Source: Candidatus Aegiribacteria sp. (GTDB lineage Bacteria > Fermentibacterota > Fermentibacteria > Fermentibacterales > JCC-6). Taken from it: 38,868 nt of DNA. Where the stretch lies: the NCBI GenBank assembly GCA_030594645.1, contig JAUVEU010000021.1, positions 1 through 38,868 on the forward strand, in the 5' to 3' direction. This document shows, one piece after another, positions 1 through 38,868 of the stretch. Each line of letters starts with the position of its first letter. Positions within the stretch are counted from its first letter, which is position 1. The notes below the pieces were generated by a model. The model was not told where the DNA came from and made no database searches. It saw only the letters and a program-made list of their open reading frames with translations. A program made the translations under genes and the position numbers.

Positions 1-134
1 AGCATTTATGGTCTTCATGTAATCAAAGATGGTAATAAATGCTTAAATGCAAGACCTGACCGTATCATCAAGCATTTATGGTCTCCATGTAATCAAAGAT
101 GGTAATAAATGCTTAAATGCAAGACCTGACCCTA
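1..134. repeat. Two tandem 70-bp units, REP/RAYT-like
   Basis: Positions 1-64 and 71-134 are almost identical (one difference in the first 60 bases, one in the last four) and repeat with an exact period of 70. Each unit contains an inverted repeat (AGCATTTAT with ATAAATGCT about 25 bases later), so it can fold as a hairpin. Read on the - strand, each unit starts with GGTCAGGTCTTGCATTT, which I recall from ends of REP-associated Y1 transposase elements; that recollection is unverified. No transposase is visible. The second unit runs right up to, and includes, the stop codon of the neighbouring permease gene. The array may continue beyond the left edge. Confidence 0.8.
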
Positions 135-1421
135 TGGTCTAAGTAGATTTGTTACCGGAGTTTTCAGGATTTTCCGGAAGAAAATGTATGCAATTCCCGT
201 TGAAGCTGCGAGCATTATTCCAAGGCCTGCCGTAAGCCACCCTACAGGGAAAACAGCAAGTGTATCTACTGCGGCTCTTAGCGTAGGGCTGAGAGAGAGA
301 AGCGTACTGCTGGCACCCCAGGCGAGCAGGCATCCAAGCGTTGCTCCAAGAACTGTCGTTACCATTGACATGAAGAAAATCTGGAATGAAAAGATCATAG
401 CAAGCCGATCGTATGGTGTGCCCAGAGCAATCAGAACACCAAGCGCGAAGCGTCTGTTTCTCAGATCGTTAACCAGCGTGTGAATCGCGCTTGAAAGTGC
501 TGAGAGGAGGATTGCCGCAGCAAGAGCTGAAAGGGCGGCTGTAACGGCTCCGACAAGGATCTCCGCCTTCTGGGCAATACCCCTTCTTGTTTCCGCTCGG
601 AGGCCGGTCTCCTCCACCTCGCGAACAATTGATGGAACGTCTTCAGGGCTTACCGCAGTAATGACAAGAGCGCTGTACCTTCTTGTGTCCTCGGGCAGGA
701 AGAGGAAATTAATCTGATCCACAAATTCAAAGGGCACTCCAATCGCGAACAGATTCATGCTTCGGGAAGTAGCTTCTATCCGTGCTCTCACAGTGACAGG
801 AGTGTGATCGAGTTCCGCAATCGAGCTTCTGCCCAGTGTTACCGTGCATTCCATGCCGATAACTCCTTCCGGCGTCAGCCCCAGGAGATTGTTTGATTCA
901 GCGAAACCGGCATTGTATAGAAGCAGCAGGTTCTCGCTCAGAACGACAGGGAGCAGTCTATTCGACGAATCCTCAAGAGAGTAGGACCAGTCTACTGTTT
1001 CAAGGAGAGAATCGCCCAGGAACTCAGATGTAACGCCTTCAAGGGTTATGTCCGTGTAGTAAGGCTGTCCTCCGAGGTGACCTCGAAGATAAGCGGGAAC
1101 ATGTGCGTAAATCTGTGGATCAACTCTGGCAACCAATGGCAGTTCTTCGAGAGATAGTCTGATATCCTCCGTAATCTCCATACCGCCTGTTTCGGTCTGG
1201 AAGAACCCCGCCTGCATGCCGGGCGGAGTAACACGAACCTGTTCAGACGGAAGATCGCTTGAAAGAAATCTGTCCAGAACGTTCTGTACACCCAGGCCTA
1301 TCGATATGAAGAATATCAGCAGGAGAGATGCGGTGAATAGCATGCCCTGGCTGAAGATATAATCCTTCCAGTGACCGCGGTTCCACAGATGAAGGGCGAG
1401 GCGGATTTCAGATGGTTTCAT
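132..1421 (-). CDS. ABC transporter permease, FtsX/MacB-like
   Basis: This 429-residue membrane protein has the layout of FtsX/MacB/LolCE-type permeases: one N-terminal membrane helix (about residues 22-43), a roughly 230-residue periplasmic region, then three C-terminal hydrophobic helices with a conserved-looking cytoplasmic loop (NRRFALGVLIALGTP). Such proteins couple ATP hydrolysis to lipoprotein, lipid or peptide movement at the inner membrane rather than importing solutes. I chose the ATG at 1421, which lies inside the end of the ATPase gene (14-base overlap) with AAGGA about 11 bases upstream. ATG 1433 and TTG 1445 are in frame but badly placed relative to that site. It is last in a three-gene operon with the ATPase and a lipoprotein. 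The substrate cannot be read from the sequence. Confidence 0.85.
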   Translation of the reverse strand: MKPSEIRLALHLWNRGHWKDYIFSQGMLFTASLLLIFFISIGLGVQNVLDRFLSSDLPSEQVRVTPPGMQAGFFQTETGGMEITEDIRLSLEELPLVARVDPQIYAHVPAYLRGHLGGQPYYTDITLEGVTSEFLGDSLLETVDWSYSLEDSSNRLLPVVLSENLLLLYNAGFAESNNLLGLTPEGVIGMECTVTLGRSSIAELDHTPVTVRARIEATSRSMNLFAIGVPFEFVDQINFLFLPEDTRRYSALVITAVSPEDVPSIVREVEETGLRAETRRGIAQKAEILVGAVTAALSALAAAILLSALSSAIHTLVNDLRNRRFALGVLIALGTPYDRLAMIFSFQIFFMSMVTTVLGATLGCLLAWGASSTLLSLSPTLRAAVDTLAVFPVGWLTAGLGIMLAASTGIAYIFFRKILKTPVTNLLRP

Positions 1422-2070
1422 GCAGAATACCATCCTTAAGTTCAAGAATACGGTCTGCTCGTTTCAGGACACTTTTCGAATGAATGACAGCAATTATTGT
1501 GAACCCCTGCTCCTTTCGAGAGTGATCAAGCAGATTGAACAGTATCTGTTCGCTCTCCTCATCAAGACTTGCGCTTGGTTCATCAGCCAGGAGGATCGAT
1601 GGCCTGTTAACCAGACCTCTGGCTACTGCTACTCTCTGTCTTTCTCCTCTGGAAAGGAGAGATGTCTTCGTTTGATCGGTTCTGACTGAGAGCATTTTCA
1701 GGACATTCTCTGCCTGGGAACGGGCCATTTCCAGGTTGCCTCCGGAAAAGACAACAGGAAGAATAACATTCTCTATAGCGTTCAGTGATGGGAGAAGATG
1801 AAAATCCTGGAAAACAAACCCAAGATGTTCTCTGCGAAGAACTGCCAGTTCTGACGATTTCAACTCGCGAGTGTCATTTCCCGCGATGGAGAGATTTCCA
1901 CTGAAATCCCTATCATGTGTTCCGAGTATTGCGAGGAGTGTGCTTTTTCCAACACCGCTTCGACCTGTGATTGCTAGGAATTCTCCCTTGAAAACAGTGA
2001 GGTCAAGATTTGAAAGAACTTTCATTCCTTCGAAGCTTCTTGAGATATCGTGCGCCTGGATAATACTCAT
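1408..2070 (-). CDS. ABC transporter ATP-binding protein, LolD/MacB-like
   Basis: This 220-residue nucleotide-binding subunit powers the adjacent FtsX-like permease. Visible motifs are Walker A GRSGVGKST (36-44), Q-loop Gln88 (FVFQDFHLLPS), an ABC signature reading LSRGERQR (139-146), Walker B ILLADE (159-164), D-loop SASLD, and H-loop His197. The length fits the LolD/MacB/FtsE family. The signature has Arg where the second-last Gly of LSGGE/LSGGQ normally sits, which is unusual because that loop contacts the gamma-phosphate of the ATP bound to the partner subunit. Its start overlaps the stop of the upstream lipoprotein gene by four bases (ATGA), so the two are probably translationally coupled. 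Confidence 0.92.
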   Translation of the reverse strand: MSIIQAHDISRSFEGMKVLSNLDLTVFKGEFLAITGRSGVGKSTLLAILGTHDRDFSGNLSIAGNDTRELKSSELAVLRREHLGFVFQDFHLLPSLNAIENVILPVVFSGGNLEMARSQAENVLKMLSVRTDQTKTSLLSRGERQRVAVARGLVNRPSILLADEPSASLDEESEQILFNLLDHSRKEQGFTIIAVIHSKSVLKRADRILELKDGILHETI

Positions 2071-2909
2071 TCAGGTAACAACTCCAGCAGCACTTCCTGA
2101 ATAAGACTGTCAGGAGAAATACCCGTATCGCTGAAACTGATGGAGAGACTGGAAATATAGTCATCATCTCTGACCAGCTTGATTTCCAGAATTGTCATTG
2201 GGGGGTTGGAATCTATGAAATCGAGGCTTATTCGAAGGGCTTTCAAACCAGCTGCCTGCACCAGATTCCTCAAATTTGCCAGAGAACGTCTCTGGGATCT
2301 GGAAAACATACCATCCGGTAAAACCGAGAGAAAGGAAATCGAGTTATTTGAAAAGAGAATAGTCAGATCCGCTTCTGAATCGGCTACTTTCGTAAGATCA
2401 GTATCGGATGCAAGGGACTCGACAGGCTCAAGTTCCAGCCATCTGTCAACCGCTCTGTCAGATCCGGTTCCCGTGACAAGGCATGTCCAGCCATTCCTGG
2501 CGGAAATGGAGCCCAGCACACTTCCCTGATCGCTGACAAGATCGATTCTGTCACCTGCTTCCGCTGAATTGCAGCCGAATCCTTCCATTGCGATAGGAGT
2601 TATTTCATCAGCGTCTATACTGGAGGAGAGAAATAACAACTGAGGAGAAAGATCAGAGAAATTTATGCTCAGCAGACTGATACCCAGGCTTCCCCTTGAG
2701 AGAAGAGAATCACACAACCATACGGGTATAAGTGTACTGAAATTCACAGGCAGCAGTTCGACATTGAAATCAGCGTTCATATGTGCATGAAGAAAACAGA
2801 GACCCGGAACCATTTGAAGCTCATCCTGAAGGCCCGGAGTATTGCCGCAACTCATTGCTACCAAAAGCACAATTACCCCACAAGTAATTCCATATAATCC
2901 GGCATTCAT
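2067..2909 (-). CDS. Putative lipoprotein of the ABC operon
   Basis: I do not recognise a family. The 280-residue product starts with a short hydrophobic signal ending in VAMSC (Cys21), which fits a lipobox, so it is probably a membrane-anchored lipoprotein on the periplasmic side. The rest looks soluble and mixed alpha/beta, with no obvious catalytic motif. It is the first gene of the operon with the ABC ATPase (four-base overlap) and permease, so it may be an accessory or substrate-handling component. I chose the ATG at 2909, which lies seven bases after GGGAG; the in-frame ATG at 2915 nearly touches that site. Confidence 0.72.
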   Translation of the reverse strand: MNAGLYGITCGVIVLLVAMSCGNTPGLQDELQMVPGLCFLHAHMNADFNVELLPVNFSTLIPVWLCDSLLSRGSLGISLLSINFSDLSPQLLFLSSSIDADEITPIAMEGFGCNSAEAGDRIDLVSDQGSVLGSISARNGWTCLVTGTGSDRAVDRWLELEPVESLASDTDLTKVADSEADLTILFSNNSISFLSVLPDGMFSRSQRRSLANLRNLVQAAGLKALRISLDFIDSNPPMTILEIKLVRDDDYISSLSISFSDTGISPDSLIQEVLLELLPE

Positions 2910-2949
2910 TGACATACTCCCGGTTCCGGTGTAATTTCCCCGTTCGATA

Positions 2950-2979
2950 AAGCTACAGATTTCCTTTTGTCTGCGTCAA
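2950..2979 (-). promoter_or_regulatory. Weak promoter candidate for ABC/lipoprotein operon
   Basis: On the - strand TTGACG (2979-2974) is followed after 18 bases by TAGCTT (2955-2950), about 40 bases upstream of the lipoprotein start. The -35 is good but the -10 is poor, so this is a tentative call based on position and sequence only. Confidence 0.3.
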
Positions 2980-3016
2980 TGTTCTTCACCTTAGTTGTTA
3001 CAGGGCAATGAGAATC

Positions 3017-3045
3017 TTGACAGTAGAGAGGGGTTGCTGTATGCT
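3017..3045 (+). promoter_or_regulatory. Sigma-70 promoter for tRNA-tuf operon
   Basis: A perfect -35 hexamer TTGACA (3017-3022) is separated by exactly 17 bases from TATGCT (3040-3045, four of six matches to TATAAT). Transcription would start near 3052, a few bases before the first tRNA at 3061. It is the best promoter I can see in the window and probably drives the tRNA-Thr/Tyr/Gly/Thr array and tuf, perhaps further. Confidence 0.8.
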
Positions 3046-3060
3046 TCAGGTTCGCTTTTT

Positions 3061-3136
3061 GCTGGCGTAGCTCAACTGGTAGAGCAGCTGATTTGTAATC
3101 AGCAGGTTAGGGGTTCAAGTCCCTTCGCCAGCTCCA
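3061..3136 (+). tRNA. tRNA-Thr (anticodon TGT)
   Basis: A complete cloverleaf of 76 bases with encoded CCA. The acceptor arms GCTGGCG and CGCCAGC pair perfectly, the anticodon stem is GCTGA/TCAGC with loop TTTGTAA, and the T-loop reads GTTCAAGT. Anticodon TGT reads ACA-type threonine codons. It is the first of four tRNAs upstream of tuf. Confidence 0.97.
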
Positions 3137-3174
3137 GAGGAAAAGGTGCTTTGTTCAGATAAATTGCAGGAATT

Positions 3175-3260
3175 GGCGAGGTTCCCGAGCGGTCAAAGGG
3201 GGCAGACTGTAAATCTGTTGGCAATGGCCTTCGGTGGTTCGAATCCACCCCTCGCCACCA
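3175..3260 (+). tRNA. tRNA-Tyr (anticodon GTA)
   Basis: An 86-base class II tRNA with a long variable arm and encoded CCA. The acceptor arms GGCGAGG and CCTCGCC pair perfectly. The anticodon loop CTGTAAA gives GTA, for tyrosine. It is second in the array, in the same position as in the E. coli thrU-tyrU-glyT-thrT-tufB operon. Confidence 0.97.
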
Positions 3261-3298
3261 AGCCTGAAGCCGTACCGCTTTAAACAGGGTCTGGCATG

Positions 3299-3374
3299 GC
3301 GGGAGTAGCTCAGTTGGCAGAGCATCAGCCTTCCAAGCTGAGGGTCGCGGGTTCGACCCCCGTCTCCCGCTCCA
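3299..3374 (+). tRNA. tRNA-Gly (anticodon TCC)
   Basis: A 76-base cloverleaf with encoded CCA. The acceptor arms GCGGGAG and CTCCCGC pair perfectly, and the anticodon loop CTTCCAA gives TCC, which reads GGA/GGG glycine codons. It is third in the tRNA array before tuf. Confidence 0.97.
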
Positions 3375-3432
3375 GGCATGAAGCCGGAGTGAAAAAGGAA
3401 TAATGCGGGAAAATCCGTCTGGTTGTTGCCGA

Positions 3433-3508
<76 letters not shown>

Positions 3509-3584
3509 TATTGGTATTAGTAGTAGAAAAAACAGCTGAATAGCGAACAGGAATTCAGCAGATTATCGAAGAAAAGGAGAAATC

Positions 3585-4784
3585 ATGGCTAAGGAGAAGT
3601 TTGAAAGGACTAAACCTCACGTTAATGTTGGCACAATCGGTCATATTGACCATGGCAAAACTACACTGACTGCCGCAATAACAAAATGTCTTGCAACACA
3701 GTTTGATAATGTCAGTTACGTAGAATTTGACATGATCGACAACGCTCCCGAGGAGAAGAAACGTGGTATTACCATTGCTACTTCTCATCAGGAATACGAA
3801 ACTGCGAACAGACACTATGCTCACGTAGACTGCCCCGGTCATGCTGATTACATCAAGAACATGATTACCGGTGCTGCTCAGATGGATGGAGCTGTTCTTG
3901 TTATAGCTGCAAACGACGGTGTTATGGAACAGACAAAGGAGCACGTCCTTCTTGCTCGCCAGGTTAATGTTCCAAGAATGGTCGTATTTCTTAACAAAGT
4001 TGATATGGTTGATGATGACGAACTTCTAGAATTCATTGAAATGGAAGTCGGCGAACTCCTTGAGAAGTACGGATTTGATACTGAATCACCTATAATAAAA
4101 GGAAGCGCTCTGAAGGCTCTCAACTCAAGCGGCCTGCCGGATGATGAAGATGCAAAATGCATCTATGAGCTTATGGAAGCAGTAGATACATGGATTCCCA
4201 CTCCCGAGCGTGATACTGAAAAGCCTTTCCTTATGCCGGTTGAGGATGTGTTCTCCATTGAAGGCCGTGGTACCGTTGGAACCGGCCGTATAGAGCGTGG
4301 AATAATTCACACTGGTGATAAGGTTGAACGTGTTGGTATTCACGAGACGATCGAAACAACCTGCACGGGTGTAGAGATGTTCCGGAAGATTCTTGATGAG
4401 GGTCAGGCTGGAGATAACGTCGGGCTTCTTCTTCGCGGAATCAAGAAGGACCAGCTCGAAAGAGGAATGGTGCTGGCAAAACCCGGCTCTGTTAAGCCTC
4501 ACACTGAATTTTTCGCCAATATCATTATCCTCAGCACAAAGGACGGCGGAAGGAAAAAGCACTTTATAACCGGATATCGTCCACAGTTCTACTTCCGTAC
4601 AACCGATGTGACCGGAGAGATAGAACTCCCTGAAGGCCGCGAAATGGCTCTTCCCGGAGACAATATTGATGAAGTAAAAGTAACACTTATCACTCCCATT
4701 GCCATGGAAGAAGGCCTCCGCTTCGCTATCCGTGAAGGTGGACGTACCGTCGGGCACGGAGTGGTTGACAGAATCGGGGAGTAG
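3585..4784 (+). CDS. tuf: Elongation factor Tu
   Basis: EF-Tu is the GTPase that brings aminoacyl-tRNA to the ribosomal A site. The 399-residue product has the usual length and all three domains. Visible G motifs are GHIDHGKTT (P-loop), RGITI in switch I, DCPGH and NKVD. Slightly unusual is [13 protein letters not shown], where many bacteria have AxDGPMPQTREHI. The ATG at 3585 follows AAGGAG at good spacing. It lies between the four-tRNA array and rpmG, the classic tufB position. No second tuf follows fusA in this window, so this may be the only copy here. Confidence 0.98.
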
Positions 4785-4795
4785 GCTGGTTAACT

Positions 4796-4945
4796 GTGAG
4801 AGTAATAGTGACACTTGCCTGTCAGGAATGCAGACGTCGAAACTACTCGTCAACAAAAAATCGACGGACGAATCCCGACAGAATGGAACTAAAGAAATAC
4901 TGCAGGTTCTGCGGTAAGCATACTCTTCACCGGGAAACGAAATAG
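4796..4945 (+). CDS. rpmG: 50S ribosomal protein bL33, zinc-binding form
   Basis: This 49-residue protein starts at GTG 4796, 11 bases after the tuf stop. It begins [12 protein letters not shown] and contains two CxxC pairs (Cys9/Cys12 and Cys36/Cys39), so it is the zinc-ribbon (C+) type of bL33. The central [15 protein letters not shown] stretch is typical of the family. bL33 sits near the E site of the large subunit. The tuf-rpmG-tRNA-Trp-secE-nusG order is common in bacteria and supports the call. Confidence 0.95.
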
Positions 4946-5034
4946 ATATACTGGAGAATTCTGGAAGAACTTCCCTTTGAGCTGATTCAGGATTCTTTCG
5001 TATAGGGAATTAAAGCATATGCGGAAGAATCTGC

Positions 5035-5110
5035 AGGGCCGTAGCACAATTGGTAGTGCACCGGTCTCCAAATCCGGCGGTTGAGGGTTCAAGTCCTTCC
5101 GGCCCTGCCA
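5035..5110 (+). tRNA. tRNA-Trp (anticodon CCA)
   Basis: A 76-base cloverleaf with encoded CCA. The acceptor arms AGGGCCG and CGGCCCT pair perfectly, with G as the discriminator. The anticodon loop CTCCAAA gives CCA for tryptophan. The closing pair of the anticodon stem is a T-T mismatch. Its position between rpmG and secE is conserved in many bacteria. Confidence 0.96.
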
Positions 5111-5156
5111 GATTATCAGGCCGAACCAGAATTTTAGAGGAAAAAGAGGATTTAGT

Positions 5157-5393
5157 ATGGCTAAAAGCAAATCCAGAGACGGCAACCTGATAATAAGGAT
5201 CGTAAAAGGTGCTTTCAGGTTTCTTGGCGAAGTTAAAGCAGAATTGATCAAAGTAGCCTGGCCGACAAAAGATGAGGTTATCGCGTCAACCTGGGTCGTA
5301 ATTATCGCGGTGGCGATAACTTCCGTATGGATTTTTGCTGCTGACCAGGCCTCTGCCATTCTGGTAAACGGGCTTATTAGACTGATTCACTAG
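5157..5393 (+). CDS. secE: Preprotein translocase subunit SecE
   Basis: The 78-residue product is the short, single-membrane-helix form of SecE, which clamps SecY in the protein-export channel. It has a basic N-terminus, the conserved amphipathic segment FLGEVKAELIKVAWPTKDE (about residues 22-40), then one hydrophobic helix (about 44-66). AGGAAAAAGAGG lies upstream of the ATG. It sits between tRNA-Trp and nusG as usual. About 200 bases separate it from nusG, with no convincing promoter or gene in that gap. Confidence 0.95.
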   Translation: MAKSKSRDGNLIIRIVKGAFRFLGEVKAELIKVAWPTKDEVIASTWVVIIAVAITSVWIFAADQASAILVNGLIRLIH

Positions 5394-5590
5394 GAGTGTG
5401 TCCGGCAATGTACATTGAGCAGAATATTCTCATAGCTGAGATAGAATGTTTGAAGATTTGAGGAGAATACTGGATGTATTTGACGATAATATGCGGGGAT
5501 CATAGCCAGATGTGTGGGTTTTATGCCAATGTTTCATTGTTGGACAGACTCCTGGATTACAGCTGATAACCGCAGCTAAAGGATAAAAAA

Positions 5591-6193
5591 ATGACTGAAG
5601 AAGAGACCAGCGGACAGGAAATACCAGAACTGGAAGAAGACCAGCCTGACGAGAAGAACAATGATAACTTTAAATGGTTCGTTGTTCATTCTTTCTCAGG
5701 ATACGAAAAGAGGGTAAAGAGATTTCTGGACATTCAACTTAGCCGCAAATACCCTGATAAGGTGGGAGAAGTACTTATACCCACGCAGGAGGTTTCGAGC
5801 ACACACAGGGGAAGTAAATCCATAAGACAGAAGAAACTTTATCCCGGGTATGTATTTGTTCAGCTTGAGCTGAATCCGGAAATGATCATGGACATTCGAG
5901 CCATGAGCAATGTCAGTGGTTTTCCTCCAATGAATCAGGGCTATCCACAGCCTCTTTCGGAAGAGGAAATCAGTCGTCTGAAAGGCCAGGCTGAAGGTTC
6001 AGACAGGGCTAGAGTTGTAAGAGTACCCTATTCTGTAGGGCAGACAGTCAGAGTGACCGAAGGTCCATTTAATAATTTTACCGGGGTTGTTGAGTCCATC
6101 AATCCCGAACGTGGTCGCGTGAGAGTGATCTTCACGATTTTCGGCCGTAAGGCTCCAGTGGAGATAGATTTTTCACAGGTACGTCCGGTCTGA
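5591..6193 (+). CDS. nusG: Transcription termination/antitermination factor NusG
   Basis: NusG binds the RNA polymerase clamp and links it to Rho or to the ribosome (through S10). The 200-residue protein has an acidic N-terminal tail (about residues 1-27, rich in Glu and Asp), the NGN domain (WFVVHSFSGYEKRV onward, with LYPGYVFVQ), a linker, and a C-terminal KOW domain (VGQTVRVTEGPFNNFTGVV). The acidic tail is longer than in E. coli NusG. The ATG follows AAAGGAT. It lies upstream of rplK as in most bacteria. Confidence 0.96.
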   Translation: MTEEETSGQEIPELEEDQPDEKNNDNFKWFVVHSFSGYEKRVKRFLDIQLSRKYPDKVGEVLIPTQEVSSTHRGSKSIRQKKLYPGYVFVQLELNPEMIMDIRAMSNVSGFPPMNQGYPQPLSEEEISRLKGQAEGSDRARVVRVPYSVGQTVRVTEGPFNNFTGVVESINPERGRVRVIFTIFGRKAPVEIDFSQVRPV

Positions 6194-6214
6194 GAATTTA
6201 ACCGGACAGTTCTT

Positions 6215-6271
6215 GAGACGGAATTGGTCCGTCTCTGTAACTAAGCCATCACTACCAGTATGGGGAGGTAG
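6215..6271 (+). promoter_or_regulatory. Structured leader upstream of rplK
   Basis: Two hairpins lie in the nusG-rplK gap. The first is perfect, GAGACGGA (6215-6222) with TCCGTCTC (6228-6235) and a five-base loop, and has no T-run after it. The second is shorter, CTACC (6252-6256) with GGTAG (6267-6271). In other bacteria ribosomal protein L1 represses rplKA by binding a leader site that mimics 23S rRNA. These hairpins occupy that position, but I could not match them to the L1 motif. Confidence 0.45.
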
Positions 6272-6294
6272 CGACGGCGAAGGAAGGAGTTCCC

Positions 6295-6720
6295 ATGGCC
6301 AAGAAGATCTTGGGTGTGGTGAAGCTTCAACTGCCCGCAGGGCAGGCAACACCGGCTCCACCTGTCGGTCCCGCACTGGGACAGTACGGGATTAACCTTG
6401 CCGGTTTCTGTAAGGACTTCAATGCTCGAACCCAGGGGAGCGAAGGACTTATTATTCCTGCGGTCATAAGTATCTTTAAAGATAGGAGCTTTACCTTTAT
6501 TCTGAAATCCCCACCAGCAGCCGTGTTACTGAAAAGAGCAGCAGGGCTTGCAAAGGGTTCTCCGGAGTCCAACAGGGAAAAAGTCGGCACTGTTACTGTT
6601 AAGCAATGCCGCGAGATCGCGAAGATAAAGGAGAAAGACCTGAATGCCGCTTCAGAGGATGCCGCGATATCGATGATCGCAGGCACTGCGCGGAGTATAG
6701 GTCTTACGGTGGAGGACTGA
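6295..6720 (+). CDS. rplK: 50S ribosomal protein uL11
   Basis: uL11 forms the base of the L12 stalk with 23S rRNA and takes part in the GTPase centre. The 141-residue length is standard. The N-terminal domain carries the conserved proline-rich [20 protein letters not shown] region (residues 9-28), which is also the thiostrepton-binding face. The C-terminal domain ends [12 protein letters not shown]. The ATG at 6295 follows AGGAAGGAG. The rplA start lies two bases after its stop. Confidence 0.97.
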
Positions 6721-6721
6721 T

Positions 6722-7423
6722 ATGGTAATGAGTAAAAGATTCCGCCACGCTAGAGAGGTCATCGATTCACAGAAGCTGTATTCGCTTGAGGAAGGCTGCA
6801 TGTTCGTAAAGAAACTTGCGTCAGCGGGTTTTGATGAGACGATTGAGATGGCTATTTGCCTAAACGTGAATCCTAAACACGCTGATCAGATGGTCCGTGG
6901 AACCTGCATTCTCCCGAATGGCACAGGCAAAACCGTCAGAGTTGTTGTCTTTACGACTGGAGATAAAGCTGACAAGGCAAAGGAAGCAGGAGCGGACTTT
7001 GTTGGAGACGAGGATCTTGCAACAAAAATTCAGGGAGGATGGACTGATTTCGACGTCGTAATTGCCAGTCCCGACATGATGAGAATAGTCGGAAAGCTCG
7101 GAAGGGTTCTCGGACCCAGAGGGCTGATGCCGAATCCTAAAACTGGAACAATCACTGCGGAAGTAGCAAAAGCGGTGCAGGAGGCCAAGGCAGGCAAAAT
7201 CAGTTTCAGAGTGGATAAAACAGGCAACATTCATGTTCCGATAGGCAAAGCCAGCTTTGAGGAAAATGCTCTCCGGGAGAACGCATTGTCGATCTTCGAG
7301 AAGGTATCTCAACTAAGACCATCGGTTGTGAAAGGACGATACATGAAAAATGTTTCGATCTCTTCCACCATGGGACCGGGTATTAAGATCGATGTCAGCG
7401 ATCTTAGAACCCTTATTCGATAG
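6722..7423 (+). CDS. rplA: 50S ribosomal protein uL1
   Basis: uL1 forms the mobile L1 stalk that guides deacylated tRNA out of the E site, and is often a repressor of its own operon. The 233-residue product has the family length and hallmark segment [19 protein letters not shown] chose ATG 6722, six bases after GGAGG; the next in-frame ATG at 6728 is also possible and would remove two residues. It is tightly coupled to rplK and followed 14 bases later by rplJ. Confidence 0.97.
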
Positions 7424-7437
7424 GCGGTGATGATATA

Positions 7438-7971
7438 ATGGCTGTTTCCAGAGAGCGAAAGGAAAAGGTCGTAGCCTCCCTGGTCGAGGGTCTTGACGGG
7501 GCAGGTTCAATTGTCTTCGCTGATTTTACAGGAATTAACGTTGAGGACATGACCGAGCTTAGAGCACATATGCGTGAAAACAATGTTAACTTCACTATAG
7601 TGAAAAACACACTTCTGAAGATAGTATTCGATCAAATCGAAATTGACAAAAATGAAGGTGTGTTTGAAATGATGGAAGGACCGACTGCATTGGCATACTC
7701 AGCCGATGAGGTGCTTCCAATAAAGATATTAAGGAACTTCGCAAAGAATCACAAAGGACGTCCTCAGGTAAAAGGAGGATTCGTATCCGGTGAGACATAT
7801 GAAACCGCGAAAATGATGGAACTGGCTGAGATTCCCTCAAGAGATGAGCTTCTGGCCAAAATGCTTGGATCCATCAGCTCGCCGTTGCAGGGATTCGTAT
7901 CTGTCAGCAGTGGAATAATCCGAAAATTACTCTACACCGTTATCGCGATTAAGGATAGCAGGGAAAACTAA
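7438..7971 (+). CDS. rplJ: 50S ribosomal protein uL10
   Basis: uL10 anchors the bL12 dimers to the ribosome. The 177-residue product begins MAVSRERKEKVVASL and has the conserved VKNTLLKI and GPTALAYS segments of the rRNA-binding domain. A C-terminal helix (about residues 140-170) provides the bL12 dimer sites. Only 14 bases separate it from rplA, so there is no room for the long L10 leader that regulates rplJL in E. coli and Bacillus. Regulation is therefore probably at the operon start or internal. Confidence 0.96.
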   Translation: MAVSRERKEKVVASLVEGLDGAGSIVFADFTGINVEDMTELRAHMRENNVNFTIVKNTLLKIVFDQIEIDKNEGVFEMMEGPTALAYSADEVLPIKILRNFAKNHKGRPQVKGGFVSGETYETAKMMELAEIPSRDELLAKMLGSISSPLQGFVSVSSGIIRKLLYTVIAIKDSREN

Positions 7972-8023
7972 GAAGGATTCAGACGGGACCTGATCGGGTA
8001 CCGTTGTAAATGGAGGAGAAAAG

Positions 8024-8404
8024 ATGAGTGATGTCAAGAAGGCTGATATTATCAAAGCCATTTCTGAAATGACCGTTCTGGAGCTTTCGGAGCTCGTGAA
8101 GGAGATGGAGGATAAATTTGGTGTCTCAGCAGCAGCACCGGTAGCCGCAGTAGCTGCAGCTCCCGCCGGAGGAGCTGGAGCAACCGATGAGAAGACCGAG
8201 TTCGACGTTATTCTTGAGGACTTCGGCTCAAAGAAGATCCCTGTCATCAAGATTATCAAAGATGTTCTTGAACTCAACCTCAAGGATGCGAAGGAGCTTG
8301 TGGATAACGTTCCATCGAAACTTCGAGAAAACGTGGACAAAGACGAAGCAGATGCTCTCAGGAAGCAGCTCGAAGAAGCCGGTGCGACTGTCAAGCTACA
8401 GTAA
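8024..8404 (+). CDS. rplL: 50S ribosomal protein bL12 (L7/L12)
   Basis: bL12 forms the stalk that recruits and activates translational GTPases. The 126-residue protein has the usual N-terminal dimerisation helix, an Ala/Gly-rich hinge (about residues 35-53), and the C-terminal factor-binding domain with [20 protein letters not shown] and ending [22 protein letters not shown] precedes the ATG. It is the last gene of the L11-L10 block, followed by a strong hairpin before rpoB. Confidence 0.97.
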
Positions 8405-8418
8405 CATAAACCTTATCA

Positions 8419-8450
8419 GCGGCGGGAGAAGCTTTTGCCTTTCCCGCCGC
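8419..8450 (+). promoter_or_regulatory. Strong hairpin between rplL and rpoB
   Basis: Bases 8419-8432 pair with 8437-8450 around a TTTT loop: a 14-position stem whose first eight pairs (GCGGCGGG with CCCGCCGC) are all G-C, with one G-T and one A-C position higher up. There is no T-run directly after it; the nearest T-stretch is about 25 bases downstream. In E. coli this gap holds an attenuator and an RNase III site that set the ratio of ribosomal proteins to RNA polymerase, and a similar role is plausible here. Confidence 0.65.
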
Positions 8451-8518
8451 CTACATCGTGTTGAATAGAAAATGTTTTTTCGTCATTTCACTTCCTAACA
8501 AGTGTGAGGAGTGATCAG

Positions 8519-11500
8519 GTGAGGGTTAACAAACCTGTAAGAAATTATTCAGGAGTGCAGCCGGTTATTGAAATGCCGGATCTTCTGAAAATTCAGAGAG
8601 AGTCGTTCAGCAGATTTCTGCAGGATGATGTTCCGCCGGATGAACGTCTTCCCCAGGGTCTGCACAAGATATTTAAAGATACATTTCCCATTGAAAGCAG
8701 CAATCGCGAATTTTCACTGGAATATGTTTCTTACGAACTGGGTAGACCTAAATACACCGTTCAGGAAGCCATGGACAAAGGCCTGAGCTACTCCGCACCT
8801 CTTACTACGATGCTCAGACTGGTTTTCCGGACAGGTGTAGATATTGCTGACTCCAATTCCAAGTCTTCTTCCGATTCCTGGAAAGTGTCCAGGATAATAG
8901 ACCAGTCAGTATTTCTTGGTGAGCTTCCACTTATGACTGCAACCAGTTCCTTCGTAATTAACGGAGCTGAACGTGTCATAGTGAACCAGCTGCACCGGAG
9001 CCCCGGCGTGTTTTTTGAAGAAACAACAATGCAGCGGGGTAACCGCATATACAAATCGAGAGTTATTCCGCAGAGGGGTTCCTGGCTTGACCTCAAACTT
9101 GATCATAATGACATAATCTATGCTAACATCGACAGACGTCCCAAAAGGATTCCCGTCACCATGCTGCTCCGTGCTCTGGGACTCGGATCGGACGAGGATA
9201 TCCTTGCAAGCTTCTATCCCAAGGCTAAGAGGAATCTGAAAGAGGCTCTGAAGAGTCGCTCCAAGGCAATTGAGCTTGTTATGAAGTCTTTTGCTGAGGA
9301 TATTGTGGATTCCGAGACAGGTGAACTGCTTGTTAGATGTGATGAGCCGGTTGAGAGCATTGAGAAAATAGAGAAACTTGTTGAGCAAGGAATAGAAGAT
9401 GCTTATTTCCTTTCTTCGCGCATGGAAGCAAACGATTTTGACGGAATAAGAAAAACCCTGGCCAAGGAATCAACAAGTCTTGGAGCAGGAATCGAAAAAA
9501 ACGAAGACTCGGCCACAATGTGGATTTACGAAGCTCTCCGAGGCACCGAGGCTCCTAATCTTGATCATGCGAGAAGCTATCTCAGATCGATGTTTTTTGA
9601 TTCCAAAAGGTACAGTCTCAGTGAAGTTGGAAGGTACAAGCTTAATGAAAGGCTGAATATCTCCACTTCAATGGAAAAACTTACTCTGACTGTGCCGGAT
9701 CTTGTAGCCATTGTAGAGAATCTGATCAGACTCAGGGAGGGAAGAAATACCTCTGATGATATTGATCACCTCGGCAACAGGCGTGTTCGCACCGTTGGGG
9801 AACTGCTCGGACAGGAATTCTCAAAGGGTCTCAGTCGAATGGCAAGAACAATAAGAGACAGGATGGGGCATCAGGATCGCGAGAAACTGACCCCGCATGA
9901 TCTGGTAAATTCCAGAACACTCTCAAGTGTGATAAATACGTTTTTCGGTTCCAGTCAGCTTTCACAATTCATGGAACAGACAAATCCACTTGCTGAGCTT
10001 ACTCATAAAAGGAGAACAAGTGCGCTGGGTCAGGGAGGCCTTACAAGGGAAAGAGCCGGATTCGACGTAAGAGATGTTCATCATACTCACTATGGCCGTA
10101 TGTGCCCCGTTGAAACCCCGGAAGGGCCGAATATCGGGCTGATTACTACATTAGCCGTATTTGCGACAATTAACAGATTCGGCTTTCTTGAAACACCATA
10201 CCGTCGAGTGATTAACGGTAGAATAACGGATGAGGTCGTATATCTGTCCGCTGACAGAGAAGACAGAACTACAATTGCTGAAGCGGATGCGCCCATTGAT
10301 TCCGAGGGTAATCTTACCGGAAATCTGGTTCGATCAAGAAGGGCAGGAACCTTCCCGATGGTCACCCCCGAGGAAGTTGAATTTATCGATGTCAGTCCAA
10401 GACAGCTGGTTGGAATATCAGCCGCCTTGATTCCCTTCCTTGAACATGATGATGCGAACAGAGCTCTGATGGGGTCGAATATGCAGCGTCAGGCTGTTCC
10501 TCTTCTGCACCCGCAGGTTCCCGTTGTCGGAACGGGCATGGAAACAAGGGCAGCCCTTGACTCCGGTGTACTCACTACCGCACGGAGGAGTGGTACAATA
10601 GAAGAAGTAGACGCAACGCACATCGTTATAAAGGCAGACTGTGAAGTATACGATTTCAATCGGTTTGATACATATCAACTGAGGAAATTTGCCAGAACCA
10701 ACCAGGATACCTGTTTCAACCAGAGACCGCTCGTAAATGTTGGTGACAAAATCAGAAAAGGTGATGTTCTTGCTGATGGAATGGCTACTGATAGCGGAAT
10801 GCTTGCACTGGGAGTGAACACAACAGTTGCATTTATGCCCTGGAACGGATACAATTTTGAAGATGCTATCGTTGTAAGCGAACGTCTTGTAAGGAATGAT
10901 GTTTTTACTTCCATTCATGTCGTAGAGATGGAAACCCAGTTCAGGGAGACAAAACTTGGTCCCGAAGAACTTACAAAGGGGCTTCCAAGCGTTGATAATC
11001 CATTTGAAATCAGGAATCTGGATGAAGATGGAATTATTAAAATCGGCTCCAGAGTGAGAGAAAGGGATATCCTCGTTGGGAAGATAACTCCCAAGGGAGA
11101 GCAGGATCTGTCTCCATCTGAAAGGTTGATCAGAGCAATATTCGGTCAGAAGGCCGGAGATGTGAAAGATGCTTCGCTTCGGGCTCCTACAGGTATGGAC
11201 GGCGTTGTAATCGATGTCAAGGTTTTCTCAAGAAAAGACAGAACTGAGAGGACCCGCAGAGAGGTTGATGAGAAGCGCGACAAACTCCGCGTGGAATATG
11301 CTGAGGATGAAAAAAGACTCACCGAAGAGCGCAACAGACTTCTCAAAAATATACTGCTCGGTCAGAAGGCGGTAAGTCTTGTTGACAAGCTTACCGGAGA
11401 GGTGATGGTCCCTTCAGGCAGGAAACTCACAGCCGCATTCCTGAAAAAGGCGAATTATGCCGATATCGACTGGACTCAGCAGCTTGTAGAGGATCTGAAG

Positions 11501-12361
11501 GTTGACGATGAAACAAGACAGATTCTGAGGAACGCTGACAGTGAACAGAGAAGACTAGAGACCGGACTCGAGACGGAAGAGGAGAAACTTCTTCGTGGAG
11601 ACGACCTTCCTCCGGGAGTCATAAAAACAATTAAAGTATACATCGCAAAACGCCGCAAACTCCAGGTTGGCGACAAAATGGCTGGAAGGCATGGCAACAA
11701 GGGCGTCGTCAGCATAATCGTTCCCCAGGAAGACATGCCATATCTGCCGGATGGTACTCCTGTAGACATCTGTCTTAATCCGCTTGGCGTACCGAGCAGA
11801 ATGAATATCGGACAGATAATGGAGACAAACCTAGGATGGGCGGCAAAGAAAATGGGGTATAATGTAAATACACCTGTCTTTGATTCTGCCAAGAACTCCG
11901 AAATAGAAGACGCACTTGAGGAAGCGGGTTTTGACAGAGACGGCAAAACCGTACTGTACGACGGCAGAACAGGCGAACCATTTGATCAGCGGGTAACCGT
12001 GGGATGCATGTACATGCTGAAGCTTGCTCATCAGGTAGAGGATAAGCTGCATGCAAGAGCAACCGGGCCATATGCCATGGTGACACAGCAGCCCCTTGGA
12101 GGAAAGGCTCAGAATGGTGGCCAGAGACTCGGGGAAATGGAAGTCTGGGCGCTTGAAGCGTACGGTGCAGCACACTGTTTGAAGGAGATGCTTACAATAA
12201 AATCAGATGATGTTGATGGCAGGGCACGGGCATACAGCGCGATGGTGAACGGGGAGAACATTCCGCAATCTCTTACTCCCGAATCGTTCAATGTTCTACA
12301 GAACGAAATGAGAAGCCTGGCACTTGACGTTGAACTGCTTCCTGAGAATGAGGAGGAGTAA
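8519..12361 (+). CDS. rpoB: RNA polymerase subunit beta
   Basis: The beta subunit forms one half of the polymerase active-site cleft. The 1280-residue product contains the rifampicin-pocket region (about residues 477-507, SSQLSQFMEQTNPL and THKRRTSALG), the GRMCPVETPEGPNIGLI block, a charged coiled insert near 910-1000, and C-terminal KLQVGDKMAGRHGNKG and QPLGGKAQNGGQRLGEMEVWALEAYGA-type motifs. The rif pocket differs from E. coli by Glu for Asp516 and Thr for Asn518. I chose GTG 8519, seven bases after AGGAG (8507-8511); the in-frame GTG at 8504 would place that ribosome site inside the gene. Two bases separate it from rpoC. Confidence 0.97.
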   Translation: MRVNKPVRNYSGVQPVIEMPDLLKIQRESFSRFLQDDVPPDERLPQGLHKIFKDTFPIESSNREFSLEYVSYELGRPKYTVQEAMDKGLSYSAPLTTMLRLVFRTGVDIADSNSKSSSDSWKVSRIIDQSVFLGELPLMTATSSFVINGAERVIVNQLHRSPGVFFEETTMQRGNRIYKSRVIPQRGSWLDLKLDHNDIIYANIDRRPKRIPVTMLLRALGLGSDEDILASFYPKAKRNLKEALKSRSKAIELVMKSFAEDIVDSETGELLVRCDEPVESIEKIEKLVEQGIEDAYFLSSRMEANDFDGIRKTLAKESTSLGAGIEKNEDSATMWIYEALRGTEAPNLDHARSYLRSMFFDSKRYSLSEVGRYKLNERLNISTSMEKLTLTVPDLVAIVENLIRLREGRNTSDDIDHLGNRRVRTVGELLGQEFSKGLSRMARTIRDRMGHQDREKLTPHDLVNSRTLSSVINTFFGSSQLSQFMEQTNPLAELTHKRRTSALGQGGLTRERAGFDVRDVHHTHYGRMCPVETPEGPNIGLITTLAVFATINRFGFLETPYRRVINGRITDEVVYLSADREDRTTIAEADAPIDSEGNLTGNLVRSRRAGTFPMVTPEEVEFIDVSPRQLVGISAALIPFLEHDDANRALMGSNMQRQAVPLLHPQVPVVGTGMETRAALDSGVLTTARRSGTIEEVDATHIVIKADCEVYDFNRFDTYQLRKFARTNQDTCFNQRPLVNVGDKIRKGDVLADGMATDSGMLALGVNTTVAFMPWNGYNFEDAIVVSERLVRNDVFTSIHVVEMETQFRETKLGPEELTKGLPSVDNPFEIRNLDEDGIIKIGSRVRERDILVGKITPKGEQDLSPSERLIRAIFGQKAGDVKDASLRAPTGMDGVVIDVKVFSRKDRTERTRREVDEKRDKLRVEYAEDEKRLTEERNRLLKNILLGQKAVSLVDKLTGEVMVPSGRKLTAAFLKKANYADIDWTQQLVEDLKVDDETRQILRNADSEQRRLETGLETEEEKLLRGDDLPPGVIKTIKVYIAKRRKLQVGDKMAGRHGNKGVVSIIVPQEDMPYLPDGTPVDICLNPLGVPSRMNIGQIMETNLGWAAKKMGYNVNTPVFDSAKNSEIEDALEEAGFDRDGKTVLYDGRTGEPFDQRVTVGCMYMLKLAHQVEDKLHARATGPYAMVTQQPLGGKAQNGGQRLGEMEVWALEAYGAAHCLKEMLTIKSDDVDGRARAYSAMVNGENIPQSLTPESFNVLQNEMRSLALDVELLPENEEE

Positions 12362-12363
12362 AC

Positions 12364-15300
12364 ATGCTTGAGAACATATCCCGACGTGACGCAAGGGTTC
12401 TGCTCTCGGATTTCGGAGGCATGAAAATCAGTCTTGCTTCTCCTGAGACCATCAGAAAATGGTCACACGGTGAAGTAACTCAGGCGGAAACGATTAATTA
12501 CAGGAGTTACAAACCTGAACCGGAGGGACTCTTCTGCGAGAGAATATTCGGACCTGTTCGCGACTGGGAATGCAGCTGCGGAAAGTACAAAAGAATCCGA
12601 AACAAGGGAATAGTCTGCGATAGATGCGGTGTTGAGGTTACTCATTCGAGAGTGCGAAGAGAACGGATGGGGCATATAGATCTTGCGGTTCCAGTGGTGC
12701 ATATCTGGTTTTTCAAATCCCGCAAGGTTTCAAAACTGCTAAATGTGACAAACCTGAAGCTTGAGCGTGTCATTTACTACGAATCCCACATCGTGACCAA
12801 ATCTGATCATCCTGACCTCAAACTGGGAACGATACTTACCGATGATGAGTACAGAAAAGCGAAAGAAGAGTACGGGGACGTCTTTAAAGTAGGCATGGGA
12901 GCCGAGGCTATCAGTGTTATGCTTGCTGATCTTGACCTTGAGGAAATGGCTACAGACCTCCGAACGAGCATCGCAAACGAGACAACCTTCTCGCGCAGGA
13001 AGAAGAACATAAAAAGGCTGAAAGAGGTTGAATCCTTCAGGCTGTCACAGGATGACAATAAGCCGGAATGGATGATTCTCAAGATACTGCCGGTACTTCC
13101 ACCTGATTTAAGGCCACTGGTTCCTCTCGATGGAGGAAGATTTGCTTCGAGTGATCTCAACGATCTCTACCGCCGGGTAATAAACAGAAACAACAGATTG
13201 AAGCGACTTCTTGACCTTCAGGCCCCGGATGTAATACTTCGGAACGAGAAAAGGATGCTGCAGGAAGCGGTTGACGCCGTTCTTGATAACAGCTCACGGC
13301 GTAAACCGGTAAAAGGTGCGGGTATGCGGCCGCTCAGGTCTCTTTCCGATCTTTTAAAAGGTAAGCGCGGCAGGTTCCGTCAGAACCTTCTCGGAAAACG
13401 GGTGGATTATTCAGGTCGAAGTGTGATTGTTGTCGGACCTGACCTTAAAATGGATCAGTGCGGTCTGCCGAAGACGATGGCTCTTGAGCTGTTTAAACCT
13501 TTTGTAGTAGCAAGAATCAGTGAACTTCTCGATGAAAGCGTTAAAAAAGCCACGAAGAGGTGGGAAGATGCTGATGAAATCGTGTGGCCTGTTCTTGAAG
13601 AGGTAATAGAGAACCATCCTGTCCTGCTGAACCGTGCTCCGACTCTTCACAGGCTCGGAATTCAAGCGTTTGAACCTGTACTTGTTGAAGGCAAGGCCAT
13701 TCAGCTTCATCCTCTTGCCTGTACCGCGTTCAACGCAGATTTCGACGGTGACCAGATGGCAGTTCATGTCCCTCTGTCAGCCGAAGCACAGGTTGAATCA
13801 AGAATTCTCATGCTCGGCAGCAGAAATATCCTCAGACCAGCCAGCGGTGAGCCGGTTACAACACCGAGTCACGATATGGTTATTGGTTGCTATTATCTGA
13901 CAAAGCCGCTGCCAGGCGCTTTGGGAGAGGGTATGATCTTCACATCAGTTGAGGAAGTAAGAGGAGCATACGATGCGGGGAAAGCTGATCTCCATGCGAA
14001 AATTAAGATCAGGGGTATCAACAAAATCTCGGAAACAAACGGGAAGAACGAACAGATAACGCCTCCTTTCTGGAAAGACTACACTACAGTTGGTCAGGTT
14101 ATCTTCAATGAGATAATACCGGATGGCCTTGGGTATATCATGTCCAATGCGCACATTACTCATGAAAAAGTTTTCAGCAAAAAAGGTTTAACTGATCTGG
14201 TAGGCCGATGTTTCAATGAGCTTGGGTCTGTAATAACGGCTATATTTCTTGATAACCTCAAGGAACTGGGATTTCACTACGCTACGATCTCAGGTCTTAC
14301 TGTCGGGATGTACGATATGCTTATCCCATCGGAGAAAAAGGAAATAGTCAGTAAAGCTGCGCATGAGGTTGAGAAAATTGAGAAAAGTTCCAGGCGCGGA
14401 GAACTGACGGAAGCCGAGCGATACAACAGAGTTATCGACAACTGGGCCAAGGCTACTGAAGAAGTGAAAAACGCCATGATGGAAGAACTCAAACATGATA
14501 ATCACGGTTTCAACCCTGTATACATGATGGCTAATTCTGGTGCTCGAGGCAGCGTTGACCAGATGAAACAGCTTTCAGGCATGAGAGGTCTGATGGCTAA
14601 ACCAAGGAAGAAACTTACAGGCGAGCTGGGAGAAACGATTGAAACCCCTATCATCTCTTCATTGAAGGAGGGGCTCTCAGTGATCGAGTATTCGATCTCT
14701 ACACACGGATCAAGAAAGGGTCTTGCCGATACTGCTCTTAAGACTGCTGACGCAGGATACCTCACCCGAAGGCTTGTTGATGTCTGTCAGGATGTAATTA
14801 CAACCACCGAGGACTGCGGGACAATCCGGGGAAGGACCATTACCGCCCTGAAGGAAGGTGAAGAGGTCATTGAACCTCTTCGTGACAGAATCCTGGGACG
14901 GGTTGCGGCGGAGACAATTTATCAGCCTGGAACAGATGATGCGGTATGTCAGGCGGGTCAGGAAATCTCATCTGAACTCGCTGAGGAAATAGATAAGCTG
15001 GGAGTTGAGTCTGTCAGGATCAGAAGTGTTCTGGCCTGCGAAGCATCCAGGGGTCTATGTGCGAAATGCTACGGCTGGGATCTTTCCAGAAATAGAATGG
15101 TTACAATCGGTGAAGCCGTCGGAGTGATTGCCGCGCAGAGCATTGGAGAACCCGGAACACAGCTTACTCTTCGTACATTCCATACGGGTGGTGTTGCGGG
15201 AAGAGAAACAAGAGCGTCTGAAGTAATAGCAAGACACCCCGGTGTGATCAGCTATAGAAATCCATGTATTGTGATGAATACCGATGAAAGCGGCAGCAAG

Positions 15301-17136
15301 ACAATGGTCAGTACCCGTAACACTCAGCTGGATATTCTTGACAGTGCTGGAGAAGTGCAGTCCACCTACGATATCGTTGTCGGCTCACAGATGAGAGTTG
15401 AAGATGGTCAGAAGATTGAAAAGGATGATGTTATCTGCAAAAGTGATCCGTTCATAATTCCAATTGTCGCCGAACAGGCCGGCAGTGTTCACTACGTTGA
15501 TATTGAGGAAGATACTACTCTCAAGGAAGAAATCGACAGTGAACAGAGGAAACAGATGGTCATAGTGGAGGACAGAAGCAAAACCCTTCATCCCCACATT
15601 TTCATACTTCCTGAACAGATGGTTGTTCTCAGTGGCCGTCCAAGGCGCCGGGATGAAGAACTCTTCACACTTGGAGAACTTGTCAAGGAAATGAAAGAGG
15701 GCTCCGGACGTATTATCTACACTTATCATGAAGTGAGTTCGTACCGCACTGAAACACTTTTAGAGGGATTCATCGATCGAATGAAAGATCAGGAGATTCC
15801 AATCATTTCAGTTGATTGCAGGAAGGTCGGCATAGGGAGGTATGCAGCTTTCACAATCGCTGCGGGGGAGATTGAGAATATCCTGGGAATGAAAGCCGGT
15901 AAGGAAATCAACGCCCTGAAAAAAGCCGCCGCTGCGCTTGAGACTACAACGAAGCGGAAAAACGATCAACTTGAAGAGAAATTCGCAGAGGCGCTTGCCG
16001 ATCTCAGTCAGAAAGAACCGTTCATCATACTGATTCGATCACTGGACAGAGGGCATCAGGGAACCAGGCAACTGGTAAAATGCATTCAGGACATAATAAC
16101 TGACAGCAACATGATGGTAATTTCCGACTTCACGTCCAGAGGAACCAGGAGTCATGTTTCTCAACGGGGTCGAACGAAGAACGATAAAGATCCGGTGGAG
16201 CAGTTTATCGGTGATTCTGTAAAAGGCAAATACCCGATTCCAAGTGGAGCACATCTTCGGGTTCATGACGGAAGCCTTATCAACCTTGGCGTTCATATCG
16301 CCAGAATTGAGCGGAAACTCGGGCAGCAGCGTGATATCACAGGAGGACTTCCAAGAGTAGATGAACTCTTCGAAGCCAGGATACCGAAAGAAGCCGCAAG
16401 CATCGCCGAGATCGATGGTGTAGTTTCTCTGAGCCCTATCAAAGCCGGGATCAGAACTGTTACGATCAGGGCGGATCAGGGTCAGGAATCTTCTGTGAAG
16501 ATACAGGCTTCTGTACACATCAGAGTACACGAGGGAGACAGAGTCAAGGCTGGAGACCGCCTGACTGAAGGACCTCTGTCACCTCATGATATATTGAGAA
16601 TCATGGGAACAGAGGCGGCGGAAAGGTATCTCCTGAATGAGATTCAGGAAGTATACCGTCTGCAGGGTGTGAAGATCAACGACAAACATGTCAGTATTGT
16701 TGTAAGGCAGATGCTTTCAAAAGCCAGAATTGACGATCCCGGAGACACGACATTCCTTGAGGGAGCACAGATTGACAGGCTGGTTCTTCAGAGGGAGAAC
16801 AGGAAAATGATGGCAGAGGGAGCAAAACCTGCAACATCTGCTGTCCTTCTGCTTGGAATAACAAAAGCGTCTCTGGCAACAGACAGTTTTCTTTCGGCAG
16901 CTTCCTTCCAGGAGACAAACAGTGTTCTTGCGGATGCTGCAACAGCTGGAAAGATAGACTACCTTCACGGATTGAAGGAGAATGTAATTGTTGGACATTT
17001 GATTCCTGCCGGCACAGGTATAAAGAAGTATTGTGGTGTCAGACTCACTCTTCCTGACGGTAACTCCCTGCCTGAACCTGTAATGATTGCCGATACTGAA
17101 GAGCATGACATTGACGAAACCGATTTTGATCTATAG
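12364..17136 (+). CDS. rpoC: RNA polymerase subunit beta' with large insert
   Basis: beta' carries the catalytic Mg2+ loop NADFDGDQM (Asp459, Asp461, Asp463). It also has an N-terminal zinc site (Cys70, Cys72, Cys85, Cys88), a second zinc site (Cys818, Cys892, Cys899, Cys902), and the trigger-loop start LTLRTFHTGG (about 934-943). At 1590 residues it is far longer than E. coli beta' (1407). The trigger-loop insertion spans about residues 947-1323, roughly twice E. coli SI3. Within it, about 205 residues (1083-1287) do not belong to the expected sandwich-barrel fold and are listed separately. After the insert the sequence resumes with GKYPIPSGAHLRV and DITGGLPRVDELFEAR. Reading frame and base composition continue without a break, so this is not a frameshift artefact. 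Confidence 0.97.
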   Translation: MLENISRRDARVLLSDFGGMKISLASPETIRKWSHGEVTQAETINYRSYKPEPEGLFCERIFGPVRDWECSCGKYKRIRNKGIVCDRCGVEVTHSRVRRERMGHIDLAVPVVHIWFFKSRKVSKLLNVTNLKLERVIYYESHIVTKSDHPDLKLGTILTDDEYRKAKEEYGDVFKVGMGAEAISVMLADLDLEEMATDLRTSIANETTFSRRKKNIKRLKEVESFRLSQDDNKPEWMILKILPVLPPDLRPLVPLDGGRFASSDLNDLYRRVINRNNRLKRLLDLQAPDVILRNEKRMLQEAVDAVLDNSSRRKPVKGAGMRPLRSLSDLLKGKRGRFRQNLLGKRVDYSGRSVIVVGPDLKMDQCGLPKTMALELFKPFVVARISELLDESVKKATKRWEDADEIVWPVLEEVIENHPVLLNRAPTLHRLGIQAFEPVLVEGKAIQLHPLACTAFNADFDGDQMAVHVPLSAEAQVESRILMLGSRNILRPASGEPVTTPSHDMVIGCYYLTKPLPGALGEGMIFTSVEEVRGAYDAGKADLHAKIKIRGINKISETNGKNEQITPPFWKDYTTVGQVIFNEIIPDGLGYIMSNAHITHEKVFSKKGLTDLVGRCFNELGSVITAIFLDNLKELGFHYATISGLTVGMYDMLIPSEKKEIVSKAAHEVEKIEKSSRRGELTEAERYNRVIDNWAKATEEVKNAMMEELKHDNHGFNPVYMMANSGARGSVDQMKQLSGMRGLMAKPRKKLTGELGETIETPIISSLKEGLSVIEYSISTHGSRKGLADTALKTADAGYLTRRLVDVCQDVITTTEDCGTIRGRTITALKEGEEVIEPLRDRILGRVAAETIYQPGTDDAVCQAGQEISSELAEEIDKLGVESVRIRSVLACEASRGLCAKCYGWDLSRNRMVTIGEAVGVIAAQSIGEPGTQLTLRTFHTGGVAGRETRASEVIARHPGVISYRNPCIVMNTDESGSKTMVSTRNTQLDILDSAGEVQSTYDIVVGSQMRVEDGQKIEKDDVICKSDPFIIPIVAEQAGSVHYVDIEEDTTLKEEIDSEQRKQMVIVEDRSKTLHPHIFILPEQMVVLSGRPRRRDEELFTLGELVKEMKEGSGRIIYTYHEVSSYRTETLLEGFIDRMKDQEIPIISVDCRKVGIGRYAAFTIAAGEIENILGMKAGKEINALKKAAAALETTTKRKNDQLEEKFAEALADLSQKEPFIILIRSLDRGHQGTRQLVKCIQDIITDSNMMVISDFTSRGTRSHVSQRGRTKNDKDPVEQFIGDSVKGKYPIPSGAHLRVHDGSLINLGVHIARIERKLGQQRDITGGLPRVDELFEARIPKEAASIAEIDGVVSLSPIKAGIRTVTIRADQGQESSVKIQASVHIRVHEGDRVKAGDRLTEGPLSPHDILRIMGTEAAERYLLNEIQEVYRLQGVKINDKHVSIVVRQMLSKARIDDPGDTTFLEGAQIDRLVLQRENRKMMAEGAKPATSAVLLLGITKASLATDSFLSAASFQETNSVLADAATAGKIDYLHGLKENVIVGHLIPAGTGIKKYCGVRLTLPDGNSLPEPVMIADTEEHDIDETDFDL
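15610..16224 (+). other. ATPase-like domain inserted in beta' trigger-loop insertion
   Basis: beta' residues 1083-1287 split a segment that in related polymerases I expect to run from HPHIFIL almost directly into GKYPIPSGAHL. The insert follows the order of an AAA_16/STAND ATPase core. It has an N-terminal RRRDEELFTLGELVKEM (like the GRExEL entry motif), strand GRIIYTY, a P-loop position HEVSSYRT (1122-1129), then a helix. Next come strand IPIISVDCR, helices including RYAAFTIAAGEIENILG, strand FIILIRSLD (1220-1228, Walker B position), a helix, and strand NMMVISDF (sensor-1 position). Walker A Gly-Lys is replaced by Tyr1127-Arg1128, and the usual Asp-Asp by Arg1225-Ser1226, so ATP hydrolysis is unlikely. 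The assignment is by eye and is an inference. Confidence 0.6.
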
Positions 17137-17146
17137 GGTTAGACCT

Positions 17147-17168
17147 CTTGCGCCTGAGTAGGTGCAAG
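17147..17168 (+). promoter_or_regulatory. Hairpin upstream of rpsL
   Basis: CTTGCGCCT (17147-17155) pairs with AGGTGCAAG (17160-17168) around a four-base GAGT loop, with one G-T pair. It ends about 30 bases before the rpsL start, without a T-run, so it is more likely a leader element or processing signal than a terminator. Confidence 0.45.
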
Positions 17169-17197
17169 GTGAAAAGAGCTTTCTGAAAGGAGCTGCA

Positions 17198-17569
17198 GTG
17201 CCCACAATTAACCAGCTTGTGCGAAAAGGGCGCAAGAAAAAGGTGTCCAAGACCAAGGCACCTGCATTAGTCGGATGCCCCCAGAAACGGGGTATCTGTA
17301 CCAGGGTATATACCTCAACACCAAAAAAGCCGAATTCCGCTCTGCGGAAGGTTGCCAGGGTGCGTCTACGGAACGGTTTTGAAGTAACTGCCTACATACC
17401 TGGTATTGATCACAACCTTAATGAACACTCTGTTGTGCTTATCAGAGGAGGCAGAGTCAAAGATCTTCCCGGAGTAAGATACCATATTATCCGGGGTGTT
17501 GAAGATACTTCAGGCGTTGAAGGAAGAATGCAGGGTCGCTCCAAGTACGGCACGAGGAAAACAAAGTAA
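17198..17569 (+). CDS. rpsL: 30S ribosomal protein uS12
   Basis: uS12 sits at the decoding centre and affects fidelity. The product is 123 residues when started at GTG 17198, five bases after AAAGGAG, and begins [11 protein letters not shown] as in the family. Longer in-frame starts would add unrelated residues. Conserved segments include [13 protein letters not shown] and [13 protein letters not shown], whose Lys and Asp positions are the classic streptomycin-resistance and methylthiolation sites; both look wild type. It is followed by rpsG and fusA as in the str operon. Confidence 0.97.
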
Positions 17570-17576
17570 AACGCGT

Positions 17577-17597
17577 TCTGCACTATTGCTGTGCAGA
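17577..17597 (+). promoter_or_regulatory. Hairpin between rpsL and rpsG
   Basis: TCTGCAC (17577-17583) pairs perfectly with GTGCAGA (17591-17597) around a seven-base loop, ending just before the rpsG ribosome-binding site (GAGGAGG). In E. coli, uS7 represses its own synthesis by binding the rpsL-rpsG gap. This hairpin is in the right place, but I did not establish the S7 recognition features. Confidence 0.45.
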
Positions 17598-17610
17598 CGA
17601 GGAGGACTAA

Positions 17611-18084
17611 ATGGCTAGACGTTCACGGCCCAAAAAGCGGGAAGCTGTTCCTGACAGGAAATACGGCAATCTGCTTATGGCCAAGTTTATCAATAAACTT
17701 ATGCAAAAGGGGAAGAAATCAGTAGCGGAAAGAATCTTCTATGATGCCATGGACATTATTACGGAGAAAACAGGACAGGATGCCGTTACTGTATTCAACA
17801 GAGCCATGGGGAACGTACGTCCTCAGCTCAAGGTGAAATCCCGAAGGGTTGGCGGATCAACGTACCAGATTCCAATGGAAGTTAAACCTCAGGAAAAAGA
17901 CTCGCTTGCAATGCGCTGGATTATTCAGTACGCAGAAGCCAGAAGCGGTAATGGTTTTTCAGATAAACTTGCAGTGGAAATTATGAATGCTGCTAAAGGT
18001 GAAAATGCCGGCAGCGTAAAGAAAAAAGAAGATACCCACAGAATGGCGGAGGCCAACAAGGCGTTCGCTCACTATCGCTGGTAG
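17611..18084 (+). CDS. rpsG: 30S ribosomal protein uS7
   Basis: uS7 starts assembly of the 30S head and contacts tRNA at the E site. The 157-residue product has family length and conserved segments GNLLMAKFINKLMQKGKKSVAERI and the beta-hairpin region RVGGSTYQIPMEV, and ends KAFAHYRW. The ATG at 17611 follows GAGGAGG. It is preceded by a hairpin after rpsL and followed by the fusA leader. Confidence 0.97.
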   Translation: MARRSRPKKREAVPDRKYGNLLMAKFINKLMQKGKKSVAERIFYDAMDIITEKTGQDAVTVFNRAMGNVRPQLKVKSRRVGGSTYQIPMEVKPQEKDSLAMRWIIQYAEARSGNGFSDKLAVEIMNAAKGENAGSVKKKEDTHRMAEANKAFAHYRW

Positions 18085-18100
18085 ACACACATTTTAGAAT

Positions 18101-18143
18101 TCCTCCAGCGACAGATTGCTTCCGACTTGATTTTACTGGAGGA
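18101..18143 (+). promoter_or_regulatory. Helix masking the fusA ribosome-binding site
   Basis: TCCTCCAG (18101-18108) is a perfect complement of CTGGAGGA (18136-18143), which contains the whole GGAGG ribosome-binding site of fusA. The loop is 27 bases. Pairing would hide the site, so this looks like a translational switch or a device that makes fusA depend on translation of rpsG, whose stop is only 17 bases upstream of the helix. The sequence match is direct; the function is inferred. Confidence 0.6.
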
Positions 18144-18154
18144 TGAATGCTCTC

Positions 18155-20236
18155 ATGAGCAAATCCCTGATTGACAGAATCCGGAATATCGGTATCATGG
18201 CGCACATTGATGCCGGCAAGACCACTGCCACCGAACGGATATTGTACTATTCAGGAATAGTACACCGTCTCGGTGATGTTGATCATGGAACCGCGGCAAT
18301 GGACTGGATGCCCCAGGAAAAAGAGAGAGGCATCACGATTCAGTCCGCAGCAACCACCTTTGTATGGAAATCTCATCAGATTAATCTTATTGACACTCCC
18401 GGTCATGTGGATTTCACAGCAGAGGTTGAGAGAAGCCTGAGGGTTCTGGACGGAGCGGTTGCGATATTCTGTGCTGTCGGCGGTGTTGAACCTCAATCTG
18501 AAACCGTCTGGCATCAGGCTGACAGGTACAATGTTCCCAGGATTGCGTTCGTCAATAAAATGGATAGACAGGGAGCGGATTTTTCAAGAGTACTTGAGAT
18601 GATCCGTGACATGCTCGGCGCAAAGCCGGTACCGGTAATGCTGCCCATAGGCAGCGGGACCGGTTTTTCCGGAATAATCGATATAATCGAGGGCCATGCG
18701 GTCTATTTTGATGAAACATCGCATGGTGCCAATTTCTGCATTGAAGAAATCCCCGATGAGTACAGAGTTCAGTATAGTGATTCGCGAGCTACCCTCTGGG
18801 AAGCAGCAGCAATGCTTGATGAGACTGCCATGGAAAAATATTTCAATGGTAATCTGAGTTCTGAGGATGTAAGAAAACTTCTCCGGATCGGTACGATTTC
18901 CGGACAACTCATTCCGGTTCTTTGTGGTGCCGCACTGAAGAATATAGGTATTCAGCAACTCATGGACGCAATAGTCAACTGGCTTCCATCTCCATCCGAA
19001 TTACCTTCGGTTCCTGGACTTTTAAGAGATGGATCCAATAAGGAGATTGAACGCAAGCTCGATACTCCATTCACGGCACTGGTCTTCAAGGTTCAGAATG
19101 ATCCTCATCTTGGGAAACTCGCATTCATGAGAGTTTATTCAGGAACGATTAAAGATGGCGCTCATGTATTGAATAACAGAACTGGAAAGAAGGAGAGACT
19201 TACCAGGCTTGTTAGAATGCATGCGAACAAGAGAAAACATCTGGACAGTGTTCAGGCAGGTGATATAGCAGCAGCGGGATTAAAAGATGTTGTAACGGGA
19301 GATACACTATCGCTTCAAACCAATCCTGTAGTTCTTGAATCAATCATTTTTCCTGAACCGGTAATGCAGATGGCAATTGAACCCATGAGCACCTCGGATG
19401 AGAAAAAGCTCAACGATGCCCTCTCCTCACTTTCAGGTGAGGATCCAAGCTTCAGAGTAGGTATCGATGAAGAATCCGGACAGACTCTGATCAGGGGAAT
19501 GGGTGAGCTTCACCTGGAAGTAATCGCCGATAGAATTCAGCGTGAATACGGAGTTCTGGTGAGAACCGGGAAACCTCAGGTTTCATACAGAGAAAGCATT
19601 TCACGAATAGCAACCGGTTCAGGTGAATTCAGGAGATCCATTCAGGGCAGGGGGCATTTCGGTCATGCTTTACTAAGGGTTTCACCTGCAGAATCCGGTA
19701 TAAAATTCATTAATGCGCTGGATAATAATGAACTTCCGGAGCATTTCTCGAATGCTGTTGAAAGAGGTATTATGGGAGCGATCGGTGCTGGACCGCTTGC
19801 GGGTTTTTCTATTGATGGAATTGAAGTTGAGCTTCTGAAAGCAGAACTTCATGCAACGGACTCCAGCGAAACAGGGTATTCCTACGCGGGTGCGATGGCT
19901 CTCAGGGAATGCCTGAAAAAGGGCAAACCTGTTCTCAGGGAACCGGTTATGAAGCTTGATATCATTTGTCCTTCCAACTATATAGGAGAAGTGATCGGTG
20001 ATGTTAATTCCCGGCGGGGCAGTATTATAAGCATGGAGCCCAGAGGAGAAGTACAGTCAATTAACGCAAGGGTTCCCCTTGCGGAACTTTTTGGTTATAG
20101 TAGCGCCCTGCGTTCACTAACGCAGGGCCGTGCTGGTTTTTCAATGCAATTCTATGATTATGCACTGATTGCAGAGAACATCACACGAGAACTACTTGAG
20201 CAGATGGGCATCTCCAGCCTGCATACGGGCTGGTGA
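18155..20236 (+). CDS. fusA: Elongation factor G
   Basis: EF-G is the GTPase that drives translocation and, with RRF, ribosome recycling. The 693-residue product has all five domains. Visible motifs are AHIDAGKTT (16-24), [18 protein letters not shown] and domain [12 protein letters not shown]. Switch I reads [28 protein letters not shown], which departs from the usual EF-G1 [20 protein letters not shown] and partly resembles the EF-G2 type of mitochondria and spirochaetes. I chose ATG 18155 (12 bases after GGAGG) over ATG 18143, which touches the ribosome site. No tuf follows; rpsJ does. Confidence 0.94.
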
Positions 20237-20257
20237 TAATAGTGACAGGAGAATGTA

Positions 20258-20569
20258 TTGAAAGCTAACCGGTTGAGGATCAAGCTCAGAGCATACGATC
20301 ACAGACTTCTTGACCGCTCAGCGGCAGCTATAGTTCGGGGAGTTGTGAAAACAGGAGCAACTGTTTCAGGGCCGATTCCTCTCCCTACTAAGAGGTCGGT
20401 CATTACTGTTCTGAGAAGCCCTCATGTGAACAAGAAATCACGTGAGCAATTCGAGATGAGGATCCACTCAAGGCTGATAGAGATAAAGGATCCTAATGAA
20501 GAAACTGCAGCTGCGCTTCGCTCACAGGATGTACCCGCAGGTGTGGATGTAGAAATGAACGAAGTATAG
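20258..20569 (+). CDS. rpsJ: 30S ribosomal protein uS10
   Basis: uS10 is a 30S head protein and also, as NusE, a partner of NusG/NusB in antitermination. The 103-residue product has the normal length and conserved [13 protein letters not shown] and GPIPLPTKR and [13 protein letters not shown] segments. The start codon is TTG at 20258, about five bases after AGGAGA; the ATG at 20253 is out of frame. It is followed by an unusually long 147-base structured gap before rplC. Confidence 0.96.
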
Positions 20570-20590
20570 AAACCAGTTCTTATTCTAACT

Positions 20591-20685
20591 GATCCGGTTT
20601 TCCGGATTAAGAGATCTTCCGCAGCACCGGACAATGGCGGTTGTCTGTTGAGCGGATTTGACAGAAACGCTTGTCCCTCCGCCTT
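20591..20685 (+). promoter_or_regulatory. Structured gap between rpsJ and rplC
   Basis: The 147 bases between rpsJ and rplC form the longest gap in the S10-alpha cluster. They hold a hairpin ATCCGG/CCGGAT with a TTTT loop (about 20592-20607), a hairpin GACAA/TTGTC (20630-20634 with 20641-20645), and a longer imperfect one pairing GCGGA and TGACA with TGTC and TCCGC (about 20652-20682). In E. coli the regulated leader lies before rpsJ and is bound by L4; here the structured region lies before L3 and L4. Confidence 0.4.
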
Positions 20686-20716
20686 TCAAGGGGACTTCAG
20701 CGATGGGAAGTGATTT

Positions 20717-21349
20717 ATGAGCGGAATAATGGCTCGTAAGATAGGGATGACTCGCATTTTTGAAGATGACGGTAGAGCAGTCCCTGTCACTGTGCTTGAG
20801 GCTCAGCCGAATCCCGTTACCCAGATTAAGACTCTGGAGACTGACGGCTATGAGGCACTGCAGATTGGATACAGGTCAAAAAAGGAGAAAAGACTGAACA
20901 AACCTCTTCTTGGTCATCTTGGCAAAAGCGATGCTCCACCTGTTTCAAGACTTTGTGAAGTTCCTGCTGCGGGCAGTGATGTTAAAACCGGTGATTTCCT
21001 CACCGTTTCCATGTTTCTTCCCGGGGAAAAAGTAGACGTTGTAGGAATTACAAAAGGAAAGGGTTTTCAGGGAGTTGTCAAGCGTCATGGATTTTCATCC
21101 GGAGATGCAACACATGGAGCCAAGTCACAAAGAAACCCGGGTTCTATCGGCCAGTGTGCCACACCTGGGAGAGTCTGGAAAAACAAAAAAATGCCGGGGA
21201 GAGATGGCGGAACAAGAGTAACTGTACGTAATCTGGAAGTTGTCCGGATTGATGAAGAGCGCAATCTGCTCATTATCAAAGGTGCGGTCCCCGGATCCAA
21301 GAACAGTTATCTGCTCATCCGAAAGAGACGTTCAGGAGGTGGCAGATAA
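20717..21349 (+). CDS. rplC: 50S ribosomal protein uL3
   Basis: uL3 is an early-assembly protein that reaches toward the peptidyl-transferase centre. The 210-residue product contains the conserved VDVVGITKGKGFQGVVKRHGF segment and the extended loop GSIGQCATPGRVWKNKKMPG, including the Gln that PrmB methylates in E. coli. The ATG at 20717 follows GGGAAG; ATG 20729 is an alternative. It overlaps nothing and rplD begins two bases after its stop. Confidence 0.97.
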   Translation: MSGIMARKIGMTRIFEDDGRAVPVTVLEAQPNPVTQIKTLETDGYEALQIGYRSKKEKRLNKPLLGHLGKSDAPPVSRLCEVPAAGSDVKTGDFLTVSMFLPGEKVDVVGITKGKGFQGVVKRHGFSSGDATHGAKSQRNPGSIGQCATPGRVWKNKKMPGRDGGTRVTVRNLEVVRIDEERNLLIIKGAVPGSKNSYLLIRKRRSGGGR

Positions 21350-21351
21350 TC

Positions 21352-21975
21352 ATGGCTGATGCAAGGGTATACACCATGAATGGCGAGGAGATTGACAAAG
21401 TTGATCTTCCTGATGAGCTGTTCGGAATGAATGTTTCCACACACATACTCTGGGAAGTTGTCAGAGCGGAATCCTTGAATTCCCGCCAGGGAACGGTTGC
21501 CTGTCTGGGCAGGAGTGATGTTAAGTCTTCAGGTCATAAAGTATGGCGACAGAAAGGGACTGGAAATGCCAGGGCCGGCACCAGAGCCAATCCTATCTGG
21601 CGTGGAGGCGGCGTGACATTCGGACCATCACCCAGAAAATGGAATATCAGATTAAACCGGAAAGTAAGAAAAAAGGCTCTTGCCGGTATTCTGAGTGAGA
21701 GATTGTCTGAAGGCAACCTCAGAATAGTAAGGGATCTGGAGTCAAGCGGAAAAACCCGTGAACTCGCGGAGATGCTTGTTAACCATGAATGTTCAGGCAA
21801 GCGCACAGTGATTCTTATTAGAGACAACGATGAAGGTGTATTCAGGGCTTCCCGGAATATTCCGAAACTCGCTGCAAGAAATGCGCGAAGTGTCTCCATT
21901 CATGACCTGGTCAATTCAGAAGTAGTTCTCCTTTCTGAAAAAGCGGTTGATCTGCTGAAGGAAAGGCTGATATAA
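21352..21975 (+). CDS. rplD: 50S ribosomal protein uL4
   Basis: uL4 lines the peptide exit tunnel and in enterobacteria represses the S10 operon. The 207-residue product has the tunnel-loop signature region KVWRQKGTGNARAGTRANPIWRGGG with FGPSPRKW following, and a C-terminal globular part. It is the family's normal length. Its TAA stop overlaps the rplW ATG (TAATG), a sign of translational coupling. Confidence 0.97.
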   Translation: MADARVYTMNGEEIDKVDLPDELFGMNVSTHILWEVVRAESLNSRQGTVACLGRSDVKSSGHKVWRQKGTGNARAGTRANPIWRGGGVTFGPSPRKWNIRLNRKVRKKALAGILSERLSEGNLRIVRDLESSGKTRELAEMLVNHECSGKRTVILIRDNDEGVFRASRNIPKLAARNARSVSIHDLVNSEVVLLSEKAVDLLKERLI

Positions 21976-22262
21976 TGGACGCAAGGCAGATAATAATAAG
22001 ACCTATTGTGACAGAGAAAAGTACTGTTATCAGGGATATTTCCAACCAGTATTCGTTTCGGGTGATTCCACAGGCGTCAAAAAGGCAGATCGCTTCCGCG
22101 ATCGAGGAGTTATTTGAAGTCCACGTCACGAAAATTCGTACTATGAAGATGCAGGGCAAGATGAAACGGATGGGCAGAAATGTTGGCCGGAAAGCTTCCT
22201 GGAAAAAGGCTATCGTAACCCTTGTTGAAGGCGATACTATCGACTTCTTTGAGGGGGTGTAA
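21975..22262 (+). CDS. rplW: 50S ribosomal protein uL23
   Basis: uL23 lies at the tunnel exit and is the docking site for trigger factor and SRP. The 95-residue product begins MDARQIIIRPIVTEKS, the family signature, and has the KMKRMGRNVGRKASWKKAIVTL segment. The ATG at 21975 overlaps the rplD stop by one base. It is followed three bases later by rplB. Confidence 0.96.
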   Translation: MDARQIIIRPIVTEKSTVIRDISNQYSFRVIPQASKRQIASAIEELFEVHVTKIRTMKMQGKMKRMGRNVGRKASWKKAIVTLVEGDTIDFFEGV

Positions 22263-22265
22263 GCT

Positions 22266-23105
22266 ATGAGCATGAAAAGATGGAAGCCGAACACTCCTGG
22301 AACACGATTCAAGGTTTCTCCTGGTTTTGATGAAATCACCACCGATCACGGCGAGAAGACTCTAATGGAGCCTCTCAAGAGTAAAGCCGGGAGGAACAAC
22401 CTGGGAAGAGTCACCGCAAGACACAGAGGCGGCGGCCACAAGAAACAATACAGGATAATGGATTTCAAAAGAAACAAGTTCGGTATTCCCGGAAGAATTG
22501 TGTCAGTGGAATATGATCCTAACAGGTCAGCGAGAATTGCGCTGGTTATCTATTCAGACGGAGAGAAGAGATACATTCTCGCTCCGGAAGGGCTTGTCGT
22601 CGGACAGACTGTTCTGTCCGGTCCGGATGCTCCACCGGAGAATGGGAATCATCTTCCGCTTTCCCGAATTCCACTTGGTTCAACAATTCACAATGTTGAG
22701 CTCAAGCCCGGTAAAGGTGGTCAGCTTGCGAGATCAGCAGGAGTTTCCATTCAACTGATGGCTCGAGAGGGCAGACACGCTACTCTTAGAATGCCTTCAA
22801 GGGAGACCCGCATGGTCCCTGTGAACTGTATGGCAACCATTGGAACTGTTGGTAATTCAGAACACTTTCTGGTTGTTCCGGGGAAAGCAGGAGCTCGCCG
22901 CTGGAAGGGTCGCAGACCCCATGTCAGAGGAGTCGCTATGAACCCTGTTGATCACCCGATGGGTGGTGGAGAGGGTAAGTCAAGTGGAGGCAGGCACCCA
23001 TGCTCACCATGGGGACAGCTTTCAAAGGGTTTAAGAACAAGGAAGAAAAAAGCGTCGGACAGTCTGATAACGAGACGCAGACCCACTGGAAAAAGGAGGA
23101 AGTAG
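22266..23105 (+). CDS. rplB: 50S ribosomal protein uL2
   Basis: uL2 is the conserved protein next to the peptidyl-transferase centre, needed for subunit joining. The 279-residue product shows [21 protein letters not shown]-type and [20 protein letters not shown]-type segments, including the histidine long linked to peptidyl-transferase activity. Length is standard. It is closely followed by rpsS. Confidence 0.97.
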
Positions 23106-23108
23106 GCT

Positions 23109-23399
23109 ATGGCCCGTTCATTGAAGAAGGGTCCCTATATCCAAGAAAAACTGGCTGATAAAGTCAGTAAGATGGAGGCTTCGGGGGAGAAGAAGATAAT
23201 CAGAACCTGGTCCCGCAGATCCACCATTCCTCCTGAATTTGTGGGACATACATTTGCTGTTCATAATGGTCGGAAGTTTATACCTGTCTACGTTGTTGAA
23301 AACATGGTCGGACATAAACTTGGCGAGTTCGCTCCTACGCGGACATTCCGCGGGCACCGCGAATCCAAATCAGTAAAACAGGCGAAGTCCAAAGGATAG
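23109..23399 (+). CDS. rpsS: 30S ribosomal protein uS19
   Basis: uS19 is a 30S head protein that touches the A-site finger and uS13. The 96-residue product begins [15 protein letters not shown] and has [24 protein letters not shown], both strong family signatures. GGAGGAAGTAGGCT precedes the ATG, overlapping the end of rplB. Confidence 0.97.
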
Positions 23400-23411
23400 G
23401 CGGAGGCGGAC

Positions 23412-23783
23412 ATGGAAGCAATTGCAAAAGCAAGATTCGTCAAGGTTCCACCACGGAAAGCAAGGTATATTGCAGATCTCATCCGTGGAAAAACGGTTAA
23501 TCAGGCTCTATCAGTTCTAATGACCGTTCCCAGGAACTCTTCCAGAATCATAGAGAAGATACTGGACTCCGCTGTGGCTAACGCCATACATAAAGCAGAA
23601 GGAGAAAGACTTGATGTGGATGAACTTGTTGTTACCAACGTGATTGTGAACGAAGGTCCCACAATCATGCGATGGAGACCCCGTGCCAGGGGAAGAGCAA
23701 CAAAGATCCGTCACAGGACAAGTCATATAACAGTCACGGTTGTCAACAATGACGAGACAGCCGGACAGGGACGGGAGGAGTAG
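23412..23783 (+). CDS. rplV: 50S ribosomal protein uL22
   Basis: uL22 lines the exit tunnel opposite uL4 and its hairpin forms part of the constriction. The 123-residue product has VPPRKARYIADLIRGK and the hairpin region GPTIMRWRPRARGRATKIRHRTSHITV. The C-terminal tail after TVTVVNND is slightly extended. rpsC starts two bases after its stop. Confidence 0.96.
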   Translation: MEAIAKARFVKVPPRKARYIADLIRGKTVNQALSVLMTVPRNSSRIIEKILDSAVANAIHKAEGERLDVDELVVTNVIVNEGPTIMRWRPRARGRATKIRHRTSHITVTVVNNDETAGQGREE

Positions 23784-23784
23784 T

Positions 23785-24447
23785 ATGGGTCAGAAAACAA
23801 ATCCTGTCGGCCTTCGTCTCGGTATCAGTCGCGGCTGGGACTCTACCTGGTTCGCCAGGGGTAAGAAGTATGCGGAGTACCTGAAAGAGGATTCCGATAT
23901 TCGAAGATATCTTGGCTCAAGACTTGAGAAGGCAAGAGTATCGAGAATAGAGATATTCCGGAAGCCACAGGAAGTTGAAGTCGTTATCTGGACTGCAAGA
24001 CCGGGTCAGGTAATCGGCAGTAAAGGCACCAATATTGACAGAATTACCAACGAGTTAAAAGTGCTTGTAGGTGACAAAACCGTAAGGACGAAAGTTCAGG
24101 AGATAAGGAAAGACAGATGCGACGCAACTCTTGTTGCTGATAAGATCGCTCGTCAGCTTGAGGGAAGAGTATCTGTCAGAAGAGCTATGAGGATGGCTAT
24201 AAGAGATGCCATGACCGACGGAGCATTAGGAATAAAAGTTTCCTGTGCCGGTAGACTGGGCGGCGCTGAAATGTCGCGGAGGAATACTTATCACGAAGGC
24301 AGAGTTCCTCTTCATACGCTTAGAGCGGATATTGATTTCTCAAGAGAAATCGCCCGTACGACTTACGGAATAATTGGTGTAAAAGTCTGGATTTATCATG
24401 GCGAAATTCATGAGCCTCCAATATCCGGATCAGAGATTGGCAGGTAA
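23785..24447 (+). CDS. rpsC: 30S ribosomal protein uS3
   Basis: uS3 forms part of the mRNA entry channel and has helicase-related basic residues. The product is 220 residues from ATG 23785, which follows GGGAGGAG; it begins MGQKTNPVGLRLGI, the family start. It contains the KH motif GQVIGSKGTNIDRITNEL and the C-terminal GAEMSRRNTYHEGRVPLHTLRADID region. Confidence 0.97.
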   Translation: MGQKTNPVGLRLGISRGWDSTWFARGKKYAEYLKEDSDIRRYLGSRLEKARVSRIEIFRKPQEVEVVIWTARPGQVIGSKGTNIDRITNELKVLVGDKTVRTKVQEIRKDRCDATLVADKIARQLEGRVSVRRAMRMAIRDAMTDGALGIKVSCAGRLGGAEMSRRNTYHEGRVPLHTLRADIDFSREIARTTYGIIGVKVWIYHGEIHEPPISGSEIGR

Positions 24448-24453
24448 TTACTT

Positions 24454-24873
24454 ATGTTGATGCCAAAGAGAACAAAATATCGAAAGCAGCACCGCGGGCG
24501 GATGAGAGGTAAGACCAAAGGTGGCGGAGTCGTATCCTTTGGTGAGTTCGGGCTTCAGGCACTTGATCCGGGATGGATCACAAGCGCTCAGATTGAGGCA
24601 GCTCGAGTTGCTCTGACCAGACATGTGAAACGAGGCGGAAAGGTCTGGATCAGGGTCTTTCCTGACAAACCGGTAACTTCCACTCCGGCCGAGACCAGAA
24701 TGGGAAAAGGGAAAGGTGCAGTGGATCATTGGGTTGCTGTTGTGAAACCTGGACGGGTGATGTTTGAGCTGGAAGGAGTGCCACTGAAATTGGCAAAATC
24801 AGCTATGAGGCTTGCAGGTCATAAACTACCAATCAAAACAAGGTTCATTATCCGGGACAGGGAGGAGCTGTAG
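24454..24873 (+). CDS. rplP: 50S ribosomal protein uL16
   Basis: uL16 organises the A-site tRNA elbow region of the 50S subunit. The 139-residue product begins [19 protein letters not shown] and has [21 protein letters not shown]. There is no good ribosome-binding site before 24454 (only CAGG), so translation may depend on coupling to rpsC six bases upstream. rpmC follows immediately after the stop. Confidence 0.97.
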
Positions 24874-25092
24874 ATGAAAACGCACGAGCTTCGATCTATG
24901 AGCCGGGAAGAACTTGAAGAACATGTCCGGGAACTGAGACAGGAGCTGTTCAACCTGAGATTTCGGAGCACAACTCAGCAACTGGATAATCCCCTTCGAA
25001 TGCGGATAGCCCGCAAAGATCTGGCCAGGACTCTCACGCTGATAAGAGAGTTTGACCTGGGTCTTGAACGCAGTACCGGGGAAGGACTGTAA
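24874..25092 (+). CDS. rpmC: 50S ribosomal protein uL29
   Basis: uL29 sits beside uL23 at the tunnel exit. The 72-residue helical product has the family features MSREELEEHVRELRQELFNLRF and NPLRMRIARKDLARTLTLI. The ATG directly follows the rplP stop, with GGAGG upstream inside rplP. rpsQ follows two bases after the stop. Confidence 0.95.
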   Translation: MKTHELRSMSREELEEHVRELRQELFNLRFRSTTQQLDNPLRMRIARKDLARTLTLIREFDLGLERSTGEGL

Positions 25093-25094
25093 AG

Positions 25095-25358
25095 ATGGCA
25101 GAAACCAGGGTAAAAAACAGAAGAGTTCTAAAAGGAACCGTGGTTTCCAGCGCCATGGACAAGACTGTGGTTGTTGAGGTTGTATCCCTCAAGGCACACC
25201 CTGTCTATAAGAAGCGCTACCGTACCACAACAAAGTATTTCGTCCACGATAATGAGAACCAGTGTAATAAGGGTGACACCGTTACCATAGCGGAGACACG
25301 ACCCGTATCGAAGAATAAACGCTGGCGCATTCTTGATATCGTGGAACGGGCACGATAG
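25095..25358 (+). CDS. rpsQ: 30S ribosomal protein uS17
   Basis: uS17 is an early-assembly 30S body protein of the OB-fold type. The 87-residue product contains LKGTVVSSAMDKTVVVEV and the ETRPVSKNKRWRI segment typical of the family. It lies between rpmC and rplN as expected. Confidence 0.96.
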   Translation: MAETRVKNRRVLKGTVVSSAMDKTVVVEVVSLKAHPVYKKRYRTTTKYFVHDNENQCNKGDTVTIAETRPVSKNKRWRILDIVERAR

Positions 25359-25370
25359 GAGGAAACAGCG

Positions 25371-25736
25371 ATGATTCAGCAGGAATCCAGACTGAAGGTT
25401 GCGGATAATTCCGGCGCCCGAACGGTACTTTGTATTAAAGTCCTTGGCGGAAGTAAACGCAGATACGCTACAATTGGAGATGTGATTGTAGTAACTGTAA
25501 AAGATGCTATACCCGATGGAGCTGTAAAGGCAAGTGAAGTTCGGCGAGCGGTAATTGTCAGGGTAAAGAAAGAACTCAATCGACCCGATGGAACATCTGT
25601 CCGGTTCAGTGACAACGCCGCTGTTATCCTTGATGACGCTTATCAACCTGTAGGCACAAGGATATTCGGACCTGTGGGCCGTGAACTGCGAGAGCACTTC
25701 ATGAAAATAGTCTCGCTTGCTCCGGAGGTGATCTGA
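25371..25736 (+). CDS. rplN: 50S ribosomal protein uL14
   Basis: uL14 is at the subunit interface and binds the silencing factor RsfS. The 121-residue product begins [19 protein letters not shown], the family signature, and ends [24 protein letters not shown] precedes the ATG. Its TGA stop overlaps the rplX ATG by one base. Confidence 0.97.
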
Positions 25737-26053
25737 TGCACATTAAAAAAGGTGACAAAGTCCTGGTTATTTCCGGCGCGGATCGCGGCAAGAATGGAAA
25801 AGTACTTAAAGTATTTCATGCGAAGAACCGGGCGATTGTTGAAGGATTGAATTTAATAAAGAGGCACACCAGACCATCCTCCCGTAATCAACAGGGAGGA
25901 ATTATTGAGAAGGAAGCGCCTATTCACATAACGAATCTCAGGGTGATCTGTCCTGGTTGCGGTAAAGCCGGGGGAATCAGACGTATCCGGGATGATGAGG
26001 GACGTCTTATGCGGAACTGTAAACTCTGCAACGAGACCATATCCACCGGTTAG
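25736..26053 (+). CDS. rplX: 50S ribosomal protein uL24
   Basis: uL24 starts assembly of the 50S subunit and lies at the tunnel exit. The 105-residue product has the KOW motif (KGDKVLVISGADRGKNGKVLKV). Its C-terminal part carries two CxxC pairs, CPGC (about 77-80) and CKLC (about 97-100), as in zinc-binding uL24 versions. The start overlaps the rplN stop. Confidence 0.96.
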   Translation: MHIKKGDKVLVISGADRGKNGKVLKVFHAKNRAIVEGLNLIKRHTRPSSRNQQGGIIEKEAPIHITNLRVICPGCGKAGGIRRIRDDEGRLMRNCKLCNETISTG

Positions 26054-26063
26054 GGGGTGATTT

Positions 26064-26624
26064 ATGAGAAAGCTTCCCAGACTAGAGAAAATGTACAGGG
26101 ATGAACTGAAGGATAAAATGATGAAACGTTTCGAGTATGAAAACGTTAATCGAATCCCCCGTGTTTCGAAGGTTGTTATTAACATGGGGCTTGGAAAAGA
26201 AGCCATGGATAACGCGAACAATCTGAAAAACGCCACTGAGCAGCTTGCCACAATTGCCGGTCAGATGCCGGTGGTTTCAAAAGCGAAAAAATCTATTGCA
26301 GGATTCCGCCTTCGGGAAGGAACTCCTATAGGAGTATTCATTACTCTCAGAAAAGATAGAATGTGGGAGTTTCTCGATCGATTGATTACTTTTTCAATTC
26401 CACAGGTAAGGGATTTCAGAGGAATGTCTCCACGTGGATTTGACGGGCGCGGCAACTACAACTTCGGTATTGAGGAACAGGCGATATTCCCTGAGATAAA
26501 CGTAGACAGTATCGATAAATTCAGGGGAATGAACATTACAATAGTAACAACCGCTCCAACGGATGAGGAAGGCCTTGAACTGCTGAAGTTTCTTGGTATG
26601 CCCTTCATCCGGACCGGGCGATAA
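26064..26624 (+). CDS. rplE: 50S ribosomal protein uL5
   Basis: uL5 binds 5S rRNA and contacts P-site tRNA and the 30S head. The 186-residue product has [16 protein letters not shown], the [23 protein letters not shown] segment, and [20 protein letters not shown]. Length and order are typical. GGGGGTGA precedes the ATG. Confidence 0.97.
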
Positions 26625-26641
26625 CAGGGGGTGGTGAAAAA

Positions 26642-26827
26642 TTGGCTAGAAAAGCTCTCATAGAAAAACAGAAGAGAACCCCCAAATTCAAGGTAAGGAA
26701 ATACAACAGGTGCTGTATTTGCGGACGCCCAAGGGGATTCCTGAGAAAATACGGAATTTGTCGAATCTGTTTCCGGGACAGGGTTAACAGAGGCCTGCTT
26801 CCGGGCGTACGTAAAGCCAGCTGGTAG
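26642..26827 (+). CDS. rpsZ: 30S ribosomal protein uS14, zinc type
   Basis: This 61-residue protein is the short zinc-binding (type Z) uS14 with Cys24, Cys27, Cys40 and Cys43 in a CxxC/CxxC arrangement and the [28 protein letters not shown] end. It starts at TTG 26642; a purine-rich GGGGGTGGTGA lies upstream. It completes the 30S head between uS3 and uS10. No long zinc-free copy is seen in the window. Confidence 0.95.
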
Positions 26828-26840
26828 GGAGGCAAAGAAA

Positions 26841-27236
26841 ATGTCAATGACAGATCCAATAGCCGATATGCTTACCCGGATCAGAAATGCTTCCCGGGCT
26901 GAACATAAAATGGTTGATATTCCCGCATCCAATTTGAAGATCTCTATTGCAAGAACATTGTATAACGGAGGATTCATCAGGGGGTTCAGGAAAATCGAGG
27001 ATAATAAGCAGAATATGCTGAGAGTTTACCTTGCATACAGGAACAATCAACCTCTGATCGTAGGGATAAAACGGATATCCAAACCGGGTTGCAGGGTATA
27101 CAAAAGTTCAATGGATATTCCGAAGGTAATGGGTGGCCGGGGTATGGCCGTTCTCACTACACCAAAGGGAATTCTTACGGACGCAGAAGCACGAAGACAG
27201 CACGTGGGCGGCGAAGTCCTGCTCCACGTCTGGTAA
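26841..27236 (+). CDS. rpsH: 30S ribosomal protein uS8
   Basis: uS8 is a central 30S assembly protein and in E. coli represses the spc operon. The 131-residue product begins MSMTDPIADMLTRIRNASRA and ends with the family's GGEVLLHVW. AGGGAGGC precedes the ATG. rplF begins 16 bases after the stop. Confidence 0.97.
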   Translation: MSMTDPIADMLTRIRNASRAEHKMVDIPASNLKISIARTLYNGGFIRGFRKIEDNKQNMLRVYLAYRNNQPLIVGIKRISKPGCRVYKSSMDIPKVMGGRGMAVLTTPKGILTDAEARRQHVGGEVLLHVW

Positions 27237-27252
27237 CGGAAAGGGGAACCTT

Positions 27253-27798
27253 ATGTCAAGAATAGGCAGATTACCCATTCCTTTGCCTGACAAGGTTACA
27301 TTATCTGAGAAGAAAAAACTTCTCACGATTAAAGGACCCAGAGGAGAAATGACTCTAAAGATTCCTTCGGGAGTCAAAGTGAAAGCCGAAGACGGTGTTG
27401 TGATAGTTTCGACAAAAATTGATTCGAAAGAGATCAAAATGCTTCACGGTACAACCAGAGCTCATCTGGCGAACAGAATTCAGGGAGTATCAACTGGACA
27501 CAGTAAAATCCTCATCGTTCAGGGGAAAGGATTCCAGGCTGAAATCAAGGGCCGTATACTGGAAATGCAGCTTGGTTTTTCGCATAAAGTACTTTTTGAA
27601 ATACCTGTTGGCCTGGAACTGGAGATAAAACCGGGGCAGAACTCATTTACGCTTACTGTAAACGGTAATGACAAACAGCTGGTTGGCGCCTTCAGCTCAG
27701 AACTATATAAAGTCAAATCGGTTGAACCATACAACCTTATCGGGTTTCGCTATTCAGACCAGCATGTCAAGCGCAAGGCCGCTAAGACTATAACTTAA
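27253..27798 (+). CDS. rplF: 50S ribosomal protein uL6
   Basis: uL6 lies near the sarcin-ricin loop and the GTPase factor site. The product is 181 residues from ATG 27253, which follows AAGGGG, and begins MSRIGRLPIPLPDKV. An upstream in-frame extension would run into rpsH and lacks family similarity. The C-terminal region shows a canonical uL6 ending (EPYNLIGFRYSDQHVKRKAAKT); family genes usually have GKG near this point, so this end is a little diverged. Confidence 0.96.
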   Translation: MSRIGRLPIPLPDKVTLSEKKKLLTIKGPRGEMTLKIPSGVKVKAEDGVVIVSTKIDSKEIKMLHGTTRAHLANRIQGVSTGHSKILIVQGKGFQAEIKGRILEMQLGFSHKVLFEIPVGLELEIKPGQNSFTLTVNGNDKQLVGAFSSELYKVKSVEPYNLIGFRYSDQHVKRKAAKTIT

Positions 27799-27816
27799 GA
27801 CAGGAGGAGACCGGAA

Positions 27817-28179
27817 ATGGCAAAATTGAACAGGAAGCAACGTCTCCGCCGCCGGCATGTTCATATCCGAAAGAGAGTGAACGGTACCGCTGGAAAACCG
27901 AGGCTTCTGGTCAGAAGATCGATCAGACACATAGAAGCGAGTCTTATTGATGATATTGCAGGAAAAACTTTACTTACGGTAACGAGCAAATCCGGGAGTT
28001 TTTCCACAGTTAAAAAGGAATGTAAGACCGAACAGGCTTCGAGACTTGGCAAACTCATTGCCGCGAGAGCGATAGAAAATGGTATTAAGGAAGTGGTCTT
28101 TGATCGCGGAGGTCATCCTTATCACGGAAGAGTCAAGGCGCTGGCGGATAATGCCCGCGAAGCCGGGCTCAGGTTTTAG
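27817..28179 (+). CDS. rplR: 50S ribosomal protein uL18
   Basis: uL18 binds 5S rRNA with uL5. The 120-residue product has a basic N-terminus ([22 protein letters not shown]), [19 protein letters not shown], and the C-terminal [36 protein letters not shown] precedes the ATG. Order rplF-rplR-rpsE is conserved. Confidence 0.96.
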
Positions 28180-28196
28180 AAGAGGTGGTCCATCAG

Positions 28197-28751
28197 GTGA
28201 GTAACGACAGAAGGGACAAGACATCCAGACCGGAGAAAAAACGGAGAATATCCAAACTTGAAGAAGCCGGTCTTGTTGACAGACTCATAGCAATCAACAG
28301 AGTTGCCAAGGTGACAAAAGGTGGTAGAAACTTTGGTTTCAATGCCGTCGTCGCTGTCGGTGACGCAAAAGGAAAAGTCGGTGTCGGTCTTGGAAAGGCA
28401 ACCGAGCTTCCTGAAGCTATCAGGAAAGCGCAGGATACTGCCAGAAAAAGTATGATAAGTATTCCACTAATTGATGACAGAACTATCCCTCACAAGATAG
28501 TTGGCAGGAGCGGTGCTGGAAGAGTGATTTTGCGTCCTGCCAGTCCTGGTACCGGTGTTATTGCCGGTGCTGCTGTGAGAGCCATAATGGAATGTGCCGG
28601 AGTAAAGGATGTACTCACGAAGTCTCAGGGTTCGAATAATCCTCACAACGTTGTTAAAGCAACAATGGAAGGATTAAGAGACCTTGTACTTATCGACAGG
28701 GTAAACGGATACCGGCAGGCGGCTATCGCCAGAAGGAGTACCGATGGCTGA
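28197..28751 (+). CDS. rpsE: 30S ribosomal protein uS5
   Basis: uS5 lies at the mRNA entry channel and affects decoding fidelity. The product is 184 residues from GTG 28197, eight bases after AGAGGTGG; GTG 28185 overlaps that site. Visible segments are [24 protein letters not shown] and [27 protein letters not shown]. The N-terminal basic tail is moderately long. rpmD overlaps its end by eight bases. Confidence 0.96.
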
Positions 28752-28935
28752 CAGGAAACTCAGAATCACTCAGGTGAGAAGCGCAATCGGCCGTTTGGAA
28801 GTGCAGAAACGTACACTTGAGGCTCTCGGACTAAAACGATTGCATTGTCCCGTCACGCACCAGGACAACCCGCAGATTCGCGGAATGATCAACAGAGTTT
28901 CGCATCTGCTGAAGGTCGAGGAGGTTGAGGAATGA
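28744..28935 (+). CDS. rpmD: 50S ribosomal protein uL30
   Basis: uL30 is a small protein on the 50S surface. The 63-residue product has the family layout [29 protein letters not shown] and [19 protein letters not shown]. It overlaps the end of rpsE by eight bases and the start of rplO by four (ATGA), so translation is probably coupled. Confidence 0.95.
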
Positions 28936-29375
28936 GACGCTTACAGCATCTTAGACCCGCCAGAGGAGCGGCAAAGCAGTCATCCAGGCGAGGTCGCGGC
29001 CGCGGAACAGGTACTGGCGGAACCAGCGGTAAAGGGCACAAGGGGCAGAAGGCCAGAAGCAGCATTCAACCCTGGTTCGAAGGCGGACAGATGCCCATAC
29101 AAAGGCGAATGAGCCACAAGGGTTTTAATAACGCACGGTTCGCCAGGAATTATCAGGTTATCAATGTCTGTCATCTGAGCAGATTCAGCGCTGATAGTGT
29201 TGTGACACCTGACGATATGAAAAAAGCGGGATTGATCTCATCAAGGTTTCGTCCGGTGAAAATTCTGGGAAAGGGAGAGCTGGATAAGGTTCTTACAATA
29301 TGCGCTCACTCTTTCAGTTCAAAAGCGTTGGAGATTATCAAATCCGCTGGTGGTACCGTGGAGGTACTTGAATAA
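28932..29375 (+). CDS. rplO: 50S ribosomal protein uL15
   Basis: uL15 is an assembly protein deep in the 50S subunit. The 147-residue product has a Gly/Arg-rich N-terminal region (RGRGRGTGTGGTSGKGHKGQKARS), typical of the family, then a globular part ending SAGGTVEVLE. Its TAA stop overlaps the secY ATG (TAATG). Confidence 0.96.
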   Translation: MRRLQHLRPARGAAKQSSRRGRGRGTGTGGTSGKGHKGQKARSSIQPWFEGGQMPIQRRMSHKGFNNARFARNYQVINVCHLSRFSADSVVTPDDMKKAGLISSRFRPVKILGKGELDKVLTICAHSFSSKALEIIKSAGGTVEVLE

Positions 29376-30679
29376 TGCGCGGCTTTGAAAATATCCTGAA
29401 AATACCGGAACTGAGAAAGAAGATATTCTATACCTTCATTCTCCTGGCGGTATACAGGGTGGGAGGGCATATCCCTGTTCCGGGAATTGACGGTGATGCC
29501 CTGAATCAGGCTTTCAGCCAGGGCGGCGGACTGATGGGCATGTACGATCTTTTCGTAGGTGGTGCTCTCCGACGCGCGTCTGTGTTTGCGCTTGGAATAA
29601 TGCCGTACATATCCGCATCAATCATCATCCAGCTTCTTACATCGGTATTTCCATATTTTGAAAGACTGAAAAAAGAAGGTGAAGCCGGACGTCAGAAAAT
29701 GACGGAAATCACCAGATATGCTACAGTCGTGCTGGCGTTTATCCAGGGACTCGGAATCTCACAGTATCTTATCGGTCTGAACAGCCAGGGAGTAATGATA
29801 GTACCGCATCCCGGTATAGGGTTCACGGTACAGACCGTTGTTACAATGATTACCGGAACAATATTTGTCATGTGGCTTGGTGAACGAATTACCGAGCGTG
29901 GAATTGGAAACGGAATCAGTCTGATTATCTTTGCGGGTATTGTCGGAAGGCTTCCCGGAGCGATTGTCTCGATATACCAGGACGTGTTCGTGCTGGAGCA
30001 GACCGGATTCATTACCGCTATCTTCCTCGGTGTATTCATGTTTGCGGTTGTTGCATTTGTTGTTCTCATGACGGAAGCACAGAGAAGAATCCCTGTTACA
30101 TACGCTAAACAGGTAAGAGGACGAAAGGTATATGGAGGTCAGAGTACACATATACCACTCAGACTCAACACAGCGGGAGTTATCCCGGTTATCTTCGCAC
30201 AGGCATTCATGATGTTTCCAAGCAGTATAGCCATGTTCTTCCCAAATTCCGGGGTCGATGTATGGGTTAACGCTCATCTGGCGCCAGGAAGTGCCGTATA
30301 TATAATAATATATACTCTTTTGATTATCCTTTTCGCATATGTGTACACAGCCATTACGTTCAATCCGCAGGATCTGGCTGACAACATGAAAAAGTATGGC
30401 GGGTTCATTCCAGGCCGCAAGCCGGGGAAAAGTACCGCTAAATACATCGAAAAAGTACTTGTAAGGGTTACACTGCCCGGATCGATATTCCTCGCAGCGA
30501 TAGCTGTCATGCCAATGCTCATGAGCAGACATGCAAACGTGAATTTCATGTTCGGCGGCACAAGCCTGCTCATCGTTGTCGGAGTAGCTCTGGAAACACT
30601 GCGGCAGATTGAAACACACCTTCTCATGCGGCACTACGATGGATTTCTCAGCAAAGGCAAGATAAGAGGACGAAGGTAA
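29375..30679 (+). CDS. secY: Protein translocase subunit SecY
   Basis: SecY is the channel of the Sec machinery in the inner membrane. The 434-residue product has ten predicted hydrophobic helices and signatures YRVGGHIPVPGID (helix 1 region), IMPYISASIIIQLLTSVFPYFERLKKEGE, and the cytoplasmic loop RRIPVTYAKQVRGRKVYGGQSTHIPLRLNTAGVIP. It ends with basic residues GKIRGRR. It overlaps rplO by one base and is followed three bases later by adk, the usual spc-operon order. Confidence 0.97.
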   Translation: MRGFENILKIPELRKKIFYTFILLAVYRVGGHIPVPGIDGDALNQAFSQGGGLMGMYDLFVGGALRRASVFALGIMPYISASIIIQLLTSVFPYFERLKKEGEAGRQKMTEITRYATVVLAFIQGLGISQYLIGLNSQGVMIVPHPGIGFTVQTVVTMITGTIFVMWLGERITERGIGNGISLIIFAGIVGRLPGAIVSIYQDVFVLEQTGFITAIFLGVFMFAVVAFVVLMTEAQRRIPVTYAKQVRGRKVYGGQSTHIPLRLNTAGVIPVIFAQAFMMFPSSIAMFFPNSGVDVWVNAHLAPGSAVYIIIYTLLIILFAYVYTAITFNPQDLADNMKKYGGFIPGRKPGKSTAKYIEKVLVRVTLPGSIFLAAIAVMPMLMSRHANVNFMFGGTSLLIVVGVALETLRQIETHLLMRHYDGFLSKGKIRGRR

Positions 30680-30682
30680 AAA

Positions 30683-31312
30683 ATGAGGATCGTCTTCTTC
30701 GGGCCGCCTGGATCTGGAAAGGGAACGCAGGCTGAAAGGATGTCTAAGCGATACAACCTGCATCACCTCTCAACAGGTCTTTTGCTCCGTGAAGAGATAA
30801 ATAACAATTCTGAACTGGGGAAACGTATCAGGAAGATAGTAGAGTCAGGCCATCTGGTTGATGACGAGATCGTGAATGAGGAAGTATTCAGTAAAGTGAA
30901 GGGGTATGACCGGTTCCTGCTGGACGGATATCCCAGAAACCTGATTCAGGCGGAGGGTCTGGATGATTATCTTGAAAAAGAAAAAAAACCTCTTTCAGGG
31001 GCGATATTCATCACTATACCTGACGCGGAAGTGATTGAAAGACTCTCAGGGAGGCTTACTTGCTCCCAATGTGGTTTTACCGGAAAGCAGCCACTTCAAA
31101 ACCCGGGAGACGAATGCCCCAGATGCGGTACTATACTTGTTGAGCGAAATGATGACAGAATGGAAGTAATCGAGCAGAGACTTGTCCATTACTATAATTT
31201 TACAAAGCATCTGGAGAAGTACTATCACGATCGCCTGCTGAATATTGATGGTATGGGAACTGTTGATCAGGTCACCTTGAGACTGGAAGAAGCTCTGTCC
31301 ATATGGGAATAA
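30683..31312 (+). CDS. adk: Adenylate kinase, zinc-LID type
   Basis: Adenylate kinase converts ATP + AMP to 2 ADP in the cytosol. The 209-residue product has the P-loop GPPGSGKGT (7-15), the NMP-binding region, and a long LID with four cysteines (Cys127, Cys130, Cys145, Cys148), the zinc-binding LID form. The Asp-Gly-Tyr-Pro-Arg motif DGYPRN (81-86) is present. It lies between secY and map, overlapping map by ten bases. Confidence 0.96.
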   Translation: MRIVFFGPPGSGKGTQAERMSKRYNLHHLSTGLLLREEINNNSELGKRIRKIVESGHLVDDEIVNEEVFSKVKGYDRFLLDGYPRNLIQAEGLDDYLEKEKKPLSGAIFITIPDAEVIERLSGRLTCSQCGFTGKQPLQNPGDECPRCGTILVERNDDRMEVIEQRLVHYYNFTKHLEKYYHDRLLNIDGMGTVDQVTLRLEEALSIWE

Positions 31313-32046
31313 TAGCTGGCCGGGATCTCAGAATGATGGAAGAAAGCGGCAGAATCGTCAGAAAAGCTCTTGATGAAATGAAAGCTGTTATCGAAATTGG
31401 AGTAAGTACTGCTTCCATTGAATCCGTAGGGAGGAAAGTAATAGAAGCTGAAGGAGCTATCCCTTCTTTCCTTGGATACAATGGATTCCCGGCATGCGCC
31501 TGTGTCTCTATTAATAATGAAGTGGTTCACGGAATACCTTCCAGAACCAGGATAGTGGAGGATGGCGATATTGTCAGTATTGACATAGGAGCAGTCAAGA
31601 ACGGTTTCCATGGCGACGCAGCTGATACTGTTCCTGTAGGAATGCCGGACCCGATTGCATTGCTCCTTGTAAGAACTGTTTACGAAGCCCGCGATATGGG
31701 TATCGAAGCTGCAAGACCGGGAAACACACTCGGGGATATTGGTTCAACTATTCAAAACTATGTAGAAGAGAAAGGTTTTAGTGTAGTCAGATCCCTTGTG
31801 GGACACGGAATAGGGAGAAAACTTCATGAGCCGCCCCAGGTTCCCAATTTTGGAAGAGCGGGCAGGGGAATGAAGCTTACTGATGGACTTGCACTTGCAA
31901 TTGAGCCGATGATTAATATAGGTGGATACAGAGTAAGGACGCTCCACGATAACTGGACGGTTGTTACTGCAGACGGAAGTCTGTCAGCACATGCGGAACA
32001 TACGATCATCGTTTCAGCGGGAAGCCCGCTAATATTGACGGCATGA
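31303..32046 (+). CDS. map: Methionine aminopeptidase, type I
   Basis: MetAP removes the initiator methionine from new proteins. The 247-residue product has the five metal ligands Asp94, Asp105, His168, Glu201 and Glu232, in the SIDIG, GDAADT, GHGIG, AIEPM and HAEHT contexts, plus His76 in the substrate pocket. The ATG at 31303 lies inside the end of adk (ten-base overlap). It is the usual partner of adk in the spc operon. Confidence 0.96.
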   Translation: MGIIAGRDLRMMEESGRIVRKALDEMKAVIEIGVSTASIESVGRKVIEAEGAIPSFLGYNGFPACACVSINNEVVHGIPSRTRIVEDGDIVSIDIGAVKNGFHGDAADTVPVGMPDPIALLLVRTVYEARDMGIEAARPGNTLGDIGSTIQNYVEEKGFSVVRSLVGHGIGRKLHEPPQVPNFGRAGRGMKLTDGLALAIEPMINIGGYRVRTLHDNWTVVTADGSLSAHAEHTIIVSAGSPLILTA

Positions 32047-32098
32047 TGATAATTACCAATAATATGCGTTCCGCAGAAAGCGGGCGGAAGGGAAGGAA

Positions 32099-32323
32099 AT
32101 GGCAAAGAAACAGGGCGTAGTTGCTGATGGAACCGTTGTTGAAACGTTGCCTAACAGCCAGTGCCGCGTTGAACTGGACAGTCCAGAGGGTCACATTGCC
32201 CTGTGCCATGTTTCCGGAAAGATGAGAATGCACTACATTCGAATACTTGTAGGTGACAGGGTGACGGTTGAACTATCTCCATACGATCTGAACCGGGGCC
32301 GAATTATTTACAGGTATAAGTGA
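32099..32323 (+). CDS. infA: Translation initiation factor IF-1
   Basis: IF-1 occupies the ribosomal A site during initiation. The 74-residue OB-fold protein has the family signature [38 protein letters not shown], and ends [19 protein letters not shown] precedes the ATG. It lies between map and rpmJ, a common order. Confidence 0.96.
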
Positions 32324-32333
32324 GGATCGAACA

Positions 32334-32450
32334 ATGAAAGTACGCAGTTCAGTCAAAAAAATATGTGAGTACTGCCGGATAGTACGAAGACGCGGAAAGA
32401 TCTTTGTGATCTGTTCACGGGATCCGAAGCATAAGCAGCGGCAGGGATAA
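32334..32450 (+). CDS. rpmJ: 50S ribosomal protein bL36
   Basis: The 38-residue product begins [14 protein letters not shown] and ends DPKHKQRQG. The zinc ligands Cys11, Cys14, Cys27 and His33 are all present, so it is the zinc form. It starts 11 bases after the infA stop, behind GAGGATCG, and is followed by rpsM, as in the alpha operon of many bacteria. Confidence 0.96.
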
Positions 32451-32479
32451 TAGAATTTCGGTAATTACGGAGGTAACCA

Positions 32480-32845
32480 GTGGCAAGAATCTCAGGAGTT
32501 GATCTTCCTCGCAACAAGCATATTCTTTATGCACTGCCATACATTTTTGGAATCGGTCTGACCTCGTCAAAGGAAATACTTGAAAAAACGGGTATTGCTT
32601 TTAACGTGAAAACAGACGATTTGACAGAAAATGAGGTAGCAACACTCAGAAAGGTCATAGACGCCGATTATAAGGTTGAAGGTGCTCTTAGAGCGGAAAT
32701 AAACATGAATCGAAAAAGGCTGATGGACATACGGTGCTATCGTGGAATAAGACATCGCAAGGGGCTCCCCGTCCGTGGCCAGAGAACTCATACAAATGCC
32801 CGCACCCGAAAGGGGCCAAAATTCGGGCACGGTAGAATTCGATAG
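32480..32845 (+). CDS. rpsM: 30S ribosomal protein uS13
   Basis: uS13 forms intersubunit bridges in the 30S head. The 121-residue product begins [19 protein letters not shown] and has [26 protein letters not shown] near the end, both family signatures. It starts at GTG 32480, six bases after GGAGGT. rpsK follows nine bases after the stop. Confidence 0.96.
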
Positions 32846-32854
32846 GAGGCTGGC

Positions 32855-33271
32855 GTGCCAAAAGGAGCCAAGGTAAAGAGCAAAAAGAAAGTTGTTAAAA
32901 AGAAAAAGGCTTTCAGGGTTACAGATGTTCATGGTGTTGCCCACATAAAGTCATCATTTAACAATACCCTGATAACAATCACCGATAGAAACGGTAACGT
33001 TATAGCATGGGCAAGCGGTGGAACAACTGGAGTAAAAGGTACGAGAAAAGGAACAGCATTTGCTTCAGGACAAGCTGCGGTACAGGCTTCCGAAAAAGCA
33101 ATTGAAGCAGGAATCAAGAAAGTGGAGATCTGGGTCCGTGGTCCAGGGTCCGGAAGGGAAGCAGCCGTCAGGGCGCTTCAATCCACTAATCTGGAAGTTA
33201 CTGCAATCAAGGATCAAACCAGGATACCGCATAACGGGTGTCGTCCCTCGAAGCGTCGCCGACGCGGATAA
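32855..33271 (+). CDS. rpsK: 30S ribosomal protein uS11
   Basis: uS11 lies on the 30S platform near the Shine-Dalgarno helix. The 138-residue product has a Lys-rich N-terminal tail, then [30 protein letters not shown] and [17 protein letters not shown]. It starts at GTG 32855 after GGAGG. Normally rpsD (uS4) would follow; here rpoA follows after 67 bases with only a small hairpin (GGCCCT/AGGGCC, 33284-33298) between. Confidence 0.96.
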
Positions 33272-33338
33272 GCAGATAATCATGGCCCTGAAAGGGCCTG
33301 CAAACACCCGGAGATAGATTCCCCGGGAGGAGGATCAG

Positions 33339-34289
33339 ATGGAATTTAAGAGTCTTTATCTTCCTGATATGATCAGGTGGGAAAAAGAGTCACTTACCGA
33401 TACTTTCGGCAGACTCGAGATTACACCTCTGGAACGGGGTTTCGGTCGTACTCTTGGTACCGCTTTGAGACGGGTACTGCTGTCTTCGCTTGAAGGGTCA
33501 GCACCGGTTGCGGTGAGAATAGAAGGTGTTGAGCATGAGTTCTCAACAATTCCCGGTATTCTGCAGGATATTCCCGAAATAGTACTTAACATCAAATCTC
33601 TCGTAATCAGGCTTGAGGGTGACGAATCAGGTACACTGAAACTGAAAGCAGCGAAAAAGGGTACGTATACCGCTAATGATCTCAAGGGAGACAGTTACCT
33701 TGAAGTGATGAACAAGGATCAGGAAATGGTCCAGCTCAATAAGAACTGTAAGTTCTCCCTGGAGATAATTGTTGAGCGCGGGAGGGGATTCATTCCTGCG
33801 GATGAGTGGAATATCCACGGAAAGGAAGAAGACGCGGGCACCATTCTTCTTGATTCCTGGTTCTGTCCTGTTAAGAGAGTGAATTTTGAGGTGCAGAGCG
33901 CCAGGGTGGGCGACAGAACAGATTACGATCATCTTATAATGGATGTAATAACTGATGGAAGTATTTCTCCTGAAGATGCTGTTGATACAGCTTGTGAAAT
34001 ACTTGTCCACCACCTGCAGATGATTCCCGGAGGGCTGGAACCGGTGGAGAAACCGGTTGCAATCGTTGAGGAAAAGGACAGCAGGGAAGAGACTCTTGCT
34101 ACTCTGATCGAAGATACCGGTATTCCCACAAGGATTGCTAATGTGCTGAAATCCGAAGGAATAAAAACCGTTAGTGATCTGATCGAGAAAACAAGCATGG
34201 AAATACTTAATATTGGCGGATTTGGGCCATCATCACTTGAGAAGGTAAATGATGTTCTCAAGAAGATTGGTTTTTCAATAAACGACTGA
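33339..34289 (+). CDS. rpoA: RNA polymerase subunit alpha
   Basis: The alpha subunit dimer nucleates polymerase assembly. The 316-residue product has the N-terminal dimerisation domain with ERGFGRTLGTALRRVLLSSLEGSA, a linker (about residues 230-250), and the C-terminal DNA-binding helix-hairpin-helix (about 250-310). That domain keeps the Arg and Asn of TRIANVL that match the E. coli UP-element contacts Arg265 and Asn268. AGGAGGATCAG precedes the ATG. It sits between rpsK and rplQ. Confidence 0.97.
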   Translation: MEFKSLYLPDMIRWEKESLTDTFGRLEITPLERGFGRTLGTALRRVLLSSLEGSAPVAVRIEGVEHEFSTIPGILQDIPEIVLNIKSLVIRLEGDESGTLKLKAAKKGTYTANDLKGDSYLEVMNKDQEMVQLNKNCKFSLEIIVERGRGFIPADEWNIHGKEEDAGTILLDSWFCPVKRVNFEVQSARVGDRTDYDHLIMDVITDGSISPEDAVDTACEILVHHLQMIPGGLEPVEKPVAIVEEKDSREETLATLIEDTGIPTRIANVLKSEGIKTVSDLIEKTSMEILNIGGFGPSSLEKVNDVLKKIGFSIND

Positions 34290-34314
34290 AATACAGTCAT
34301 CGGGAGAGCGAGAT

Positions 34315-34707
34315 ATGCGACACAGAAAAAAGATACCCAAGCTGGGCCGAAAGCCCGATGCAAGAAAAAGGCTTATACGAAATCTTGTAACCTCACTGAT
34401 AATTGAGGAGCGTATAACAACCAGCATGGGAAAGGCTAAAGCAGCGCGGAGTGCGGTTGAGAAAATTGTAACAAAGGGCAGAAACGATTCCGTCCACTCA
34501 AGAAGACAGGTTGCCGCATCTGTGTACGGCAGCAAGGCTGTTCAGAAGGTATTCAATGTTCTTGGCCCAAGGTATGCTGATCGCAATGGCGGATACACAC
34601 GCATGCTCAAGCTTGGACCAAGACATGGTGATGCAGCAGAGACCTGTATTCTGGAATTTGTTGACTCACCGGGTTCTGTTCCTGCTTCCGGCAAGGACAA
34701 GAAGTAG
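34315..34707 (+). CDS. rplQ: 50S ribosomal protein bL17
   Basis: bL17 is a tunnel-exit protein. The 130-residue product begins MRHRKKIPKLGRKPDARK and contains LVTSLIIEERITTSMGKAKAARSAVEKIVT and NGGYTRMLKLGPRHGDAAETCILEFVD. It is the last gene of the ribosomal cluster. pfkA starts 15 bases after its stop. Confidence 0.97.
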   Translation: MRHRKKIPKLGRKPDARKRLIRNLVTSLIIEERITTSMGKAKAARSAVEKIVTKGRNDSVHSRRQVAASVYGSKAVQKVFNVLGPRYADRNGGYTRMLKLGPRHGDAAETCILEFVDSPGSVPASGKDKK

Positions 34708-34722
34708 TAATACGGTATCACT

Positions 34723-35685
34723 GTGAAGAAAATAGCCGTTCTGACAAGCGGGGGTGATTCTCCGGGGATGAACGCATGCATCAGGGCCACGGTAAGAAGA
34801 GCTCTTGACCGTGGCCTTTCTGTAACCGGCGTTCGAAAAGGCTATGAAGGGCTCATTGACGGGGATTTTTTTGAACTTGAATCGCAGGATGTCAGCAACA
34901 TCATTCAGCGCGGCGGAACAATTCTGCATTCCTCGCGGAGCGGGAGATTTCTGACCCCTGAAGGAAGATCTGCTGCGGCAGCCAATCTCAGGAATAACGG
35001 TATCGAAGGATTGGTAGTGATAGGAGGAGACGGCAGTTTCAGAGGGGCAGACAGGTTATCATTCGAGCATGGAATCACCGTGATCGGTGTTCCGGCAACC
35101 ATAGATAATGATCTCTGGGGAACTGATCTTACAATCGGATTCTGTACGGCTGTCAACACAGCTCTTGAGTCTATCGATAAAGTCAGGGATACAGCTGCTG
35201 CGCATGACAGGCTTTTCATTGTGGAAGTAATGGGAAGATCAGCCGGATTCATAGCTCTTGAGGTTGGAGTAGGATCAGGAGCTGAAGCCGTTTTGATCCC
35301 TGAAACCCCTACCGACCTTGAAGCGATAGTCAGGAAAGTCAAAAACAGAATATCCGCGGGACGAACTTCCAATATACTTGTTGTTGCCGAAGGCGATGAG
35401 GCTGGAAACGCCTTTGAGATAGCTGCGAAAATAGAGAAAATATCAGGTTTGAAAAGCAGAGTGACCGTTCTCGGTCATGTTCAGCGCGGCGGGTCACCAG
35501 CTTCGATAGACAGGGTACTTGCATCCAAACTTGGCTGGGCAGCTGTTGATGCTCTTGTTGACGGAGCAGTATCTTGCATGGTCGGAGAAATCGATGGAGA
35601 AATTGCCATAAATCCGCTGCCTGACGCATGGACAAAAAAGAAAAAACTCGATCCTATGCTGCTTGAACTTTCAGAAACTCTCTAA
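34723..35685 (+). CDS. pfkA: 6-phosphofructokinase, ATP type
   Basis: PFK phosphorylates fructose-6-phosphate at C1, the committed step of glycolysis. The 320-residue product has GGDGS (101-105) with Gly104, which marks the ATP-dependent rather than the pyrophosphate type. It also has the catalytic ATIDND (125-130, Asp128 and Asp130), MGR (170-172) and GHVQRGG. Length matches bacterial PfkA. It starts at GTG 34723 with no clear ribosome site. It lies 15 bases after rplQ on the same strand, so it may be co-transcribed with the ribosomal cluster, an unusual position. Confidence 0.95.
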   Translation: MKKIAVLTSGGDSPGMNACIRATVRRALDRGLSVTGVRKGYEGLIDGDFFELESQDVSNIIQRGGTILHSSRSGRFLTPEGRSAAAANLRNNGIEGLVVIGGDGSFRGADRLSFEHGITVIGVPATIDNDLWGTDLTIGFCTAVNTALESIDKVRDTAAAHDRLFIVEVMGRSAGFIALEVGVGSGAEAVLIPETPTDLEAIVRKVKNRISAGRTSNILVVAEGDEAGNAFEIAAKIEKISGLKSRVTVLGHVQRGGSPASIDRVLASKLGWAAVDALVDGAVSCMVGEIDGEIAINPLPDAWTKKKKLDPMLLELSETL

Positions 35686-35687
35686 TC

Positions 35688-35814
35688 TTTTGGGGCCTCT
35701 TTTGGGGCCGGGCCTAACAGCTAAACATTTTAGGCGCATCGCCTCATGGAGACATGCACGATCTGGTGCGTGTTCCCGTCTAAAAAATGTTTAGATGTTA
35801 GGCCCGGCCCCAAA
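35688..35814. repeat. Branched inverted-repeat element
   Basis: Bases 35701-35733 form a near-perfect inverted repeat with 35780-35814: 19 identical positions, one mismatch, 11 more, and a two-base length difference. Between the arms lie two smaller hairpins. One is GGCG/CGCC with a CAT loop (about 35733-35743). The other is ACATGCAC with GTGCGTGT and a six-base loop (about 35752-35773). The whole can fold as a three-way junction. TTTTGGGGCC occurs twice in a row at the left edge (35688-35697 and 35700-35709). It lies between the convergent pfkA and DUF6485-like genes and abuts the stop of the latter. It may be a MITE or REP-like element, or a two-way transcription stop. Confidence 0.85.
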
Positions 35815-36006
35815 TTATAGCTTTCCTCTTCTGTCACGTGCTAGGCATTCAAACGATCTGTCCCATGTTTTCTCAGCTTCTGGAGAGAACGCGCATGCAG
35901 TGAATTCACCCATCCGTCTGTGGTAGGCGATACATTCACGGCATTTTCCGTGTCTGGGACAACCGGGGTATGTACAGGGGCAATTTTCCGTTTTGCATTC
36001 ATTCAT
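35815..36006 (-). CDS. Small Cys-rich protein, DUF6485-like
   Basis: The 63-residue product has eight cysteines (4, 9, 11, 16, 22, 25, 38, 53) and the segment CRECIAYHRRMGEFTACAF, which I recognise as typical of the DUF6485 family of small cysteine-rich proteins. The function of the family is unknown to me; the spacing suggests metal binding. I chose ATG 36006 with AGGGAG 12 bases upstream; more upstream residues would not resemble the family. Its stop touches the inverted repeat at 35688-35814. It runs convergently to pfkA and divergently from the HAD gene. Confidence 0.8.
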   Translation of the reverse strand: MNECKTENCPCTYPGCPRHGKCRECIAYHRRMGEFTACAFSPEAEKTWDRSFECLARDRRGKL

Positions 36007-36110
36007 TGATGTGCTTATGCTCCCTTCAGTCCAGATTACATTGTAACTGATTGAAGAAACATCATGGATTAAGCAGTGCCTGTCACTATTTATTCTGGAA
36101 ATGGGATGAG

Positions 36111-36782
36111 ATGATAAAAGGTGTGATATTCGATCTTGATGGAACGCTCCTCGATACGCTTGATGATATTCACAATGTAGTGAACACAGTCCTTCAGCTG
36201 AATGACCTTCCAACAAAGACAATCCTGGAAATTAAAGCTGCTGTTGGCAAAGGAGTGGAAGAGCTTGTACTAAGACTGTTTCCCTCAGGCGAGCTTTCCA
36301 CTCAGAGGGTGTTTAAGGTTGCTTCCGACATCAGAGAAACTTTTCTTAAGCATGGAACAGTTCTGACAAAACCATACACCGGTGTTGAGGAGATGCTTGA
36401 TGCTCTTGCCCGCAGAGGTATCCCTCTGGCTGTTCTTACAAACAAACCTCAGGCATCAGCGGAGAAGGCAGTTTCCGTTTATCTCCCGGATGTTCCTTTC
36501 AGGACCGTTCAGGGAGTTACACCTGGTATGCCCATGAAACCCGAAGCGGAAATAGCTATGAAAGTCATTCTGAAACTCGGATCGGTTCCGGGAGAAACTC
36601 TTATGGTGGGAGACAGTGATGTTGATATGGATACAGCAAAAAATGCTGGCTTAATCGCTGTCGGCGTATCCTGGGGATTCAGATCTGTCGAGCTGCTGCT
36701 TGAGCATGGAGCGGATGTGATTGTAAATGATCCAAAGGAAATTTGCGGGTTAGTATTCCGGTCCAACCACAGCGCGAATTGA
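36111..36782 (+). CDS. HAD-family phosphatase, phosphoglycolate phosphatase-like
   Basis: The 223-residue product has all four HAD motifs: DLDGT with nucleophile Asp8 and Asp10, Thr110 in VLTNKP, Lys143 in KPEAE, and the acidic GDSDVDMD (167-174). The helical cap (about residues 15-85) is that of subfamily I phosphatases such as Gph. The best guess is 2-phosphoglycolate phosphatase, but related enzymes act on other sugar phosphates or pyrophosphate. I chose ATG 36111; the in-frame ATG at 36051 adds an unrelated tail. Its 3' end overlaps the convergent lipid-kinase gene by 33 bases. Confidence 0.88.
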   Translation: MIKGVIFDLDGTLLDTLDDIHNVVNTVLQLNDLPTKTILEIKAAVGKGVEELVLRLFPSGELSTQRVFKVASDIRETFLKHGTVLTKPYTGVEEMLDALARRGIPLAVLTNKPQASAEKAVSVYLPDVPFRTVQGVTPGMPMKPEAEIAMKVILKLGSVPGETLMVGDSDVDMDTAKNAGLIAVGVSWGFRSVELLLEHGADVIVNDPKEICGLVFRSNHSAN

Positions 36783-37688
36783 AGCGGGAAGAGATTTCAG
36801 TATCACAACCGAGTTATCCGGGATGTCACTGATCAATTCACCGTCCAGTTCGACCACCAGCTTTCCTGTGGCCTTGAGCCTGAATTCGTTCCCGCTCCAC
36901 GAAGAAACCGAAGGATTGTCCAGAAGAGTTCCCCTGTAGATCATTGGCATACTGCGAATCAGATTTGTTCTTGAGATAGGTCTGACAACTGCGGTATCAA
37001 GTTTCCCGTCATCGGGAACTGAGGAAGGAGATAACATCATTCCTCCGCCGACGAAAGGACATACACCCGCTGTGATGCTCAGATACTTTCCGGTAAACAC
37101 ATTTTGCTCGTTCATTGTAAGTGTTCCCTCCCACGAGGGCATTTCAACAAGGGTAGATACAAGGGCAGCCAGATAACCGAGCCTGCCAATGGATATTTTG
37201 TGCCTGAACCGGATAGATTTCCCGAGAACATGCGCGTCAAGTCCAACCCCTGCGGAGTTGATAAATACATGATCGGTCAGTGAGGCAGCATTCGATTCTA
37301 TGGAGCATAAACCGGTATCCATTACAGCAGTCCTGCCACTTCCGATACCCCTGATTGTCTTCTCGATTGAGTCAGTTCTAAGTGTTTTAACCCAGTCGTT
37401 TCCGTTGCCTGCCGGAAACACCGCAAGCGGAAGAGAATTTGAGTTTCTTATAAGACCTGATGCTGCATAACTCGCCGTTCCATCTCCGCCTAGAACCGCC
37501 ACACCGGACCAATGATCCGACTGTGCTGCAGATGCCAGTTCTACGACATGCTCAGCGTTTTTCGTAAAGACGACTTTGTTCGTAATGGAAATATTTGAAA
37601 GAAGCCTGGAAGTTCTTTCAGCCAGAGAAGGTGAAACGCCTTTGCCGGCTTCAGGGTTGGCCAGAACGAGCCATGGTCTGTTCCCCAA
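36750..37688 (-). CDS. Diacylglycerol kinase-like lipid kinase
   Basis: The 312-residue product belongs to the DAGK/YegS/sphingosine-kinase catalytic family, which phosphorylates lipid hydroxyl groups using ATP. Visible are NPEAGKG (11-17), GGDGT (67-71), and AGNGND (93-98), with a C-terminal beta-sandwich domain (from about 150). The lipid substrate is not evident. The start is TTG 37688, with no strong ribosome site; no better in-frame start exists nearby. It is last of three genes on the - strand, 22 bases after the beta-barrel gene. Confidence 0.88.
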   Translation of the reverse strand: MGNRPWLVLANPEAGKGVSPSLAERTSRLLSNISITNKVVFTKNAEHVVELASAAQSDHWSGVAVLGGDGTASYAASGLIRNSNSLPLAVFPAGNGNDWVKTLRTDSIEKTIRGIGSGRTAVMDTGLCSIESNAASLTDHVFINSAGVGLDAHVLGKSIRFRHKISIGRLGYLAALVSTLVEMPSWEGTLTMNEQNVFTGKYLSITAGVCPFVGGGMMLSPSSVPDDGKLDTAVVRPISRTNLIRSMPMIYRGTLLDNPSVSSWSGNEFRLKATGKLVVELDGELISDIPDNSVVILKSLPASIRAVVGPEY

Positions 37689-37710
37689 AGCCGACTTAGC
37701 GTTGATGCTG

Positions 37711-38424
37711 TCAGAAGCCGATATAGGATCCGACCTTTACGAATGGACCCGAGAAATCAAGCTCGTATCCGTCAGATTCATCATCATCCAGTTTTACATT
37801 GTTTAATCTGTAACCTGCTTCAAGACCGAACAACATCGGAATACATCCAAGTTTGAAGCTTGATTCCTGATCAAGTCTGACCGAGGTTACGAGTCCGAAT
37901 GCGCTTCCGCTACCTTTTGTCGAGGTATTCGGTGAATCAAGTGACCGGCTTGCCCATGTGTATACAGGACCGGCTCCAGCCGAGAAGGAAAAACTCGATC
38001 CCCTGCTGAATACGTAGTATATCTCAGCCTCGGCGGAAATCGCCTGATCATTAAGATCAATAACATCCTCAGTTGAACCGAACAGAAAACCAAGTCCACC
38101 TGTAAAAATGCCGATTAATACGTAACTCATAGGATCGTAGTCATCTTTGTAAGCGCCATTCAGTCTGGAGACGCCGGCGCTTCCACGGACCTTGAAACGT
38201 TCGCTTACATCCACCAGCAATTCGATTGAACCTCCCCAGGCAACGCTGCCCAGTTCGAAATCAAGCCCGGCTTCTGTGTTCATATCGGCGAAGTCTTTCT
38301 CATTCTGCATCGAGGGAAAGGAGGCGATAAAACAGGGTCCGAGCCTGAATCCCGGAGAAAAGGTTTCGTTCTCTTCAAAATTCGGCTGTCCGGTGAGGCA
38401 AAGCACTATCATTAAGAATGTCAT
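37711..38424 (-). CDS. Putative outer-membrane beta-barrel protein
   Basis: I do not recognise a specific family. The 237-residue product starts with a short hydrophobic stretch (MTFLMIVLCL) that could be a weak signal peptide. It continues with alternating hydrophobic and polar strands, Gly- and aromatic-rich, such as GSVAWGGSIELLVDVSERF and SFSFSAGAGPVYTWASR, and ends in Phe (KVGSYIGF). This is the pattern of small outer-membrane barrels. Its ATG overlaps the stop of the upstream lipoprotein gene by four bases (ATGA) and AGGTG precedes it. It is probably co-produced with that lipoprotein and the lipid kinase. Confidence 0.7.
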   Translation of the reverse strand: MTFLMIVLCLTGQPNFEENETFSPGFRLGPCFIASFPSMQNEKDFADMNTEAGLDFELGSVAWGGSIELLVDVSERFKVRGSAGVSRLNGAYKDDYDPMSYVLIGIFTGGLGFLFGSTEDVIDLNDQAISAEAEIYYVFSRGSSFSFSAGAGPVYTWASRSLDSPNTSTKGSGSAFGLVTSVRLDQESSFKLGCIPMLFGLEAGYRLNNVKLDDDESDGYELDFSGPFVKVGSYIGF

Positions 38425-38753
38425 TCGTACACCTCGTACATCTTTGTTTCAATTACATTGCCGTCAAGTTTTATCCGGATGTAGTAAAGTCCGTCCGGTA
38501 CTCTTGAACCATCCCCGTCATTAAGATCCCATGATGATGAATGCTCACCTGATGTCTGTGACTCAGCTGAAATCAATGTTCTTACTTCATTCATATAACA
38601 GTTCACTACAATAACATCCACAATACCGTCTTCAGGAAGGTTGTATGTAAATGTGAATTCATCTGTTACTTCATCGAATGGATAAGTGCTGCTATCACAG
38701 CCAGCTAATAGCATCAAAATAACCGGCAGAACAGTAAAAGTTGCTCTTTTCAC
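38421..38753 (-). CDS. Lipoprotein with FlgD-like C-terminal domain
   Basis: The 110-residue product begins with a lipoprotein signal ending LLAGC (Cys19). The rest is one small beta-sandwich whose end, SWDLNDGDGSRVPDGLYYIRIKLDG, fits the FlgD-type Ig repeat common at the C-termini of secreted proteins in Fermentibacteria-, Cloacimonas- and Fibrobacter-like bacteria. It starts at GTG 38753, with GGAGGAAATATC upstream. It is first in the operon with the barrel protein and lipid kinase. Confidence 0.78.
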   Translation of the reverse strand: MKRATFTVLPVILMLLAGCDSSTYPFDEVTDEFTFTYNLPEDGIVDVIVVNCYMNEVRTLISAESQTSGEHSSSWDLNDGDGSRVPDGLYYIRIKLDGNVIETKMYEVYE

Positions 38754-38769
38754 GATATTTCCTCCAGTC

Positions 38770-38816
38770 TTGATTCAATTTTCACATTGATGTACTATAT
38801 TAGATTAGTAAGGTGG
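38770..38816 (+). promoter_or_regulatory. Promoter and ribosome site candidate for the right-edge gene
   Basis: TTGATT (38770-38775) and TACTAT (38793-38798) are separated by 17 bases, a fair sigma-70 pair. AAGGTGG (38810-38816) is a ribosome-binding site six bases before the ATG at 38823. The - strand lipoprotein gene is divergent, so its promoter must lie in the same short gap. I see only a poor candidate for it. Confidence 0.4.
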
Positions 38817-38822
38817 TAAACA

Positions 38823-38868
38823 ATGCAATCCTGTTCTGACTGGATAATGGACAATTTCAAGGATACTG
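38823..38868 (+). CDS. Start of a truncated gene at the right edge
   Basis: An ATG at 38823 follows a good ribosome-binding site and opens a frame of 15 codons (MQSCSDWIMDNFKDT) that runs off the window. Too little is present to name it. It is divergent from the lipoprotein operon. Confidence 0.55.
   Translation, partial: MQSCSDWIMDNFKDT

Follow-up and report, generated by a model that had tools for sequence, protein, structure and literature searches.

The stretch of DNA analysed here (the window; 38,868 nt of a Candidatus Aegiribacteria genome) carries two genes that face one another, pfkA on the + strand, with its stop codon at 35683-35685, and a DUF6485-like gene on the - strand, with its stop codon at 35815-35817, and a palindrome occupies the convergent gap between them. 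The pfkA assignment is firm (cut-off 371 bits for the model listed below), and the DUF6485 match is sub-threshold (19.8 bits; Pfam cut-off 24); the longest open reading frame of the latter gene starts at 36222. The features are as follows.

34723-35685, + strand: pfkA, the upstream facing gene (394.6 bits to TIGR02482)
35686-35709, no strand: tandem 12-nt edge repeat, TCTTTTGGGGCC twice, the second GGGGCC being the start of the left arm (read in the sequence)
35701-35731, + strand: left arm, with the 27-nt family core at 35704-35730 carrying one mismatch to the family pattern (complementarity, family pattern)
35732-35744, no strand: small inner hairpin AGGCG-CAT-CGCCT (sequence, RNA fold)
35748-35777, no strand: inner palindrome B, a divergent copy of the GGGGACAYGCAC-type palindrome that reads GGAGACATGCAC..GTGCGTGTTCCC at this site
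35784-35814, - strand: right arm, with an exact 27-nt family core at 35785-35811 (complementarity, family pattern)
35815-36054, - strand: DUF6485-like facing gene, 79 aa from the start used (below the Pfam cut-off)

The initial annotation had described a palindrome of roughly 115 bp with a tandem at its left edge and two inner hairpins, lying in a convergent gap and touching a stop codon, and this observation is confirmed in substance. The palindrome measures 114 bp (35701-35814), its edge tandem is a perfect 12-nt repeat, and it abuts the stop codon of the DUF6485-like gene with zero bases between. The arms are indeed long, although the lengths of 33 and 35 bases first given were slightly generous: we measure 31 nt each, 97% complementary and 52 nt apart. 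The predicted RNA fold reaches -75 kcal/mol, whereas 200 shuffles average -38.64 and none is as good (z -10.63), with both inner hairpins placed within the long stem and the larger at about 35746-35779; folded as DNA, the palindrome gives a z of -8.94. A structured RNA, which had been among the suggestions, finds no backing, since the palindrome has no Rfam match at gathering score (five tRNAs are the only such matches in the whole window) and the loops differ between family copies whilst the stem is kept; the loose Rfam matches at the palindrome, to models of microRNAs and sRNAs, fall far short of the respective cut-offs.

A search with the arm, which the annotation had proposed as a check, was made in the genome of origin (G000; 3.07 Mb in 158 contigs, incomplete) and in related genomes. 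The arm is neither unique nor absent from relatives: the 27-nt pattern, at up to 3 mismatches, occurs at 23 places in G000 (reversed-pattern control, 0), and arms are present in 16 of the 19 genomes of the genus (controls 0). A 141-bp segment gave 56 matches in G000 at E <= 10, many of which come from a palindrome matched on both its strands, from partial copies or from an inner hairpin; at E <= 0.001 in 60 genomes it matched its own genome and 15 of 18 genus-mates, and none of the 41 genomes outside the genus. The exact arm was likewise found in 24 stretches of a species-genome collection, all of them in Candidatus Aegiribacteria or Candidatus Fermentibacteria records. Within G000 the arms form seven two-armed short palindromes (C5, C24, C46, C49, C50, C61 and C94) and one long pair (C99); C10 and C81 each have one good arm, and a further five arms stand alone (C5:102167, C21, C37, C131 and C146). 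We rejected a phage or plasmid origin, as phage and plasmid records held no match to the element and viral contigs no exact arm.

The long pair on C99 encloses a single gene (C99:28910-29947) whose stop codon lies inside an arm. Its product scores 85.1 bits against the NCBIfam REP-associated tyrosine transposase (RAYT) model, passing the cut-off of 80, and 45.8 bits against Y1_Tnp, and it contains NHYHLL and CRYIVLNP, which would correspond to the HUH motif and the catalytic tyrosine of the family. Eight orthologues of this gene were found, at 71-100% identity, and arms flank all eight, with one arm cut by a contig end; by eye, the same two neighbours flank the RAYT gene in G000 and at L087 (the arm positions of G008:C8). 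In a tree of RAYT proteins the repeat types track clades, that with the arms of the palindrome having a support of 93/94 and other clades being flanked by different repeats, with several deeper branches weak and five end branches flagged as long. The nine Y1 genes of G000 have distinct terminal repeats, and the inverted repeat flanking each exceeds the maximum of 20 shuffles, as it does for 33 of the 36 distinct Y1 genes across all loci; one further Y1 locus gave no open frame and is outside the 36.

Sequence variants of the arms agree with the transposase flanks of the same genome. A GGTGCC variant is found in 17 of 17 arms of G018 and in its transposase flank, and a CCGGACC variant in 14 of 20 arms of G002, where the transposase locus agrees, against 0 of 23 in G000, these counts including the arms at the transposase itself. 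Among the ten genomes that are at least 90% complete, the four with a RAYT orthologue have 17, 22, 23 and 25 arms, and the six in which none was found have 0, 0, 0, 3, 4 and 4, although the genomes are related and so do not constitute independent trials. Counting against the link, G003, G004 and G007 (80, 67 and 79% complete) have 14, 15 and 12 arms and no detected orthologue; G014 has 7 arms and a RAYT fragment at a contig end (84% identity over 63 residues).

Nine RAYT-type genes occur in the 3-Mb G000 (on C6, C77, C88, C94, C99, C103, C104, C118 and C150). The repeat that flanks the one on C103 constitutes a second terminal-inverted-repeat (TIR) family in the window, with two direct copies of AGGGTCAGGTCTTGCAT on the - strand at 47-63 and 117-133. 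At a separate locus (L015; G000:C131:1-1095) two directly oriented arms of the focal family enclose an Xre/MbcA/ParS antitoxin gene and a RES-domain gene, the contig starting inside the first arm.

Elements of this kind are already known. TIRtrons, or TIRYTs, reported in 2013, are described in the available part of that account as a RAYT-like gene within long terminal inverted repeats, some of which are dispersed, moderately abundant and also found as dimers; a GGGGWSAS motif is there given for some TIRs and is not required (PMC3733652). The family described here is alike in having a RAYT-like Y1 gene flanked by long TIRs, unlike GTAG REPs, and in the dispersal of its TIR as single, dimeric or grouped copies; it differs in belonging to a new phylum and in an outer arm that starts GGGGCCGG, outside GGGGWSAS, which the start of inner palindrome B (GGGGACAC/T) does fit. 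The TIRtron arrangement of Di Nocera et al. (2013) was later linked, in the portion of the source available, to tnpAREP subclass 2.1, which resembles the present case in its Y1 protein, C-terminal helix-turn-helix and flanking TIRs in place of REPs (PMC6006769); in the C99 protein the C-terminal helix-turn-helix match scores 21.3 bits, short of the 23 that Pfam requires. As far as the accessible text of PMC8049555 describes REPINs and their RAYTs, the likeness extends to a non-autonomous inverted pair with a variable spacer, and to a single, vertically kept transposase gene with more copies where the gene is present. Against this, each half of a GTAG-type REPIN is a REP, a short hairpin with a GTAG-type tetranucleotide, but GTAG is missing from the focal 27-nt arm, which by eye also lacks an internal hairpin, the palindrome forming between arms only. 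In Anabaena variabilis and Halothiobacillus neapolitanus one palindrome family is, as here, nested in another, but the outer palindrome of the present element is the RAYT's own repeat and occurs also when the inner one is missing. The REP dimers of those two organisms, Anabaena variabilis and Halothiobacillus neapolitanus, are placed within longer palindromes in the part of the source available (PMC3733652).

Comparison of 41 paired elements, listed from selected loci and including a few that overlap, shows the simplest form to be a bare dimer of 72-79 bp with a loop of 18-25 nt (in G002, G004, G010, G011, G013 and G015). Palindrome B lies inside many loops of G000, G017, G014, G004 and G007; it is also found alone, just as the outer palindrome is found lacking B. 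Several B-bearing copies have, by eye, a common sequence on both sides of B, which suggests that outer arm, B and outer arm were copied as one unit. None of the flanking repeats found at Y1 genes, including all nine of G000, is B, and one dimer in G002 encloses the whole dimer of another transposase's repeat (GGGGTCGTATC). Summed over 60 distinct elements, some of them nested, the two arms of an element differ at 124 positions, whereas 5000 shuffles averaged 199 and never fell below 167, a likeness to which shared descent within genomes contributes.

The history of the focal gap was followed by retrieving the orthologous locus, through the DUF6485-like protein, from 18 of the 19 genomes (none in G012). 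Thirteen were readable, G002, G003, G007 and G008 being left out for their other neighbours and G013 because its contig ends after 2 nt; the loci of weak paralogues of the DUF6485-like gene (L118-L129) lie outside the analysed set. A TIR-type element stands within 150 nt of the stop codon in 12 of the 13, drawn from about five families, and random stretches of the same size from these loci gave TIR-type matches in 11 of 576; G000 prompted the search of this gap and is therefore not independent evidence there. The palindrome's own family is present in G000, G017, G004, G018 and G011, the element of G018 being cut by a contig end, with the contig that carries its pfkA beginning at the matching arm. 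The remaining types are GGGTCAAACC in G014, which mismatches at 3 of 19 positions and also matches two sister families more weakly; GGGTCGGACATAACA in G010, without mismatch; TTAGC in G016, G015 (2 mismatches) and G009 (5 mismatches, weak); and ATGTCCC in G001 and G006, the latter having no mismatch to a probe made from the repeat of its own transposase. Half-elements are found in G004, G014 and G010, and the long stem cannot form from those of G014 and G004. The gap of G005 has no element and no visible terminator, and no RAYT was found in that genome at E <= 1e-20. Across all 18 loci, 12 repeat patterns gave 19 matches in the 3,249 bp after the stop codon and 8 in the remaining 48,705 bp; their reversed forms gave one match after the stop and one elsewhere.

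At the G010 locus (L107; G010:C76) the DUF6485-like gene is followed, by eye, by the GGGTCGGACATAACA repeat, a fragment only of pfkA, and then unrelated coding sequence; an insertion into the 3' end of pfkA is possible.

Elsewhere, 12 groups of elements have both flanks in common between genomes, with best flank identities of about 70-98% (14 groups were listed, two being dropped as one locus paired with itself). In several of them the arms have changed together whilst the loops are unalignable (for example L005/L041/L042 and L002/L181). Sites thus persist while their contents turn over, for which repeated insertion, exchange between copies or selection for pairing are possible causes. Among the flank comparisons listed, none pairs a clean empty site with a target duplication, and at C5:45416 no empty site is readable because the downstream DNA differs between G000 and G017, G014 and G004. 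One element has flanks that are 98% identical between two genomes (L090, position 3862; L203, position 1448) whose other shared sites are far more diverged, indicating either a recent transfer or a binning error.

The left-edge tandem of the focal palindrome proves to be a recurrent scar, as a tandem of flanking bases and the terminal GGGGCC (unit 8-16 nt) is found at 16 of 107 edges in 55 elements, where shuffled flanks predict 0.25. Twelve edges have an exact GGGGCC beyond them in the same orientation, against an expectation of 0.5; no edge has GGCCCC beyond it. The positions next to the arms favour N-A-T-T-T (A in 53%, followed by T in 49, 57 and 49%), and T-rich octamers are commoner beside arms (18/107) than further out (27/428), orthologous copies being counted more than once in all these edge counts. 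Slippage beside the hairpin or repeated cutting beside GGGGCC are possible causes. The scar can expand: the left edge of the element at L191 (G017:C128, ~1-200) carries a 13-nt unit, ending GGGGGCC, that is repeated in tandem about four times.

REPs are mostly located between convergent or unidirectional genes, near 3' ends, in the part of the literature source available (PMC3733652). We took a census of gaps across 439 kb of G000 (a 400-kb sample together with the window), with a minimum gap length of 30 nt, the focal gap being classed as convergent by hand since the gene caller had missed the DUF6485-like gene. Of the 22 convergent gaps 6 have a match to a TIR or to B, as do 9 of the 139 co-directional and 1 of the 38 divergent ones (convergent against all others, 6/22 against 10/177, p 0.0035), the focal gap being one of the six. 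The difference persists when repeats beside transposase genes are removed (6/22 against 7/177, p 0.001) and when B is removed (4/22 against 6/177, p 0.015). Copies thus seem to favour the ends of two facing genes, sometimes at the position of the ordinary terminator in relatives. One such position is at C61:13654, where a semialdehyde dehydrogenase gene faces a gene with weak zinc-ribbon matches. Of 17 loci read, 12 have a GC-rich hairpin (GAGGCTGCC..GGCAGCCT) with a T-rich flank, judged by eye and unscored; the facing gene lies within 154 nt in nine of these, further off in G009 and G015, and was not found in G010. The focal family's palindrome stands in G000, G004 and G007 where the others have this terminator-like hairpin, G017 has a short GGGGCCGGGC..GACCCGGCCCC hairpin resembling a shrunken copy, and G005 has neither. 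Other orthologous gaps, some of whose loci are paralogues, were seldom invaded: a TIR dimer occurs in 1 of 19 loci at a gap that, by eye, keeps a GGGGACA..TGTCCC-like hairpin in ten; at another gap 19 of 20 loci keep, by eye, a terminator-like hairpin rich in GC, and 0 of 20 have TIR matches; and where G000 holds a family element, 2 of 11 orthologous loci do so.

At the convergent gap orthologous to G000:C94:26300-26347 (L220-L231) a GGGGACA..TGTCCC-like hairpin that resembles B is, by eye, kept in ten loci, with variation in loop and stem.

Taken together, these comparisons argue that the palindrome is very probably a RAYT-linked TIR dimer, a non-autonomous element of the TIRYT kind, since its arms recur across genome and genus and flank the RAYT gene in every orthologue. 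Judged by sequence, the arms are the transposase's own terminal repeats, the family is dispersed, the variants agree, and copies occupy orthologous places in related species. The suggestion of a MITE- or REP-type repeat in the initial annotation is thereby upheld and made specific, and its interpretation overall is partly supported. A bidirectional terminator, also suggested there, is a possible role: the enrichment in convergent gaps and the replacement of the terminator-like hairpin at C61:13654 speak for it, the missing T run beyond the stem against it.

The same RAYT-linked element may be functionless, with copies that decay in convergent gaps simply because insertion is least harmful there or the enzyme has its target there; we consider this reading to have only slightly less than an even chance. 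It is consistent with the unalignable loops at several orthologous sites, with the half-elements of G014 and G004 and the empty gap of G005, and with the rarity of invasion at other convergent gaps, but is less readily reconciled with the persistence of the 12 site groups, in which the arms often changed alike, or with the missing terminator-like hairpin wherever the element stands at C61:13654.

It is improbable that the palindrome is a MITE of a DDE-type insertion sequence that captured the RAYT gene at C99. Long perfect terminal repeats would suit such an origin, and the RAYT is a candidate for the moving enzyme from sequence, but arms surround all eight RAYT orthologues and different repeats surround other RAYT clades, no target duplications are visible by eye at the 41 listed elements, and the arm matches of G000 leave no long pair besides that at C99. 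An ordinary bidirectional intrinsic terminator, native to the focal gap and merely resembling the repeats, would accord with a strong hairpin in a convergent gap but is very improbable, being contradicted by the identity of the arms to dispersed copies and RAYT flanks, by the different sequence families that relatives have in the gap, and by the bases beyond the stem, which make up a T run on neither strand (AAATTATAGC on +, AAAAGAGGCC on -). A terminator scan called nothing in the palindrome, but covers only loops of 3-8 nt, so that the whole palindrome is beyond its reach; given the lack of a T run, the palindrome, if it acts, is no textbook terminator.

The arm also holds GCCTAAC/GTTAGGC, which resembles the attC consensus. 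An attC site is, however, an imperfect palindrome with extrahelical bases, found in cassette arrays; we rejected an integron attC, as the arms are mostly perfectly complementary and the copies are scattered.

We favour, with a probability of roughly three in four once its movement in trans and a role at 3' ends are included, a mobile element that is non-autonomous and forms a hairpin, made up of two inverted copies of the 27-nt terminal repeat of the C99 RAYT/TIRYT gene around a B-bearing loop. A transposase gene kept for a long time at another place in the genome appears to have spread the family. By analogy with HUH enzymes of the IS200/IS605 type, the RAYT would recognise the arms and move or rewrite the dimers in trans as single-stranded DNA, and these would settle next to the stop codons of facing genes; none of the genomes compared shows a copy in movement. 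The hairpin may end or protect transcripts there, in which case a site that has lost its terminator would keep some element. We suggest tentatively, at somewhat less than even odds, that the focal hairpin persists for its use to both facing genes, whose transcripts it would terminate or protect at their 3' ends, with the family that supplies it varying by lineage. Against this role stand the missing T run, the survival of G005 with neither element nor visible terminator in the gap, and the half-elements of G014 and G004. The relatedness of the genomes means that counts across the genus are not independent.

In the literature searched, which included few subscription journals, we found no report of these repeats in this phylum, nor of family exchange at one orthologous gap, of repeats standing in for a terminator, or of edge scars. 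The reason for the long retention of RAYT genes and their palindromes in bacteria is an open question, and according to the part of the source available there is currently little evidence as to what the host gains from them (PMC8049555). The present genus has up to nine RAYT genes per genome, whose repeats replace one another at one orthologous gap. Because the repeats are swapped at one gap, and one stands in the place of a terminator-like hairpin, the idea of a 3'-end device is directly testable. Extended to several resident families, it would have them supply interchangeable 3'-end hairpins to facing genes, with copies delivered to or exchanged at fixed convergent sites, where they could supplant ordinary terminators, site and stem being kept and family, loop and sequence turning over. 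We regard this general form as doubtful, but if it is true, interchangeable 3'-end hairpins would be a host benefit that accounts for the retention of RAYT genes.
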